Assembly (NCBI RefSeq): GCF_002729955.1
Contig: NZ_PBYA01000032.1
Location: 124,001 to 188,000 of the forward strand
Origin: Salinisphaera sp.
GTDB lineage: Bacteria; Pseudomonadota; Gammaproteobacteria; Nevskiales; Salinisphaeraceae
DNA length: 64,000 nucleotides
Direction: 5' to 3'
How positions within the stretch are numbered: position 1 is the first letter of the stretch; every line of letters begins with the position of its first letter. Shown piece by piece: positions 1 to 64,000 of the stretch. The notes under the pieces are model-generated. The model saw nothing but the letters and a program-made list of their open reading frames with translations. It did no database searches and was not told the origin of the DNA. The translations under genes and the position numbers were made by a program.

Positions 1-408
1 CTCGACATGTCCACGCGACTGCAACGGCTCATGCCGGACGTCGGCCGGCGTATGGCGCTGCTCAAGACCGTGCACGCCGAGGCGAGCCGCGCCGGACTCG
101 ACCCGCAGGTGGTGCTATCGCTCATTCAGGTGGAATCGGCGTTCCAGCGCTTCGCCGTATCGTCGGCCGGCGCCATCGGGCTGATGCAGATCATGCCGTT
201 CTGGATCGACGAAATCGGCCGGCCTGACGACAACCTCTTCGACATGCGCACCAACCTGCGCTACGGCTGCACCATTCTGGCGTTCTATCTCGACAAGGAG
301 AACGGCGATCTCACCCGGGCGCTGGCGCGCTACAACGGCAGCCTGGGCGAGTACTGGTATCCGTCACGGGTGGCCAGCGCCCTCCAGGCCCGCTGGTACG
401 CTCGCTAA
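1..408 (+). CDS. Lytic transglycosylase, SLT domain (5' end outside window)
   Basis: C-terminal part of a peptidoglycan lytic transglycosylase, which cleaves MurNAc-GlcNAc bonds in the periplasm to give 1,6-anhydro ends. Counting from the first ATG (position 7), the SLT signature is clear: VESAF around residues 42-46 supplies the likely catalytic Glu43, followed by GLMQIMP at 58-64 and the ARYNGS motif near the end. The frame stays open to base 1, so a signal peptide and N-terminal region probably lie upstream and the ATG at 7 is not necessarily the real start. The next gene, arsC, follows after about 107 bp. Family assignment is firm; the specific substrate is not known. Confidence 0.85.
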   Translation, partial: LDMSTRLQRLMPDVGRRMALLKTVHAEASRAGLDPQVVLSLIQVESAFQRFAVSSAGAIGLMQIMPFWIDEIGRPDDNLFDMRTNLRYGCTILAFYLDKENGDLTRALARYNGSLGEYWYPSRVASALQARWYAR

Positions 409-424
409 ACAAGGTCTGACTGGG

Positions 425-470
425 CTCTCGCGGGTCGTATTCGAGTCCGCCGGGCGTTGCGTTGTCGACG
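425..470. repeat. Short segment resembling dispersed element at 36349
   Basis: The run from about 427 (CTCTCGCGG, then a TTCGAGTCC at about 440) closely matches the segment at about 36351-36368 downstream of fadD1, where the same two words occur with the same spacing. It also contains GTTGCGTTGTCGAC, the near reverse complement of bases found inside the 36.4-kb stem-loop. Probably a decayed copy of the same dispersed element. Matched by eye only. Confidence 0.35.
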
Positions 471-515
471 CATGCGCCGCAGGATAAGCCGCCGTTGAAC
501 GACCGCTGGTACTTC

Positions 516-1494
<979 letters not shown>

Positions 1495-1495
<1 letters not shown>

Positions 1496-1851
1496 TGCGC
1501 TGGTCTCGCTACGCACTGCTGCTGGCCGTACTCGGCAATATCGCCCTGATCGCGAGCCTGTTCTGGATTGCCGGCGTGCACACCATGGAGCGGCTGCTGC
1601 TGGCCTCGATCTTCAGCCTGCCGCTGCTGGCCTCGCTAAACGGCCTGGCCCGTGCCCGTATCTATACCGCGGCCTGGGCCTCGATGGCGGCGTTGTTCTA
1701 TATGGCCTATGCGATGGTGGAATATATCTCCGGCGCGCCCAGCATCGCGGTCGATCTTTGTCTTGGGGCAAGCATCGCCATGTTCGTGGGCACGGTGGTG
1801 TTCGCGAAGTGGGACGCACGCGAACGCGAAGCCCAGCGCCCTGACGCCTGA
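1495..1851 (+). CDS. DUF2069 inner-membrane protein
   Basis: Protein of 118 residues with about four hydrophobic segments (roughly residues 5-27, 31-50, 57-76 and 85-103) and a short charged tail, which matches the DUF2069 family of small inner-membrane proteins. These commonly follow wrbA in gammaproteobacteria. The start overlaps the wrbA stop by one base. No catalytic motif is visible and the function is unknown; by position it may assist or localise the quinone reductase. Family call is fairly sure, role is not. Confidence 0.8.
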
Positions 1852-1904
1852 GCATTGCCCTATTGATCCGTCATAAAGCGCGGCGCGCTGCGCTAACGCG
1901 GGCA

Positions 1905-2133
1905 GATTGTCCGCAAATGAACGCGAAGACACGCGAATAAAGCGAAAGACAGATCGTTCGACGGCCAGGCAGCCTGCGTTCAGACCAACTGCTGAACTTT
2001 GTATCTACGGTTATCCGCGGATCGGCAGGGCACATGGCGGCGCCGACTTTGCGCGGTGCCTGCGTCTCAGGCGAGCGCCGGCGGCGCTCGCCCGTTTTTC
2101 ATCTGCGTGAATCTGCGTCGATCTGCGGACAAG
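1905..2133. repeat. Dispersed intergenic repeat, two segments
   Basis: The right segment (2101-2133) shares the 19-base word TCTGCGTCGATCTGCGGAC with three sites between metG and nth, and the left segment (1907-1940) is related to the one at about 8508-8540. The segments flank the terminator at 2070, as if the repeat unit itself carries or surrounds a terminator. Confidence 0.6.
2070..2099 (+). terminator. Rho-independent terminator after arsC-wrbA-DUF2069
   Basis: A perfect 10-bp stem, GGCGAGCGCC (2070-2079) with GGCGCTCGCC (2083-2092) and a GGC loop, is followed by CGTTTTT. It lies about 220 bp after the DUF2069 stop and before the convergent hda gene. Confidence 0.75.
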
Positions 2134-2193
2134 GCTTCTCAAAACGCAGTACGCGGCGAGAAACCCCGCTCGCCGGGCCGGCGCCGCCCGGCT

Positions 2194-2880
2194 TCAGCCG
2201 AGGGTCTGCTTGACGAACGGAATGGTCAGCCGCCGATGGGCCGCCAGCGAGGCATGATCGAGCGTGTCGAGGGCGGCCATGAGCGCCGGCACGTCGCGCT
2301 CGCCATGGCGCAGCAACCAGCGGGCGGTGGCATCGGGCATTTCCATGCCGCGCTGGGCTGCCCGCTCGATGAGCAGGGCGTGCTTGTCGGCATCGTCGAG
2401 TTCGGCGGTCGCCATCGTCCCGCCCCAGGCCAGGCGGCTGGCCAGATCCGCCAGCGCCAGCCCCAGTTCGGCCGGCGGCCGTCGATCGGCGGCCAACAAA
2501 CGCCCGCCGCGGGCACGCAGGCCGTCGGTGAGGCTCAAAAGCGCGATTTCGGCATCGCGGTCGCCGGCAATGGCGGCCACGTTGTCGACACACACGCAGT
2601 CCATATCCTGTAGACCCGCCAGCAGCGACTCGGCCTGATCGGCCACCTGATCCAGCGGCACATACACGCTGCGATCGCCGGCGTCACCCGCGGCACGACA
2701 GGCCGCCTGCAGCAGATGGGTCTTGCCGCTGGCTTCGGGGCCGTGCAGGAACAGACGTTCGCTGCGCCCGTCCACGATCTGTGCCACGGCGGCCCGTACC
2801 GGCGCATTGGTTTCGCCCACGAACGCATCGAGCGTCGCGCTCTGCGGCAGCTGGACCCCCAGAATCAACTGTGTCGCCAT
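2194..2880 (-). CDS. hda: DnaA regulatory inactivator Hda
   Basis: AAA+ protein of 228 residues, homologous to the DnaA ATPase core. With the DNA-loaded beta clamp, Hda stimulates ATP hydrolysis by DnaA after initiation and so prevents re-replication. Visible features: an N-terminal clamp-binding-like stretch QLILGVQLP (residues 4-12), Walker A GPEASGKT (47-54) and a Walker B-like CVCVDNV. The start is the ATG at 2880, since a longer reading would overlap perM and lacks family resemblance. perM ends 28 bp upstream on the same strand; perM-hda divergent from purMN is a familiar gammaproteobacterial arrangement. Confidence 0.92.
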   Translation of the reverse strand: MATQLILGVQLPQSATLDAFVGETNAPVRAAVAQIVDGRSERLFLHGPEASGKTHLLQAACRAAGDAGDRSVYVPLDQVADQAESLLAGLQDMDCVCVDNVAAIAGDRDAEIALLSLTDGLRARGGRLLAADRRPPAELGLALADLASRLAWGGTMATAELDDADKHALLIERAAQRGMEMPDATARWLLRHGERDVPALMAALDTLDHASLAAHRRLTIPFVKQTLG

Positions 2881-2908
2881 CACCGCGGCCTGTTCGAATA
2901 CAACAACA

Positions 2909-3961
2909 TCAGTGATCGAGATAGGCACGGCTGGAGCGCCATTGACGCCCGCCATAGCGCACGATCACCGCCATCGCGGCGGCCACCGGCAAGGCGATCA
3001 ACACGCCCACAAAGCCCAGCAGCTGGCCGCCGGCCAGCACAGCGAAGATCACCCATACCGGATGCAGGCCGATGGCATCGCCAAGCAGCAGCGGCTGCAA
3101 AATCACCTGCTCGAGTACCTGACCAATGCCAAACACCACGAATACCCAGACCAGCTGAAAAGGATCACCCGTCTGCACGAGCATGGCCACACTCGATACG
3201 AGCAGGCCGCTGATCACGCCCACATAGGGCACGAAACTCACCAGCCCCGCGCCAAGACCAATCACCAGGGCCAGATCCAGACCGGCCAGCCACAGGCCCA
3301 CGATATAAATCGAGCCCAGCACCGTCATCACCAGCAGCTGGCCGCGAATGAACTGGCCCAGCACCTGGTCGGTTTCCTGGGCGAGTTCGCTGACCGTGCC
3401 GACATAGCGGCGCGGCAGCTGCGACTTGATCCAGGCCACCATATGGTCCCAGTCGCGCAGCAGATAGAACATGATCACCGGGATGAGCAGCATGTTCATC
3501 ACGATGGCCATCAGCGCCGTGCCCGATGAGAACGCCTTCTTGGCGACCGTGGAGGCAAAGCCGCCGGCCGTGCCCCAGTTGTCGGCGATCAGCGTCTTGA
3601 TCGCCTCCACGTCCAGCGACTGGCCATTGGGGCCTAGCGAGCCGAGATACGGCGCGGTCGTGCGTTGAATCCAGTCCAGATAGCGCGGCAGGTTCTGGAT
3701 CAGCGTATTGAGCTGTTTCTGCAGCTGGGGCAGCAACAGCAGCAGCAATAACGACAGCACCACGGTCACCACCGCGAAGACCACCACCACGCCGCCGGTA
3801 CGCGACATGCGCAGCCGCTCGAGCCGGTCGACAATCGGGTCGCAGACGTAGGCCAGCCCTGCGCCGACGAGAAATGGCGTGAGAATGGAGCCCAGCAACC
3901 AAACGGTGAGCGCGATGAACAGGAACCCGCCGATCGCGATGTTGCGCTGGGTCTTGCTCAT
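2909..3961 (-). CDS. perM: AI-2E/PerM family membrane transporter
   Basis: Integral membrane protein of 350 residues of the AI-2E exporter-like superfamily (PerM). It has paired hydrophobic segments at the N-terminus (about 10-45), a central soluble part with the family-typical LIQNLPRYLDW stretch, and four or more helices in the C-terminal half with repeated LVIGLGAGLVSFVPYVG-like segments. Substrate is unknown; members have been linked to AI-2 or Na+/H+ exchange. Transcribed ahead of hda. The gap to purM on the other strand is about 300 bp. Confidence 0.88.
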   Translation of the reverse strand: MSKTQRNIAIGGFLFIALTVWLLGSILTPFLVGAGLAYVCDPIVDRLERLRMSRTGGVVVVFAVVTVVLSLLLLLLLPQLQKQLNTLIQNLPRYLDWIQRTTAPYLGSLGPNGQSLDVEAIKTLIADNWGTAGGFASTVAKKAFSSGTALMAIVMNMLLIPVIMFYLLRDWDHMVAWIKSQLPRRYVGTVSELAQETDQVLGQFIRGQLLVMTVLGSIYIVGLWLAGLDLALVIGLGAGLVSFVPYVGVISGLLVSSVAMLVQTGDPFQLVWVFVVFGIGQVLEQVILQPLLLGDAIGLHPVWVIFAVLAGGQLLGFVGVLIALPVAAAMAVIVRYGGRQWRSSRAYLDH

Positions 3962-4263
3962 GGCCGCGACCCGTTCGCCAAGGTCATCGAGAGGTCGTTC
4001 GCGCGGCCGGCATAGGCTCGGCGCTCGTCAATCCAGTGGTGTCGCACGAATACCTCGGCATGAAAACGACGATGAAACCCGGCCCCTGCGCGACAACCCG
4101 GCGTGCCCGGCAGGCCACGGGTTCGCAACACGGTCGCGCTGCGCGGGGCAGTCACGATCGATCCGAGGCGCGGCGCTGGCAACACGCCCGGATACCCGCG
4201 TTACAATAACATGCGCTGCCCGCCGTCACGGGCTCAACCTCCTTCAACCGCGAGCGATTTCAC
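3962..4263. other. Divergent intergenic region perM / purM
   Basis: No gene is supported. It must hold the promoters of both directions. A TACAAT at 4202-4207 is a plausible -10 for purM, without a convincing -35. I see no clear PurR-type operator. The start of purM (GTG at 4264) has only a weak upstream ribosome site. Confidence 0.5.
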
Positions 4264-5307
4264 GTGAGCCAACGTCCTTCCCTGACCTATGCCGACGCCG
4301 GCGTGGATATCGATGCCGGCAACCGCCTGGTCGACGAAATACGCGAACCGGTCGAAGCGACCCGCCGACCGGAAGTGATCGGCGGCCTGGGCGGTTTCGG
4401 CGGGCTGTTCGAACTGCCGGTGGATCGCTACCGGCGCCCGGTACTGGTGTCCGGCACCGACGGGGTCGGCACGAAGCTGCGCCTGGCCATCGATGCACAG
4501 CGCTTCGACGGCATTGGCATCGACCTGGTGGCCATGTGCGTGAACGACGTGCTGGTCACCGGTGCCGAGCCGCTGTTCTTCCTCGACTACTACGCCACGG
4601 CCCATCTCGATGCCGCGGTGGCCGCGCCGGTGATCAAGAGTATTGCCGAGGGCTGTCGTCAGGCGGGCGCGTCGCTGATCGGCGGGGAAACGGCCGAAAT
4701 GCCGGGCATGTACGCCAGCGGCGATTTCGACCTGGCCGGCTTCTGTGTGGGCGTGGTCGAATACGACAAGCGCATCGATGGCAGCCGCATGAGCGAAGGC
4801 AGCGTCGTGATTGGCCTGGCCTCGTCCGGCGCCCATTCCAACGGCTATTCGCTGGTTCGCCGTATTCTCGACGTGGCCGGCGCCACCCTGGAAACCCGCC
4901 TGGGCGAACAGAGCCTCGCCGATGCCCTGCTCGCGCCCACGCGTATCTACGTCAAGGCCATTCAGGCCCTTCTCGCCGAGGTCGACGTGCAGGCCATGGC
5001 CCATATCACCGGCGGCGGGCTGGCCGAGAACTTCGCCCGGGTGATGCCCGAGCATCTGGCCGCCACCATCGAGCGCAGTGCCTGGACGCGCCCGGCCGTG
5101 TTCGACTGGCTCGCCGAGGCCGGCAATGTCAGCGACGCGGAAATGGATCGTACCTTCAACTGCGGGATCGGCTATTGCGTGGTGGTACCGGCGGATCAGG
5201 TGGCCCAGGCCATCGATGTGCTCACCGGCGCCGGCGAGCAGGTGTTCGAACTCGGCCGTATCCACGCCCGCGAGAACGCCACCGACGACGCTGTGCGCCT
5301 GGTTTGA
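4264..5307 (+). CDS. purM: Phosphoribosylformylglycinamidine cyclo-ligase
   Basis: AIR synthetase, 347 residues, the usual length. It closes FGAM to AIR with ATP in the fifth step of purine synthesis. The N-terminal [14 protein letters not shown] and the ATP-site [10 protein letters not shown] are characteristic, as are [12 protein letters not shown] and [10 protein letters not shown] further on. Starts with GTG; no ATG is available at the right place. The stop overlaps the purN start in TTGA, so the two purine genes are translationally coupled. Confidence 0.96.
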
Positions 5308-5996
5308 GTAGCCAAACCGAGAAGCCGGGCGAGCACACCTCGCGGCTGGTGGTGGTGATTTCCGGCCGCGGACGCAATCTGCAGGCGATCATCCAGGCCA
5401 TCGAAGCCGGCAAACTCGACGCCGAGATCGCGCTGGTGATCAGCAATCGGGCCGACGCGCCCGGCATGCAGATCGCTCGGCTGGCCGGGCTCAACTGTGT
5501 GTGCATCGAAGCCGGCGGCTTCAAGCACCGCGAGGATTTCGACCGCGCGCTGGCCGCGCGTATCGCCGCCGCCCGCCCGGACTGGGTGGTGCTGGCCGGT
5601 TTCATGCGCATCCTGAGCCAGGCCTTCGTCGAGCGCTTCGAAGCGAAACTGATCAATATCCACCCGTCGCTGCTGCCGCGCTACAAGGGGTTGAACACCC
5701 ACGAGCGCGCGTTGTCGAACGGGGACGCCCGCCACGGCGCGAGCGTACATTTCGTGACGCCCGATCTGGACGACGGCCCGACGATCCGCCAGGGCAGTAT
5801 CGCCGTCGCCGCCGACGATACCCCCGAAACCCTGGCCGAGCGGGTCATGACCGAAGTCGAGCAGCGGCTCTATCCGGCCGTGCTCGCCGAACTCGTTGCC
5901 GGGCGCGTGTTTTTCAAGGATGGCGTGGTCTGGCGCGACCAGCGCCTGCAGGAAGACTGCCCGCATGACGAATACGACCAAATCGCCCTCTCATGA
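5304..5996 (+). CDS. purN: Phosphoribosylglycinamide formyltransferase
   Basis: GAR transformylase of about 230 residues. It transfers a formyl group from 10-formyl-THF to GAR in purine synthesis. Key motifs are visible: [11 protein letters not shown] for the phosphate end, [13 protein letters not shown] with the catalytic Asn and His, and DLDDGPTI with the catalytic Asp. There is no ATG before the conserved core; the TTG at 5304, which overlaps the purM stop as TTGA, is the best start and adds about 13 residues to the usual N-terminus. A GTG at 5349 would be too late. The stop lies 32 bp inside the DUF3108 gene. Confidence 0.93.
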
Positions 5997-6726
5997 ACCT
6001 CATCGCAAACGCAGCCTCGGGCTGTGTCTGCTTTTAGCCGCCCTGTTTGTGTCCCCCGTTGCCGGAGCCGATGTCATGCAAACCTTCGATGCCCAGTTCA
6101 AGGTCAAGCGCGGCGCGGTCGCGCTGGGCACCACGCGCTTTTCGCTGGCGCGCGACGGCGGCAACGACTGCTACGTGTTTCGCGGTGAAGCCAACCCGAA
6201 CGCCGTGGTGCGCGTATTCGTGGGCCAGGTCATCGACGAAAGCCGTTTCTGTATCGAGGATGGCACGGTACGGCCGCAGCGCTTTTCCCACCACATGGAA
6301 GGCAACGCCGAGGACAGCTACAGCCTCGAATTCGACTGGTCGCAGCACGAAGTCACCTATCGCAGCGAAGCCGGCGACAGCAAGGTCATGCCGCTCGGCG
6401 ATAGCGCCTTCGATCCGCTGTCGATTCAGTTCGCGGCCCGCCGCTGGGTGGCCGGCGCGGCGAATCCCAATGCCGCCGGCGAGCGCGATTTCGCCCTGAT
6501 CGACGAAAAGAAACAGAAGACCTATCGCCTGCGCGCCAGCGATGGCGGGCGTATCAAGACCCCGTCCGGGCGCTACGATACGCTCAAGATCGAGCGCGTG
6601 GACGACCCCAAGCGCGGGCTGCGCTTCTGGCTGGCCCGCGAAGCCGACTGGATTCCGGTACAGGTCGAGCACGAAAAACCCAAGACCGGCGTCTTTCGCA
6701 TGCAGCTCACCGCGCTCGATCGCTAG
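5965..6726 (+). CDS. DUF3108 periplasmic protein
   Basis: Exported protein of 253 residues of the DUF3108 family, often found right after purN in gammaproteobacteria. The ATG at 5965 has a GGAAG ribosome site and gives a charged N-region (KRSLGL) and a hydrophobic segment ending in VAGADV, with cleavage likely after VAGA or nearby around residue 34. The mature part is a predicted beta-rich domain (repeated RFS, YSLEFDW, TYRS strands) with no catalytic signature. The function is not known. It overlaps purN by 32 bp, so it is probably co-transcribed without being a purine gene. Confidence 0.85.
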   Translation: MTNTTKSPSHEPHRKRSLGLCLLLAALFVSPVAGADVMQTFDAQFKVKRGAVALGTTRFSLARDGGNDCYVFRGEANPNAVVRVFVGQVIDESRFCIEDGTVRPQRFSHHMEGNAEDSYSLEFDWSQHEVTYRSEAGDSKVMPLGDSAFDPLSIQFAARRWVAGAANPNAAGERDFALIDEKKQKTYRLRASDGGRIKTPSGRYDTLKIERVDDPKRGLRFWLAREADWIPVQVEHEKPKTGVFRMQLTALDR

Positions 6727-6741
6727 CGCACCCCAGGCATA

Positions 6742-7308
6742 TCAGGTGCGCGGCAGGGTCACGCCGCGCTGGCCCTGGTACTTGCCGCCGCGATCCTTGT
6801 AGGACGTTTCGCAGACCTCGTCCGATTCCAGAAACAGCATCTGGGCAACGCCTTCGTTGGCGTAGATCTTCGCCGGCAGCGTGGTGGTATTCGAGAATTC
6901 CAGAGTCACGTGGCCTTCCCACTCCGGCTCCAGCGGCGTGACGTTCACGATAATGCCGCAGCGGGCATAGGTGGACTTGCCGAGGCAAATGGTGAGCACG
7001 CTGCGCGGAATACGGAAATACTCCACCGTCGAGGCCAGAGCAAAGGAATTGGGCGGAATGATGCAGGTATCGCCCTCGAAATCCTGAAAGCTCTTTTGGT
7101 CGAAGGCTTTCGGATCCACCACCGCAGTATTGATATTGGTGAATATCTTGAAATGCGGCGAGCAGCGCACGTCGTAGCCGTAGCTGGACACGCCATAGGA
7201 CACGATGCGGCCTGTTTCGTTTTCCTTGACCTGGCCGGGCTCGAACGGCTCGATCATGCCGTGTTCGGCGGCCATGCGGCGGATCCACTTATCCGATTTG
7301 ATACTCAT
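6742..7308 (-). CDS. dcd: dCTP deaminase
   Basis: Homotrimeric enzyme of 188 residues that converts dCTP to dUTP for thymidylate synthesis. Family motifs are present: [16 protein letters not shown] near the N-terminus, [32 protein letters not shown] with the catalytic Ser/Arg region, and [10 protein letters not shown] with the catalytic Glu. The ATG at 7308 gives the standard MSIKSDKWI start. It converges on DUF3108 with a 15-bp gap. In relatives dcd adjoins mrp and metG; here four other genes lie between. Confidence 0.96.
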
Positions 7309-7445
7309 CGACTCGACTCTGCGCGGCGGGCAAAGCGCGCAGTTTAGCTGCTTGTCGCACCCCACGCCTATCCGCGGGCTGAGCCGGCCGCCATGATCGC
7401 GTATCGTTGAGCGGTCTGTGATTCACACGTTTTCAGGAGCCCGCC

Positions 7446-8453
7446 ATGCAGGTTCAGCTCATTCGCGAATTCGGCGCCCCCGATGTCTTCGAAGCCGCCG
7501 AAATCGATACCCCCACGCCCGGACCCGGTCAGCTGCTGGTGCGCCAGATCGCATCCAGCGTGAACCCGGTGGATACCAAGCTACGCGCGGCCGGCCCGCC
7601 CATCGCCCCGGAACTGCCCGGCGTGCTCGGCTGCGACGTGGCCGGCGTGGTCGAGGCGGTCGGCGAAGGCGTGACCGGCTTCAAGAAAGGCGATGCGGTT
7701 TATGGCTGCGCCGGCGGGCTGCGCGGGCGCGGCGGCGCCTATGGCGAATATATCGCCGTGGATGCCGCCTTCATGGCCTTCAAGCCGGAGGCACTTAGCT
7801 GGCGCGAAACGGCGGCCCTGCCGCTGGTGACGATCACCGCCTGGGAGGCCATGGTAGACCGCACCCGCATCGCCCCGGGCGATCATGTGCTCATCCACGG
7901 CGGCGCGGGCGGCGTGGGCCATATCGCCATCCAGCTGGCCAAGGCCCAGGGCGCGCGCGTGGCGGCCACGATTTCCTCGGCCGCCAAGGCCGATATCGCC
8001 CGCCGCATGGGCGCCGACGAAACCATCAACTATCGCGAGGAAAGCGTCGAGGACTATGTCCAGCGCCTGACCTCGGGCCGCGGTTTCGATGTGGTCTTCG
8101 ATGCCACCGGCGGCTCGGATATCGCCACCTCATTTGCCGGCGTGCGGGTCAACGGCCAGGTGGCCACCATCGTGTCGCAGTACGAGGCCGACCTCACGCC
8201 GATGCATACGAAGAGCCTCACGCTGCATGCCATCTTCATGCTCACGAGCATGCTGCACGGCGTGCATCCCCAGCATCACGCCGAGATCCTGACCAAGGCA
8301 GCGCAGCTCGCCGCCACCGACCGACTCAAGCCGTTGCTCGACGAACGCCGCTTCACCCTCGGCGACGTGGCCGCCGCGCATTCGCATCTGGAAGCCGGCG
8401 CGGCCGTGGGCAAGATCGTGATCGATATCGCTGACGAGGCGCGTAACGCGTAA
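7446..8453 (+). CDS. MDR-family zinc-type alcohol dehydrogenase / quinone oxidoreductase
   Basis: Medium-chain dehydrogenase/reductase of 335 residues. The N-terminal GroES-like half contains LGCDVAGVVEAVG, and the nucleotide-binding half has HGGAGGVGHIAIQLA around residues 151-165, the usual NADPH site. The structural-zinc cysteine cluster is absent, which fits the quinone-oxidoreductase/enoyl-reductase branch rather than classical zinc alcohol dehydrogenases. A GGAG ribosome site precedes the ATG. It stands alone, divergent from dcd with a 137-bp gap. Substrate cannot be deduced. Confidence 0.88.
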   Translation: MQVQLIREFGAPDVFEAAEIDTPTPGPGQLLVRQIASSVNPVDTKLRAAGPPIAPELPGVLGCDVAGVVEAVGEGVTGFKKGDAVYGCAGGLRGRGGAYGEYIAVDAAFMAFKPEALSWRETAALPLVTITAWEAMVDRTRIAPGDHVLIHGGAGGVGHIAIQLAKAQGARVAATISSAAKADIARRMGADETINYREESVEDYVQRLTSGRGFDVVFDATGGSDIATSFAGVRVNGQVATIVSQYEADLTPMHTKSLTLHAIFMLTSMLHGVHPQHHAEILTKAAQLAATDRLKPLLDERRFTLGDVAAAHSHLEAGAAVGKIVIDIADEARNA

Positions 8454-8504
8454 ATGCACACTTGGTGATGTATGTGCCTGCGCCACTGCGCGAACGCATA
8501 CATG

Positions 8505-8545
8505 TTGTCCGCCAATGAACGCAATACGCGCAAATAAGGTAATAA
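8505..8545. repeat. Dispersed repeat segment
   Basis: TTGTCCGCCAATGAACGCAA followed by TACGCGCAAATAAGG resembles the left segment at about 1907-1940. It lies in the 216-bp gap between the oxidoreductase and the DUF1127 gene, which otherwise shows nothing recognisable. Confidence 0.5.
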
Positions 8546-8669
8546 GGCAGGCGGCGACGAGCACGCTCGATCAGCCCATCGAGCCACGCGTCGCGCTGTT
8601 TTCGTAACGCGATAAACGGCAGTCCGGACCGTCGCCGGGCTGCCGCCACGCAAAGCGCCGCCCGCTCGT

Positions 8670-8975
8670 TCACGAGCCGTCGCATGGGGTTCGATTACAG
8701 TGCACGGATACATCCAGGCCGGGTTGGTCGAGCTGCCGGCGGAGTTCGCCGCGGCTATAACCCAGATCGCGCAGTATATGATCGTCGCGCTTGAGCAGTG
8801 CCTTGACCGCCCGGCGCTTGCGCCAGCGCGCCAGGGCACGCCCGATCAGTGCGAACAGCCATAGCGGCGGCATGGCCGGCATATAGAGCCGCTCGATGCG
8901 CGGGGTAATCGATCCAGACCGAGATCCAGGCCCGCGCCCGGTCTCGTGGCGATGTTCGACAGACGATTGACACAT
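8670..8975 (-). CDS. DUF1127 small basic protein
   Basis: Protein of 101 residues whose middle part (ALARWRKRRAVKALLKRDDHILRDLGYSR, given here by its ends at about residues 46-75) is the DUF1127 helix pair, with the signature L-x-D-h-G-h-S-R. Short DUF1127 proteins bind RNA and affect phosphate, carbon or motility regulation in some bacteria. The start at 8975 is set by a perfect GGAGG five bases upstream. Compared with typical 45-70 residue members it has extra residues at both ends. It is divergent from a LysR gene, a pairing seen for this family. Role here is unknown. Confidence 0.78.
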   Translation of the reverse strand: MCQSSVEHRHETGRGPGSRSGSITPRIERLYMPAMPPLWLFALIGRALARWRKRRAVKALLKRDDHILRDLGYSRGELRRQLDQPGLDVSVHCNRTPCDGS

Positions 8976-9057
8976 GCATACCTCCAGATGCGTGACCGAT
9001 GTTTTAGCAACGGGATCAGCATGGAAGCGTCTTTCTTTTCAATACAGCGAAAAGATC

Positions 9058-9063
9058 TATACT
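9058..9063 (+). promoter_or_regulatory. Candidate -10 box of the LysR gene
   Basis: TATACT at 9058-9063, 30 bp before the LysR ATG, lies in the AT-rich 117-bp divergent region shared with the DUF1127 gene. No good -35 is seen, which would fit an autoregulated LysR-type promoter. Confidence 0.35.
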
Positions 9064-9092
9064 CTGCTTTCAGTTTTATTTAACAAAGTGCG

Positions 9093-9995
9093 ATGACTGG
9101 ACTAGCCGGCCAAACCAGCGGCGCCACCGAGCGACTACTCGATACCGAGGTGCTACGCAGCTTTGTGGCCATCGCCGAGCACGGCAGCTTCACGCGTGCG
9201 GCCAAGGCGGTATTTCGTACGCCTTCGGCGTTGAGCATGCAGATCAAGGGGCTGGAAACCACGCTCGACAAGCGCCTGTTCGTACGCGAGGCGCGCCGGG
9301 TACATCTAACGGAGCACGGCGAGCTGCTGTTGCGCTATGCACGTCAACTGCTGCAGTTGAACGCCGAAGCGGTCGCCTGTTTCCTTGCCCCCGCGCTCGA
9401 CGGCACGGTGCGTGTGGGCACGCCGGATGATGTGGGCGGGCGTATTCTGCCGCGGGTGTTGGCGACGTTCGCGCGCTCGAACCCGGCGGTCCAGGTCGAC
9501 GTGATTACCGGCACCAGCCGGGTGATTCTCGAACGCCTCGACCGCGAGCAGATCGACTTCGCGCTGGTCACCGTCGGCAGCCGGGAGGTCGATAGCGAGC
9601 GTGGCGAGATCGTACACAGCGAGCCGCTGGTGTGGGCGGCCCGACGCGGCGGCAGCGCGAAGCTGCGCGAGCCGTTGCCCGTGGCCCTGGCCGAACCCGG
9701 CTGTGCCTGGCGTGCGAGCGCGATCGATGCCCTCGACCGGGCCGGCCGTTCCTATCGTGTCGCCTACAGCAGCGATCACAGTGCCGGCCAGCGGGCGGCC
9801 GTGCTCGCCGACCTGGCGATTGCACCGCTGCCGCGTCCACTGGTGGATTCGGCAGAACTGGAAGTGCTGGACGAACCGCAGCTACCGCCGCTGATCGATA
9901 CCCACACCGCGCTCGTATTCGGCACGCATTGCTCGGACGCCGGCAAGGCCCTGTCGCAGCACGTGGTCGAGGCCTTTCGCGCGCTGCGCGGCTAG
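9093..9995 (+). CDS. LysR-family transcriptional regulator (LrhA/HexA-like)
   Basis: DNA-binding regulator of 300 residues. The winged helix-turn-helix spans about residues 17-75 (LRSFVAIAEHGSFTRAAKAV, then LSMQIKGLE), followed by a substrate-binding-like effector domain to the end. The pattern RTPSALSMQIKGLE and the motif EHGELLLRYARQLL resemble the LrhA/HexA/PecT branch, which controls motility and surface traits. It lies divergent from the DUF1127 gene and probably regulates it and itself. The N-terminus is about 15 residues longer than usual, and no ribosome site decides the start. Confidence 0.85.
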   Translation: MTGLAGQTSGATERLLDTEVLRSFVAIAEHGSFTRAAKAVFRTPSALSMQIKGLETTLDKRLFVREARRVHLTEHGELLLRYARQLLQLNAEAVACFLAPALDGTVRVGTPDDVGGRILPRVLATFARSNPAVQVDVITGTSRVILERLDREQIDFALVTVGSREVDSERGEIVHSEPLVWAARRGGSAKLREPLPVALAEPGCAWRASAIDALDRAGRSYRVAYSSDHSAGQRAAVLADLAIAPLPRPLVDSAELEVLDEPQLPPLIDTHTALVFGTHCSDAGKALSQHVVEAFRALRG

Positions 9996-10010
9996 GCGCT
10001 CGTAACGCGC

Positions 10011-11102
10011 CTAGGTACTTTCCACCTTGATGTTCGGGAACTTGCCGGCGTAGTCCTTCTTCTGCTGCGACAGACGCGCGGCGGTACGTCGTGCCATATC
10101 GAAATACGCGCTGGCGATGTTGCCCTGCGGGTCGGCCACCACGCTGGGGTGGCCCGCATCGGCGTTTTCGCGAATCGAGATATCCAGCGGCAGTTCGCCC
10201 AGCAGGCCCACGTCGTATTCGTCGGCCAGCGTCTGGCCGCCGCGGGCGCCGAAGATCGCTTCCTCGTGGCCGCAGTTCGAGCAGATATGCGTGCTCATGT
10301 TCTCGACGATACCCAGCACCGGCACATTGACCTTGTTGAACATCTCCACGCCCTTGCGGGCATCGATGAGCGCCAGATCCTGCGGGGTGGTCACCACCAC
10401 AGCGCCCGACACGGGCACTTTCTGGGCCAGGGTGAGCTGGATATCGCCCGTGCCCGGCGGCAGGTCGATGATGAGATAGTCGAGATCCTCCCAGGCGGTC
10501 TGGAACAGCATCTGCTGTAGCGCCGAAGTCACCATGGGCCCGCGCAGGATGGCCGGCGAATCCTTGTCGATGAGATAGCCGATCGACATGGTCTGCATGC
10601 CGTGGGCTTGCATGGGCAGCAGCATCTTGCCGTCCTTGGCCTGGGCACGCCCTTCGATACCCATCAGCCGCGGCTGGCTGGGGCCATAGATATCGGCATC
10701 CAGCAGGCCGACCGAGGCGCCGTCGGCCCTGAGCGCGAGCGCGAGGTTGGCCGCCACGGTGGACTTGCCCACGCCGCCCTTGGCCGAGGCCACGGCAATG
10801 ATGTTGCGTACGCCCTCGACACGCTTGAGCGAGGGCTGCACCGCGCGCGCGGCCACCGAAAAACCGACGGTCACGTCGGCCCGCTCGACGCCGTCGACCG
10901 CTTCGAGCATGGTGCGCACCTGTTCGGCCAGCGTCTGGCCGTAGTCGCCGCAGGGAAAGCCCAGATCGAGTTCGAGGGTCACGCGCTCGCCCTTCACCTC
11001 CAGCGAACGCACCGCGCGCGCGCTGATCAGGTCGGTATCCAGATAGGGCTCGTGGAAACGGCCGAGTTCGGTTTCGACGGTCTGTTTTAGGGCATCGCTC
11101 AT
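10011..11102 (-). CDS. apbC: Iron-sulfur cluster carrier ATPase Mrp/ApbC
   Basis: P-loop NTPase of 363 residues that carries and delivers 4Fe-4S clusters in the cytoplasm. An N-terminal MIP18-like domain (about 1-90) is followed by the deviant Walker A ASAKGGVGKSTVAANLA, then DADIYGPSQPR, the Walker B-like DYLIIDLPPGTGD and the CxxC cluster site ICSNCG. The ATG at 11102 matches the family start; 28 residues upstream in the same frame are not conserved in character. It is divergent from metG with a 121-bp gap, a classical neighbourhood. Confidence 0.94.
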   Translation of the reverse strand: MSDALKQTVETELGRFHEPYLDTDLISARAVRSLEVKGERVTLELDLGFPCGDYGQTLAEQVRTMLEAVDGVERADVTVGFSVAARAVQPSLKRVEGVRNIIAVASAKGGVGKSTVAANLALALRADGASVGLLDADIYGPSQPRLMGIEGRAQAKDGKMLLPMQAHGMQTMSIGYLIDKDSPAILRGPMVTSALQQMLFQTAWEDLDYLIIDLPPGTGDIQLTLAQKVPVSGAVVVTTPQDLALIDARKGVEMFNKVNVPVLGIVENMSTHICSNCGHEEAIFGARGGQTLADEYDVGLLGELPLDISIRENADAGHPSVVADPQGNIASAYFDMARRTAARLSQQKKDYAGKFPNIKVEST

Positions 11103-11223
11103 GGCGCTTTCCAGGATTGATTCGGTCAATTGAAACGGCGCCAATGATAGCAGCCACCGCCGGCCGGCCGGGCACGGCTGTGGCATACTGGCGGGCTTTC
11201 GACAGCCGACAAGAAAGCCTGTT

Positions 11224-13287
11224 ATGGCGCGCGATATTCTCGTTACCTCTGCCCTGCCCTATGCCAATGGCTCGATCCATCTGGGCCATCTGGTCGAATA
11301 CATCCAGACCGACGTGTGGGTGCGCTTCCAGAAGCTGCGCGGCAATCGCTGTATCTATGTCTGCGCGGACGACGCGCACGGCACGCCCATCATGCTCAAG
11401 GCGCGCGACATGGGCATCGAGCCCGAGCAGCTCATCGCTGATGTCGGCGCCGAGCACAAGCGCGATTTCGACGATTTCCTGATCGGCTTCGACAACTACC
11501 ACTCGACCCATTCGGCCGAAAACCGCGAACTGGCCGCCGAAATCTATACCCGGCTCGACAAGGCCGGCCATATCGCGCGTCGCACCATCTCGCAGGCCTT
11601 CGACGAAGAAAAACAGATGTTCCTGCCGGATCGCTTCATTCGCGGCGAATGCCCGAAATGCGGTGCGCCGGATCAGTACGGCGACGCCTGCGAAAAATGC
11701 GGCGCGACCTATCAGCCCACCGAACTGATCAACCCGGTGTCCGTGCTGTCGGGCGCTACGCCGGTGGAGCGCGATTCCGAGCACTACTTCTTCCAGCTCG
11801 GGGATTTCGAGAAATTCCTGCACGACTGGACGCGCAGCGATCACCTCCAGGAAGCGGTCACCCGCAAGCTCGACGAATGGTTCGAGGCCGGGCTCAAGGA
11901 CTGGGACATCTCCCGCGATGCGCCCTATTTCGGCTTCAAGATCCCGGGCACGGACGACAAGTACTTCTACGTGTGGCTGGATGCCCCGATCGGCTATATG
12001 GCCAGCTTCGCGAACCTGTGCAAGCGCCGCGACGATCTCGACTTCGACACCTTCTTCAAGCCGGATTCGAAGGCCGAGCTGTATCACTTCATCGGCAAGG
12101 ACATCGTCTATTTCCATGCCCTGTTCTGGCCCGCCATGCTCGAAGGCGCGGGCTATCGCACGCCCACGGGCATTCATGCGCACGGCTTTCTCACCGTCAA
12201 CGGCGAGAAGATGTCCAAGTCGCGGGGCACCTTCATCAAGGCGCGCACCTGGCACGACCACATGCCGGCAGAATTTTTGCGCTACTACTTTGCCGCCAAG
12301 CTCTCCGGCAAGGTCGAGGATCTGGATCTGAACCTCGACGACTTCCGCGCGCGCATCAACTCCGATCTGGTCGGCAAGTACGTCAATATCGCCTCGCGCA
12401 GTGCGACCTTCATCACCAAGCGCTTCGACGGCAAGCTCGCGGATACGCTTGATGGCCTCAAGGGGCACGATTTGTTCGCGCGCTTCGCCAAGGCGGCGGA
12501 CGAGATCGCCGAGCACTACGAACAGCGTCGTTTCGCCCAGGCGATCCGCCAGATCATGGCCCTGGCGGACGAGGCCAATGCCTATGTCGCCGAACGCGCG
12601 CCCTGGCAGCTGGCCAAGGAAGACGGCCGCGAAGAGGAACTGCAACAGATCTGCACCACCGCCCTGGCCCTGTTCGCCCAGCTCACGATCTATCTCAAGC
12701 CGGTGCTGCCGGAAACCGCCGAGCGCGCCGAAGCGTTTTTGAACGTCGATTCGCTGAGCTGGGCCGATCTGGCCACGCCGATATCGGGCGAGATTCAGCG
12801 CTTCAAACCGCTGCTGCGCCGCGTGGAACAGCCCGCCATCGACAAAATGATCGAGGCCAGCCAGGAAGACCTCGCGGCCAAGTCCGCGCCGCAGGCCCAG
12901 CCCGAAGCCGAACAGAAAACCGCAGACAACAAACCGCAGAAAAAGGACGAAGCCGCCGTGGACAGCGATACTATCGAGATCGGCGATTTCGCCAAGGTCG
13001 ACCTGCGCATTGCCCGTATCGAAGCCGCCGACCATGTCGAAGGCGCCGACAAACTGCTGCGCCTGACGCTCGACGTGGGTGCGCTGGGCGAGAAGCAGGT
13101 CTTTGCCGGCATCAAGTCGGCCTACGACCCGGCCCAGCTCGAAGGCCGGCTGACCGTCATGGTCGCCAACCTCGCCCCGCGCAAGATGCGCTTTGGCGTA
13201 TCCGAAGGCATGGTGCTCGCCGCCGGCGACTCGCCGCATATTCTTTCGCCCGACGACGGCGCGAAACCCGGTGACAAGGTCAAGTAG
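11224..13287 (+). CDS. metG: Methionyl-tRNA synthetase
   Basis: Class I aminoacyl-tRNA synthetase of 687 residues, full length. The HIGH-type motif appears as [11 protein letters not shown] near residue 14, a zinc knuckle as CPKCG...CEKCG at about 145-161, and KMSKSRGTF near residue 332. A linker rich in Ala, Gln and Glu (about 555-580) leads to the C-terminal EMAP/Trbp111-type tRNA-binding domain ([16 protein letters not shown] onward), which dimerises the enzyme. Divergent from apbC. The 3' flank is the repeat-rich region. Confidence 0.97.
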
Positions 13288-13772
13288 TACCACCGACGGT
13301 AGATTTTAGTCGCTGTGCCCAGAGCCGTGCGCGCCCCGGGCGAACCGGCCACTGCTTGCGTCTTCGTTCCTGAAGAAGGCCACAGATTTCGCCGATTACG
13401 CAGATCAAGAAAACAGGCGCCAGCAAGCGAAGCAACGTCCGCGCCTGCAGAGCGTTTGCTTTTGATCTGCGTTTTTCTGCGTCGATCTGCGGACACGCCT
13501 TCCCGGGAACGGCTGGAGACTCAAACGACGCAAGCGTCGGCGAACCGCACCGCCTGAAAATCCAATCTACGGAATTTGCGTAATCTGTGGATAGCCGCCT
13601 TGAGAACCTTTAGCCCGGCCGGCGAGTGCGCGAACACAAGGCCGATATAGCGGCGGTGGGCGTGTCCAGAAGCGCCGTCATGCACGCCCCGTGGACGCCT
13701 CCTACAGACTCGACCCGCCGCCGTCGCGTAACCTGCGGGCCAATCGGTCGAGAACATGTCGAACACGAAACC
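13288..13772. other. Gene-free stretch metG-rnfB with repeat copies
   Basis: No gene is supported. It contains three members of the dispersed repeat family: CCACAGATTTCGCCGATTAC at 13380, the 19-base word TCTGCGTCGATCTGCGGAC at 13476-13494, and TTGCGTAATCTGTGGAT at 13576-13592. Together they look like one decayed copy of the 325-bp unit found beyond rnfB. No ribosome site is obvious before rnfB. Confidence 0.6.
13367..13645. repeat. Decayed copy of the 325-bp repeat unit
   Basis: Landmarks of the unit occur in the expected order: TTCCTGAAGAAGGCCACAGA (13367), the exact 19-base word at 13476, TTGCGTAATCTGTGGAT at 13576, then TTGAGAACCTTTAGC, matching the stretch that follows the same word in units at 14672, 15176 and 15502. 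It puts repeat material on both sides of rnfB. Confidence 0.5.
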
Positions 13773-14426
13773 ATGACGACACCCGTCGACGATATCGATG
13801 CCCTGCTGCCCCAGACCCAGTGTCGGCGCTGTGGCTACGATGGCTGTCGGCCGTACGCCGAGGCGATCGCGGCCGGAGAAACGGATATCAACCGCTGCCC
13901 GCCCGGCGGCGATGCCACGGTGGCCCGGCTGGCCGAACTCACGGGCCAGGTGACCAAGCCGATCGACCCGGAATGCGGCGATGCCAGCCTGCCCAAGGTC
14001 GCCTTCATTCGTGAGGACGAATGCATCGGCTGTACCCGCTGTATTCAGGTCTGCCCAACCGACGCCATCATCGGCGCGGCCAAGCAGATGCATACCGTCA
14101 TCGAATTCGACTGCACCGGCTGCGAGCTGTGCGTGCCGGCCTGCCCGGTCGACTGTATCGACATGCCGGAATCCCAAGCCGACAGCGGCCAGCCGGTCTG
14201 GCCCCCGGCCCGCGACGTCGACGCCGAACGCGCCGCTCGTTCGCGCCGCCTGTTCGAAGCGAGACAACAGCGCCTCAATCGCCGCACAACCCGTCATCGT
14301 CGCGCCAGCCGTCACGAGGCCACCGTCGATGCCCGCGAAGATGCACAGGCCACGTCCGACGCCAAGAGATCCACGATCGCCGACGCCATCGCCCGCGCCA
14401 AGGCCCGCCGCGCCGGGCGCGAGTGA
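13773..14426 (+). CDS. rnfB: Orphan RnfB/RsxB-like ferredoxin, no membrane anchor
   Basis: Iron-sulfur protein of 217 residues. The RnfB-specific 4Fe-4S domain is at residues 1-60 (CRRCGYDGC...C), followed by two bacterial ferredoxin motifs, [12 protein letters not shown] at about 88-99 and [12 protein letters not shown] at about 118-129, and then a basic, Ala/Arg-rich tail of about 80 residues. Canonical RnfB starts with a transmembrane helix; here the protein begins at the [11 protein letters not shown] stretch, so it should be soluble. No rnfA, C, D, G or E is near, but nth follows as in rnf operons. Probably a stand-alone electron carrier. Partner unknown. Confidence 0.82.
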
Positions 14427-14469
14427 CGCCACCCCGGCCGATATCGATCGCCCATGGTGCCTTGGCTTC

Positions 14470-15560
14470 GTTCTTCAAACAGATCCACAGATTTCTCAGA
14501 TTAGACAGATTTAAAAAAGCCCATGGCCCGCGTAGCATGCCGACGAACGGCGATATGTCGTGCCTTGGGCCTGCGCGTATCTATGCAGAACTGCGGACCG
14601 TTCTGACCGGCTAATGCCACCCCAGACAAAGCGCCAACGAAGCCTAACGCCCGCCGCGAGCCCATCAAAAAAATCTGCGTAATCAGCGTAATCTGTGGAT
14701 AAATCGCTTTTGGGAACCTTCGCGTAACACCCTAGAAGCAATGCGCAGACGGGCGCCGATGCGCGCGGGCCTATTCAACCGGGCTGTTCTGCGGCTTGGT
14801 TCTTCTAGCGGATCCACAGATTTCACAGATGACACGGATTAGAAGAGTGTCGCCTATGCGCCAGGCACCAACGAACCGCGGTACATCTTTCTTCGATCTG
14901 CGTGATCTGCGTCGATCTGCGGACCGTTCTTCGCCGCCAAAGCCACCCCACCCGGAGCGCCGCTTAAGCCGATCGCCCACGATGCCCAAATCATTATTAA
15001 CCCGGCACCAAAACAGCTGACTCTGTCAGCCGTTTTCAACGCTATCAAAAATCAAGTCCGGCACGTGTCCGTCCTAGATTTTCAATAGCTTCGCGGCCGT
15101 CGGCCGCGGCGAGTACGCTGTCGCGCACTCGCGTTATTAACCCGATAATTCATCTATAGTTGTGCCGGGTTAATAACTCTGCGTAATCGGCGTAATCTGC
15201 GGATCACTGCCCTTCAAGAACCATCGTGTCACACCCTAAAGGCACTCCGCAGACGGGCGCCGATGTGGCCGGGCGTTTTAAATCGGGCTGTTCGGCGGCT
15301 TCGTTCTTAAAGAGGAACCGCAGATTTCACAGATTACGCAGATTAGACGAGCGCCACCTATGCGCCAAGCGTCAACGAACCGCAATAAATCTCTCCTTCG
15401 ATCTGCGTGATCTGCGTCGATCTGCGGACCGTTCTCCGCCGCCAACGCCACCCCACCCGGAGCGCCGCTTAAGCCGATCGCCCACCATGGCCATATCATT
15501 AAATCTGCGTAATCGGCGTAATCTGTGGATGAACGTCTCGAGAACCCTTTACGCAGAACG
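14470..15560. repeat. Tandem 325/326-bp repeats (two full, two partial units)
   Basis: Units begin at 14672 (AATCTGCGTAATCAGCGTAA), 15176 (ACTCTGCGTAATCGGCGTAA) and 15502 (AATCTGCGTAATCGGCGTAA). The second period is 326 bp; the first is 325 bp once the 179 bp of insert plus duplicated TA are removed. Within each unit come, in order, the CTGCGTAATC word, its inverted form (CACAGATTTCACAGAT), the 19-base word TCTGCGTCGATCTGCGGAC, and a highly conserved tail CCACCCGGAGCGCCGCTTAA (about 14947 and 15452). A partial unit precedes 14672. Confidence 0.75.
14995..15175. mobile_element. 177-bp MITE-like element with 12-bp inverted ends and TA duplication
   Basis: The element at 14997-15173 starts TTAACCCGGCAC and ends GTGCCGGGTTAA, perfect inverted ends, flanked by TA at 14995-14996 and 15174-15175. 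Removing the element and one TA restores the junction seen uninterrupted at 15496-15509 with one mismatch, so the empty site is present in the same window. It has no coding capacity. Inside are a 12-bp hairpin with a TCT loop (15010-15036) and a GC-rich hairpin at about 15093. TA targets and TTAA-type ends suggest mobilisation by an IS630/Tc1-mariner-like transposase. Confidence 0.72.
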
Positions 15561-15682
15561 CTAAAAGCAATCTGGGGACAGTTCCCGGCGCGCTCTCGCC
15601 CAGTCTGCGGATCGCTTGAAGTGACGAAGCCGATACAATCCTGCCCCGATTGTCGCTTCCAGCCGCGCCGCGGCACCGAGCC

Positions 15683-16330
15683 ATGAACAAAGCCAAACGC
15701 ACCGAGATCTTTCATCGTCTGCGCGACGCCAACCCGACCCCGGAGACCGAGCTGAAGTACGACTCGGCCTTCGAACTGCTCGTCGCGGTGATTCTGTCCG
15801 CCCAGGCCACGGACGTCGGCGTGAACAAGGCGACGGCGAAGCTGTTCCCGGTCGCGAATACGCCGCAGGCGATACTCGATCTCGGCGAGGACGGGCTCAA
15901 GGACTACATCAAGACGATCGGGCTGTATAACAGCAAGGCCGCCAACGTCATGAAGACCTGCCGTGCGCTGGTCGACACGCACGACGGCAAAGTGCCGGAC
16001 ACGCGCGAGGCACTGGTGGCGCTGCCCGGCGTGGGTCGCAAGACGGCCAACGTGGTGCTCAACACGGCCTTCGGCAAACCGGCCATGGCAGTGGACACAC
16101 ATATCTTTCGCGTATCCAATCGCACCGGCATTGCCCCCGGCAAGACGGTACGCGCGGTGGAAGACCGGCTCATGCGGCTGGTGCCAAAGGAATTTCTGCT
16201 CGATGCGCACCACTGGCTGATTTTGCACGGTCGGTATACGTGCAAGGCCCGCAAACCGTTGTGCGACGACTGCCGCATCGTCGATCTATGCGAATATCGG
16301 CACAAGAATTTAAGCGAGCAGACCTCATGA
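15683..16330 (+). CDS. nth: Endonuclease III
   Basis: Bifunctional DNA glycosylase/AP lyase of 215 residues for oxidised pyrimidines. The helix-hairpin-helix LPGVGRKTANVVL (about 114-126) contains the catalytic Lys, and VDTHIFRVSNR supplies the catalytic Asp. The C-terminal C-x6-C-x2-C-x5-C loop (CKARKPLCDDCRIVDLC) binds a 4Fe-4S cluster. ATG at 15683 gives the standard MNKAKRTEIF start. The stop overlaps the next start (ATGA). Confidence 0.96.
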   Translation: MNKAKRTEIFHRLRDANPTPETELKYDSAFELLVAVILSAQATDVGVNKATAKLFPVANTPQAILDLGEDGLKDYIKTIGLYNSKAANVMKTCRALVDTHDGKVPDTREALVALPGVGRKTANVVLNTAFGKPAMAVDTHIFRVSNRTGIAPGKTVRAVEDRLMRLVPKEFLLDAHHWLILHGRYTCKARKPLCDDCRIVDLCEYRHKNLSEQTS

Positions 16331-16992
16331 GCGATTCCCCGGGCCGTCCCGCCGATGCCTTTGCCGCGCGCAATACCCCGCGCATCTTCTGCATCGGCCG
16401 CAACTACGCAAAGCACATCGAGGAGCTGGGCAACACGCTCAGCGGCAAGCAATCGATCGTATTCATGAAGCCGGCCAGCGCGCTGGTTGCGCCGGGCGAG
16501 GCGATCACCCTGCCCGACGACGTCGGCGATATTCACTACGAAACCGAGCTGGTGGTCGAAATCGGCAGCGGTGGCCGCGATATCGCGCCGGAGGCGGCGC
16601 GCGAGCATATCGCCGGGCTCGGCCTGGGCCTCGACCTGACCCTGCGCGATGTCCAGACCGATCTAAAAAGCACCGGCGAGCCCTGGGAAAAGGCCAAGGC
16701 GTTCGATCACAGCGCGCCGCTGGGGCCACTGGTCGCCCTGACCGACGATATCGACCTGACCGATCTGCACTTCGAACTGAGCATTGACGGCGAAACCCGC
16801 CAGCGCGGGCATACCGCGCACATGCTCGTGGGGGTCGCCGACCTGATCGCCATGCTCAGCGCCCACTGGCAGCTGCTGCCGGGGGATCTGATATTCACCG
16901 GCACGCCGGAAGGCGTGGGCGCGCTTACGCCGGGCATGCAGCTGTCGTTGCATGCGCCGCAGCTGGCTGATGCTCAGTGGACAGTCGCTTGA
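16327..16992 (+). CDS. Fumarylacetoacetate hydrolase family protein
   Basis: FAH-fold enzyme of 221 residues, the single-domain length typical of YcgM/FAHD1-like acylpyruvase or oxaloacetate decarboxylase. CIGRNYAKHIEELG opens the catalytic domain; the metal ligands are in HYETELVVEIG (E-x-E pattern), and DLTLRDVQ and FTGTPEGVG are conserved near the substrate lid. The start overlaps the nth stop as ATGA, and the phosphatase gene starts before its stop, so nth, this gene and gph probably form an operon. Exact substrate not determinable. Confidence 0.88.
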   Translation: MSDSPGRPADAFAARNTPRIFCIGRNYAKHIEELGNTLSGKQSIVFMKPASALVAPGEAITLPDDVGDIHYETELVVEIGSGGRDIAPEAAREHIAGLGLGLDLTLRDVQTDLKSTGEPWEKAKAFDHSAPLGPLVALTDDIDLTDLHFELSIDGETRQRGHTAHMLVGVADLIAMLSAHWQLLPGDLIFTGTPEGVGALTPGMQLSLHAPQLADAQWTVA

Positions 16993-17699
16993 GTTCGGAC
17001 GAAGCGGCTCATACGCGGCGCGCGTGCCACCCGGCGCTGGACAATATCCAACTCGTCGCCTTCGACCTCGACGGTACGCTGATCGACTCGGTGCCGGATC
17101 TCGCTGCGGCCATCGATGCGACCCTGGAAGAGCAGGGCCAACAACCGGTCGGGGCGGAAAAGGTTCGCGACTGGGTCGGCAACGGCAGCTACAAGCTCGT
17201 GCAACGCGCGCTCGCGCACGCATGTGCGACCCCTGAAGACCGTCTCGATTCGCAAACGGTGGAGACCGCCCATGCGTGTTTTCTTGAGTGCTATGCCGAG
17301 GCGCCCTGTACCCGGACGACGCTATATGACGGTACGCGTCAGTGCCTGCGCGCATTAGCGACGCGCAACGTCACCTGTGTATTGATCACAAACAAGCCAA
17401 TCGCCCTCGTCGCCCCCATTCTTTCGCATTTCGAACTCGCCGACTTTTTTACGCTCACGCTCGGCGGCGACAGCCTCGACGAAAAAAAGCCTCACCCGGC
17501 GCCGCTTCTGCACGCCGCACAACAGACCGGCATCGCCCCGGCCAAAGCTTTGATGGTGGGCGATTCCCGGCATGACATCGCCGCTGGCAAGGCGGCGGGT
17601 TTTCGTACGCTGGCGGTAACTTACGGCTACAATCACGGCGAACCGATCGCCGACAGCCGGCCTGACCATATCGTCGCCACGCTTGCCGAACTCGCTTGA
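16977..17699 (+). CDS. gph: Phosphoglycolate phosphatase, HAD family
   Basis: HAD-superfamily phosphatase of about 240 residues that hydrolyses 2-phosphoglycolate arising from DNA repair. Motif I FDLDGTLIDS carries the nucleophile and acid/base Asp; the cap contains DWVGNGSYKLVQRAL, the Gph-type signature; LITNK is motif II, KPHP motif III and MVGDSRHDI motif IV. There is no ATG before motif I: a GTG at 16977 or a TTG at 16989 (TTGA with the previous stop) must start it. Placement after nth suits a role in clearing glycolate from 3' DNA damage. Confidence 0.88.
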   Translation: MDSRLSSDEAAHTRRACHPALDNIQLVAFDLDGTLIDSVPDLAAAIDATLEEQGQQPVGAEKVRDWVGNGSYKLVQRALAHACATPEDRLDSQTVETAHACFLECYAEAPCTRTTLYDGTRQCLRALATRNVTCVLITNKPIALVAPILSHFELADFFTLTLGGDSLDEKKPHPAPLLHAAQQTGIAPAKALMVGDSRHDIAAGKAAGFRTLAVTYGYNHGEPIADSRPDHIVATLAELA

Positions 17700-17794
17700 G
17701 CGACTGCCCTGCGGTTTCTAAAAAGATAAGTTGTCTTTGCGTCGTCTTTACGTGACGATGCGATGACATAACGACGTGCGAGGAGAAAGCGTCG

Positions 17795-18901
17795 ATGACC
17801 AAGAAGAAAATAACCGGCATCGCGATCGTCGGGCTCATCGTGCTGTGTGCGGGCGCGGTGATCGCCATGAAGGCGGCCCAGCCGGAGGCGGCCGAATCAG
17901 CGACCATCATCACCGCGAAGCAGGCACAGCTGGCCTCGATCGAAAGCTACAACGAAGGGCAGAACAGCTTTTCGGACAGCTTCAACCCGATCATTCGCGA
18001 ACGCACGCTGCGCGACTCGGGCCGCAAGTCGGTCGGGTTGTTCATCAAGAACGTGTATTTCCGCATCGTCGGGGATGTCGCCTTCGATACCACCCAGCTC
18101 TCGGCCGTTCTGATTCCGAAAACGCCGGGCGACCCCATCGTGCTGGACGACCCCACCTCGTTCATTTTTCATCCGCTCAACGGCCAGGTCACGCTGCCGC
18201 CGAAAGCGCTGTCGGCACTGTTCAACCAGTACCTGACGGATTATGACGACTCCCAGCTACGCAATATCCAGGCCTCCACCCGCGACGATGGCCAGCTGCG
18301 CGTGGAAGGCGAGGCAGCGAAGATTCCCGGCGTATGGCTGCCCTTCCACATGACGGGCCAGGTGACGCTGGAACAGGGCCATCTGTTCGTCTATCGACCG
18401 GACGAAATCAAGATCGGACCCATGAAGGCCAAGGGTCTGCTCGAAGCGATCAATCTCGAGCTGTCGAAGCTGTTGCAGATCGAATCCGAAGGCGCCGGCT
18501 TTTCCGGCAATAACGTGGTGCTCGACCTCAACCATGCCCTGCCGCCGCCCGAGCAGAGCGTGCACGTCGCCAACATGCAAATCGACAGCGCCGGCGTACA
18601 TCTCGATATCACCAGCGACAGGGATCCGGAATTCCCGGACCCGGTCGTAAAGAGCGACAGCTACGTCATGCTCCAGGGCGGTGATATACGTATTCAAAGA
18701 GCCGTGATCACCGATGCGCGCCTGCAGCTGATGGCCCGCGACGGAGGCAAACTCAATGCCTCGCTCTACAACTATCGCGAGCAGATGGTCAACGGCGTGC
18801 TCGATGCCACCCCTGCGGGTGAGATCGCGATCTATCTTTCCGACTACGTGCCTGTCGACTACGTGGGTTCCGCCCTGCCGGAGGATAGCGATGCATCCTG
18901 A
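17795..18901 (+). CDS. Exported protein of unknown function, paralogue of the next gene
   Basis: Protein of 368 residues not recognised by name. A strong GAGGAG site precedes the ATG. Residues 7-26 form one hydrophobic segment after KKK, with no lipobox, so it is a signal peptide or an inner-membrane anchor. The rest looks beta-rich: alternating strands such as YFRIVGDVAFDTTQLSAVL, ALSALFNQYL, a segment V-T-L-E-Q-G-H-L-F-V, and PDEIKIGPMKAKGLL. That pattern recalls DUF2993/LmeA-type TULIP lipid-binding domains, which is inference from pattern only. It shares several blocks in the same order with the downstream protein and overlaps it by 11 bp. Confidence 0.7.
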   Translation: MTKKKITGIAIVGLIVLCAGAVIAMKAAQPEAAESATIITAKQAQLASIESYNEGQNSFSDSFNPIIRERTLRDSGRKSVGLFIKNVYFRIVGDVAFDTTQLSAVLIPKTPGDPIVLDDPTSFIFHPLNGQVTLPPKALSALFNQYLTDYDDSQLRNIQASTRDDGQLRVEGEAAKIPGVWLPFHMTGQVTLEQGHLFVYRPDEIKIGPMKAKGLLEAINLELSKLLQIESEGAGFSGNNVVLDLNHALPPPEQSVHVANMQIDSAGVHLDITSDRDPEFPDPVVKSDSYVMLQGGDIRIQRAVITDARLQLMARDGGKLNASLYNYREQMVNGVLDATPAGEIAIYLSDYVPVDYVGSALPEDSDAS

Positions 18902-20189
18902 AACTCCGTCCCATAGCCGGCGCATGCGCATGGGCGCCGCATTCTCCTGGCTCGCCGTCGCGTTAGTGCTGCTGAGCGCGAGCGCCACCGGCTGGGCCCA
19001 GGGCCAGATGCGCAAGTCGCTTGGCCCCGAGCCGGGGCGGCTGGCCCCCGTGCTAAACGACGATGGCAGCGACTCGGCACAGCAAGACGACGAACAACAG
19101 ACGGCAGACGAAAATACATCGCAGAGTCCGGCCGACGCCAACGATAACAAGACGATACAGCCGAACGTCGTAACCGCTCAGCAGCAGCGCTACGCCACGC
19201 TGCGCGATATCTGGCGTCGCCGGCTGCTGCCCGATGCGCTCAAGTCGGACGTTGGATCGTTCAGCCTGCGCGACTCGGGGGTGCGTGCCATCGCGCTACA
19301 GGCAAAGAACGTCGAGTTCTTCATGGACAAGAACGTCGGCTATTACGTGGACAACCTGCGTGCCCTGCTCGTGCCTCGAAAAGCCGGCGAACCGGTGAAT
19401 TTCGACGACCCGGAGCAGTTCGATATCCATATCCTGGCCGGCGAGCTGGTTGTAAGGCCGCAGGATCTGGATGCGCTGTTCAACAACTATTTGCTGGATT
19501 ATCAGCCGCGCTCGCTTTCGCGGGTGACGAACAAGACCTCCAAGGACACGCTCACCGTGGAAGTCGGCGCACGCCTGTTCGAGTTCATCCCGCCTGTCGG
19601 CGGGTTACCGACCACGCTCGAAGGCCCGATCACGGTCACCGACGACAACAAGCTCGTCTACACGCCCACCCAGGTCAAGCAGTTCGGCATGCCCGTCAAG
19701 GGGCTGCTATCGAGCGTTGGGCTCGACCTGTCGACCCTCACTCCGTTCGATCGCGAAGGCATCAGGCTCGAAGAAGACAAGCTGATCATGGATCCGGAAC
19801 GGATCTTTCCGCCCCCGCACGTAAAGATCGACCATATCGACAGCGCGACGCTCAGCGACCAGGGGCTGACGCTCAAGTTCTCCAGTGACACCTCGGCGGC
19901 CGGTTTCAGCGACCCGCCGGTGGCAACCGACAGCTATATCTGGCTGCAGGCTGGCGACGCCCGCTTCTATTCCACCCTGCTGGTCAATGCGAACCTGCAG
20001 CTGATGAACAACGCCGACGAGCGCCTCAAATTCAACCTCTATCATTACCGCGCCCAGAGCGCGGCCGGCACCATCAGCGCGCAAGTGGACGGCGCGCTGA
20101 TCGTGCGCGTGCCCAATGAGTTCGAGATCGATGACGGGGATATACACCAGTACAGCGGCCTGACGCCCCGCTCGTCTTCGTCCGACTGA
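18891..20189 (+). CDS. Periplasmic protein of unknown function, paralogue of the previous gene
   Basis: Protein of 432 residues. The ATG at 18891 follows GGAGGATAGCG, a near-ideal ribosome site inside the previous gene. A signal peptide (about 15-38, ending in GWAQG) is followed by an acidic, Gln/Asp-rich linker (about 50-95) and a domain matching its neighbour: SLRDSGVRAI, KNVEFFM with ALLVPRKAGEPVNFDDPEQF, LDALFNNYLLDY and PTQVKQFGMPVKGLL. The two proteins probably work together in the periplasm. If the TULIP resemblance is right, lipid or hydrophobic-ligand binding is a reasonable hypothesis. No enzymatic motif is visible. Confidence 0.7.
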   Translation: MHPETPSHSRRMRMGAAFSWLAVALVLLSASATGWAQGQMRKSLGPEPGRLAPVLNDDGSDSAQQDDEQQTADENTSQSPADANDNKTIQPNVVTAQQQRYATLRDIWRRRLLPDALKSDVGSFSLRDSGVRAIALQAKNVEFFMDKNVGYYVDNLRALLVPRKAGEPVNFDDPEQFDIHILAGELVVRPQDLDALFNNYLLDYQPRSLSRVTNKTSKDTLTVEVGARLFEFIPPVGGLPTTLEGPITVTDDNKLVYTPTQVKQFGMPVKGLLSSVGLDLSTLTPFDREGIRLEEDKLIMDPERIFPPPHVKIDHIDSATLSDQGLTLKFSSDTSAAGFSDPPVATDSYIWLQAGDARFYSTLLVNANLQLMNNADERLKFNLYHYRAQSAAGTISAQVDGALIVRVPNEFEIDDGDIHQYSGLTPRSSSSD

Positions 20190-20200
20190 CGCGCATTGGC

Positions 20201-20245
20201 CGGCAGGCAGGCGCTCTGCCTGCCGATACGCTGGCGTATTGCCAG
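20201..20245 (+). other. Double hairpin between the paralogue pair and pckA
   Basis: CGGCAGGCAG (20201-20210) pairs with CTGCCTGCCG (20216-20225), followed by a small CTGGC/GCCAG hairpin at 20231-20245. There is no T-run, so this may be a weak terminator, a processing site or part of the pckA leader. Confidence 0.4.
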
Positions 20246-20316
20246 CCACAGGCCTTCCCGGTAATCTGCGCGTTTTTGCCGGCCCGGCGGGCCGGATGCT
20301 CTCAGGACAAGTGCAT

Positions 20317-21972
20317 ATGAGTTTGAATGCCGAGTTGAACAAGACGCTGGGCCTGAACGGCCTGGAGTACCGCCACAATCTCGGCAAGGACGCGCTCTTC
20401 AGCGAGGCACTTGCACACGATCGCGGCCGTATCCGTACCGACGGACCGGACGACGAACCCAAGGCCTACGAAACCGCGCTCGGGCTGGAAGGCCCGCTCG
20501 TGTATTACTCGGACCCGAGCTGCACGGGGCGCCCGGTCCAGGACACCTTCGCCGTTGCCTGGCCCGAGGTCGTGGACAAGATCTGGTGGAAGTCCGATTT
20601 CCAGCAGTTCGCACCGGACAATTTCGGCCCGCTGCTCGATCGCGTCGCCGCCCATCTCAACGAACGCGGCCGGCATCTGTATGTTCAGGATGTCTACTGC
20701 GGCTGGGATGCCTCCTACGCGGTGCCGTATCGCTTCGTGGGCGAGTTCGCCACCCATGCCCTGTTCGCCAAGAACATGTTCGCCGACGGCGTCGACGTCG
20801 ATAACCCGGAAGACAAGCGCTGGACGCTGCTCAACGTGCCCAGCTTTCACTGCGACCCGGCGCGCGACGGCACCAAGTCCAGCCGTGCGGTGATCATCGA
20901 TATTCGCAACCGCATCGGCCTCGTACTGGGTCGGGCCGACTACTGCGGCGTAGTCAAGAAGACCATGTTCACGGTCATGAACTACCTGCTGCCGGAAATG
21001 GGTGAAATGCCCATGCACTGCTCGGCCAACGTCGGCGCACGCGGCGATGGCGCCATCCTGTTCGGTCTGTCGGGCACGGGCAAGACGACGCTTTCCGCCG
21101 ATCCGAATCGCCAGCTCATCGGCGATGACGAACACGCCTGGACCGAAGACGGCGTATCCAATTTCGAAGGCGGCTGCTACGCCAAGCTTATCGACCTCGA
21201 CAAGGAGGCCGAGCCGGTTATTGCCGGCGCGCTGTCCACCCCCGGCTGCGTGATCGAGAACGTACCGGCCCTGCCCGGCAAGGCCTTGGCGGACACGGAC
21301 CCGCAGGATCTCGACCTCACCGACGGCTCGATCACCGAAAACACCCGCCTGTCCTACCCGCTGTCGGCCAACCCGAACGTGGCCGACGGCGCGCGTGGCC
21401 CGCATCCGGAAACCATCGTACTGCTCACCGCCGATGCCTTCGGCGTGCTGCCGCCGGTATCGCTGTTGGATACGAAGGATGTGATGTATCACTTCGTATC
21501 GGGCTTCACCTCGAAGCTCGCCGGTACCGAAGTCGGTGTGACCGAACCCAAGGCCGCCTTCTCGGCCTGCTTTGGCGCACCCTTCATGTCGCAGAAGCCG
21601 TCGGTCTATGCAGAGATCCTGGCCGAGAAGATGCGTACCCACAAGGCCCGCTGCATCCTCCTCAATACCGGCTGGTCGGGCGGCCCGCACGGCGTGGGCA
21701 AGCGTATTTCCATCAAGCATACCCGTGCCCTGCTCAACGCCGCGCTCGCCGGCGATCTCGACCCGGAGAATACCGAGTACGAGAATCATCCGATCTTCAA
21801 TCTCGCCATGCCTACGCAGTGCCCCGGCGTACCCAGCGAGATCCTGAATCCGCGCAATACCTGGGAAGACAAGGCCGCCTACGACAACCAGGCCGAAATG
21901 CTGCGCGACATGTTCCGGGAAAACTACCAGGCGAAGGGTTTCGACCAGCTGGGTATCGAAGCGGTCATGTAA
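20317..21972 (+). CDS. pckA: Phosphoenolpyruvate carboxykinase (ATP)
   Basis: Gluconeogenic enzyme of 551 residues that makes PEP and CO2 from oxaloacetate using ATP. GLSGTGKTTLSADP is the kinase-1a P-loop and LIGDDEHAW the metal-binding kinase-2 motif, both specific for the ATP-dependent class. Other conserved parts are YCGWDASYAVPYR and the C-terminal NTGWSGGPHGVGKRI. The ATG at 20317 follows an AGGA. A reading 26 residues longer is less likely. A 9-bp hairpin without T-run (21979-22002) follows the gene. Consistent with growth on fatty acids or acetate, as the fadD and PHA genes also suggest. Confidence 0.95.
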   Translation: MSLNAELNKTLGLNGLEYRHNLGKDALFSEALAHDRGRIRTDGPDDEPKAYETALGLEGPLVYYSDPSCTGRPVQDTFAVAWPEVVDKIWWKSDFQQFAPDNFGPLLDRVAAHLNERGRHLYVQDVYCGWDASYAVPYRFVGEFATHALFAKNMFADGVDVDNPEDKRWTLLNVPSFHCDPARDGTKSSRAVIIDIRNRIGLVLGRADYCGVVKKTMFTVMNYLLPEMGEMPMHCSANVGARGDGAILFGLSGTGKTTLSADPNRQLIGDDEHAWTEDGVSNFEGGCYAKLIDLDKEAEPVIAGALSTPGCVIENVPALPGKALADTDPQDLDLTDGSITENTRLSYPLSANPNVADGARGPHPETIVLLTADAFGVLPPVSLLDTKDVMYHFVSGFTSKLAGTEVGVTEPKAAFSACFGAPFMSQKPSVYAEILAEKMRTHKARCILLNTGWSGGPHGVGKRISIKHTRALLNAALAGDLDPENTEYENHPIFNLAMPTQCPGVPSEILNPRNTWEDKAAYDNQAEMLRDMFRENYQAKGFDQLGIEAVM

Positions 21973-22077
21973 GGCGACGTCGCGGCCGTTGCCGGCCGCG
22001 ACAACCCCGCCTCGCGGTTCTCGACGGGCTGTCGCAGGGGCCCGACGAATACGAATTCGACTTCGTCAGTGTACGAT

Positions 22078-22141
22078 GTGAACAACTGTTGACTTCGGCC
22101 AATTTCAATTCTAATGTGTACAACTGTTCACATAGGAATTG
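22078..22141 (+). promoter_or_regulatory. Promoter with two operator dyads before the DUF6091-like gene
   Basis: TTGACT at 22089-22094 and TAATGT at 22112-22117 are spaced 17 bp and form a good sigma-70 promoter. Dyad 1, GTGAACAACTGTTGAC (22078-22093), overlaps the -35; dyad 2, GTGTACAACTGTTCAC (22116-22131), overlaps the end of the -10 and the probable start site. Centres are 38 bp apart. Dyad 2 sits in a wider imperfect inverted repeat, CAATTC to GAATTG, at 22106-22141, close to the ribosome site. From memory, the half-sites resemble FabR/DesT operators (AGTGAAC-N4-TGTTGACT type), regulators of unsaturated fatty-acid genes. Confidence 0.7.
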
Positions 22142-22151
22142 AACGTAGCCG

Positions 22152-23180
22152 ATGAAACGATTCGTTGTCCTTGGCCTTTTCGCCATCTGTGCTCTTGCAG
22201 GCACCCAGGCATTTGCGCAGGCGCAGCCGAGCCGCGTGGCCTGTGTGTTCGACCCGGTCGGCGCCGACGGCTTCGTTTACGAGCTGTTTACCGACTATGC
22301 CCTCGCCGCCCGGGACTGGGGCTATGCCCTCAAGGCCCGTGCCTATACCGATGAAACCGTCGCCGCCAACGATTTCAAGGCCGGCAAGTGCGACATGGTC
22401 GTGATTTCCGGCGTGCGCACCCGTGGCCTGGTTCCGTTTGCCGGCAGCCTGGACATGGCCGGCGGCCTGCAGAGCTACGACGCCCTGCAACGTGCGATCA
22501 AGGCCATGGCGGCCCCGAAAGCGGCACCGCTGATGCAGGCCGACGGCAACGAAGTGGTCGGCGTCGTTCCCTTGGGCAAGGTATTTCTGTTTGCCCGCGA
22601 TCGCAGCAATCTGGAAAGCCTCGACCGGTTGGCCGGCAAGCGGATCGCCATTCTTTCCTACGACCGGGCCTCACGCCGCGTGGTGGAAGCGGTGGGTGCT
22701 TCGCCCGTGCCCGCGGATATCGCCTCGCTCGGCCCGCTGTTCAACAACGGCAGCGCCGATATGACCTATGCGCCGGCCATCGCCTACGAGCCGCTCGAAC
22801 TCGAGCACGGCATCACACCCGATGGCGGCATTGCCAATTTCGTGCTCGGCATGCTGTCCGGCCAGATCGTGGTGCATCAGGATCGCTTCGACTCCGAATT
22901 CGGCGCGCGTTCACGTCGCTGGGTCGCCGACACCCTGTCTGTGCAGATGATCGAACGCCTGGAAAAGGCCGAATCACGGCTGCCCTACGACCGCTGGGTG
23001 GTGATCGAACCGGAACGTGCCGAGCGCTATCGACAGATGTTCCGGGACGTACGCGAACAGCTCTGGCAAGAGAACTGGTACAGCCACCGCATGCAGCGGC
23101 TGCTCAAGAAGCTTCGCTGTAACGAACACCACGAACTGGCGGAATGCAGCCTCGATTCGGAAGGCGGGCCCGTCTACTAA
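22152..23180 (+). CDS. DUF6091-like periplasmic solute-binding-type protein
   Basis: Exported protein of 342 residues with a clear signal peptide (residues 1-23, cleavage after AFAQA or AFA). The rest resembles a two-lobed binding protein: DFKAGKCDMVVISGVRTRGLVPFAGSLDMAGGL is typical of TRAP-type DctP-like folds (positions about 77-110), GKRIAILSYDRASRRVVEA and AYEPLELEHGITPDGGI follow. I associate this with the DUF6091 'putative solute-binding' family, from memory. There are no transporter membrane genes beside it. It has a tightly controlled promoter (see 22078-22141) and is followed 14 bp later by an XRE-type regulator. Ligand unknown. Confidence 0.7.
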   Translation: MKRFVVLGLFAICALAGTQAFAQAQPSRVACVFDPVGADGFVYELFTDYALAARDWGYALKARAYTDETVAANDFKAGKCDMVVISGVRTRGLVPFAGSLDMAGGLQSYDALQRAIKAMAAPKAAPLMQADGNEVVGVVPLGKVFLFARDRSNLESLDRLAGKRIAILSYDRASRRVVEAVGASPVPADIASLGPLFNNGSADMTYAPAIAYEPLELEHGITPDGGIANFVLGMLSGQIVVHQDRFDSEFGARSRRWVADTLSVQMIERLEKAESRLPYDRWVVIEPERAERYRQMFRDVREQLWQENWYSHRMQRLLKKLRCNEHHELAECSLDSEGGPVY

Positions 23181-23194
23181 CCGCGATTGTCGCG

Positions 23195-23791
23195 ATGAAG
23201 AAGAGTATCTCCCTCGACCCGGGGCGCATTCGCCACTGGCGCGAACAGCGCGGCTTGACTCAGCAGGCGCTCGGCGATGCCGTTCTCGTATCGGCCAAGC
23301 CGGCATCGCGCCTGCGGCGTATCCAGGCCTGGGAACGCAACGGCCGTGTCTGGGATCGCCTGGTCGACGCACTGACACAGGCCCTCGATGTCGAACTCCA
23401 CGACCTCGAGGCATCGAATGCCGATATTGCGGGCCTCTGGCTATGCTGGTGCGAACACGACCTGCCCCCGGCCTCGGCCGTGCTGCAATCCAGCCTGCAC
23501 CGTGCCATCGACGATATCCAGGTGCGTATCGAACGCAGGCGTGTTCACGATGAACGGCTGCAGGTGGCCCTGTTGCCCTCGGGCACGTCGTTTCGTATCG
23601 AACTGACCGCGTCCGCGGCGAGCCGTGCCACCGCGCCGACGCCGATGTTCCTTCGCGCCGTTCGATGGCATACGCGACATGGCCTGTTGTGGCGCCGGCC
23701 TACGCACCTCGAACGCGATAGCCTGCAGCGGCTTTTCGATCAAGACATCCAGCGCCGACCTCGGGCCGAGGCACGCGACAGCGGCGGCTGA
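23195..23791 (+). CDS. XRE/Cro-CI helix-turn-helix protein
   Basis: Cytoplasmic protein of 198 residues. The N-terminal helix-turn-helix (about 10-60: IRHWREQRGLTQQALGDAV, then RRIQAWERNGRVW) is of the XRE class, with the unusual feature of an inserted SAKPASRLR between the turn and the recognition helix. The C-terminal 130 residues match no domain I know. It starts 14 bp after the DUF6091-like gene and shares its transcript, so it may regulate that unit or a linked pathway. It is a poor candidate for the 16-bp TetR-like dyads upstream. Confidence 0.68.
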   Translation: MKKSISLDPGRIRHWREQRGLTQQALGDAVLVSAKPASRLRRIQAWERNGRVWDRLVDALTQALDVELHDLEASNADIAGLWLCWCEHDLPPASAVLQSSLHRAIDDIQVRIERRRVHDERLQVALLPSGTSFRIELTASAASRATAPTPMFLRAVRWHTRHGLLWRRPTHLERDSLQRLFDQDIQRRPRAEARDSGG

Positions 23792-23828
23792 GATCCCAGC
23801 CGGGTCGCAAACGCCTCGCTCGTACACA

Positions 23829-23861
23829 TAAAAAAGCCGCCGGCATCGCTTGCCGGCGGCT
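23829..23861 (-). terminator. Terminator of the FKBP gene
   Basis: A perfect 11-bp stem, AGCCGCCGGCA (23835-23845) with TGCCGGCGGCT (23851-23861) and a five-base loop, is followed on the minus strand by a T-run (A-run at 23830-23835). Confidence 0.85.
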
Positions 23862-23897
23862 GTGCGACCCGCGGCGCGAACGCCGCTGGTTCATGTG

Positions 23898-24770
23898 CTA
23901 CGAGTTCGTGTCGGCATCCGCGTCGGGCTGGCTGTTGCCCTGCCCGCCGGCCGCGCTCTCGTCGCTGTCACCCGAGCCGACCTTGAGCAGCTCGACGTCG
24001 AAGATCAGCGTCTCGTTCGGGCCGATCTGCGCACCCGCGCCGCGCTCGCCGTAGGCAAGTTTCGCCGGGATGTAGAGCTCGTACTTGGCGCCCTGCTTCA
24101 TCAGCTGCAGCGCTTCGGTCCAGCCGGGGATGACCGCATCGACCGGGAAGGTGACCGGCTCGCCGCGTTCGCGGGAGCTGTCGAACACCGTGCCGTCGAT
24201 GAGCTTGCCGGTGTAGTGCACGGTCACGCTGTCATCCGCGCTCGGGCTCGGGCCGTCGCCTTCTTCGAGCACCTTGTACTGCAGGCCGCTGTCGGTGGTC
24301 TTGACGCCTTCCTTGTCCTTGTTTTCGGCCAGGAACTTCTCACCCTTTTCAAGGTTGTTCTGCGCCTGCTGGCTCGCCTTCTGCTGCTGCGCGGCTTCCA
24401 TCTCCTTGACGAAGCTCTGCATTACGCTGTCGAGCTCGTCCTGGCTCAGACGGGTTTCCTTGCCGCTGACGACGTCACTTACACCCTGGGAGAGCTCGTC
24501 GACCTGGATATCGACCGGCAGCTCCTTGAGCGAATTGCCGATATCCATGCCCAGCGCATAGCTGCGGCGGGCCTTGTCGCTATCGAAATCGCCGGCCTGG
24601 TCACTGGCCTGGCCATTGGTCTGGTCGCCGCTCTCGGCGCTCGCAGCACTATCGTTGCCGTTGGAAGCCTCTGCATCGGCAGATGCGTTATCGGCGTCCG
24701 ACTGGTTACCACATGCCGTGAGCGCGAACAGGCACGCCAACAAAGCCATATATCGTTTCATTGAAATCAT
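23898..24770 (-). CDS. FKBP-type peptidyl-prolyl isomerase, lipoprotein (FkpA/Mip type)
   Basis: Periplasmic proline isomerase of 290 residues. A lipobox LTAC (Cys 20) shows it is a membrane-attached lipoprotein, unlike soluble FkpA. After an acidic, Ser/Asn/Asp-rich linker (about 21-65) comes the Mip-like helical dimerisation domain (YALGMDIGNSLKELP to about 160), then the FKBP domain with VTVHYTGKLIDGTVFDSS, VIPGWTEALQLMKQGAKYELYIP and GPNETLIFDVELL. An acidic low-complexity tail ends the protein. A start at 24761 (MKRY) is also possible. It lies 69 bp after an MFS gene on the same strand and has its own strong terminator. Confidence 0.92.
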   Translation of the reverse strand: MISMKRYMALLACLFALTACGNQSDADNASADAEASNGNDSAASAESGDQTNGQASDQAGDFDSDKARRSYALGMDIGNSLKELPVDIQVDELSQGVSDVVSGKETRLSQDELDSVMQSFVKEMEAAQQQKASQQAQNNLEKGEKFLAENKDKEGVKTTDSGLQYKVLEEGDGPSPSADDSVTVHYTGKLIDGTVFDSSRERGEPVTFPVDAVIPGWTEALQLMKQGAKYELYIPAKLAYGERGAGAQIGPNETLIFDVELLKVGSGDSDESAAGGQGNSQPDADADTNS

Positions 24771-24818
24771 CCATGTCCAATTCTGGAAACCGCAAGCCTA
24801 CGCTAAAGGCCCCATGAG

Positions 24819-24840
24819 AAAAAGCCGCTTTTAACCGGCT
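24819..24840 (-). terminator. Weak terminator-like hairpin at the MFS stop
   Basis: On the minus strand AGCCG (24840-24836) pairs with CGGCT (24827-24823), followed by TTTTT. The stem is only five bases and overlaps the stop, so it may only reduce read-through into the FKBP gene. Confidence 0.35.
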
Positions 24841-26186
24841 CAAACGCCCGGTCGGCCTTCATTTGAAGACGACTCGCCGTTGCCCGGGTCGGCAGGCGTA
24901 TCGGTCGAGCCATGAACCGCATGCAGCTCGTCGAACACATGCGGGGTTTCCATATAGAGGTCGTGACGCGGATCGAGTTCCAGAATCGCCGGGCTGGTAT
25001 TGGCGGCCACGATGGTGACAAAGCGGCTCTGTTCGGCCACCGCCACCGAAGGCGTGGTGAAACCGCGCCAGAATACGAACAGGGAAAACAGCGCGAAAAC
25101 ACCCGCGAGGAATACGAACAACCCGGGCGGCCCCAAGGCCTGCATGGCCAGGGCACCGGCCACCGGGCCGATACAGGTGCCCACACCATAGGCCAGCAGC
25201 AGCCCCGCACTGGCCGCGATCGGGTCGCCGCTGTCCATATAGTCGTTGATCATCGACAGGCTGATCGGATAAAGACAGGCCGCGAGGCCGAACAACGGCG
25301 CGGTGGCGATATAGAGCAGGCGCATATCGGTTGCACCCGCCACCGCGGCCACGATACCGGCCGCCGTAGCAATACAGCTGACCACGGCAATGGTCAGACG
25401 CCGATCGAAATGGTCGGACAGACGGCCCACGGGCCATTGCACGACCATGGTGGCGACCACCGCGAACGCCATATAGCGCGACACCTCGGCCAGGCTCATG
25501 CCGATATCGCTGGCATAGACCGGCGCGAGCGTACTGAAGCCGGCCACCAGCGCCCCGCCGGCGATGCCGCCCAGCAGGCCACTGGGCGACAGCGCATAAA
25601 GCTGGCTAAAACGAAGCCGGGTGGCGGCATCCGGCGCCGGCGCTTCGGAGCGGGTCAGCGCCAGCGGTACCAGCGACATCACGATGAGAATGGCCACGAT
25701 CGTATAGATCGGGTAGTCGTCGGTTTCGCCCAGCGACACCAGATACTGTCCGAGCGCGGCCGCAAAGAAGAACACCACCTGGTAGATGCCCAGCAGCGCG
25801 CCGCGGATCGCATGGGTGGCCCGCCCGGAAATCCAGCTCTCCAGCACCATGATCAGCCCGGCGGCACAAAAGCCTACCAGCACGCGCAGCACGGCCCACA
25901 GCGCACCGTCGAAGAACAGGGGGTGGATCAGCGAGGCCGAACAGGCCACGGCTGCAAACGCCGCAAACGAGCGGACCTGCCCCACACGCCTGACCACCCG
26001 GGTCGCAAACAGCGAACCGATAACGAAGCCGACGCTGTGACAGCCCAGAATAAGGCCGATCTGAAGCGTGGACAGCTGGTCGGAACCCAGCTCCACCGCG
26101 ACGACCGTGGTCAGCAGCGACGTGCCGGCAATAAACAGCGTAAGGCTCGCGAACATTGCCGCCAGCGAGATGATCACCTGGCCCAT
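24840..26186 (-). CDS. MFS transporter (YcaD-like)
   Basis: Inner-membrane major-facilitator transporter of 448 residues with about twelve hydrophobic segments to residue 385, then a cytoplasmic tail of some 60 polar residues rich in Asp, Glu and Asn. The segment between helices 2 and 3 (FATRVVRRVGQVRSF) and VLESWISGRAT in helix 5 match the YcaD/arabinose-type subgroup. Substrate unknown. The region just upstream contains a hairpin with a T-run only about 20 nt from the ATG (26211-26233), suggesting leader-based control. The tail may have a binding or localisation role. Confidence 0.82.
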   Translation of the reverse strand: MGQVIISLAAMFASLTLFIAGTSLLTTVVAVELGSDQLSTLQIGLILGCHSVGFVIGSLFATRVVRRVGQVRSFAAFAAVACSASLIHPLFFDGALWAVLRVLVGFCAAGLIMVLESWISGRATHAIRGALLGIYQVVFFFAAALGQYLVSLGETDDYPIYTIVAILIVMSLVPLALTRSEAPAPDAATRLRFSQLYALSPSGLLGGIAGGALVAGFSTLAPVYASDIGMSLAEVSRYMAFAVVATMVVQWPVGRLSDHFDRRLTIAVVSCIATAAGIVAAVAGATDMRLLYIATAPLFGLAACLYPISLSMINDYMDSGDPIAASAGLLLAYGVGTCIGPVAGALAMQALGPPGLFVFLAGVFALFSLFVFWRGFTTPSVAVAEQSRFVTIVAANTSPAILELDPRHDLYMETPHVFDELHAVHGSTDTPADPGNGESSSNEGRPGV

Positions 26187-26205
26187 GCGGGTGCGCTCTT
26201 GCAGT

Positions 26206-26233
26206 AAAAAATCGATGCGATAGGCGCATCGAT
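26206..26233 (-). promoter_or_regulatory. Terminator-like hairpin in the MFS leader
   Basis: On the minus strand ATCGATGCG (26233-26225) pairs perfectly with CGCATCGAT (26219-26211), followed by TTTTTT and then the MFS start 20 nt further on. Either a second terminator for argG read-through or an attenuator of the transporter gene. Confidence 0.55.
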
Positions 26234-26443
26234 CCGTTTGGCGAGCGCCATTTTAATGGCGGCTGCGTTCCTTCGATAGCGCTTGGCGCGATACATGACT
26301 TTGCCGGCCGGGCGCACCATTACCCGCGCACCTCGATGTGCTTCAAGCCGGGCTTACAGGCTTGCGCTCTCGAGCCGACATCGGCACTGGCCTGTCGAGC
26401 TACAAATAACGGCCGAACGTGATACGGCTTGCGCCCATCGGGC

Positions 26444-26474
26444 AAAAAAAACGCGCCGTTGAAAACGACGCGTT
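26444..26474 (-). terminator. argG terminator
   Basis: Minus-strand stem AACGCG-T-CGTT / AACG-G-CGCGTT with a three-base loop, followed by eight T (A-run 26444-26451). Confidence 0.85.
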
Positions 26475-26498
26475 TCTTGTTGCCGGCGTTTGCAGCTC

Positions 26499-27707
26499 TT
26501 ATCGCTGGCGATGCCCCAAACGCAGCCGCAGCGCGTTCAGGCGAATGAAGCCGGCCGCATCCTTCTGGTCATAGGCGCCGCGATCGTCCTCGAAGGTCGC
26601 GATCGCCTCGTCGAACAGGCTGTCGCTTTCCGAAGCACGTCCGACGATGGATACGCTGCCCTTGTAGAGCTTCACCCGTACGGTTCCGTTGACGTGCGCC
26701 TGCGATTTGTCGATCGCCGCCTGCAGCATCTCGCGCTCCGGCGAGAACCAGTAACCGTTGTAGATGAGCTTGGCATAACGCGGCATCAGCTCGTCCTTGA
26801 GATGGGCCGCCTCGCGATCCAGGGTAATCGACTCGATCGCGCGATGCGCGCGCAGCATCACGGTGCCGCCGGGCGTTTCATAGCAGCCCCGCGACTTCAT
26901 GCCGACATAGCGGTTTTCCACGATATCGATCCGGCCGATGCCATGCGCGCCGGCGAGCTCGTTAAGCTTCGCGAGCACCTGATAAGGCGTCATCCGTTCG
27001 CCGTCGATGGCCACGATATCGCCTTTCTCGAAGCTCAGATCGATTTCCTGCGGCGCGTCCGGCGCGTCTTCGGGCGCTACGCTCCATTCCCACATGGAAT
27101 CCTCGGCCGGGGTCCACGGGTCTTCGAGCACGCCGCCTTCGTAGGAGATATGCAGTGCGTTCGCGTCGGTGGAATAAGGCGAGCCGCCGTCCACCTTCTT
27201 GCGGATATCGATGCCGTTCTCCTCGGCATAGGCCAACAGCTTCTCGCGCGAATTCAGATCCCACTCGCGCCAGGGCGCAATCACCTTGATGCCCGGCATG
27301 AGGGCATAGGCCGACAGCTCGAAGCGTACCTGGTCGTTGCCCTTGCCGGTCGCCCCGTGGGCGATGGCGTCGGCGCCGGTCTCGGCCGCAATCTCGACCA
27401 GGCGCTTGGAAATCAGCGGCCGCGCGATCGAAGTGCCGAGCAGATATTCGCCTTCGTAGATGGCGTTGGCGCGAAACATGGGATAAACGAAATCGCGCAC
27501 GAACTCTTCGCGCAGATCGTCGATATAGACTTCCCGCACGCCGAGCTTCTCGGCCTTGGGCCGGACTTCATCGAGCTCCTCGCCCTGGCCGATATCGGCG
27601 GTGAAGGTCACGACTTCGCAGTCGTACTCGTCCTGAAGCCATTTCAGGATGACCGAGGTATCCAGGCCGCCCGAATAGGCCAGCACTACTTTATTGACGT
27701 CGCTCAT
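26499..27707 (-). CDS. argG: Argininosuccinate synthase
   Basis: Enzyme of 402 residues that joins citrulline and aspartate with ATP in arginine synthesis. The N-terminal P-loop-like [15 protein letters not shown] (9-23), the citrulline/aspartate region [13 protein letters not shown] (about 117-129), [23 protein letters not shown] (split in the family as two motifs) and [21 protein letters not shown] near the end are all typical. Length agrees with the family. It is single, with its own terminator; rnt lies divergent upstream, an arrangement known from Pseudomonas relatives. Confidence 0.96.
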
Positions 27708-27876
27708 ATCGTTGTTTGGCTGTTCGCAGTGAATGGCGTAGCAGACCGCGCATTATACGCACGCCGGGCACTGCAGCCATCGCCGCCGCCGGCAGCGGTA
27801 CGCGCCCGCCGGCAAATATCCCACGGATCGCTGCCGATATCGCCCGGTTGCACGCGCAGGCTGCTAGTATCGCGGC

Positions 27877-28533
27877 ATGACAGATATCCAACCTTCCGAA
27901 TCCGCGCCGCCGATCATGGCGCAGCGCTTTCGCGGCTTTCTGCCGGTCGTCGTCGACGTGGAAACCGGCGGCTTCAACAACGCCACCGATGCCCTGCTGG
28001 AAATCGCCGCGGTCACCGTCGACTTCAATGCCGACGGCGAACTCGAACTGCGCGAATCGGTGTCGTATCACGTCGAGCCCTTCGAAGGCGCCAACATCGA
28101 GCCAGCATCGCTCGAGGTCAACGGTATCGATCCGCATCATCCCTTGCGCCCCGCGCTACCCGAGCGCGAAGCGCTGGCGCGCGTGTTTAGGGTGGTGCGA
28201 GGCATGGTCAAGGAAGCCGGCTGCAAGCGCGCGGTACTGGTTGGCCACAACGCGCATTTCGATCTGGGCTTTCTGAATGCGGCCATCGCCCGTACCGGTA
28301 TCAAGCGCAGCCCGTTCCATCCGTTTTCCTGTTTCGACACGGCTACGCTCGCCGGCGTTGCCTTTGGCCAGACGGTATTGCGGCGCGCGGCCACCGCAGC
28401 CGGCATGAGCTGGGATAACGACGCGGCCCATTCGGCGCGCTACGACACCGAGCAGACGGCCCGGCTTTTCTGCACCATCGTCAATCGCTTCCGCCCGATT
28501 TACGAAAATATTCCGCCCCTGCCACAGGACTAG
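27877..28533 (+). CDS. rnt: Ribonuclease T
   Basis: DEDDh 3'-5' exoribonuclease of 218 residues that trims 3' ends of tRNA and other stable RNA. The three exonuclease motifs are visible: VDVETGGFN (Asp/Glu of ExoI), [10 protein letters not shown] (ExoII) and [11 protein letters not shown] (ExoIII with the catalytic His and Asp). [14 protein letters not shown] matches the family between the second and third. Divergent from argG with a 169-bp gap. The ATG at 27877 gives about 13 extra N-terminal residues; MAQRF at residue 14 is an alternative start. Confidence 0.95.
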
Positions 28534-28712
28534 TCGCAACCCCGCGGCAAAAGCTGTTGCCCTAGCCGGGCGCCGTCATCGCGTGGCTCGGTCGCCGGCC
28601 TCGCCGCCGGCCTGGCCGCGGGCCGGCACCACCCCTGGGCATTGTTAAAAAATCGCTTTCCCAACCGCGCCCTTGCCGACGCCCCGTCGAGCGGCTAACT
28701 TGTGCCCGCGAT

Positions 28713-29534
28713 ATGGCCGACTCTTCATTTTCTGCTGCCCCTCGCCCGCTGATGGGACGCTTCGGGATGTGTCTGAAAGCCGCACGCCTGGTGGGTTTGC
28801 TGCTGCTGGGCATCGTGTTGCTGCCCTGCGTGCCGCTGATTGGCCAGCGCTCCTGGAAACTGGTGCGCTGGTGGCATGGCCGCATGCTGCGCGTGTTGAA
28901 TGTGGCCCTCGAGATCGATGGGGAACTGCCCGCCGGGCCCGTGCTGATCGTGGCCAATCACTGTTCGTGGCTGGATATCATCGTGCTCGGCCACGCATTC
29001 AATGCCTCGTTCGTATCCAAGGCCGAGATCGGCGGCTGGCCCCTTGTGGGCGCGTTCGCGCGCGCGGCCGGCACGCTGTTTCTGACCCGCGGCGCGGGCA
29101 AGACCTCGGAAACCTCGGAGAAAATCCGCGCCGTACTCGACGCCGGCCGCTCGGTTCTGTTCTTTCCCGAAGGCACCACCACGGCCGACCCCATGCCCCG
29201 ACGTTTTCATGCGCGCCTGTTCGCGGCCGCCATCGAGGGCGAATATCCGGTGCTGCCAGTGGCTCTGCGCTACTGCGACGACACCACGCCGGCGGATATG
29301 CACCACGCACTCGCGCCGTGGGTCGACGAAGCCGCGCTCGGGCCCCACTTCAAGGATCTGTTCCGGGTTCACGACATGCGTGCCCAGGTGCGCCTGTGTG
29401 CCCCCATCGACCCGCGCGGCTATGACCGCCGCAGTCTGGCCGAGGCCAGTTATCTGGCGATCAGCCATCGCCAGTCGATGGCCGCGATCAGGGCTCAGCG
29501 TCGGGCAATGTCCCAGTCGCGCTCAGCGGCTTGA
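28713..29534 (+). CDS. plsC: 1-acylglycerol-3-phosphate O-acyltransferase (PlsC family)
   Basis: Membrane-associated acyltransferase of 273 residues that makes phosphatidic acid from lysophosphatidate. A hydrophobic segment (about 24-45) precedes the HX4D catalytic motif in ANHCSWLDIIVL (His/Asp around 90-95); VSKAEIGGWPLVG, FLTRG and FFPEGTTT are the further family motifs. A related role on lyso-ornithine lipids (OlsA-like) cannot be excluded. Its 3' end overlaps the convergent phaZ by 47 bp. Confidence 0.88.
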   Translation: MADSSFSAAPRPLMGRFGMCLKAARLVGLLLLGIVLLPCVPLIGQRSWKLVRWWHGRMLRVLNVALEIDGELPAGPVLIVANHCSWLDIIVLGHAFNASFVSKAEIGGWPLVGAFARAAGTLFLTRGAGKTSETSEKIRAVLDAGRSVLFFPEGTTTADPMPRRFHARLFAAAIEGEYPVLPVALRYCDDTTPADMHHALAPWVDEAALGPHFKDLFRVHDMRAQVRLCAPIDPRGYDRRSLAEASYLAISHRQSMAAIRAQRRAMSQSRSAA

Positions 29535-30471
29535 GCGTACCGTCGGGCGGCAGGTTCAGGGCCGCGAAGTAGTCCTGACCGTCGGTGCCGTCGTAGCGAC
29601 GCTCGTTGATGAAGCGCTTGATCACGGCAGCGCTTTCGTTGGCACGCACCAGCAGAAACAGATGCCCGCCGCCGCGCACGATGTGCAGATAGGACTTCGG
29701 AATCAGCCAGTAAAGCAGGCGAATATTGACCAGCGGCATGACCGGGTCGTCGTCGCCGCCCATGATCAATGTCGGGCAGCGCAGCCGGTGCAGACGATGC
29801 ACGCTGGTCCAGCCCAGCCCCGCGATCAGCTGGTTGAAATAGCCGCGCGTCGAGGGATCGGGCGAGAAGTGTCCATCGCGGCCCAGCAATTCGGGTCGGC
29901 GACGCATCAGCCCGCCATACAGCGCCGGCGCAAGCTGGGCGAGGTTTTCATTCTTCTGGAAACGACGGGCGTTGGTCAGGCGCTTGAGCACGTTCGAGCG
30001 GGCCGGCAGCGCCAGCATGCCGGGTGAGGTGGCCGCCAGAATCAGCCGGTTGGTACGTTCCGGAAAGTCGAGCGCGAACTGCTGCGCCAGCGCCCCGCCC
30101 CAGGACACCCCGGCGATATTGATCGGCATGTCGTAGCCGAGCCGGTCGAGCAGCCGGGCCGACAGGCGCGCCAGCCAGCGAAAACGGTGGGGCACGTTCA
30201 ACGCCGGCGAATCGCCCGAGCCCGGGACGTCGAACACGATCACTTCGACGTCGTCGAGGGCGTTGACCAGTGGCAGCGTCATATCGAGATTCGCGCCGAT
30301 ACCGTTGAATACGAGCATCGGCCGGCCGCGTCCGCGGCGCACGCCCACGCGCAGCTCTACGCCGTCGACGTCGACGGACTCGACCTGCATCCTCGTGCGC
30401 CGGCGCAGTACGCTCAAATTGGGCGGCAGACTGCGGCGGGGCGTGTCTTTATCAGCGACCACTGCGCTCAT
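29488..30471 (-). CDS. phaZ: Poly(3-hydroxyalkanoate) depolymerase, intracellular
   Basis: Alpha/beta hydrolase of 327 residues resembling the Pseudomonas intracellular medium-chain PHA depolymerase. NGIGANLD forms the oxyanion region, GVSWGGALAQQF holds the nucleophile Ser123, GGDDDPVMPL the acid and RGGGHLFLL the His. It would mobilise stored polyester at the granule surface. The ATG at 30471 is preferred over a longer reading. It is the third gene of a minus-strand unit after phaC and an inactive-looking paralogue, 101 bp downstream of the latter. Confidence 0.85.
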   Translation of the reverse strand: MSAVVADKDTPRRSLPPNLSVLRRRTRMQVESVDVDGVELRVGVRRGRGRPMLVFNGIGANLDMTLPLVNALDDVEVIVFDVPGSGDSPALNVPHRFRWLARLSARLLDRLGYDMPINIAGVSWGGALAQQFALDFPERTNRLILAATSPGMLALPARSNVLKRLTNARRFQKNENLAQLAPALYGGLMRRRPELLGRDGHFSPDPSTRGYFNQLIAGLGWTSVHRLHRLRCPTLIMGGDDDPVMPLVNIRLLYWLIPKSYLHIVRGGGHLFLLVRANESAAVIKRFINERRYDGTDGQDYFAALNLPPDGTLKPLSATGTLPDAEP

Positions 30472-30572
30472 GGTGCCCCCTCGAAAGCGCGAACGACAAT
30501 GCCGCGATGCGGCATGCCTGATTCTACGACGTTTGCCGCAGCGCAACAAAAATACGCAGCCGGCATCACGTC

Positions 30573-31421
30573 CTAGAACGTACTATTTTGATCGGCGGCA
30601 CTGATCGCAACCTTAGACTCGAGGAACTCGTCGAGCATGCGAACCACCTCGTCGGTGCGTTCGAGCACGAACCAGTGGCCCCCGCCGCGTATGATCTCCA
30701 GGCGTGCCTGCGGCAACAGCAACGCCAGCACCCGCGAGTTCACCGTGGGTACGATCGTGTCGTCGTCGCCGGCGAGTACCAGGGTCGGCACGTTCAGCCG
30801 ATGCAGCCAGCGCAGGCTGCTGAAACCGGTCAGCGCATAGATTTGCGCGGCATAACCACGGCGCGTCGGGGCCGTCGCCCGATTCATGGCGGTCGCGATC
30901 TGGCGGCACTCGTCGTTGCGACGCCCGCCGAAGACCGTTCTCGCCTGTTCGCCATCGGGTGCCACACGACTCAGCGCGCCCGGGCGCGCAAGCCGCACCA
31001 GACTGGCCAGCCGGCCGGGAAACATCAGCTGTCCGCTCGCTGTCGCCGCGAGCACCAGTCGGCGTACCCGGTCGCCCTGCGAGTGCGCGAACTGCTGCGC
31101 CAGCAGCCCGCCCCAGCCGATGCCCATGACGTCCACGGGTTCGCGCAGGCCGTAATGGTCGAGCAGTTTCGCGAGCAGCGCCGCCAGCGCGGGCATACGG
31201 CGCATGCGCACGACCTCGGCGGACGTACCCACGCCGGGCAGGTCGAAACACAACACCGGTCGGCCCAGCGCGGCCGCGAATTCGTTGAGAATATCGAGAT
31301 TGGCGACGAAGTCGTTGCACAGCAACAAGGGTACGCCCTGCCCCGAGATGAACGCGGTATGCAGGCGCTCGCCGTCGAGCGCCACATGATCGATATACGC
31401 CGCCTCAGACTTGACGGACAT
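30573..31421 (-). CDS. PhaZ-like alpha/beta hydrolase lacking the nucleophile serine
   Basis: Protein of 282 residues, clearly paralogous to the adjacent phaZ: LDGERLHTAF, FDLPGVGTS, LLAQQFA, LVLAATASG, LAGDDDTIVP and RGGGHWFVLE align along the length. In place of GVSWGGA it has GIGWGGL (codons GGC ATC GGC TGG GGC), so the catalytic Ser is Gly102, and the oxyanion motif NGIGANLD reads NDFVANLD. The acid and His are kept. It is therefore expected to be inactive as a hydrolase but well maintained. The start overlaps the phaC stop by 17 bp, so it is translated with the synthase; a granule-binding or regulatory role is plausible. Confidence 0.82.
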   Translation of the reverse strand: MSVKSEAAYIDHVALDGERLHTAFISGQGVPLLLCNDFVANLDILNEFAAALGRPVLCFDLPGVGTSAEVVRMRRMPALAALLAKLLDHYGLREPVDVMGIGWGGLLAQQFAHSQGDRVRRLVLAATASGQLMFPGRLASLVRLARPGALSRVAPDGEQARTVFGGRRNDECRQIATAMNRATAPTRRGYAAQIYALTGFSSLRWLHRLNVPTLVLAGDDDTIVPTVNSRVLALLLPQARLEIIRGGGHWFVLERTDEVVRMLDEFLESKVAISAADQNSTF

Positions 31422-33111
31422 AACGCCCCGGCGCCGGCTCGATCGGCTCGTGGGTCTCGTCGCCGTAGGCGGTGGGGGCATCGATGCGCTCGCCGCCGTG
31501 GCACTCGGCCCAGCGTAGCCAGGCCGGCCACCAGGAGCCTGTCTGCTCGCGCGCACCGCGGCGCCAGGCCGCGGGATCGAGGCTGTAATCGTCGTTGACG
31601 TAGAACCGCAGGCTGTCGTCGCCCGGCGGACACAGTATCGACTGTACATGCCCGGCCGAGCCCAGCACGAAGCGCATGTTGGTACGAAACATCTGCATCG
31701 AACGGTAGCAGGCCTGCCAGGGCGTGATGTGATCGCGGGCGCCGGCGACCACGAACACGTCGCGGTCGATCGCGGCCATGTCGACGCTGACGCCATCGAT
31801 GGCGAAATCACTGCCGCGGCGTAGCAGGTTGCGCCGATAGATCATGAGCAGATCGGCATGCAGGGCCGCGGGCAGACGGGTGGTATCGCTGTTCCAGTAG
31901 AGCACGTCGAACGCCGGCGGCTCGTTGCCGAGCACGTAGTTGTTGACCACGAAATGCCAGATCAGGTCGTTCGGGCGCAGCCAGGCGAAGGTACGCGCCA
32001 TGTCGGCGCCGTCGAGCACCCCGGTAAACCGTGAACGCGCCAGCGCGGCGGTTACGGCCGCGTCGTCGGCCACCCGTGCCAGGCGCCGGCTGCGCGGCGA
32101 ATCGAGCATGGTCACGAACAACGACAGACAGGACACCTTGTTCTGCTCGCCGCGCCCGGCCAGCCAGGCCAGCGTCACGGCTGCGGTCAGACCGCCGGCA
32201 CAGGCGCCCATGAGCTTGACCGGCTGTTCGCCGCAGATAGCACGCACGATATCGATCGCCTCGGCCGTGGCGCGCACGTAGGCGGCCAGATCCCAGTCGC
32301 TCTGGGTGGCGGTCGGATTGCGCCAGGAGATGGCGAACATCTGCTGACCGCAGTCGAGCGCATGGCGCACGAAGCTCTTCTCGGGCGACAGGTCGATCAC
32401 GTAATACTTGTTGATCTGCGGCGGGCAGAACAATACCGGCTGGGCATCGACCCGGGCGGTGCGCGGGCTGTACTGGATCAGCTCGAAGATCTCGTTGCGA
32501 AATACGACGGCGCCTTCGGTGGCAGCGATGTTGCGCCCGACCCGAAATGCGGTGGTATCGACCTGGCGCGGCAAGCCGCGGTTGGTGCGAATATCTTCGA
32601 GCAGGTGTCGAATGCCGCGCAGGATAGACAGTCCCCGCGTATGCGCGGCCGCATCGTAGAACCCCGGGTGGGTCGCGAACAGATTGGTGGGCGCGCCGGC
32701 GGCCACCAGATGCTCGGCCACGAACAACAGACGACGACGCTGGTCGGGGCTGATGCGCAGGCCGTGAACGAGTTCGAGTAGCGCGCTCGACCAGGCCAGA
32801 TAGCCCTGGAGCAGGCGCCGGAACGCGGGGTTGTCCTGCCAGGCGGCATGGGTGAAGCGCCGATCATCGGGCGCGGGGCGCAACTTGGAACGCCCCAGCG
32901 CGATCCGCGTCATCTCCAACGACAGCGAGGCCTGGGCACGCCCCAGCGCGACGGGATGCAGTGCCAGCACCCGCAGCAGTTCGCCGCCCGAGGACAACGC
33001 CTCGCCCCAGCGCGAGCCGACAAAGGCCTGTGCGCCGTTGAGATCGCGCAGGGCCCGCGGCGAACTATCGCTGGCACGGGTGATGTCGGTATCCAAAGCG
33101 GTTGCGTTCAT
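31405..33111 (-). CDS. phaC: Class II poly(3-hydroxyalkanoate) synthase
   Basis: PHA polymerase of 568 residues, the class II length, which joins medium-chain 3-hydroxyacyl-CoA into storage polyester on granules. The lipase-like box is LMGACAGG with the nucleophile Cys, as in all PhaC; AGARDHITP holds the catalytic Asp and GSAGHVQSIL the His. PPQINKYYVIDLSPEKS and WRNP are further conserved parts. The start is taken at 33111 (MNATAL). First gene of a unit with two PhaZ-like proteins. No phaD, phaF or phaI is visible nearby. Confidence 0.93.
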   Translation of the reverse strand: MNATALDTDITRASDSSPRALRDLNGAQAFVGSRWGEALSSGGELLRVLALHPVALGRAQASLSLEMTRIALGRSKLRPAPDDRRFTHAAWQDNPAFRRLLQGYLAWSSALLELVHGLRISPDQRRRLLFVAEHLVAAGAPTNLFATHPGFYDAAAHTRGLSILRGIRHLLEDIRTNRGLPRQVDTTAFRVGRNIAATEGAVVFRNEIFELIQYSPRTARVDAQPVLFCPPQINKYYVIDLSPEKSFVRHALDCGQQMFAISWRNPTATQSDWDLAAYVRATAEAIDIVRAICGEQPVKLMGACAGGLTAAVTLAWLAGRGEQNKVSCLSLFVTMLDSPRSRRLARVADDAAVTAALARSRFTGVLDGADMARTFAWLRPNDLIWHFVVNNYVLGNEPPAFDVLYWNSDTTRLPAALHADLLMIYRRNLLRRGSDFAIDGVSVDMAAIDRDVFVVAGARDHITPWQACYRSMQMFRTNMRFVLGSAGHVQSILCPPGDDSLRFYVNDDYSLDPAAWRRGAREQTGSWWPAWLRWAECHGGERIDAPTAYGDETHEPIEPAPGRYVRQV

Positions 33112-33256
33112 AGGAAAACGGCTCCAAACCATGCTCGCGGTATGCCACGGGGCTGCTGCAGGCCGCCGGGCCGGCGCTGTCTCACAGGCCGATGCGAGCG
33201 CGAGCGCTGGAGATGGTTACAATGCCTATGGATCGCCACCCAAGGCAACTCGCTCT

Positions 33257-34630
<1,374 letters not shown>

Positions 34631-34672
34631 TCAGAACGCCGCCGGCCATACCAGACGCCAGAGGGAGGGCAT

Positions 34673-36328
34673 ATGGACAAGAACTGGTTCGAAAACTATC
34701 CGATCGGGGTCAAGCAGGATATTGACGCCAGCGCGTTCGATTCGCTGGCCCATATCATCGAGCATAGCAGCCGGCAGTACGGCGACAGGGCCGCGTTTTC
34801 TAACATGGGTCAAACGCTGACCTACAAGGAGATAGAGGCCAAGTCCCGGGCGTTTGCCGCCTATCTGCAGCAAACGCTGGGCATGCGGCGTGGCGAACGT
34901 ATCGCCATCATGATGCCGAACTGCCTGCAGTATGCCACCGCCCTGTTCGGCGCACTGCGCGCCGGCCTGGTGGTGGTCAACATCAACCCGCTGTACACCG
35001 CGCGCGAGCTCGAGCACCAGCTCAAGGACGCCGAGGTACGCACGCTGGTGGTCATGGAGAATTTCGCCGCGACGCTGGAAAAGATCTACGACGACGTGCC
35101 GGTCGAAACCGTGATCACCACCCAGCTCGGCGACATGCTCTCGCCGATCAAACGCGCCCTGACCAACTTCGTGGTCAAACGCGTGAAAAAAATGGTGCCG
35201 GACTGGAACCTGCCCGGCGCGATCGATTTCAACACCGTACTCAGCACCGGCGAGTCGCAGCAGTTCGAACCGGTGGAAATCAGTCCGGAGGACCTGGCTT
35301 TCCTGCAGTACACCGGCGGCACCACCGGCCCGGCCAAGGGCGCAATGCTCAGCCATGCCAACGTCGTGGCCAACGTGTTGCAGTGCCAGGAATGGTTCAA
35401 GCCGGAGATGAGCGACGATGGCGAGCTCATCATCACCGCCCTGCCGATGTATCACATCTTCGCGCTGACGGTGAACACACTGGTGTATTTTTCAGTGGGC
35501 GGGCACAACGTGCTCATCACCAATCCGCGCGATATGCCCGGTTTCGTGAAGACGCTGAAGCAGTACCCGTTCACGGCGATCACCGGCGTGAACACGCTCT
35601 ATAACGGCCTGCTCAATACCGAGGGCTTCGCGGATCTCGATTTTTCGACCCTGAAGTTCTCCATGTCCGGCGGAATGGCCACCCAGGAACCGGTCGCTCA
35701 GCGCTGGGCACAGGTAACCGGCAAGCCCATCATCGAGGGCTACGGCTTGTCGGAAACCTCGCCGGTCGTAACCTGCAACCCGCTGAATATCAACCAGTTC
35801 AACCACTCGATCGGGCTGCCCCTGCCCTCCACCGAGGTCGATATCCGCGACGACGACGGTCGTGCGCTGGACGTAGGCGAGCCCGGCGAACTGTGCGTGC
35901 GCGGCCCGCAGGTCATGGGCGGCTACTGGCGCAAGGACGACGTCAACGCCGAAGCATTCACCGATGACGGCTTCTTTCGCACCGGCGATATCGCACGGCA
36001 GGACAAGAACGGGCTGTTCTATATCGTCGATCGCAAGAAGGACATGATTCTGGTGTCCGGTTTCAACGTCTACCCGAACGAGATCGAGGACGTTGTCGCC
36101 GGTCATCCGGATATTCTGGAAGCAGCCGCAATCGGCGTACCCGACGAGAAATCCGGCGAGGCGGTCAAACTGTTCGTGGTGAAAAAGCGCGCCGACCTGA
36201 GCCTCGAATCGGTGCGCGAGTACTGCCGCGAGAACCTCACCGCCTACAAGGTACCCAAGCACTACGAGTTCATCGACGAAGTGCCCAAATCCAACGTGGG
36301 CAAGATCCTGCGCAAGGAATTGCGCTAG
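34673..36328 (+). CDS. fadD1: Long-chain fatty acid-CoA ligase, first copy
   Basis: ANL-superfamily acyl-CoA synthetase of 551 residues that activates fatty acids at the inner membrane for beta-oxidation, PHA or lipid use. YTGGTTGPAKGAM is the AMP-binding P-loop, EGYGLSETSPV the A5 motif, DGFFRTGDIARQD and [20 protein letters not shown] the FadD signature, and [13 protein letters not shown] carries the C-terminal catalytic Lys. A GGAGGG ribosome site precedes the ATG. It is followed by a second, similar fadD with a structured 358-bp gap. Confidence 0.93.
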   Translation: MDKNWFENYPIGVKQDIDASAFDSLAHIIEHSSRQYGDRAAFSNMGQTLTYKEIEAKSRAFAAYLQQTLGMRRGERIAIMMPNCLQYATALFGALRAGLVVVNINPLYTARELEHQLKDAEVRTLVVMENFAATLEKIYDDVPVETVITTQLGDMLSPIKRALTNFVVKRVKKMVPDWNLPGAIDFNTVLSTGESQQFEPVEISPEDLAFLQYTGGTTGPAKGAMLSHANVVANVLQCQEWFKPEMSDDGELIITALPMYHIFALTVNTLVYFSVGGHNVLITNPRDMPGFVKTLKQYPFTAITGVNTLYNGLLNTEGFADLDFSTLKFSMSGGMATQEPVAQRWAQVTGKPIIEGYGLSETSPVVTCNPLNINQFNHSIGLPLPSTEVDIRDDDGRALDVGEPGELCVRGPQVMGGYWRKDDVNAEAFTDDGFFRTGDIARQDKNGLFYIVDRKKDMILVSGFNVYPNEIEDVVAGHPDILEAAAIGVPDEKSGEAVKLFVVKKRADLSLESVREYCRENLTAYKVPKHYEFIDEVPKSNVGKILRKELR

Positions 36329-36453
36329 GGAAGCTCTGTATAACCTCTCGCGGATCGCGTTCGAGTCCTCACAGACGGTGCGACAAGGCGTTTCGAGCGC
36401 AGCGCCTGCTTCATTGACAGGCCAAGCTCGACAACGCAATCGCAGCGTCTGTG
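36329..36453. repeat. Compound stem-loop element, possible REP/MITE relic
   Basis: CACAGACGGTGCG (36370-36382) pairs with CGCAGCGTCTGTG (36441-36453) with one mismatch; inside, CGAGC/GCTCG and GCCTG/CAGGC give nested stems. The sequence just before it (36330-36353, GGAAGCTCTGTATAACCTCT then CGCG) resembles 42175-42199, and its CTCTCGCGG...TTCGAGTCC part resembles 427-448. Likely one family of small dispersed elements. Confidence 0.45.
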
Positions 36454-36686
36454 GGGCCGAACCCCCTGCGGGCTTTGCGCGCGTGTTGGATGCCCCGCGA
36501 GAAACCGCGCGCTACGCGCTGTGCTGTCTGGCGTTCGCGTCAACGGGTTCTAAAAGAGACAAAACGGGCGCGATCGCGCCGCGATAATGTATATGCCAAT
36601 GCATTCACGGCGCGACTGCGATACCTTAGTTTGCACCCGCGCGCTAGCGCGCGCCGATGAATACTGCCGATCCATGAGGAGAATTC
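36329..36686. other. Gap between the two fadD genes
   Basis: No gene is supported. It contains a short repeat-like sequence (36329-36368), an 84-bp compound stem-loop (36370-36453), small palindromes GGCGCGATCGCGCC (about 36568) and CGCGCGCTAGCGCGCG (about 36637), and a GATAATG (about 36582) that could be part of a separate promoter for the second fadD. Confidence 0.55.
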
Positions 36687-38345
36687 GTGAATAAAATCTG
36701 GCTGGACCGTTACCCGGAAGGCGTCGCCGCGGAGATCGACGCCGAATCGAGCCAAACGCTGGTTGATCTGATCGAAGACGGTTGTCGCGAGTTCAACTCT
36801 GGCGTTGCCTTCAGCAACATGGACTGCGAGCTCACCTATGCGGACATCGAGGCGCGCAGCCGTGATTTCGCCGCCTACCTGCAGAACGAACTGGGCTTTT
36901 CCAAGGGCGATCGCGTCGCGATCATGATGCCCAACCTGCTGCAGTACCCGATCGCTTTGTTCGGCATCCTGCGCGCCGGCATGGTGGCAGTGAACGTCAA
37001 TCCGCTCTACACCGCCCGTGAACTCGAACACCAGCTGTCGGATTCCGGCGCCCGTGCGATCGTGATCGTCGAGAACTTCGCCGCCACGCTCGAGGAAGTG
37101 GTCGACAAGGTGCCGCTTGAGGCCATCATCACCACGCAGATCGGCGACTGCCTGCCCACGATCAAGGGCACGATCGTCAATTTCGTGGTCAAACGCGTTA
37201 AAAAAATGGTGCCCAGCTTCAAGCTGCCCGGCGCCATCAAGTTCAACGATACGCTCAGCAAAGGCGCCAAGCAGACGTTCAAGCCGGCGGGCGTCAAACC
37301 CGACGATATCGCGTTCCTGCAGTACACGGGCGGCACCACCGGCCTGGCCAAGGGCGCGGTACTGCTGCACCGGAACATGGTCGCCAATATCGCTCAGGCC
37401 CAGACCTGGCTCGCCCCGTGGACGGACAAGGGCGATGAAGTGATCATCACGCCGTTGCCGCTCTACCACGTGTTCGCGCTGATGGCGAACTGCCTGGTGT
37501 TCTTCCAGCAGGGCGGCAAGAACGTGCTGATTACCAACCCGCGCGATATCCCGGCGCTGGTCAAGGAATTCGAAAAGCACAGCCCGACCGCCTTCACCGG
37601 CGTGAACACGCTGTTTAACGCCCTGGTCAACGACGACGGTTTTGCCAAGCTCGACTTCTCGAAGCTCAAGATCACCCTGGGCGGCGGTGCCGCGGTACAA
37701 CGGGCGGTGGCCGAGAAGTGGAAGAAGATCACCGGCATCCCGCTGATCGAAGCCTACGGGCTGACCGAAGCCTCGCCGGCGGTTTGTATCAACCCGCTGG
37801 ATCTGGACGACTACAACGGCTCCATCGGCCTGCCCGTACCGTCCACGGAAGTCTCGATTCGTGACGACGACGGCAACGAAGTCGGCGCCGGCGAACCGGG
37901 CGAGCTGTGCGTGAAGGGCCCGCAGGTCATGGCCGGCTACTGGAACAAGCCCGAGGAGAACGAAAAGACCTTCTTCGGCGAGCACCTGCGTACCGGCGAC
38001 GTGGCGAATTACGACGAGCAGGGCTTTTTCTATATCGTCGACCGCAAGAAGGACATGATTCTGGTGTCCGGCTTCAACGTCTACCCGAACGAAATCGAAG
38101 ACGTTGTCGCCCAGCACCCCAAGGTGCTCGAAGCGGCCTGTATCGGCGTCGAAAACGAAAAGACCGGCGAGGCCGTGAAGGTGTTCGTGGTCAAGAAAGA
38201 CGACAGCCTCACCGAGAACGAACTCATCGAGTTCTGTCGCAAGGAGCTGACCGGCTACAAGGTGCCCAAGCAGGTTGCCTTCATCGACGAGCTGCCGAAG
38301 TCGAACGTCGGCAAGATCCTGCGCAAGGATCTGCGCGACCGTTAA
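36687..38345 (+). CDS. fadD2: Long-chain fatty acid-CoA ligase, second copy
   Basis: Paralogue of the preceding ligase, 552 residues and similar end to end ([55 protein letters not shown] in two known motifs, [12 protein letters not shown]). Starts with GTG eight bases or so after GAGGAG. It differs from copy 1 in the acyl-tunnel region and in KEFEKH against KTLKQY, so chain-length preference may differ. Tandem fadD1-fadD2 pairs with separate induction are known in Pseudomonas. A strong terminator follows. Confidence 0.93.
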
Positions 38346-38386
38346 AACCAGCACGCGGTCGCTTGGCGACCGCCGTGATGCCTGTC

Positions 38387-38419
38387 AGGCCGCCGGCGCT
38401 TCGCGCTGGCGGCCTTTTT
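38387..38419 (+). terminator. Terminator after fadD2
   Basis: AGGCCGCCGGCGC (38387-38399) pairs with GCGCTGGCGGCCT (38403-38415) with one G-T pair, followed by TTTTT. It lies 42 bp after the stop. Confidence 0.85.
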
Positions 38420-38610
38420 CGTGGCAAGCCCGTCGAGCACGTACAAGCCGCAAGGCTGCGAGCGAGAGCAGGTCAGTCGGGTATAACGATGCGGCGGGGG
38501 TGAAGTCGGCTGCGTTCCTGCCGGCTGCACGCCGGCCGGGTCACGCCCTGTCCTGGCGCCAGGCCAACGGGCATCGCGCTGCGAGCGACGAATCGCGCCG
38601 GACGCAGCAC

Positions 38611-40242
38611 TCAGGCCGTAAGCCAATCCTCGCGGATCATGTCGGCGGCTTTTTCGGCAATCGCGGTGGTGGGTGCATTCGTGTTGCCGCCGACCAGGGT
38701 GGGCATGATCGAGGCATCCACCACGCGCAGCCCCTGCATGCCGTGTACGCGTAGACGATCATCCACCACCGATTCGTCGTCGTGACCCATCTTGCAGGTC
38801 CCCACGGGGTGATAGATCGTTTCTGCACGATCACGAACGAACGCCTCGATGGCGGCATCGTCCTCCACCGTTTCGCCGGGTTCGAGCTCGCGGTCGCGAT
38901 GGCTGGCGAGCGGTTCGGCACGCAGGATCTGGCGGCCGATCTTGACGGCCTTGACCAGCTGGGCGAGATCGTCCGGATGATCGAGATAGTTGGGATCGAT
39001 CAAGGCATCGTCCATGGGATCGGCGCTTTTCAGCCCGATATGGCCGCGCGACTTCGGCCGCAGGTCACAGACCCGCAGCGTATAGCCGTAGTGCTTGATC
39101 GTATTCCACAGGTTGTGCCCGTGGTCCTGCTCGATAGTGGCGATGAAGTGCAGCTGCAGGTCCGCGCGTGCCTGGCTTTCGTCACTGCGTGCAAAGCCGC
39201 CGGATTCGGCCACATTGCTCGCCAGCTGGCCACGGCCATGCACGAAGTACTGATAAACCGCGATCGGCGCGTCGATCAACAGAAACTTCGGGCCCAGCCG
39301 CAGGCTGAGCTTGGTTTTCTCGATATCGATAACGCTGACGTCGAGGTGATCCTGCAGATTGCGACCCACCCCCTTGAGCTCGTGAACCACGGGAATACCG
39401 TGCGGCTCGATCTCGGACTTCGGCCCGATCCCCGAAAGCAGCAACAGCTGCGGCGAGTTGATCGCGCCGCCGCAAAGCAGGACTTCGCGCTTCGCGCGCA
39501 GGGAGTGATCGCCGCCGAACCAGCCTTTGTTGTAGGTCACGCCGACCGCACGCTTGCCTTCGAGCAGGATTTTCTTCGCCCGGGCACGCGTGATGACGGT
39601 GAGGTTCTTGCGATCGGCCACCGGATGCAGAAACGCGTCGGCGTTGCTGCAGCGACGGCCGTTGTTCTGGGCCACGCTGTAAAGACCCACGCCCTCTTCG
39701 GTGGCGCCGCCGAAATCGTCGTTGCGCGGCAGGCCACAGGCCTGGGCAGCTTCGATGAAGGCATGATTGAGCGGGTTGACGTGGCGCGGCGCGCTCACGC
39801 AGTAAGTGCCTTCGCTGCCGTGGTACTCGCTTGCGCCGGCCTCGAACTTCTCCGATCGGCGGAAATAGCCGAGCATTTCTTCAAAGCCCCAGCCACGGTT
39901 GCCCAGCTCCGCCCAGTGGTCGTAATCCCAGGCATTGCCGCGGGTGTAGCACTGCGCGTTGATCGAACTGGAGCCGCCCAGCGTCTTACCGCGCGGCCAG
40001 AACATCTCCCGCGAATTCATATGCTTCTGGGGCGCGGTGTAGTAGGCCCAGTTGAACATCTTCGACCACATCAGGCCGATGATGCCGATCGGGATATGAA
40101 TCAGCGGGTTCCAGTCGGCGGGTCCGGCTTCGAGCATGCAGACCGAAACATCCGGGTCGGCGCTCAGCCGGTTGGCAAGAACACAGCCGGCAGAGCCGCC
40201 GCCCACGATGATGTAATCAAACGTCCGCTCTGTGGTGGGCAT
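38611..40242 (-). CDS. GMC-family FAD oxidoreductase (AlkJ/choline dehydrogenase-like)
   Basis: Flavoprotein of 543 residues. The Rossmann motif DYIIVGGGSAGCVLANRL (9-26) binds FAD; GKTLGGSSSINAQCY is GMC signature 1 and GAINSPQLLLLSGIGP signature 2; YHPVGTCKMG holds the catalytic His and VVDASIMPTLVGGNTNAPTTAIAEK the second, with the Asn partner. Such enzymes oxidise alcohols (alkanols as in AlkJ, choline, or polyethylene glycol) and pass electrons to the respiratory chain. It lies 39 bp after minE on the same strand with GGGGGAG before the ATG, so it may be read from the min operon, an odd partnership. Confidence 0.87.
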   Translation of the reverse strand: MPTTERTFDYIIVGGGSAGCVLANRLSADPDVSVCMLEAGPADWNPLIHIPIGIIGLMWSKMFNWAYYTAPQKHMNSREMFWPRGKTLGGSSSINAQCYTRGNAWDYDHWAELGNRGWGFEEMLGYFRRSEKFEAGASEYHGSEGTYCVSAPRHVNPLNHAFIEAAQACGLPRNDDFGGATEEGVGLYSVAQNNGRRCSNADAFLHPVADRKNLTVITRARAKKILLEGKRAVGVTYNKGWFGGDHSLRAKREVLLCGGAINSPQLLLLSGIGPKSEIEPHGIPVVHELKGVGRNLQDHLDVSVIDIEKTKLSLRLGPKFLLIDAPIAVYQYFVHGRGQLASNVAESGGFARSDESQARADLQLHFIATIEQDHGHNLWNTIKHYGYTLRVCDLRPKSRGHIGLKSADPMDDALIDPNYLDHPDDLAQLVKAVKIGRQILRAEPLASHRDRELEPGETVEDDAAIEAFVRDRAETIYHPVGTCKMGHDDESVVDDRLRVHGMQGLRVVDASIMPTLVGGNTNAPTTAIAEKAADMIREDWLTA

Positions 40243-40281
40243 GTCGGCTCCCCCGGCTGTATTGTTGTTCTGGCGTATGGA

Positions 40282-40548
40282 CTAGTGCCGCGAGTCTTCG
40301 GGCAAGGTGATATTGAGCTCGAGCACCTCGAGGTCGCCCTCGCGCTCGATTTCCATCTGAACCGCGTCGTCGCCCACCTGGACATACTTGCGCAATACCG
40401 CCAGCAGATCCTGCTGCAGCTGCGGGAAATACGCCGGGTGATCACCGCCACCGCCCCGTCGGTGTGCCACCACCACCTGCAAGCGTTCCTTGGCGGTCTG
40501 TGCCGAGGTCTTCTTGTCGTTGCTACGGAATACGTCGAGCCAACCCAT
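40282..40548 (-). CDS. minE: Cell division topological specificity factor MinE
   Basis: Small protein of 88 residues that binds MinD, stimulates its ATPase and drives pole-to-pole oscillation. It has the amphipathic N-terminal MGWLDVFRS for membrane contact, AKERLQVVVAHRRGG for the MinD-contact strand, and the C-terminal topological-specificity half (LLAVLRKYVQV, LEVLELNITLP). Third gene of minCDE, six bases after minD. Confidence 0.95.
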   Translation of the reverse strand: MGWLDVFRSNDKKTSAQTAKERLQVVVAHRRGGGGDHPAYFPQLQQDLLAVLRKYVQVGDDAVQMEIEREGDLEVLELNITLPEDSRH

Positions 40549-40554
40549 GGTCCG

Positions 40555-41361
40555 TTACCTCCCCATCAGCCGGTCGAGAAACTTCTTCTTGGCCTCGGTG
40601 AAACGCATGGGCCGATTTTCACCCAGGAATCGTGCGACCAGATCCAGATAGGCCTGGCCGGCATCGGCGTTGTCTTCCATCGCCACCGGGGTACCCGAGT
40701 TCGAGGCATTGAGCACCTTCTCGGATTCCGGAATCACGCCCAGTAGCGGAATCCCCAGAATATCGTTGATATCGTCCAGCGAGAGCATTTCGCCCTTGCC
40801 TACGCGGTTGGCCGCATAGCGGGTGACCACCAGATGCTCCTTGACCGGCTCGCCGCCTTCCTTGGCCCGCTTGGTCTTGGACGAGAGCATGCCCAGCACG
40901 CGGTCCGAGTCGCGTACCGACGATACTTCCGGGTTGGTGACCACCAGTGCCTCGTCGGCGAAATACATCGCCATGATCGCGCCGGTTTCGATACCGGCCG
41001 GCGAATCGCAGATGATGTAGTCGAAGTCTTCGGCGAGCTTGTTGAGCGTGCGCTCGACGCCTTCCTGGTTCAGCGCATCCTTGTCGCGCGTCTGCGACGC
41101 GGCGAGGATGTAGAGATTCTCGTGCCGCTTGTCGCGGATGAGCGCCTGCTTGAGGTTGGCTTCACCGCTGATGACGTTGATGAAGTCGAACACCACCCGG
41201 CGTTCGCAGCCCATGATCAGATCGAGGTTGCGCAGACCGACATCGAAGTCGATGACCACGGTCTTGTTTCCCCGCATGGCTAGGCCGGCCGCAAAAGAGG
41301 CGGCGGTGGTGGTCTTGCCGACCCCGCCCTTGCCGGACGTGACGACGATGATCTTTGCCAC
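40555..41361 (-). CDS. minD: Septum site-determining ATPase MinD
   Basis: Deviant Walker ATPase of 268 residues. TSGKGGVGKTTTAASF (8-23) is the P-loop with the signature Lys, DFDVGLRNLDLIMGCE is switch I and ICDSPAGIE the Walker B region. The C-terminal EAKKKFLDRLMGR is the membrane-targeting amphipathic helix. MinD recruits MinC and MinE to the inner membrane. Spaced three bases after minC. Confidence 0.97.
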   Translation of the reverse strand: MAKIIVVTSGKGGVGKTTTAASFAAGLAMRGNKTVVIDFDVGLRNLDLIMGCERRVVFDFINVISGEANLKQALIRDKRHENLYILAASQTRDKDALNQEGVERTLNKLAEDFDYIICDSPAGIETGAIMAMYFADEALVVTNPEVSSVRDSDRVLGMLSSKTKRAKEGGEPVKEHLVVTRYAANRVGKGEMLSLDDINDILGIPLLGVIPESEKVLNASNSGTPVAMEDNADAGQAYLDLVARFLGENRPMRFTEAKKKFLDRLMGR

Positions 41362-41364
41362 TCT

Positions 41365-42126
41365 TTACTCCTGCAATTCGATGCTCAAGTTATCGTTGTC
41401 CAGGCGAACCGCAACGGCCCTGGAACGTACCCCCTCTTCAATCGCATCGGCGACTTTATAGCAGCCGGCGATGGCGATCAGATCCGGTTCGAAGCGCCGG
41501 CAATAGATTCGCGCCTGCGTGTCGCCGGTCGCGCCGGCCAATGCACGCCCGCGTAGCGCTCCGTAAATATGGATATGTCCGTCGGCGAGGACTTCGGCCC
41601 CTTCGGATACCGATGTCGCGATCACCAGATCGCCGCCACGTGCATAAATCTGCTGGCCCGAGCGTACCGGCTTGGTCACCAGCCGTGTCGGCGTGCGCGG
41701 CGGCTGTTCGCGGCGCACCGGTTCCGCCGCGCTCTGCGTGTCGGCCGCCGGCGCCTCGGCCGCGTCATCGCCGCCTGGCTCGGCTTCGGTCGCGGCCTTG
41801 GCCGCACCGCGCGCGGGCGAGTCCATGATCGCCACGCCCGCGGCTTCGGCGGCCGCGCGCGCGGCCGGGCCTGGGTCGAGCACGCCGACCGGAATCATGC
41901 CGGAATCGCGAATGATGGCGCTCAGTGCGGCCAGGTCGGGCACGCTTTCAGGCAGCGACAGCAAAACCGGCATGCGCTCGAAAAAACCGGGCGCCCGCGC
42001 CATTTGTGCGTCAATCTGTTCGGCAATACGTGTACTGTCGGTCTCGCGGACCTCGAGAACCGTGAGGGTCATCATGCGACCCTTGAACACGACGCCGGCA
42101 CCGGCTGCGGTTGTTGTATCCGCCAT
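41365..42126 (-). CDS. minC: Septum site-determining inhibitor MinC
   Basis: FtsZ-assembly inhibitor of 253 residues. An N-terminal FtsZ-binding domain (about 10-105, TLTVLEVRETDSTRIAEQI onward) is joined by a long acidic, Ala-rich linker (about 110-150) to the C-terminal beta-helix domain (RSGQQIYARGGDLVI, HIHIYGALRGRALAGATGD in two blocks), which binds MinD. The linker is longer than in the enteric protein. First gene of minCDE; its upstream gap of 163 bp is shared with the ATP-grasp gene and contains a 44-bp inverted repeat. Confidence 0.95.
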   Translation of the reverse strand: MADTTTAAGAGVVFKGRMMTLTVLEVRETDSTRIAEQIDAQMARAPGFFERMPVLLSLPESVPDLAALSAIIRDSGMIPVGVLDPGPAARAAAEAAGVAIMDSPARGAAKAATEAEPGGDDAAEAPAADTQSAAEPVRREQPPRTPTRLVTKPVRSGQQIYARGGDLVIATSVSEGAEVLADGHIHIYGALRGRALAGATGDTQARIYCRRFEPDLIAIAGCYKVADAIEEGVRSRAVAVRLDNDNLSIELQE

Positions 42127-42175
42127 GCCCGAATAACTCCCGAAAACAAGCCGGGGAGTCTAGCACGCTGTTTAA

Positions 42176-42219
42176 GGAATCACTGCATATCCTCTCGCGA
42201 CAGATTATGCAGAGATTCC
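42176..42219. repeat. Inverted repeat between minC and the ATP-grasp gene
   Basis: GGAATCACTGCATA (42176-42189) and TATGCAGAGATTCC (42206-42219) are inverted copies with one mismatch, separated by 16 bp. The left arm plus CCTCTCGCG resembles 36330-36353. It could be a transposon-end relic or a regulatory dyad in the divergent promoter. Confidence 0.5.
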
Positions 42220-42289
42220 GGGGAATTTCGGTCTGTGTCTTGCATGGAAATACGCCGTGCCTTGTTTGGCTGTTGGGAAGCATCTACTC

Positions 42290-43747
42290 ATGAATGACTT
42301 GTGGCGTGATTATCGAAGTCCGGGCTTTTTCGACGAAGCCTTCGACGACAGCGGCCAACCACGGCGCGCGGCCGAGGCGCTGGTGCGCTATCTCGGCGAA
42401 TTCGGCCGTGACGAGCTCGAAACCCGGCGCGCGGCCGCCGATCTGGCGATCAAGTCGATGGGCATCACGTTCACGGTGTACTCCGATGCCGGAATGATCG
42501 ACCGCGCCTGGCCGTTCGATATTCTGCCGCGCACGATCCCCAAGCATGAATGGGATCGCGTGCGTGAAGGCCTGCAGCAGCGCGTGACCGCCCTGAACAT
42601 GTTCGTGGCCGATCTCTATGCCGACCAGCGTATCGTCGCCGACGGCGTGTTTCCTCGCGAAGTGCTCGCACAGTCGGTCAATTTTCGTCCCGAATGTGTG
42701 GGCATGCGCCCGCCCGGCGATATCTGGGCGCATATCTGCGGCTCGGACCTCGTACGCGACGGCGCGGGCGATATCTATGTGCTCGAGGACAACCTGCGGG
42801 TCCCCTCGGGCGTGTCCTACATGGTCGAGAACCGCCTCGTTTCCAAGCGCGTCTTCCCGGAACTGTTTGCCCAGCACCACATCCTGCCCGTCGACGACTA
42901 CGCCAGCGAGCTGCTGGATTCGCTCAACGCCCTGTCGCCGCGCCAGGACGTAACCCCGAATGTCGTGGTACTCACCCCCGGCGTGTTCAATTCCGCCTTT
43001 TTCGAGCATGTCTGGCTGGCCGGACAAATGGGCGCCGAACTGGTCCAGGGCAGCGATCTGTTCGTGGACAGCGACGACTGCGTGTATGCACGCAAGATCG
43101 ATGGCCCGCAGCGCGTGGACGTAATCTATCGCCGCGTCGACGACGCCTTCATCGACCCCGAGGTATTCCGGGCCGACTCCATGCTCGGCACCCCGGGGCT
43201 GATGCGGGCCTGGCGTGCCGGCAACGTCGCCATCGCCAACGCGCCCGGCGCGGGCGTGGCCGACGACAAGGTCGTTTATGCCTTCGTGCCCGAGATCATC
43301 CGGTATTACCTGGACCAGGACGCGAAGCTGGCGAACGTGCCGTCCTGGCTTTGCATGAAGGACGACCACCGTGCCCACGTGCTCGACAACCTGGACTCAC
43401 TGGTGGTCAAGCCGGCCAACGAATCCGGCGGTTACGGCATGCTCATCGGCCCGCGCTCGAGCGCGACCGAACGCAAGCAGTTCGCCGATCTGATCCAGCG
43501 CAACCCGCGCAACTATATCGCCCAGCCCACCCTGGCCCTGTCGACCGTGCCCACCCTCATCGAGGGCAGCGCCCGGCCGCGTCACGTCGACCTGCGACCG
43601 TTCATCGTCTCGCGGCCGAACGACGACGCCTTCGTGACCATGGGCGGGCTTACCCGGGTTGCGCTGCGCGAAGGCTCGCTGGTGGTCAACAGCTCGCAGG
43701 GCGGCGGTAGTAAGGACACCTGGATTGTCGCGGACGAAGGGCTCTAA
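42290..43747 (+). CDS. Circularly permuted ATP-grasp protein (type 2)
   Basis: Protein of 485 residues of the circularly permuted ATP-grasp family, predicted ATP-dependent ligases that join amino acids or peptides. Conserved parts: GITFTVYSDAGMIDRAWPFDILPR near the N-terminus (two motifs), FYPRP-type replaced here by NFRPECVGMRPPGDIWAHICGSDLVRD (in parts), YVLEDNLRVPSGVSYM, and LVVKPANESGGYGML for nucleotide binding. The ATG at 42290 suits the family. The alpha-E gene begins two bases after the stop, the usual partner. Product of the ligase unknown. Confidence 0.88.
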   Translation: MNDLWRDYRSPGFFDEAFDDSGQPRRAAEALVRYLGEFGRDELETRRAAADLAIKSMGITFTVYSDAGMIDRAWPFDILPRTIPKHEWDRVREGLQQRVTALNMFVADLYADQRIVADGVFPREVLAQSVNFRPECVGMRPPGDIWAHICGSDLVRDGAGDIYVLEDNLRVPSGVSYMVENRLVSKRVFPELFAQHHILPVDDYASELLDSLNALSPRQDVTPNVVVLTPGVFNSAFFEHVWLAGQMGAELVQGSDLFVDSDDCVYARKIDGPQRVDVIYRRVDDAFIDPEVFRADSMLGTPGLMRAWRAGNVAIANAPGAGVADDKVVYAFVPEIIRYYLDQDAKLANVPSWLCMKDDHRAHVLDNLDSLVVKPANESGGYGMLIGPRSSATERKQFADLIQRNPRNYIAQPTLALSTVPTLIEGSARPRHVDLRPFIVSRPNDDAFVTMGGLTRVALREGSLVVNSSQGGGSKDTWIVADEGL

Positions 43748-43749
43748 GC

Positions 43750-44676
43750 ATGCTGTCAAGACTCGCACAGAATCTGTTCTGGGCCGGGCGCTATATCGAG
43801 CGCGCGGAATCCACCTCGCGCCTGATCAACGCCACCAGCCTGCTGTTGCTGGATATGCCGCGGGCGACCGCGTTCGATTGGCGTGCGCTCATCGAAATCG
43901 TCGGCGCGGAGGATCTGTTCGCCCAGCGCTACCCCGACGACAGCGAAGCCAGCGTGATGCGTTTTCTGGTCGCTGATCGCCTGCATCCGAGCTCGATTGC
44001 CAGCTGCCTGGCCAACGCCCGGGAGAACCTGCGCAGCGCCCGCGATCTCGTGCCGCGCGAAGTCTGGGAAGATATCAACGGCCTGCATCTGTTCATCGCC
44101 GACGAAGGCCAGCACATCGACAGCCGGCTCGCCCGCTCCCGCGTGATGGATCACGTGGTGCGCAATGCCCGTCATATGGCCGGGCTGATCGAGTCAGGCA
44201 TGAGCCGCGATGCGGCCTATGACATGTTCATGCTCGGCGTGCAGATCGAGCGGGCGGACATGACCACGCGTATCATCGATGTACGCAGCGCCGACCTTCT
44301 CGATGAGCAGATCAGCGAGCTGCGCCCCTACCAGAGCGTATTGTGGATCAGCGTGCTCAAATCGCTGAGCGCTTTCCAGATGTATCGCCGCCACGTGCGT
44401 GTTCGGGTAAACGGCGCCGGCGTGGTCCGTTTTCTGCTCGCCGATCGCGCGTTTCCACGTTCGGTACGCTTTTGTATCGAGGCCGCGGCCGGACATCTGG
44501 CGCGGCTGCCCAGCGCCTCGCAGTGTATTGCGGCGATCGACGACGCCGTGCAACGCCTCGAGGAGACCGACCCCGGCAATCTGACCGGTTACCGGCTCAG
44601 CGAATTTCTCGATCGCATGCAGATCGAACTCAATACGATCGGCGAGACGATACAGACCCGTTACTTTCAACAATGA
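43750..44676 (+). CDS. Alpha-E domain protein
   Basis: All-helical protein of 308 residues beginning MLSRLAQNLFWAGRYIERAESTSRL (first 25 residues, shown here by its ends MLSRLAQNL and YIERAE), the strongly conserved opening of the alpha-E family. FMLGVQIERADMTTRIIDVR and VRFLLADRAFPRSVRFC follow. No enzyme activity is established; it is nearly always encoded next to a circularly permuted ATP-grasp ligase and is thought to act with it, possibly holding the peptide substrate. Translationally coupled to that gene here. Confidence 0.9.
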   Translation: MLSRLAQNLFWAGRYIERAESTSRLINATSLLLLDMPRATAFDWRALIEIVGAEDLFAQRYPDDSEASVMRFLVADRLHPSSIASCLANARENLRSARDLVPREVWEDINGLHLFIADEGQHIDSRLARSRVMDHVVRNARHMAGLIESGMSRDAAYDMFMLGVQIERADMTTRIIDVRSADLLDEQISELRPYQSVLWISVLKSLSAFQMYRRHVRVRVNGAGVVRFLLADRAFPRSVRFCIEAAAGHLARLPSASQCIAAIDDAVQRLEETDPGNLTGYRLSEFLDRMQIELNTIGETIQTRYFQQ

Positions 44677-44718
44677 CCCCGATCCGCTCTTTCAGCCCGC
44701 GAGGCAAGTTCCAACGTC

Positions 44719-45789
44719 ATGCGTGACTTCTACTGTCAGTGCGGTAATTCCCTGTTCTTTCGCAATACGCGCTGTCTGGTGTGCGAGCGCACCCTGGGGT
44801 TCGCCCCCGAAGCCATGCTCATGACCGCGCTCGAACCCGTCGGCGACGGCCGCTGGCAGGTGCCGGCATCCGGCAGCGTTACCGGGCGCATCTATCGCCT
44901 GTGCCAGAACTACACGCAGCACAACGTCTGCAACTGGCTGGTGCCGGATGAGTCGCCGCACCATTTCTGCCCATCCTGCCGCCTGACCCGCACCATCCCG
45001 GATCTCGACGTGCCGCGCCATCTGGAGCTGTGGGCACGTTTGGAAAATGCCAAAAGACATCTGATCTTCAATCTGCGCCAGCTCGGCCTGCCGATCATCG
45101 GCCGCGACGAAGACCCGGCGTTCGGCCTGTGCTTCGACTTCATGGCCGATGCCGATGCCGACACCGAATTCACCGAACCGCTGGCCGGCCAGGCACAGGT
45201 CACCACTGGCCACGCCAACGGCATAATCACCATCAACATCGCCGAGGCCGACGACGTGGCCCGGGCGCGCATGCGTGAGCAGATGGGCGAGCACTACCGC
45301 ACCCTCATCGGCCACTTCCGCCACGAAGTGGGGCACTATTATTGGGCACGGCTGATCGATAACAGCGCCTGGATCGACGAATATCGTGCCCTGTTCGGCG
45401 ACGAGCGGGCCGACTATGGCCAGTCGCTGCAACGCCACTACGCCAACGGTGCGCCTGCAGACTGGCAGGAACACATCGTAACCCCCTATGCTTCGTCCCA
45501 CTCCTGGGAGGACTGGGCCGAATCGTGGGCACACTATCTACATATTCGCGACACGCTGGACACCGCGACCGAATATCAGCTGGTCGCGCGTCCGCCCTGG
45601 CAGAAGCAGGCACGCGAGTTCGACGGCCTGATGCATCGCTGGACGCATCTGGCCATCGGCATGAACGCGGTCAATCGCAGCATGGGTCTGGCCGACGCCT
45701 ATCCCTTCGTGCTCAATGCCGAGGCGCGCCGCAAGATCGAGTTCATCCATCGTGTGATCGAGCCTTACGAGATAGCGGCGAACGGCTAA
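44719..45789 (+). CDS. Zinc-ribbon, HExxH putative zinc metallopeptidase
   Basis: Cytoplasmic-looking protein of 356 residues with no signal peptide. Two CxxC-type pairs at the N-terminus (YCQCG at 5-9, CLVC at 19-22) and a later CPSC form a zinc ribbon; GHFRHEVGHYYW (about 195-206) has the HExxH metal site, with SWEDWAESWAHYLHI supplying probable further ligands (Glu, His). It matches the 'putative zinc-binding metallopeptidase' (DUF2248-like) family, whose members I recall near ATP-grasp/alpha-E genes. It starts 42 bp after alpha-E. Expected to process the ligase product or its carrier; that is inference. Confidence 0.8.
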   Translation: MRDFYCQCGNSLFFRNTRCLVCERTLGFAPEAMLMTALEPVGDGRWQVPASGSVTGRIYRLCQNYTQHNVCNWLVPDESPHHFCPSCRLTRTIPDLDVPRHLELWARLENAKRHLIFNLRQLGLPIIGRDEDPAFGLCFDFMADADADTEFTEPLAGQAQVTTGHANGIITINIAEADDVARARMREQMGEHYRTLIGHFRHEVGHYYWARLIDNSAWIDEYRALFGDERADYGQSLQRHYANGAPADWQEHIVTPYASSHSWEDWAESWAHYLHIRDTLDTATEYQLVARPPWQKQAREFDGLMHRWTHLAIGMNAVNRSMGLADAYPFVLNAEARRKIEFIHRVIEPYEIAANG

Positions 45790-45826
45790 CACGGGGGGCC
45801 CTGACCGACCCCGCCGGCGTGCAGTC

Positions 45827-46708
45827 TTGAGCCACCGGATGCTGGGTATGCTGCTGACCGGCCTGGGCGTACTGGTCCTCAGTCCGGACTCGCTGCTCAT
45901 TCGGCTTCTGGATGCCGATATCGCCACCACCCTGTTCTGGCGCGGCATGGCCCTCGCCCTGGGCCTCGGCAGCTATGTGCTCTGGCGCGAACGCGGCGAT
46001 GTCCGGGTCATGGCCGCGGCCCTGCGAAGGCCGGTCGGCTGGGGACTTGCGCTGGTGTTTGCGCTCAGCAACATGGCGTTCGTATTCACCGTGGCCCATA
46101 CCAGCATCGCCGATACGCTGGCCTGTCTGGCCACGGCGTCGATCTTTGCGGCCGTTTTCAGCGCAGTGTTTCTCGGCGAGCGTGCGCCCCTGCGTACGTG
46201 GGTGACAGCCGCCGCGATCGCTGCCGGGCTTTTGCTCATCGCCCTGGGCGGCGCCGGCAGCCTCGTCGGTCGGGGCGCCGGTATCGTCACCGCGATGTTT
46301 TTCGGAGCCATGTTCGTGGTCATGCGTGCCACCGGTGACGGCGATACTCTGCCCGGGCTCGCGCTCGGCGGCCTGCTCGTCGCCCTTGCCACCGCCCTGT
46401 TCGCGCATCCGTTTTCTCTGAGCGCGGCGGGCATGGCCGCCCTCGCCGGCATGGCCGTCGTGCTGCCGCTGGCCTTCGCCCTCATCGGCCTCGGCCCGCG
46501 CCACCTGCCGGCGCCCGAGGTCAGCCTGCTGATGCTGCTGGAAACCGTGTTCGGCACGCTGTGGGCCGTGCTTTTTCTAGGCGAAGTGCCAACGCCCACC
46601 ACGCTGGCCGCGATCGCGATCATTCTGGGCGCCCTGTCGATTTTCTATTCGCGTCAGGCCTACGTGCACAGACGCGCCGCGCGCCGCTTCCTCCAGGTCG
46701 AATCATGA
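45827..46708 (+). CDS. EamA-family (DMT) transporter
   Basis: Integral membrane protein of 293 residues with ten hydrophobic segments in two EamA repeats, as in drug/metabolite exporters. GVLVLSPDSLLIRLL near the N-terminus and PEVSLLMLLETVFGTLWAVLFLGE in helix 9 to 10 (in parts) match the family. It appears to start with TTG at 45827 (MSHRMLGML matches relatives); the ATG at 45839 is the alternative. Third-party role unknown: it could export a product of the ATP-grasp cluster 37 bp upstream. The stop overlaps the next start. Confidence 0.85.
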   Translation: MSHRMLGMLLTGLGVLVLSPDSLLIRLLDADIATTLFWRGMALALGLGSYVLWRERGDVRVMAAALRRPVGWGLALVFALSNMAFVFTVAHTSIADTLACLATASIFAAVFSAVFLGERAPLRTWVTAAAIAAGLLLIALGGAGSLVGRGAGIVTAMFFGAMFVVMRATGDGDTLPGLALGGLLVALATALFAHPFSLSAAGMAALAGMAVVLPLAFALIGLGPRHLPAPEVSLLMLLETVFGTLWAVLFLGEVPTPTTLAAIAIILGALSIFYSRQAYVHRRAARRFLQVES

Positions 46709-47586
46709 ATTCAAACGATGCTCTTCTATCGCTGCAAATCGGCGAACTCGATTACGCCGTCCGTGAAACGGGCAATCCAGACGGCGTTCCGGTGGTCCTG
46801 CTGCACGGACTCATGGATACGGGCGCCAGCTTCGAGGCGCTCATCGATGCCATGCAATCCATCGCGCCGGGACGCTACCGCTATATCGCGCCGGACTGGC
46901 GCGGCCATGGCGCGACCGAGGCGAGCCACGACAGTTACTGGTTTCCGGGCTACCTGCTTGATCTGGAACGCCTGCTGGATGAGCTCGTCGGCGCCGACAC
47001 GCCGGTTATTCTCGTCGCCCACAGCATGGGCGGCCAGGTGGCCAGCCTCTATGCCGGTACCCGGCCGGCCAGGGTTTCGCATCTGGTCACGCTCGACAGC
47101 CTGAACGTACCGGATAGCGACACCAGCGAAGTGCCCGGCCGCTATCGGCGCTGGCTGGATGCCCACGCGACCCCGCCAACCGCCAAGGTCTACGACGACC
47201 TCGAGACCGCCGCCTCGCGTATCGCCGCACGCTATCCGGAACTCGACGATTCGACGACCCAGCGCCTCGCCGAACAGTGGACCGTAAGCGCCGACAATCA
47301 GGGACGCCGACGCATGCGGGTCGACCCCTGGCATCGCGTGCCCCTGCCCTATGCCTTTCGGGCCGCTGAAGCCAAGGCACTATGGCGCGAAGTCAGCGCC
47401 CCGGTGCTATGTATCGATGGCGGCGACTCGCCGGCCAAATATTTCTGCGGCGAAGCCGAAATGGCTGAGCGACGCGCCTGCTTTGCGGACCTGCGCCATA
47501 TCGTGGTGGACGGCTGTGGGCATATGCTTCATCTGCAAAAACCCCAGGCCATTGCAAGGCATATCTCTACCTTCCTCAGCGCCTGA
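46705..47586 (+). CDS. Alpha/beta hydrolase
   Basis: Hydrolase of 293 residues. LLHGLMDTGASFEALI is the oxyanion region, VAHSMGGQVASLYA carries the nucleophile Ser, CIDGGDSPAKYF the acid region and DGCGHMLHLQKPQ the His. Coupled to the EamA gene by ATGA. It is of the general esterase/lipase-like class; no evidence for a specific substrate. It ends the plus-strand run that begins with the ATP-grasp gene. Confidence 0.85.
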   Translation: MNSNDALLSLQIGELDYAVRETGNPDGVPVVLLHGLMDTGASFEALIDAMQSIAPGRYRYIAPDWRGHGATEASHDSYWFPGYLLDLERLLDELVGADTPVILVAHSMGGQVASLYAGTRPARVSHLVTLDSLNVPDSDTSEVPGRYRRWLDAHATPPTAKVYDDLETAASRIAARYPELDDSTTQRLAEQWTVSADNQGRRRMRVDPWHRVPLPYAFRAAEAKALWREVSAPVLCIDGGDSPAKYFCGEAEMAERRACFADLRHIVVDGCGHMLHLQKPQAIARHISTFLSA

Positions 47587-48078
47587 CTTCCGTTGCAACG
47601 GCGCTGCAGGCGGCGTTGCGACTGACGACGGCTATCGGTCATCGCACTGTTACAAACGCGACCCCTATACACCGCCCGGCTCCCGCCGTCATCACGCAGA
47701 AACAATCGCTTAGCTATCCTTTCTCGACAGGGCCGCACAAGACGAACGGAAACCGCTATTACCGACGGGATTTTGCGCGGTCATGCGCGTGAAACCCGAT
47801 TTCACGGCGAAAGAGACGTTCCGCCAGCGTCGCTGCCAAGCTCACCGCCCCGTAACCCGTCAATATCGGCAACGGGCTGCAACCCTTGAAACACCTGCGA
47901 TTCAGCGCCTCGTGGCCCGGCTTTAGCGGCATTGCTGCAACGCCGCAAAAATCGAGCTTATTCAATAAATTCCTGCCCTGTATGGCGCACGATTCCAATC
48001 TCGTTTATCGTCCTTGAACGGGGTATTCTAAAAAGAACGCGTGTCGCAATGATGCGCTCACAGCTAGGGAGACAAGCC
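47587..48078. other. Gene-free 492-bp stretch before the Ig-like lipoprotein gene
   Basis: No gene is supported and no clean terminator or known repeat is seen. It should hold the promoter for the long lipoprotein gene. A GGGAG ribosome site at about 48067 precedes the proposed GTG start by seven bases. Confidence 0.5.
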
Positions 48079-51000
48079 GTGCTATCGATGCATTCTCTTC
48101 GGATGCGTTGTGCCGATTCCGCTCAGGACTCGGACACGACGCCCACCGGCGCGTACAACACGCGCCCACCGCGCCGTAGCCGCCTCGCCGTGGCCGCGCT
48201 TTTCATCGCGGCCGCAGCCGTTCTTCCTGCCTGCTCGAGCGGCGGTGGCGGCGACAACGGCGAGTCCAATCCACGAAGCGAAGTCACCGCCGGTGGCTTG
48301 AACTTCACCTATCCGTTCAACGGCCAGCAGGATGTGCTGCTGGATACGTTGATGGTCGTCAATTTCGACGGCAGCGTTTCCGGCGACGTGAGCGATGCGC
48401 TCGAGCTGCAGGTCGACGGCAGCACCGCGCAGCCGGGTATTACGGTCGAACGCGACGCCGACCGACCCAACATCCTGCGCCTGGTGCCCAACGGGCCGCT
48501 GTTGCCGAACCGTGACTATTCGGTCGTGGCAACCCAGGCTCTGTCGGGCGGCAATACCCGCTTCGATGCCGGCGCTACGCTGTTTACCTTCCGCAGCCGT
48601 CCGGCCGAAGGTCGGCCCGCTGACGGCGCCTTCCAGGTCACTACCGTGACCCCGGGCGAAACGAACCCCGAAACCAATCGTCAAAGCGTGTTCACGCAGT
48701 TCAACGCGATTCGCGTGATTCTTAACGAACCGGTTGACCCCGCCACGGTCAACAACCAGACCTTCACGGTTGAAGGCCCCGACGGCGCCGTGACGGATGC
48801 GCGCTTGACCGCGCTCGGCCGCTATATCGTGTTCGATCCCAACGAGGATCTTGCACCTGGCAACTATACCGTCAGCTGGACGGACGGTATTACGTCGGTA
48901 TTCGGCAAGTCTCTGACCGCAGGCAGCCAGCAGCGTACGGTGCTGACCCTGGGCGATCAGCCAACCGACCAGATGCTGGTCATCGAAGACGACAGCTCGG
49001 CCGATGACGTGGCCGATCTGCCCGACAACCTGCTGACCGGCCTGCCGATCAACAACATTGACATCGACTCGCAGCTGATCGGCAGCAACGACCAACCGGT
49101 GCTCGGCTCGGGCGACGCCAACGCCAACCCGCCGATTCGCAACCGCGTTGCCACCACGCTCGCCACCCCAGGCACCGCCGGCTATGACGACGTTATTCCG
49201 GCGGTGATTCGTGCCGGCCAGAAGTTCCAGCTCAAGGGCCTCAAGCTATTCCTCGGCGGCGAGGAACTGGGCGTTGAAACCCCGATCGACAGCGGCCCGA
49301 TCGACGTCAACTTCATCAACGACGTCAGCGTCTATCTGATGAGCAACGACTACCGCAACGTGGAAACCCCCACGGCGGTACAGCTGCGCTTCGATCTGGG
49401 TATCGGCACGCTGGTAACCGCCGCCCTGGCCTCGGATTCGCGAAACTTCGTCATCCAGCAGCTGGCCAACGGCGTGTTCAACCAGAGCGTGCTCAATATC
49501 CAGGCAGCAGGCCTGGCCATACCGCGCGACAACGGCGATCTGGAAATCAGCACCCTGGGCACCTTCCCCATCAACGTGAACCGTACCGATAACGCCACCG
49601 TCAACTTCCAGCTGACGCTGGTGCTGCCGGCCAACCCGACCGATGGTCAAGGCGGCAGTGGCACCGAGGATTCGGTGGGCCCGGTCATCACCGCGCGCTC
49701 GCCCAGTGCCTGTCTGTATGCCTTCGGCTCGGCGGGCTATAACGCCATTTACGCGAGCCAGGGCGTCGCGCCGACCGTGTTGCCCGAACCCCTGTGTATC
49801 GACGGCAATATCCAGACCGACAACAGCGCGGCGATCAACAGCTTCCCGATCGAATCCAGTCCGGCGATCGTCTTCTCGTCGCCGATCGATCCGAACACGG
49901 TCAACGCGCAGAATATTCAGCTCACCGGCGGTGGCACCACCGTCGAGGCGACCTACCGTGTCGAAGGCTTCAGTGTGGTCGTGGACCCGGTCGGCTTGCT
50001 CACGCCGGATACGGACTACACCCTCACCCTCAACACCGCGATCGAAGATCTCGACGGTAACCCGCTCAGCGGCAGCAACGCAGCCGGCCCACGGCTGACC
50101 ATGAACTTCCGTACCGAGCCTCAGGTGACCACTGACAGCGCGCCGCCGCTGCTCGGCACCCTATCGCCCGGTGTGCCTTGTGCACTCGAGACGGATAACG
50201 TGAACGACTCCTTCCTCACGGGTGGCGATACCGCCGGCAACTGCGTGGGCAGCTCGGCCAGCAATGCCGCGTTCAACTACCCGGTGTTCGAAAGCCCGGT
50301 CAATGTCCCGGTCGATGCCGTTCTGTCCAAGTTCGTGGACGCGAGCACGATCGTGCTGGCCGACGGCTGCCTGACAGCTGGCAGTGGCGAACCCAACGCC
50401 GTGGAAGGCGCGAGCGTCGCCCTGCAGCAGATGGACGCGAACGGACAATGCGTGGGCGCGGTCGACGCGGCCATCGCCCTGGCCAACCCCGGCGACGACC
50501 GGACCCGCTCCTTCACGATTCGCCCGACCGACTATCTTGAGGCGGGCACGCGTTACTGGATCGTGGTGTGCGGTACCGAAGGCGACCGTTGTACCCAAGG
50601 TGTACCCGGCGTGATTGCCGACATCGACGGTGCACAGCTCAACACCGACCCGCTCAACGGCACCGGCTCGACCGACTCGTCGACCGGCACCGCGGGCGGT
50701 CCGGATATCGTCATGCCCTTCGACGCGATTGCGGCCAACAACGACTACTACACCACCCAGTTCACGCTGCCGGAAACCGACACCAACGGTAACGGCCGCG
50801 TCGACGCTGGCGAACGGCCGCAGCCGGGTAATCGCGCCTTGCTGACGCTGGAGGCCGGCGGCATTGGCGCTCTCGCTTCGATCGAGAACCCGAATCGCCC
50901 TGATGGCAAGTATGCGAACTATCTGTCGCTCGCGCGCCCGATTGCGATTCGTGAAGCGACCACAGAATGCGCGCGCGTAGACGCCGTTCAATTCGGCGAG

Positions 51001-51558
51001 GGCAACACGCCCAACGCCGGATCGGCTGTGGGCGAAACGCCGGGGACGTGCGTGCCCGTGTCGTTGCTGCCCGGCGGTATCACCAGCCTGACCGGCGTTG
51101 AGGCTACCGCGACGTTGGCCGGTGCGGATCTGCTGACGATCAACACCGGGCGCATACTGCTGCGCTTCCCGAACGACCAGGATGCCAACCCGACCGGCAC
51201 GCCGAATCAGACCGGCTATATCGTGGAACGCTGTACGGGCCAGTTCCCGGGCGGCGTTGAATACGACTTCGAGCCCTGCTTCGCGGCGTCGCTGAATCTG
51301 GTGGCCAACGCGCCGGACGGTGACAACGTCAGCCTCGACCAGCAGCAGTTCGTTGCCAACCTGGTAGGGCCGGTGACGTTCGAACAGAACGGGCGGCTGG
51401 TCATTTCGCTGCGGAATGCGAACGAAATCGAGCTCGAGGCCGAAGCCAGTCTGGCGGGGTTACCGATTCCGGCGACAGCCACCATCGAGCCTGCTGAACT
51501 CACGTTCCAGCTCGTAGGCAATGCGGTCCATGGCGGCCGCGCGTTTCCGAATCGCTAG
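48079..51558 (+). CDS. Very large Ig-like-repeat lipoprotein
   Basis: Protein of 1159 residues, not recognised by name. It is read from a GTG at 48079 with GGGAG seven bases before it; ATG at 48088 is the alternative. After a long N-region the hydrophobic segment ends in VLPACSS, a lipobox with Cys52, so it is an outer-membrane or surface lipoprotein. At least four SbsA/Big_5-type Ig-like modules are visible by the pattern of P-x-(I/V)-x-(V/L)-x-F-x-x-P(I/V)D-x-x-T-V followed later by L-x-P-x-x-x-Y-T: near 80-160, 210-310, about 590-680 and about 730-890. Composition is rich in Asn, Thr, Asp and Gly. OmpW follows 78 bp later. Function unknown; surface scaffold, adhesion or ligand capture are options. 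Confidence 0.8.
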   Translation: MLSMHSLRMRCADSAQDSDTTPTGAYNTRPPRRSRLAVAALFIAAAAVLPACSSGGGGDNGESNPRSEVTAGGLNFTYPFNGQQDVLLDTLMVVNFDGSVSGDVSDALELQVDGSTAQPGITVERDADRPNILRLVPNGPLLPNRDYSVVATQALSGGNTRFDAGATLFTFRSRPAEGRPADGAFQVTTVTPGETNPETNRQSVFTQFNAIRVILNEPVDPATVNNQTFTVEGPDGAVTDARLTALGRYIVFDPNEDLAPGNYTVSWTDGITSVFGKSLTAGSQQRTVLTLGDQPTDQMLVIEDDSSADDVADLPDNLLTGLPINNIDIDSQLIGSNDQPVLGSGDANANPPIRNRVATTLATPGTAGYDDVIPAVIRAGQKFQLKGLKLFLGGEELGVETPIDSGPIDVNFINDVSVYLMSNDYRNVETPTAVQLRFDLGIGTLVTAALASDSRNFVIQQLANGVFNQSVLNIQAAGLAIPRDNGDLEISTLGTFPINVNRTDNATVNFQLTLVLPANPTDGQGGSGTEDSVGPVITARSPSACLYAFGSAGYNAIYASQGVAPTVLPEPLCIDGNIQTDNSAAINSFPIESSPAIVFSSPIDPNTVNAQNIQLTGGGTTVEATYRVEGFSVVVDPVGLLTPDTDYTLTLNTAIEDLDGNPLSGSNAAGPRLTMNFRTEPQVTTDSAPPLLGTLSPGVPCALETDNVNDSFLTGGDTAGNCVGSSASNAAFNYPVFESPVNVPVDAVLSKFVDASTIVLADGCLTAGSGEPNAVEGASVALQQMDANGQCVGAVDAAIALANPGDDRTRSFTIRPTDYLEAGTRYWIVVCGTEGDRCTQGVPGVIADIDGAQLNTDPLNGTGSTDSSTGTAGGPDIVMPFDAIAANNDYYTTQFTLPETDTNGNGRVDAGERPQPGNRALLTLEAGGIGALASIENPNRPDGKYANYLSLARPIAIREATTECARVDAVQFGEGNTPNAGSAVGETPGTCVPVSLLPGGITSLTGVEATATLAGADLLTINTGRILLRFPNDQDANPTGTPNQTGYIVERCTGQFPGGVEYDFEPCFAASLNLVANAPDGDNVSLDQQQFVANLVGPVTFEQNGRLVISLRNANEIELEAEASLAGLPIPATATIEPAELTFQLVGNAVHGGRAFPNR

Positions 51559-51636
51559 CAACTGAGTGCCGCCGCGCCGGGGGAGACCGGCGCGGCGCCC
51601 TCCAACACGAACAAGAATCTAACAGGGAGACGGGAG

Positions 51637-52566
51637 ATGATTCACCAGAACAAGCCAGCGCGCCGGCGGTTGAGCCAGCACGCGGCAAAACTCCTGGGCG
51701 GCGCGAGCCTTATGCTGCTGGCCGGCACGGCCTTTGCCCAGGGCACGAGCCAGAACGCCCAGACCGATACCGTCGACGACAACGGCGGCGTCTTCGAGCG
51801 GGCACTGAAATACGCGCACGACAACACCTACTACCGCGTCGGCGTACTGCATCTGAGTTATGAAGGCGACAGTTCGTCGCTGAGAATTGATAACGCGAAC
51901 GGCCTGGCGGCCCAGCCATTCGGCGTGGGCTCGAGCGAGCTTGAGGGCACCGGCTCATCCGTGGGCGACAAGACGACGCTCGGCGGCACCATCGGCATGT
52001 ATATTCCGAAGACCGGTCGTCACCTGGCCGCGGAAGTCACCCTCGCACCGCCCTTGAAGCTCGACTTCGAAGTCAGCGGCCGCGCGATCAACGAGTCGAT
52101 CGCACCGGAAACGCAGAGCGGCATTCCGACCGGTGTGCCCGCACTGGGTCGCAAGATCGGCACGCTCAAGGCGCTGCCACCGAACCTGACGATCATCTAC
52201 CGGCCGTGGGTGGATACCATGTTCCAGCCCTACATCGGTGCCGGCGCGATGTATCTCTACACCTTCGATACCGACGTCACCAATGAGGTTCTCAACGCCT
52301 ACGGTAACGAACCTACGCTCAACCTGACCAAGCCGGTGGCCTGTGTCGGTCAGGTCGGCATGGACGTGAATCTCAGCGAGAAACTGTTCGTTACCGCCGA
52401 CGTGAAGTACGTAGGCTGTGCGGAAGTCGAAGCAACGGTCAACAACGTCGTCGTAGACGCGCCGGCGCTCAGCCCGACGGTCGGCCCGGTCAACGTGGGC
52501 TCGGTAAGCTCGACCAACGATTTCAAGGCCGTTCTCTATCAAGTGTCGATGGGTTTCCGCTTCTAA
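51637..52566 (+). CDS. ompW: OmpW-family outer-membrane protein
   Basis: Outer-membrane beta-barrel of 309 residues. The signal peptide ends in GTAFAQG (about residue 34); the C-terminus is MGFRF with the terminal Phe recognised by the Bam machinery. YYRVGVLHLSYEG, PPNLTIIYRP and FQPYIGAGAMYLYTF match the OmpW/AlkL pattern, in which an eight-stranded barrel passes hydrophobic molecules laterally into the membrane. Longer than typical OmpW (about 210) because of insertions around 45-100 and near 250. Ribosome site GGGAGACGGGAG. Likely co-transcribed with the Ig-like lipoprotein. Confidence 0.88.
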   Translation: MIHQNKPARRRLSQHAAKLLGGASLMLLAGTAFAQGTSQNAQTDTVDDNGGVFERALKYAHDNTYYRVGVLHLSYEGDSSSLRIDNANGLAAQPFGVGSSELEGTGSSVGDKTTLGGTIGMYIPKTGRHLAAEVTLAPPLKLDFEVSGRAINESIAPETQSGIPTGVPALGRKIGTLKALPPNLTIIYRPWVDTMFQPYIGAGAMYLYTFDTDVTNEVLNAYGNEPTLNLTKPVACVGQVGMDVNLSEKLFVTADVKYVGCAEVEATVNNVVVDAPALSPTVGPVNVGSVSSTNDFKAVLYQVSMGFRF

Positions 52567-52991
52567 TAGAACAGGACCCCACCGGCGACCCGGTAACAAG
52601 CCGCCCCTCGGTCTCGAGGGGCGGCTTTTGTTTGTCTGTACCCCACTATCAGCGCGGACAGGCAGAGGTAAAGCAGCCTCTCAGCGCAAAGACCCGACAC
52701 AAGCCAGCGCTCTGCGCGCCCACCCAGGAAAACGACAGCGCGAAGAGTGACCGGCGTTCGGCTGCCCTGCATCTCCAAAGCGTGTGTCGACTGCCATCGA
52801 CAATGCGCTCACTTCCCCGCCCCGAGCCTGCGCGTCCGCCCCCGCGCCCTGGCCCGCCTTCGCGAACGCCGAGCTGAACGGTCGACCTGTCTGGCTCACA
52901 GTCGCGAGCCCAGCGATATCATGCCAGTAAGGCGTCCAACCTCGCCCCGATCAGCCGAAGGGTCGACTTGTCCGCCCTTGGGCGGCGAGAC
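52567..52991. other. Gap between ompW and the Mla-type lipoprotein gene
   Basis: No gene is supported. It holds the ompW terminator (52598-52629); the rest, which is also the 3' flank of the minus-strand array, shows no recognisable element and no clear terminator for that array. Confidence 0.5.
52598..52629 (+). terminator. ompW terminator
   Basis: AAGCCGCCCCTCG (52598-52610) pairs perfectly with CGAGGGGCGGCTT (52615-52627), loop GTCT, followed by TT. Confidence 0.88.
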
Positions 52992-53546
52992 TCAATGGCG
53001 GGTATTGGCAACGATCTCGAAGGCGAGTTCACGCACCGCGTCGGACATCGCCTGTCCGACCGCCGCGGGATCCCGCGGTCTTGCCGGCAGGTTCTGCTGG
53101 ATGACCGTGTTGTCGCGGGCGACCACGGTTTCGCCCTTGGACTCGGTGACCTTCCACCGCGCGGCAAGCACGACCTGGCCCGACGGCTGCGGCTCGAACG
53201 CATCGACCGTTACATCCACCTCGTAGTCGCGCCCGCGATTGCCGACGAGTTTTTCGTCGATCGTCTGTTGCAGCAGACGGGTCATGGCCACCGGCAGGCG
53301 TTCGGCCCATTTCGCGTTCGGCATGCGCGTGAGCACGTATTCGTCGGTACGCAGTTGAATATCGTAGTTATCCAGATACTCAGGCACGCGTACCCGACGC
53401 ACCTGCCAACTGCTCGCCTGACTGGTCGCACGGGCCGTCTGCGGCGGTGATAGCAAAACCTGTTGTAACGGCGGTACACCACTACAGGCCGCAGTGGTCG
53501 CCACGAACAGCGCAGTCACACCGCCACGCACTAGTTCTCTCATCAT
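52992..53546 (-). CDS. ABC-transport auxiliary lipoprotein (PqiC-like)
   Basis: Lipoprotein of 184 residues. The lipobox is TTAAC with Cys 21. VRVPEYLDNYDIQLRTDEYVLTRMPNAKWAERL (in parts; about 52-84) and the VEVDVTVDAFEPQPSGQVVLAARW-like strands match the PqiC/DUF330 family, outer-membrane partners of MCE transporters. Its start overlaps the MCE gene's stop (ATGA), so it is the last gene of the Mla-type unit. It probably receives or docks the MCE ring at the outer membrane. Confidence 0.82.
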   Translation of the reverse strand: MMRELVRGGVTALFVATTAACSGVPPLQQVLLSPPQTARATSQASSWQVRRVRVPEYLDNYDIQLRTDEYVLTRMPNAKWAERLPVAMTRLLQQTIDEKLVGNRGRDYEVDVTVDAFEPQPSGQVVLAARWKVTESKGETVVARDNTVIQQNLPARPRDPAAVGQAMSDAVRELAFEIVANTRH

Positions 53547-54526
53547 CGCTGGCCTCCACCGAACAGCAAAGCGTTGGGGTCACGTTCGAGTGTCTCGGCA
53601 AATCGCCGCATCGAGGACGCACCGGCCGACAGATCCCGGATTGCGCTTTCCACGTCCTGGCGCGTACCCGAATTGGGGTCGGTCAGATCCTCCAGATTCT
53701 CCGAGAGCTGCTGCAGATTGGCGCTGGTCGCTTCGGCATTGTCGAGCAGCCGCGTGAGCTGTTCGTCACGCGATTCGATCTGCGTGTTCACGTTATCGGT
53801 TAGCGCACGCACGCTCTCGAGCGTTTTTTCGAACTGGCGGCTGTTCATGTATACCGCGTCACGTGCGGCGGCGATTGCTTCACGCGTGGTGTTCGTTGTC
53901 TTCTCCAGGTTTGGCCCCATTCGGTTGAGCAACTGGTCCATGTCGTTGGCCAGGGTGACAACGGATTCCATGGTTTCGTTCACGGTCTCCAGCGTTTCCT
54001 TCCACGGCAGGCCCGTGACCGTATCCTTGAGCTGTTCGATCTGCGATGGCACAGCCGGAATTTCAGGCAGATCAACGCCGTCGCGGTTGGCCGCGAACTG
54101 CGGCTCGGTATCTGGCTGGAAATCGAGGTTCACCGCGAGCTGTGATGTGACGTAGCTCCAGACCACGAGTTGAGCGCGTAGCCCGCGCTGGACCAATTCT
54201 TCGGTGCTCAGCTGTCCGCTGGTCGGGGCACCGTTCATCATCACCGTATTGTTGCCGGCCATCTCGATCGTGACACCGATGCGTGCCTTGCCGACATTGG
54301 GGTCCAGGCGCAGCTGCACGTTCTTCACGGTGCCGACCTGCACGCCGCGAAACAGCACCTTCGATCCGTTGGTCAGACCGAGCACGGATTGATCGAAGAA
54401 AATGATCGCCTGGCGGCTGTTCGAAAAGATTTTGTTACCGCCGAGCGCGAGAATACCGATCACCGTCAGTACGATCGCGCCGAGCATGAACAGACCGATA
54501 ACCGTATAGCTGCGGTTGCTTGCCAT
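53543..54526 (-). CDS. mlaD: MCE/MlaD-family substrate-binding protein
   Basis: Protein of 327 residues with one N-terminal transmembrane anchor (about 9-29), a single MCE domain (about 40-120: QSVLGLTNGSKVLFRGVQVG, with KVQLRLD strands following), and a long alpha-helical region (about 160-310) with repeated coiled-coil-like heptads. The periplasmic hexamer of such proteins carries phospholipid between the two membranes. It is larger than enteric MlaD (183) and nearer to the solvent-tolerance/Mce type with a helical tail. Coupled to the downstream lipoprotein gene. Confidence 0.86.
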   Translation of the reverse strand: MASNRSYTVIGLFMLGAIVLTVIGILALGGNKIFSNSRQAIIFFDQSVLGLTNGSKVLFRGVQVGTVKNVQLRLDPNVGKARIGVTIEMAGNNTVMMNGAPTSGQLSTEELVQRGLRAQLVVWSYVTSQLAVNLDFQPDTEPQFAANRDGVDLPEIPAVPSQIEQLKDTVTGLPWKETLETVNETMESVVTLANDMDQLLNRMGPNLEKTTNTTREAIAAARDAVYMNSRQFEKTLESVRALTDNVNTQIESRDEQLTRLLDNAEATSANLQQLSENLEDLTDPNSGTRQDVESAIRDLSAGASSMRRFAETLERDPNALLFGGGQR

Positions 54527-54551
54527 TAGAGAACCCCGGGTCGAGATGACG

Positions 54552-55349
54552 TTACGACGGGCCGTCGTCGGCCACTATCGGCTGCCGATTGAGAAATGCC
54601 CGCACGCGTGCGTGTTCGGCATGTTCCGCAAGCGTACGCGGATCACCATGCGCAATCGCGCGGCGGCTTTCGTTGTCGAGATAGATACTGTCGTCTGCGA
54701 TGGTAAAGATGCTGGGCAGCTCATGCGTGACCGCTATCACGCTCAATTGCAGGGCGTCGCGCAGGTTCATTATCAGTGAATCCAGACGCTGAGAGGTGAT
54801 CGGGTCAAGCCCCGCGCTGGGTTCGTCCAGGAACAAATAGTCCGGGTCGAGGGCGATCGCACGGGCCAGACCGGCGCGCTTTTGCATACCGCCCGACAGT
54901 TCGCTGGGCATTCGTGATTCCTGACCGGCGAGGCCGACGAGGGCAAGCTTGAACGCCACCTGATCGCGAATTTCGGCAGCACTCAAGCGCGTATGCAGCT
55001 GCAACGGCAGGCCGACGTTCTCGCCGACGCTCATCGAGCTCCAGAGTGCCGTGCTCTGAAACAGCACACCGATACGACGCTGCAACGCGGCGCGTTCGGC
55101 GCTGTCGTCGGTCCATAGCCGGTGGCCATCGAACACCACATCGCCCTGCTCGGCCTGCTCCAGGTCGATCATGTGGCGTAGCAGCGTACTCTTGCCACAG
55201 CCGGATACACCCATGATCACGAAGATGCTGGCGGGCTGCACGTGAAACGACAGATCCTGCTGTACCACGGTATCGCCATAGGCGAGGGTGAGATCGCGTA
55301 CCGCAACGCCGCGCTCCGGCACCGGCTGGGTCGAATCGAGTTCAGCCAC
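54552..55349 (-). CDS. mlaF: MlaF-like ABC ATPase
   Basis: ATP-binding protein of 265 residues. Walker A is GVSGCGKSTLLRHM (about 47-60), the signature LSGGMQKRAGLARAIALDPD (about 155-174), Walker B YLFLDEPSAGLDP, and a His switch AVTHELPS follows. The GGMQKR form of the signature is typical for Mla/Ttg2 ATPases. It powers lipid movement with the permease encoded three bases upstream. Confidence 0.93.
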   Translation of the reverse strand: MAELDSTQPVPERGVAVRDLTLAYGDTVVQQDLSFHVQPASIFVIMGVSGCGKSTLLRHMIDLEQAEQGDVVFDGHRLWTDDSAERAALQRRIGVLFQSTALWSSMSVGENVGLPLQLHTRLSAAEIRDQVAFKLALVGLAGQESRMPSELSGGMQKRAGLARAIALDPDYLFLDEPSAGLDPITSQRLDSLIMNLRDALQLSVIAVTHELPSIFTIADDSIYLDNESRRAIAHGDPRTLAEHAEHARVRAFLNRQPIVADDGPS

Positions 55350-55352
55350 CGC

Positions 55353-56495
55353 TTACACCCCCAGCGCGTTCGTGCAAAGCGCGAATATGGCATCGATCAC
55401 GATGATGCCGATAATCGACACCACGACCGTGCGCGTGGCGGCACGCCCGACTTCGGCCGCATTGCGCCCTGCGCGCATGCCCAGGTAACAACTGGCCAGG
55501 GCAATCAACACACCAAAACAGACCGCCTTGATGAAACCGATCACGAAATGCCGCATGGCCACGGCATCCTGCAGGCGGCCGAGAAAACTCGCGGGCGAGG
55601 TATTGAGCACGACATCGGCCACGATCATGCCGCCGCCAATGCCCAACGCCGCGGCATAGAGAAACAGCAGCGGCATCATCAACGTCAACGCCGTCAAACG
55701 TGGCAATACCAGGAATTCGAACGGCGATACGCCGATCATGCGCAGCGCATCGATTTCTTCGTTGGCTTCCATGGTGGCAAGATGCGCGGCGAACGTCGCA
55801 CCGATTCGCCCGGCCATAATGAAAGCGGTCATGATCGCGGCCATTTCGCGAGCGACCGCAATGCCCACCAGGTCGGCCAGATAGAGGCCGGCGCCGAACG
55901 TCGCCAACTGTACCGCGCCGACGAAGCCCAGAACCGCACCGATCAACAGATTCACCACGGTGACGACCGGCAACGAGGCGGCGCCAGTTTCGCGAATGAG
56001 CGCCATGAAATCGACCCAGCGCGCCTGTGCCTTGCCAACCGCGAGCTTGGGCGTGGCAGCAAAAGCGTTACCGATCAGCTCGGCCGTATCTGCAACCGAC
56101 GCGACGCGCCGACCGCCGCGTTTACCCAGCCTATTGAGCCAGTGCGCACGATCGCGCCTGCCTTCCTCGGGCTGGGCCGGGCGGGCCAACGTCACCAGCG
56201 CATGTACGCTATCTGGTAAATCTTCGTACCGAACCTCGACAGAGCGCATGCGCAACTGCTCATTGACGCCATACACGACCGCGGCGACCCGCGGGTGCGC
56301 ACTCGCCAGTTCCGTCCCATCGATGACCACGGGTGCGGCGTCGTGCGTGCGCGCACCAAGCACTTCCGCAACGATCCGCTGCGTGGTCGGCAGCTGCGCC
56401 GACGCGCCCCAGTCGCCCGCGAGTACGAGCGCAACCCCGTCGGGGCGCGCTTCAATACGATACAAAGTCGAGATGGGCGACGCGGGTTGCGGCAC
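55353..56495 (-). CDS. mlaE: MlaE-like permease with N-terminal STAS domain
   Basis: Protein of 380 residues. Residues 1-110 form a STAS-type domain (LVLAGDWGAS, VVIDGTELASAH), which in enteric bacteria is the separate MlaB; residues 130-380 are the MlaE permease with five or six membrane segments and the conserved GRIGATFAAHLATMEANEEIDALRMIGVSPFEFL (about 228-262, in parts). Read from a GTG at 56495. The outer-membrane factor gene of the RND pump ends only 30 bp upstream, with no terminator between, so the Mla unit is probably co-transcribed with the pump. Confidence 0.88.
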   Translation of the reverse strand: MPQPASPISTLYRIEARPDGVALVLAGDWGASAQLPTTQRIVAEVLGARTHDAAPVVIDGTELASAHPRVAAVVYGVNEQLRMRSVEVRYEDLPDSVHALVTLARPAQPEEGRRDRAHWLNRLGKRGGRRVASVADTAELIGNAFAATPKLAVGKAQARWVDFMALIRETGAASLPVVTVVNLLIGAVLGFVGAVQLATFGAGLYLADLVGIAVAREMAAIMTAFIMAGRIGATFAAHLATMEANEEIDALRMIGVSPFEFLVLPRLTALTLMMPLLFLYAAALGIGGGMIVADVVLNTSPASFLGRLQDAVAMRHFVIGFIKAVCFGVLIALASCYLGMRAGRNAAEVGRAATRTVVVSIIGIIVIDAIFALCTNALGV

Positions 56496-56525
56496 AAAGG
56501 CTCGATAGCGAAACGAAGAGGTTTC

Positions 56526-58079
56526 CTATTCTGACACGTTGCGCGCGTCAGGTTGCGCGCTATCGTTTTTCTGCGGTGCGTAAGAGTCACGCACCGCTTC
56601 CAAACCATCGTTCAAGGAATCGCTGTTTTCGGTCCAACCGCCGCCGAGGGCCTTGAAAAGGTCCGCCGTCGCGGTAAAGCGATCACGAATCGCCTCGGCC
56701 AGATCCAGCTGCGCCGAGAACAATTGACGCTGGGCATCGAGCACGTCGAAAAACGCCGTGCGCCCCACGTCGTAACGGATCTGGGCGAGCTCCACGGTTT
56801 CGCGATAGGCATCGACCTGGCGCTGTACCGACTCGACGCGCTCGTCGGTGAGATTCACCGCCACCAGCGCATCGCGCACTTCGGAAAACGCCTGACGCAG
56901 GGTCTGGCGATACTGGATTTCGGCTGCGTCCTTCTGCGCGATCGCGGTTTCGTAGTTCGCCTGCCGGCGTCCGAAGTCCAGAATCGGCGCGGAAATCGTG
57001 CCGGCGATGCTCTGGGTTTCTGAATACGGCTCGAACAGGTCGTCCACATCGATCGCCTCGGTGCCGATCATGGCGGTGAGGTCAAAGGTCGGGAAGAACT
57101 GCGCCTTCGCCACGCCGATACTCGCGTTCGCCGCGATTAGCTGCGCCTCGGCGGCCCGGATATCCGGCCGTCGCTCGACCAGCAGCGATGGAATCACCAC
57201 CGGCAGGTCGTTGGGCAGATGCATATCCTCGAACGAACCGTCGTTGATTTCGGGGCCGGCCAGAATCTCGCTGGGCGTGCGACCGGTCAGAATCGCAAGC
57301 GCCGAACGCAGTTCGCTGGCTTGCTGCCTAAGTGGCGGCATCTGCGATCGTGCGGTTTCGAGCAACGACCGTGTCTGTAGCAGCGTGAGCTTGTCGATCG
57401 CGCCGTATTTGTAGCGTTGCTGATCAAGTTCGAGGCCGCGCTCGCGCGTGGCAATGGTTTCCTGCGTGACCCGAATCTGGCGCTCGAGCGCGCGCAGCGA
57501 CATGTAGTTGGTCACCACATCGCTGACCACACCCAGACGAATTGAATCCTGGGTATAGGCCGACGACAGCAGCGCCGCGCGCGCCTGCTCACTGGCACGG
57601 CGCAGGCCGCCGAACACGTCGAGCTCGTAGCTGAGCGTGGCCGCGACCGAGAAGTAGTTGTAGCGCTGCCCGGCCGCCTGGGTCGAACCCGAGCCCGACG
57701 ATGCGCCGCCGCCCGCACCACCGCTGCCGCCACTGCTCGCGCCGAGATAGCTGGTCTTCTCGCGCGCCGCCTGCGCCTGGCCCTGAATCGACGGAAACAG
57801 GTTGGCGTTGGCCAGACCCAGCTGCGCACGCGCCTCGCGGAAACGTGCGGCCTGCAGGGCCACGTCGAGGTTGTCGTCCAGCGCGTCGTCAATCAGTTCG
57901 TTGAGAACCGGATCGCGATACCGCGTCCACCAGTACGCCAGTTCCTGGCGCTGGCTCTTGCTCAGCAGCGTCGAGTCGAACGCCGAATCCGGCAGGTCGA
58001 TATCAGGGCGCTGATAATCCGGGCCGAGCGTACAGGCCGACAGGCCCGCCACGGCGAGCAGCAGAAGGGCCTTACGCAT
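56526..58079 (-). CDS. RND outer-membrane factor lipoprotein (OprM/NodT family)
   Basis: Outer-membrane channel of 517 residues. [16 protein letters not shown] is a near-perfect lipoprotein signal with Cys 16, followed by TLGPDYQRP, the usual OprM mature start. Helical-barrel repeats recur twice ([21 protein letters not shown] and [22 protein letters not shown], in parts). A Gly/Ser-rich insert (about 105-135) is unusual. A start at 58097 is possible but weaker. It overlaps the pump stop by eight bases. Confidence 0.9.
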
Positions 58080-61000
58080 GGGGATTGCCTTCATCATCTT
58101 TTCTTTTGTTGAGCAAACGTCCGGCCCGCGCCGAGCCGCGCTCGACCAGATCATAGAACAGCGGCACGAATAGAATGGCAAAGAACGTAGCCGCCAGCAT
58201 GCCACCAACCACAGCCGTACCGATGGCATTACGGCTATTCGCCGACGCGCCAGTGGCCAGCGCCAGCGGTACACAGCCGAGAATGAAGGCCAGCGACGTC
58301 ATCACGATTGGGCGAAAACGCAATTTGGCTGCTTCAAAGGCAGCGGCCGCAGGCGACTTGCCCTCTTCGCGCGACATAACCGCGAACTCCACGATCAGAA
58401 TCGCGTTCTTGGCGGCCAGACCGATCAGCACCAGCAAACCCACCGAGAAGTAGAGGTTGTTATCGATACCCCGAAACCAGACAGCCACGAAGGCGCCCAG
58501 TGCGGCGAATGGCACCGCGGTGATCACCGCCAGCGGCAGCGTCCATTTCTCGTACTGGGCCGCCAGAATCAGGAACACCATGATCATGCCGAACAGCACG
58601 GCGATCCCGCCCGATCCGGCTGCGGTTTCTTCCTGATAGGCGGTGCCCGTGAAACTCAGCTGGTAATTGTTGCCGCCGAGCACATCGGCCACGACCTGCT
58701 GGATGGCCGCGTTCGCCTGGCCCGAACTATAGCCCGGCGCCGGCGAGCCCATGATCTTGGCCGCCGGGAAGATATTGAAACGCTCTACCACGTCGGCTGC
58801 AAGCCTGCGTTCATGGCTCACTAGCGAGCTCACTGGAATCATGTCGCCGGTGGTATCCGAACGGACGAATACCTTGGCCAGATCCTCCGGCTTTTCGCGA
58901 TACGGCGCATCAGACTGGATATTGACCTGCCAGTTCCGCCCCAGATAGGTGAACTGGTTCACGTACAGCGAACCGAAAGTCGCCTGGAGGGTGGCAAACA
59001 GATCGTTGATCGGCACGCCCAGCGTCTTGGCTTTTTCGCGATCCACATCCAGTCGGTAGCGCGGCACGTTGGTCGTGAGGGTGGTGCGCACCTGCGACAG
59101 CTCGGGGCGTTTATTGGCCTCGGCCACCACCTTGCCGGCGGCCTCACGAATTTCGTTGAAGCTGTCGCCGGATTTGCTCTGCAAGTAGCCCTCAAAACCA
59201 CCGGTCGTCGACAAGCCGATGATGGGCGGCGGGTTGAAGGCTATGATCTGGGCATCCGGGATCTGCGCGCCAAGGCCGAATGTCTGGCCTACGAGCGAAA
59301 ATGAATCCTGTCCTTGGCCACCGCGCTCGTCCCAGTCCTTGAGCGTCAGGAAGGCGATACCGGCATAGGTACGTTGAGCGCCAGCCAGAAAGTCGTAACC
59401 GGCGACACCGACGATATCCTCGACCGCCGGCATGGCCTTGAGACTTTTGCTAATCACCTCATCGCGGACTTCTTCGGTACGTTGCAATGAAGCCGCCGGC
59501 GGCAGGGTATAGGTCGTGAAGATATAGCCCTGATCCTCCTGCGGCAGCAGACCGCCCGGCACCTGGGTGGACATGAACCAGGTCGCTACCAGCACGCCCA
59601 CGAACAGCACCAGACCGAGAATCGCCCGGCGCAGCAGCAGATCGACGCCCCATAGATAGGCACCGGTCGCCTTTTTGAACATCTGGTTGAACTTGCGAAA
59701 GAACCAGTTGGGCGTTTTCTTGCGCGGCTTGAGAAACACCGCACACAGGGCCGGGGTCAGCGTGAGTGCGACCAGCCCCGAGAAGGCCACCGACACCGCG
59801 ATGGTAATCGCGAACTGTCGATACATCTGGCCAGACAAACCGCCCAGAAAGCCGACCGGCACGAATACGGCCGCCAGTACCAGCACCACCGCGATCACCG
59901 GGCCACTGACCTCCTCCATGGCCTTGATCGCCGCATCCTTGGGCGACTTGCCCTCCTCCTCCATGATGCGTTCGACGTTCTCGATCACGATGATGGCGTC
60001 GTCCACGACAATACCGATCGCGAGAATCAGGCCGAACAGCGTGAGCAGGTTGATGGAAAAGCCGAGCGCATACATGCCCGCGAAGGTGCCGATCACCGAC
60101 ACCGGAATTGCGAGCAAGGGAATCAGCGTGGCGCGTACGTTCTGCAGGAACAAAAACACCACGAGCACGACCAGGATGATCGCCTCGATGAACGTCTGTT
60201 CCACGTCGGTAATCGAGGCATCGACGAATTTGGTCGTATCGAATGGAATCTCGTATTCCATGCCGTTGGGCAGATCCTTGCCCAACTCTTTCATCCGCGC
60301 GCGGATACGCTCCACGGTCGCCAGCGAGTTGGCGCCCGGCGCCAGATACACCGCGAACGGAACCGCCGGATTGCCCGAGAACGAACCACTGGTGCTATAA
60401 CTCTGCGCGCCCAGTTCGACGCGTGAGACATCACCCAGGCGCAGCACCTGGCCGTTATCCTCGGTCCGCAGGATGATGTTCTTGAACTGCTCCGCGTTGG
60501 AGAAACGCCCCTCGGTACTGGCGGTGTATGTGAACGCGATTTCGTTGTCGTTGGGCATGGCACCGAAGCTGCCCGCCGCAAACTGCGAGTTCTGCTCCTG
60601 AAGCGCTGCCTGCACATCAGCCGGAGTGAGCTGATAACGCGCCATCTTGCTCGGATTGAGCCAGATGCGCATGGAATAATCCTGCGAACCGAACAGCCGC
60701 GCATCGCCCACGCCTTCGACACGCTTGAGTGCGTCGATGACGTTAACCAGCGCATAGTTACTGATATACGTGGTATCGAAGGTCTGATCGGGCGAGAACA
60801 GCGTGAGCACGGTGAGAATGTTGCTCGAGCGCTTGTCGACCTGCACGCCGGTGTTGCGCACCGTCTGCGGCAGCTGCGACAGCGCCGCCTGCACACGGTT
60901 GTTGACGTTGATGGTGTTCTGATCGGGATCGGTACCGATCGCGAACGATACCGAGATCTGCAGCGTGCCCGCGTCCGACGCCGTCGACGTCATGTAGAGC

Positions 61001-61227
61001 ATGTCCTGGACGCCGTTGATCTCCTGCTCGAGCGGCGCGGCGACGGTTTCGGCAATATCCTCGGCGCTGGCGCCCGGGTAGGTCGCCTGGACCACCACCT
61101 CCGGCGGCACCACGTCCGGATACTGGGCAATCGGCAGCGCGCGCATGGCCATCAGGCCCGCGAGCGTGATCACGATCGAGAGAACGGTCGCGAATACCGG
61201 CCGTTCGATGAAAAAGCGAGAAATCAT
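58072..61227 (-). CDS. RND efflux pump, HAE-1 family (AcrB/MexB type)
   Basis: Inner-membrane proton-driven pump of 1051 residues, the full family length. It opens [18 protein letters not shown]; the TM4 pair in [18 protein letters not shown] supplies the two proton-relay Asp and [15 protein letters not shown] in TM10 the Lys. [12 protein letters not shown] and [13 protein letters not shown] belong to the porter domain. It exports hydrophobic drugs, solvents or fatty acids. Two bases after the adaptor gene. Confidence 0.95.
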
Positions 61228-61229
61228 CT

Positions 61230-62705
61230 TCAGCTGCCCCGGCCGACGTTGGCGGCATAGGCGTCATCGGTACGGTACGCCTGGCGCGCCCCCGATGAAG
61301 CACGCGGTTGATTCATACCCTGCAGCGGTTCGCGCGGACTCAGGCGCAGGTCATGCGTGTCGATACCCACCACCGCATTGTGCTCGTTGCCATTGTGCGC
61401 ATCGGCCGACTGGCCCACCGGCTGATCGCCGTCGCTCGTATCCGACTGGCCGGCGTCGCCCTGGTTACTGCCCTGGCTACTGCCCTGGCTGCCACCTTCG
61501 GCAGACGCACCCGACGTATCCTCCTGCTCGGGCTTGACCTTCACTGCGGCCCCCGGCTTGAGCTGGCCCAGCCCGGAGACGATAACCTGCTCGCCCCCCG
61601 ACAGACCGGACTCGACGAGGCGGCCGTTTTCCACGTCCGGGCCGAGCTGCACCTTCACCGCCTTGGCCTTGCCGTCGTCGCCGACGACGTATACCTGGGT
61701 CTGCTGCTCACCATCGGATACCGCCACGTTGGGCACCACGACCGCGTTGTGGCGCGTATCCAGACGAATACGGGCACGCACATAACGGCCCGGCATGAGC
61801 GCGTTGTTGGCGTTTTCCACCACCGCACGCAGCTGCACGGTACCGGTCTCGGGATTGATGGTGCTCTGGGTGAAGTCCACCACGCCCTTGGCCGGGAACT
61901 CATCCCCATCCGGCAGAATGATGGTGGCTTCGCGGGTACGTTCGTTGGTGCTGCGCGCACCCATGGCGGCCAGCGCCTTGTTGCGGGCGATGGCGTCGTC
62001 TTCGGGCAGAGCGAACAGCACCTGCACCGGATCGAGCTGGGTGATGGTCGTCAGCTGGGTGCCGCTGCTCACGAGCGCGCCTTCGTCGACGTCACGCAGG
62101 CTGGTCACGCCGGTCAGCGGCGCTTCAACCGTGGTATAGCCGAGGTCGATCTGGGCGGCGTCGAGGTTGGCCTGGGCCTGTTCGACCGATGCCCGGGCGG
62201 TTTCGAGCTGAGAGAGCGAATCGTCGCGTTCGGCTTCGCTGACCGCGTCCACTTCATACAGGCGACGCACGCGCGCCCAGTTGCGCTGGGCCTGGTTGAG
62301 CGTGGCCTTGGCGCTTGAAAGCTCGGCCTTGCGCTGGTTCACCACCGCCTGAAAGGGGCGCGGGTCGATCGTGAAGAGCATGTCGCCCTGTTCGACGATC
62401 TCGCCTTCGTTGTAAAAGCGCTTCTCGAGAATGCCTTCCACTCGGGCACGCACCTCGACGGTCCGTCGCCCGCGGACCCGGCCCGGGTACTCCGACATGA
62501 TATCCACCGTGTGCGGGATCACGGTCTTGACGTCGACCGGCACCGGCGGCTGCTGTTGCTGACCGGCCTGCTGGCCGCCGCCCTCGCCACCACCTGCGCC
62601 GTCACCGCCGCCGCAGGCTGCGAGCACGCAGGTAAAAACGAGCACACAAGAAAGACGCAGGCCAAAGGAAGCTCGGCGCGCGGGCGCAGACAGGGGGTAG
62701 CGCAT
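61230..62705 (-). CDS. RND periplasmic adaptor (AcrA/MexA type)
   Basis: Membrane-fusion lipoprotein of 491 residues. The lipobox is LAAC (Cys around 31), then a Gly/Gln-rich linker. [22 protein letters not shown] starts the lipoyl part, followed by a helical hairpin (about 100-160) and [16 protein letters not shown], then beta-barrel and membrane-proximal domains. The C-terminal 90 residues are an unusual Ser/Gly/Gln/Asp-rich extension with [11 protein letters not shown] repeats, absent from AcrA. First gene of the minus-strand array; the divergent regulator lies 125 bp away. Confidence 0.92.
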
Positions 62706-62756
62706 AGAAGTATTCCCGAAGGGGCCGATGGAACTAGCTGAATATAGCATTAAGTA

Positions 62757-62780
62757 TACATACATTCGCGTATGTATGTT
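62757..62780. promoter_or_regulatory. AcrR-type operator between regulator and pump
   Basis: A 22-bp inverted repeat, ACATACAT (62758-62765) against ATGTATGT (62772-62779), has a central TCGCGT and is nearly perfect. From memory it matches the E. coli AcrR operator at both arms. It lies 52 bp before the adaptor gene and 51 bp before the TetR gene, suiting repression of both. Confidence 0.8.
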
Positions 62781-62830
62781 CGAAACTTTTCGGGTATGCT
62801 TAGATCAGATCACGTGTGGATGACGACCCC

Positions 62831-63517
62831 ATGGGACGACGCACCAAAGACGAATCGGCCCAGACCCGAGAAACTATACTCGACGCGGCCGAAATCGAGA
62901 TGCAGGCACGCGGCGTGTCGCAGACCTCGCTGAATCGTATCGCCCAGCGTGCCCAGGTGACCCGGGGTGCGATCTACTGGCATTTTGCCGACAAGCGCGC
63001 CCTGCTCGAGGCGATGGTCGCCCGTACCCATCTGCCGCTGCGCGATCTGCGCCAGTGCTTGAGCCAGCATATTCCCGGCAACGAGCCGCTATGGCTTCTG
63101 CGCGAGGTCATGCGCCATGGCCTGGAACGCCTGGGCAACGACCCCCGCCACCGGCGCGTCTGTCATATCGTCATGCATCGCTGCGAAGTCACGGACGAAG
63201 GCCACCCGGCCGATGCCCTCATGCGGGCGATGTTCGAAGACGCCCGCGAGGTCATCATGTCGCTCTGCAACGAAATCAAGCAGCTCGGCCTGCTACATTC
63301 ACAGCTGTCGGCGCGAGATGCCAGCGACATGGTCATGGCATTCGTGGCCGGCCACTACGAATGCGTGTTGCGCCACCCCGAGACCCATGTCGCCGATCGC
63401 GACTGGGGTCCGCTGGTCGACGCGGCGCTGCGCGGCCTGATGAACGACCCCACTCAAGCAATGCTTACCCGTGCGCCCGCGGCTGAGATCCAGGAACCCG
63501 AACCGGCCGATCACTGA
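62831..63517 (+). CDS. TetR-family repressor, AcrR/TtgR-like
   Basis: Regulator of 228 residues. The N-terminal helix-turn-helix (about 10-55) reads TRETILDAAEIEMQARG, then RGAIYWHFADKRALLEAMV, typical of AcrR, MexR2 or TtgR repressors. The C-terminal ligand-binding half is long and helical. Start at 62831 rather than the GTG at 62816, because family members begin MGRRTK-like. It is divergent from the RND adaptor with an AcrR-type operator between, so it is expected to repress the pump until solvent or drug binds. The stop overlaps the convergent DUF218 gene by seven bases. Confidence 0.92.
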   Translation: MGRRTKDESAQTRETILDAAEIEMQARGVSQTSLNRIAQRAQVTRGAIYWHFADKRALLEAMVARTHLPLRDLRQCLSQHIPGNEPLWLLREVMRHGLERLGNDPRHRRVCHIVMHRCEVTDEGHPADALMRAMFEDAREVIMSLCNEIKQLGLLHSQLSARDASDMVMAFVAGHYECVLRHPETHVADRDWGPLVDAALRGLMNDPTQAMLTRAPAAEIQEPEPADH

Positions 63518-64000
63518 GCGCCCGTTTCGGCGCGGCTATCGTCGGTATCGTTTTTCGCCGGCGGGCGCTGATCGGGATAGGCCATGGGCGGACGGGGCAC
63601 CACGAGCACGCTGGGCCAGCGACGTGGGATTCCGTAGACCGGCGCGATCTTGTCGTCGCGGACGATGAAATCGAACACCGGTTCCGCCTCGATGATGTCG
63701 ATATGCCGCTGCGGGCCAAGAAACCGCGGCCCCTTGGACAGCAGGAACAGATCGACCACCGCCTTGAACCGAGCCAGGTACTCGCGCGCCTCGGCACGCA
63801 ACGGCTGACGCCGATCCTCCTGCGGCCGGATATAGGCCATGGCCTCGACACCGTTGTAGCGGGCGATGAACAGCGCGCGATAGACGTGATAGCGCTGCGA
63901 AACGATCACGAAGCGCTCGAGCCCGAACACCTGCTGGGCACGCACGATCGAATCCAGCGTGCGAAAGCCGGCGAAATCGAAGGTCAGCGCGGAATCGGGC
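63511..64000 (-). CDS. DUF218 (SanA/YdcF/ElyC-like) protein, 5' end outside window
   Basis: Partial gene; the frame is open to the window end. The visible 163 residues read FDFAGFRTLDSIVRA, then FVIVSQRYHVYRALFIARYNGVEAMAY (in parts), which is the DUF218 core as found in SanA, linked to vancomycin exclusion at high temperature and envelope integrity. A C-terminal tail of about 85 residues, with DIIEAEPVFDF and a Pro-rich stretch, follows. The N-terminal membrane anchor expected for the family lies beyond base 64000. Confidence 0.8.
   Translation of the reverse strand, partial: PDSALTFDFAGFRTLDSIVRAQQVFGLERFVIVSQRYHVYRALFIARYNGVEAMAYIRPQEDRRQPLRAEAREYLARFKAVVDLFLLSKGPRFLGPQRHIDIIEAEPVFDFIVRDDKIAPVYGIPRRWPSVLVVPRPPMAYPDQRPPAKNDTDDSRAETGAQ

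Follow-up and report, generated by a model that had tools for sequence, protein, structure and literature searches.

The phaC locus and the P1 gene

The analysed stretch of Salinisphaera sp. DNA (64,000 nucleotides, here called the window) carries a three-gene block on the minus strand, in which phaC is followed by a gene that we call P1 and then by phaZ (Table 1). As far as the list of open reading frames of the window shows, the genes flanking this block lie on the opposite strand. A promoter scan of the locus found none, and terminator matches were at the level of shuffled sequence. The 3' end of phaZ overlaps by 47 bp (window 29488-29534) with that of a plus-strand open reading frame (28713-29534), which looks acyltransferase-like by eye.

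Table 1. Window positions of the genes and active-site features of the phaC-P1-phaZ block.
Feature	Position	Strand	Remarks
phaC, PHA synthase, Cys lipase box GACAGG intact	31405..33132	minus	alternative start at 33111
phaC end / P1 start overlap, 17 bp	31405..31421	minus	P1 ATG within PhaC tail ...GRYVRQV
P1, nucleophile-less PhaZ paralogue, 282 aa, ATG start	30573..31421	minus	ORF; Abhydrolase_1 81.6 bits; TIGR02240 178.6 bits
P1 oxyanion loop NDFV, altered (PhaZ: NGIG)	31305..31316	minus	
P1 Gly102 codon GGC at nucleophile position (GIGWGG)	31116..31118	minus	Gly in 14/14 orthologues
P1 catalytic-acid codon Asp221, retained	30759..30761	minus	14/14 P1
P1 catalytic-His codon His249, retained	30675..30677	minus	14/14 P1
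phaZ, Ser-type PHA depolymerase homologue	29488..30471	minus	TIGR02240 276.6 bits > cut-off 250.6
phaZ Ser codon TCC (GVSWGG)	30103-30105	minus	

The P1 product scored well above the PF00561 (Abhydrolase_1) cut-off of 25.8 bits and is an alpha/beta hydrolase by profile. On TIGR02240, the equivalog model of mcl-PHA depolymerases, it stayed below the curated cut-off, which the adjacent PhaZ exceeded. The preliminary description of the locus had stated that P1 aligns with the phaZ product along its length and that it overlaps phaC by 17 bp; the alignment showed 37% identity over 262 aligned columns (E 2e-51), and the overlap is exact. A C-terminal tail (NERRYDGTD..DY...) was seen in PhaZ and was absent from P1 in the eight genomes compared, four of which have a PhaZ without Ser. 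The window's phaC product matched the class II synthase model best and the class I model second, and lay below both cut-offs.

The active site of P1

The catalytic triad of Pseudomonas putida PhaZ is Ser102/Asp221/His248 (PMC12504323), and the residue numbering of P1 agrees with it. The nucleophile motif reads GIGWGG in P1 and GVSWGG in PhaZ, and the oxyanion motif reads NDFVANLD and NGIGANLD, respectively, while Asp221 (in GDDD) and His249 (in GGGH) are both kept in P1. All of these features had been reported from the single window, and they extended to the whole set of orthologues: residue 102 was Gly in 14 of 14, always with a GGN codon (GGC, GGG or GGA); position 37 in the oxyanion loop was Asp, Glu or Asn in all 14 P1 proteins, compared with Gly in 30 of 32 Ser-type PhaZ; and neither Asp221 nor His249 was lost in any P1.

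The set of 32 Ser-type PhaZ combined nine proteins encoded by the second gene in this family with 23 outgroup rows. Among the 28 columns invariant across this set, position 102 was the only one altered in every one of the 14 P1 proteins, and 16 were unaltered in all 14, Asp221 and His249 included. The retention of Asp and His is suggestive rather than decisive, because 55 of the 264 gapless columns of the P1 alignment (21%) are invariant anyway. No invariant replacement nucleophile was seen at the P1 elbow. A lid cysteine, C172, was considered as a substitute and rejected: every one of the 13 Salinisphaera P1 proteins has it, and the P1 of G082, a genome from another genus of the family, does not. 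Given the chemistry of this hydrolase family, P1 is not able to work as a usual Ser hydrolase.

Conservation, gene order and origin of P1

Orthologues of P1 were found in 13 out of 14 Salinisphaera genomes and in one (G082) out of three Salinisphaeraceae genomes from other genera, with identities reaching down to 42%. A search with the P1 model at E <= 1e-25 found nothing in the genomes G083 and G084, which belong to one further genus of the family, and P1 is thus not universal in the family. Each of the 14 orthologues has phaC on one side and a second PhaZ-like gene on the other; in G082, too, the three genes stand in this order, GIGWGG coming before GVSWGG. Thirteen of the Salinisphaera genomes carry phaC over the cut-off together with P1 and PhaZ; in the 14th (G007, 85% complete), phaC (PhaC_N over cut-off), P1 and PhaZ were all not found. 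The Cys box of PhaC was GACAGG in 13 of 13 Salinisphaera and AACAGG in G082. The preliminary description had proposed checking whether Gly102 is fixed in orthologues lying between phaC and a phaZ-like gene, which it is in 14 of 14, and had pointed to Ser-bearing orthologues as counter-evidence; these were looked for and not found, every orthologue having Gly.

With starts taken nearest to the aligned query start, the overlap between phaC and P1 was exactly 17 bp in all 13 Salinisphaera genomes and 4 bp in G082. The P1 ATG falls inside TAT-GTC, two codons of the conserved C-terminal PhaC sequence APGRYVRQ, so the conservation of the overlap is partly dictated by PhaC itself. The overlap had been put forward as an argument against a random pseudogene, and it is indeed kept in 13 of 13, but for this reason its evidential weight is below that first estimated.

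In a pattern-based search of 84,980 species, 10 of 69 candidate stretches were confirmed, and each was an orthologue. G009, G013 and G082 were not among them and the window's own genome may be left out, so the search does not prove absence elsewhere. A contig titled Endozoicomonas sp. G2_2 (L063) has the Salinisphaera operon and matches G011, which is placed in Salinisphaera; the title looks wrong.

P1 and PhaZ formed one clade each, with 14 rows each and SH-aLRT values of 96 and 99, and the inner topologies of the two clades matched closely. In this quick tree the order of duplication relative to the outgroups is not firmly resolved, and the P1 of G082 lies on a long branch. The simplest history would start with a single duplication that preceded the split of the two Salinisphaeraceae genera, after which Ser became Gly once on the P1 stem and PhaZ changed later.

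Outside this gene pair, the Ser nucleophile was present in 26 of 26 PhaZ matches from other genomes in a phylum sample of 398 genomes. All 25 rows at order and class level had it as well, namely 24 from other families (one of them distant) and a third copy from G082. These counts refer to the best 30 candidates per genome in the order search and the best six in the phylum and class searches, and second copies may be missed. The class-level TIGR02240 search gave matches in four of 369 genomes.

Selection on P1

ML codon analysis, with a single omega per data set, gave values of 0.112-0.116 for P1, 0.085 for phaC and 0.073 for phaZ across 13 Salinisphaera genomes. In a six-genome clade with Ser-type PhaZ the values were 0.074 for P1, 0.048 for PhaZ and 0.065 for PhaC, and in a four-genome clade with Ser-less PhaZ (G010, G006, G008 and G002) they were 0.128, 0.087 and 0.107, respectively. 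The rise in omega is no sign of specific decay because it is common to PhaC. Pairwise Nei-Gojobori values for G002 and G008 were 0.089 for the Ser-less PhaZ, 0.264 for P1 and 0.127 for PhaC, of the same order of size as the ML values for near pairs. We preferred the ML values because the pairwise method approaches saturation when pairs are distant (dS about 1).

Relaxed selection had been named beforehand as evidence that would speak against a conserved pseudoenzyme. No sign of it was found, the single-omega estimate for P1 being about 0.11. The claim that P1 is a conserved pseudoenzyme and not a random pseudogene agrees with the invariant Gly, the fixed place after phaC and the strong purifying selection. 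P1 has lost an essential residue and the loss is fixed under purifying selection, as is expected of a pseudoenzyme, and from its conservation it follows that P1 should be functional. The loss of an essential residue is also what a decaying pseudogene or a sequencing error would produce, but chance or error is excluded by the presence of Gly in all 14 orthologues; with the open frames and low omega, such an origin is extremely improbable.

Neighbouring PhaZ proteins without Ser

The PhaZ adjacent to P1 itself lacked the Ser nucleophile in five out of 14 genomes. The residue was replaced by Ala in G012 (L025) and G010 (L026), and by Gly in G002 (S. japonica; L027), G008 (L028) and G006 (L029). 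These five genomes have a phaC operon in which both PhaZ proteins are Ser-less, and a Ser-type PhaZ occurs in the other nine. Asp and His were retained in all five Ser-less PhaZ, and the oxyanion Gly was changed to Thr in all five; Thr or Ala also occurs at this position in the Ser-bearing PhaZ of G001 and G009. Both copies are Ser-less in G010 (Salinisphaera sp. Q1T1-3), where we also noted a 380-aa open reading frame (L085) that is class III PhaC-like, with 146.9 bits on TIGR01836 (below the cut-off of 365.3) and an elbow, HGWGGGG, showing no Cys or Ser by eye.

On a tree of PhaC, P1 and PhaZ built without the elbow columns, the Ser state of PhaZ needs two changes, or three if Ala and Gly are counted separately. 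The Ser-bearing G009 and G001 fall between the species with Ser-less PhaZ, on starred branches. Two losses of Ser, or one loss and a regain, would fit these data equally. In four of the five double-Ser-less genomes, the start codons chosen give an overlap of 1-4 bp between P1 and the PhaZ-like gene; in G012 the two genes are 66 bp apart.

These genomes bear on the idea that P1 is solely a regulator of PhaZ, acting as a decoy, or as a partner in a dimer, in competition with active PhaZ for the polymer. The two paralogues are encoded in one gene block, their trees match closely and nine genomes have a Ser-type PhaZ. However, PhaZ itself has no Ser in the remaining five, and in the four-genome Ser-less clade (G012 is outside this estimate) both P1 and PhaZ are constrained, with omega values as given above. 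Because P1 persists where PhaZ has no Ser, a role solely in modulating PhaZ hydrolysis is quite improbable. Of the original reading of P1, the conserved pseudoenzyme is supported, whereas regulation of hydrolysis by PhaZ is disfavoured as the sole role, the neighbour being Ser-less in five of 14 genomes.

P1 and PhaZ might also form a hetero-complex that serves as a structural or regulatory subunit of PhaC, hydrolysis being dispensable in the second subunit. The two changes in the Ser state of the second gene on the elbow-free tree (two losses, or a loss and a regain) are consistent with this, as are the selection and most of the fold residues kept and the short P1/PhaZ-like overlap in four of five double-Ser-less genomes. 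However, contact covariation would need more than 14 sequences and the structure models are single-chain, and we give this arrangement a low probability.

Predicted fold of P1

The AlphaFold2 model of P1 (pLDDT 79.7, pTM 0.83) showed a PhaZ-like fold with a poorly resolved lid at about residues 134-170. Gly102 was placed at the nucleophile elbow, formed by the turn that links strand 96-101 to helix 103-114. A model of the Ser-less PhaZ of S. japonica was of low confidence (pLDDT 68.8) and was left out of the argument.

In a Foldseek search of the PDB, the best match to P1 by E-value was 8ynv, the intracellular PHB depolymerase PhaZ of Bacillus thuringiensis (TMq 0.71, about 20% identity). Its S102A mutant, 8ynw, was also among the matches, and since the structure of this mutant was solved, a nucleophile-less PhaZ is able to fold. 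The loss of the nucleophile is man-made in 8ynw, whereas in P1 it is natural. The structural neighbours of P1 also included the C-C hydrolases DxnB2 and BphD. In the C-C hydrolase family, His performs part of the chemistry.

Other PHA genes in the genus

None of the 14 Salinisphaera genomes had a match over the cut-off to PF06850, with a near miss in G010 (24.7 bits against 27), or to NF050089, which gave sub-threshold matches in six of 14. PF10503, of the extracellular type, was weakly over the cut-off in three of 14 (G001, G009 and G012), so an alternative depolymerase is possible in the double-Ser-less G012. Genome completeness is only 87% for G006 and 81% for G008, so the absence of a gene there may reflect missing sequence. 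Generic alpha/beta hydrolases occur in Salinisphaera as weaker matches, and weak PhaC_N matches were seen at L099-L103. The phasin family PF09361 was over its cut-off in 13 of 14 genomes, so PHA granules are likely; the phasin family PF05597 was found in none of the 14.

According to PMC12504323, intracellular degradation of mcl-PHA appears specific to Pseudomonas, so even for the PhaZ next to P1 the substrate is assumed. When phaZ is lost in P. putida strain U, PHA rises and is held at the higher level (PMC3918157), which makes selection for a weakened depolymerase plausible. Such weakening would explain the lost cutting but not why the protein was kept, and this is a further indication that the PhaZ fold has a second function.

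P1 might also be an enzyme that works without a nucleophile, a reading absent from the preliminary description and the main rival to the one we prefer. The His249-Asp221 dyad, with the space at Gly102, would activate water or the 3-hydroxyl end of the polymer, and the reaction could be hydrolysis, transesterification (chain transfer) or another 3-hydroxyacyl reaction. The conserved Asp and His in all P1 and all five Ser-less PhaZ speak for it, as do the five operons with both PhaZ proteins Ser-less in a genus with no PF06850 or NF050089 match over cut-off, and the presence of DxnB2 and BphD among the structural neighbours. However, the oxyanion Gly37 is changed to Asp, Glu or Asn in P1 and to Thr in the five Ser-less PhaZ, no new invariant nucleophile appears at the elbow, and C172, the only Cys invariant in the 13 Salinisphaera P1, is missing in G082. 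On balance we consider such an enzyme unlikely.

A proposed function for P1

We favour, with modest confidence, the reading that P1 is a non-hydrolytic partner that binds PHA or the granule and is made together with PhaC. It is supported by the presence of P1, which follows that of phaC (13 of 14 genomes have both and G007 has neither), and by the constraint on P1 (omega 0.128) even where PhaZ is nucleophile-less. Against a purely binding role is the fact that no orthologue has lost Asp221 or His249, since binding alone would not require them, although 21% of the gapless P1 columns are invariant in any case; against a granule partner is the phasin that 13 of 14 genomes already have. The overlap dictated in part by PhaC and the lack of a P1 match in G083 and G084 also count against this reading. 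The loss of Ser, the conservation, the gene order, the selection and the predicted fold are results of the analysis, whereas co-transcription, ligand binding, a granule location and the partnership with PhaC are inferences.

As a binding partner, P1 may have arisen and may work as follows. PhaZ would have been duplicated before Salinisphaera split from the other P1-bearing Salinisphaeraceae genus, and the copy adjacent to phaC would have lost its nucleophile once, by Ser to Gly on the stem. What was maintained would be an alpha/beta hydrolase that has its lid and ester pocket but no nucleophile, made from the phaC mRNA by way of the overlapping genes. With its old PhaZ pocket it could hold chains of PHA, or 3-hydroxyacyl ligands, on the granule surface and leave them uncut, and P1 could thereby support or tune the synthase or the granule through chain-end protection, scaffolding of PhaC or sensing of the polymer.

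A wider and rather speculative proposal is that Salinisphaeraceae have a PHA system with Ser-free PhaZ-fold proteins in which a His-Asp dyad uses the hydroxyl end of the polymer or water for chain transfer or remodelling, the operon of some species having no Ser-type depolymerase.

Comparison with known systems

The literature that we searched, which covered few subscription papers, gave no report of a natural nucleophile-less PhaZ, no paper pairing PHA with pseudoenzymes and no catalytically inactive PHA depolymerase with a Ser/Gly nucleophile change. A search for alpha/beta-hydrolase pseudoenzymes and the nucleophile gave a sole match, on endocannabinoids by its title. In the parts accessible of the literature on PHA or hydroxybutyrate in Salinisphaera, PMC11165706 included, nothing was found on the phaC-P1-phaZ genes. 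Pseudoenzymes of the alpha/beta hydrolase fold are already known generally, and the natural Ser-less PhaZ appears to be the new element.

The usual account of PHA storage is a PhaC-PhaZ cycle. The operons reported here form a natural series, beginning with a Ser-type and a Ser-less copy and ending with both copies Ser-less. Along it the proteins are constrained although the cutting residue has been lost, a loss that is either tolerated or favoured. They make a non-hydrolytic granule role of PhaZ-fold proteins testable, as well as PHA mobilisation in species without a Ser-bearing form of the depolymerase families examined. A natural PHA binder that does not cut might aid polymer production.

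Compared with the Pseudomonas-type mcl-PHA PhaZ (TIGR02240; P. putida KT2440), P1 has the lid, Asp and His in the same aligned places, and the Pseudomonas phaZ adjoins phaC, as P1 does. P1 is unlike the KT2440 protein in having Gly for Ser102, an altered oxyanion loop, a TIGR02240 score below the cut-off (178.6 against 250.6) and a second PhaZ beside it. Natural alpha/beta-hydrolase pseudoenzymes include the neuroligins, the NDRG proteins and the plant GID1 receptor, in which the fold was kept, a catalytic residue was lost and binding was gained. We know of none of this type that acts on PHA, and P1 differs from them in keeping both Asp and His. With the phasins and the PhaC partner subunits PhaE and PhaR, whose fold is unrelated to that of P1, it may share the job of a granule or synthase partner encoded with phaC.
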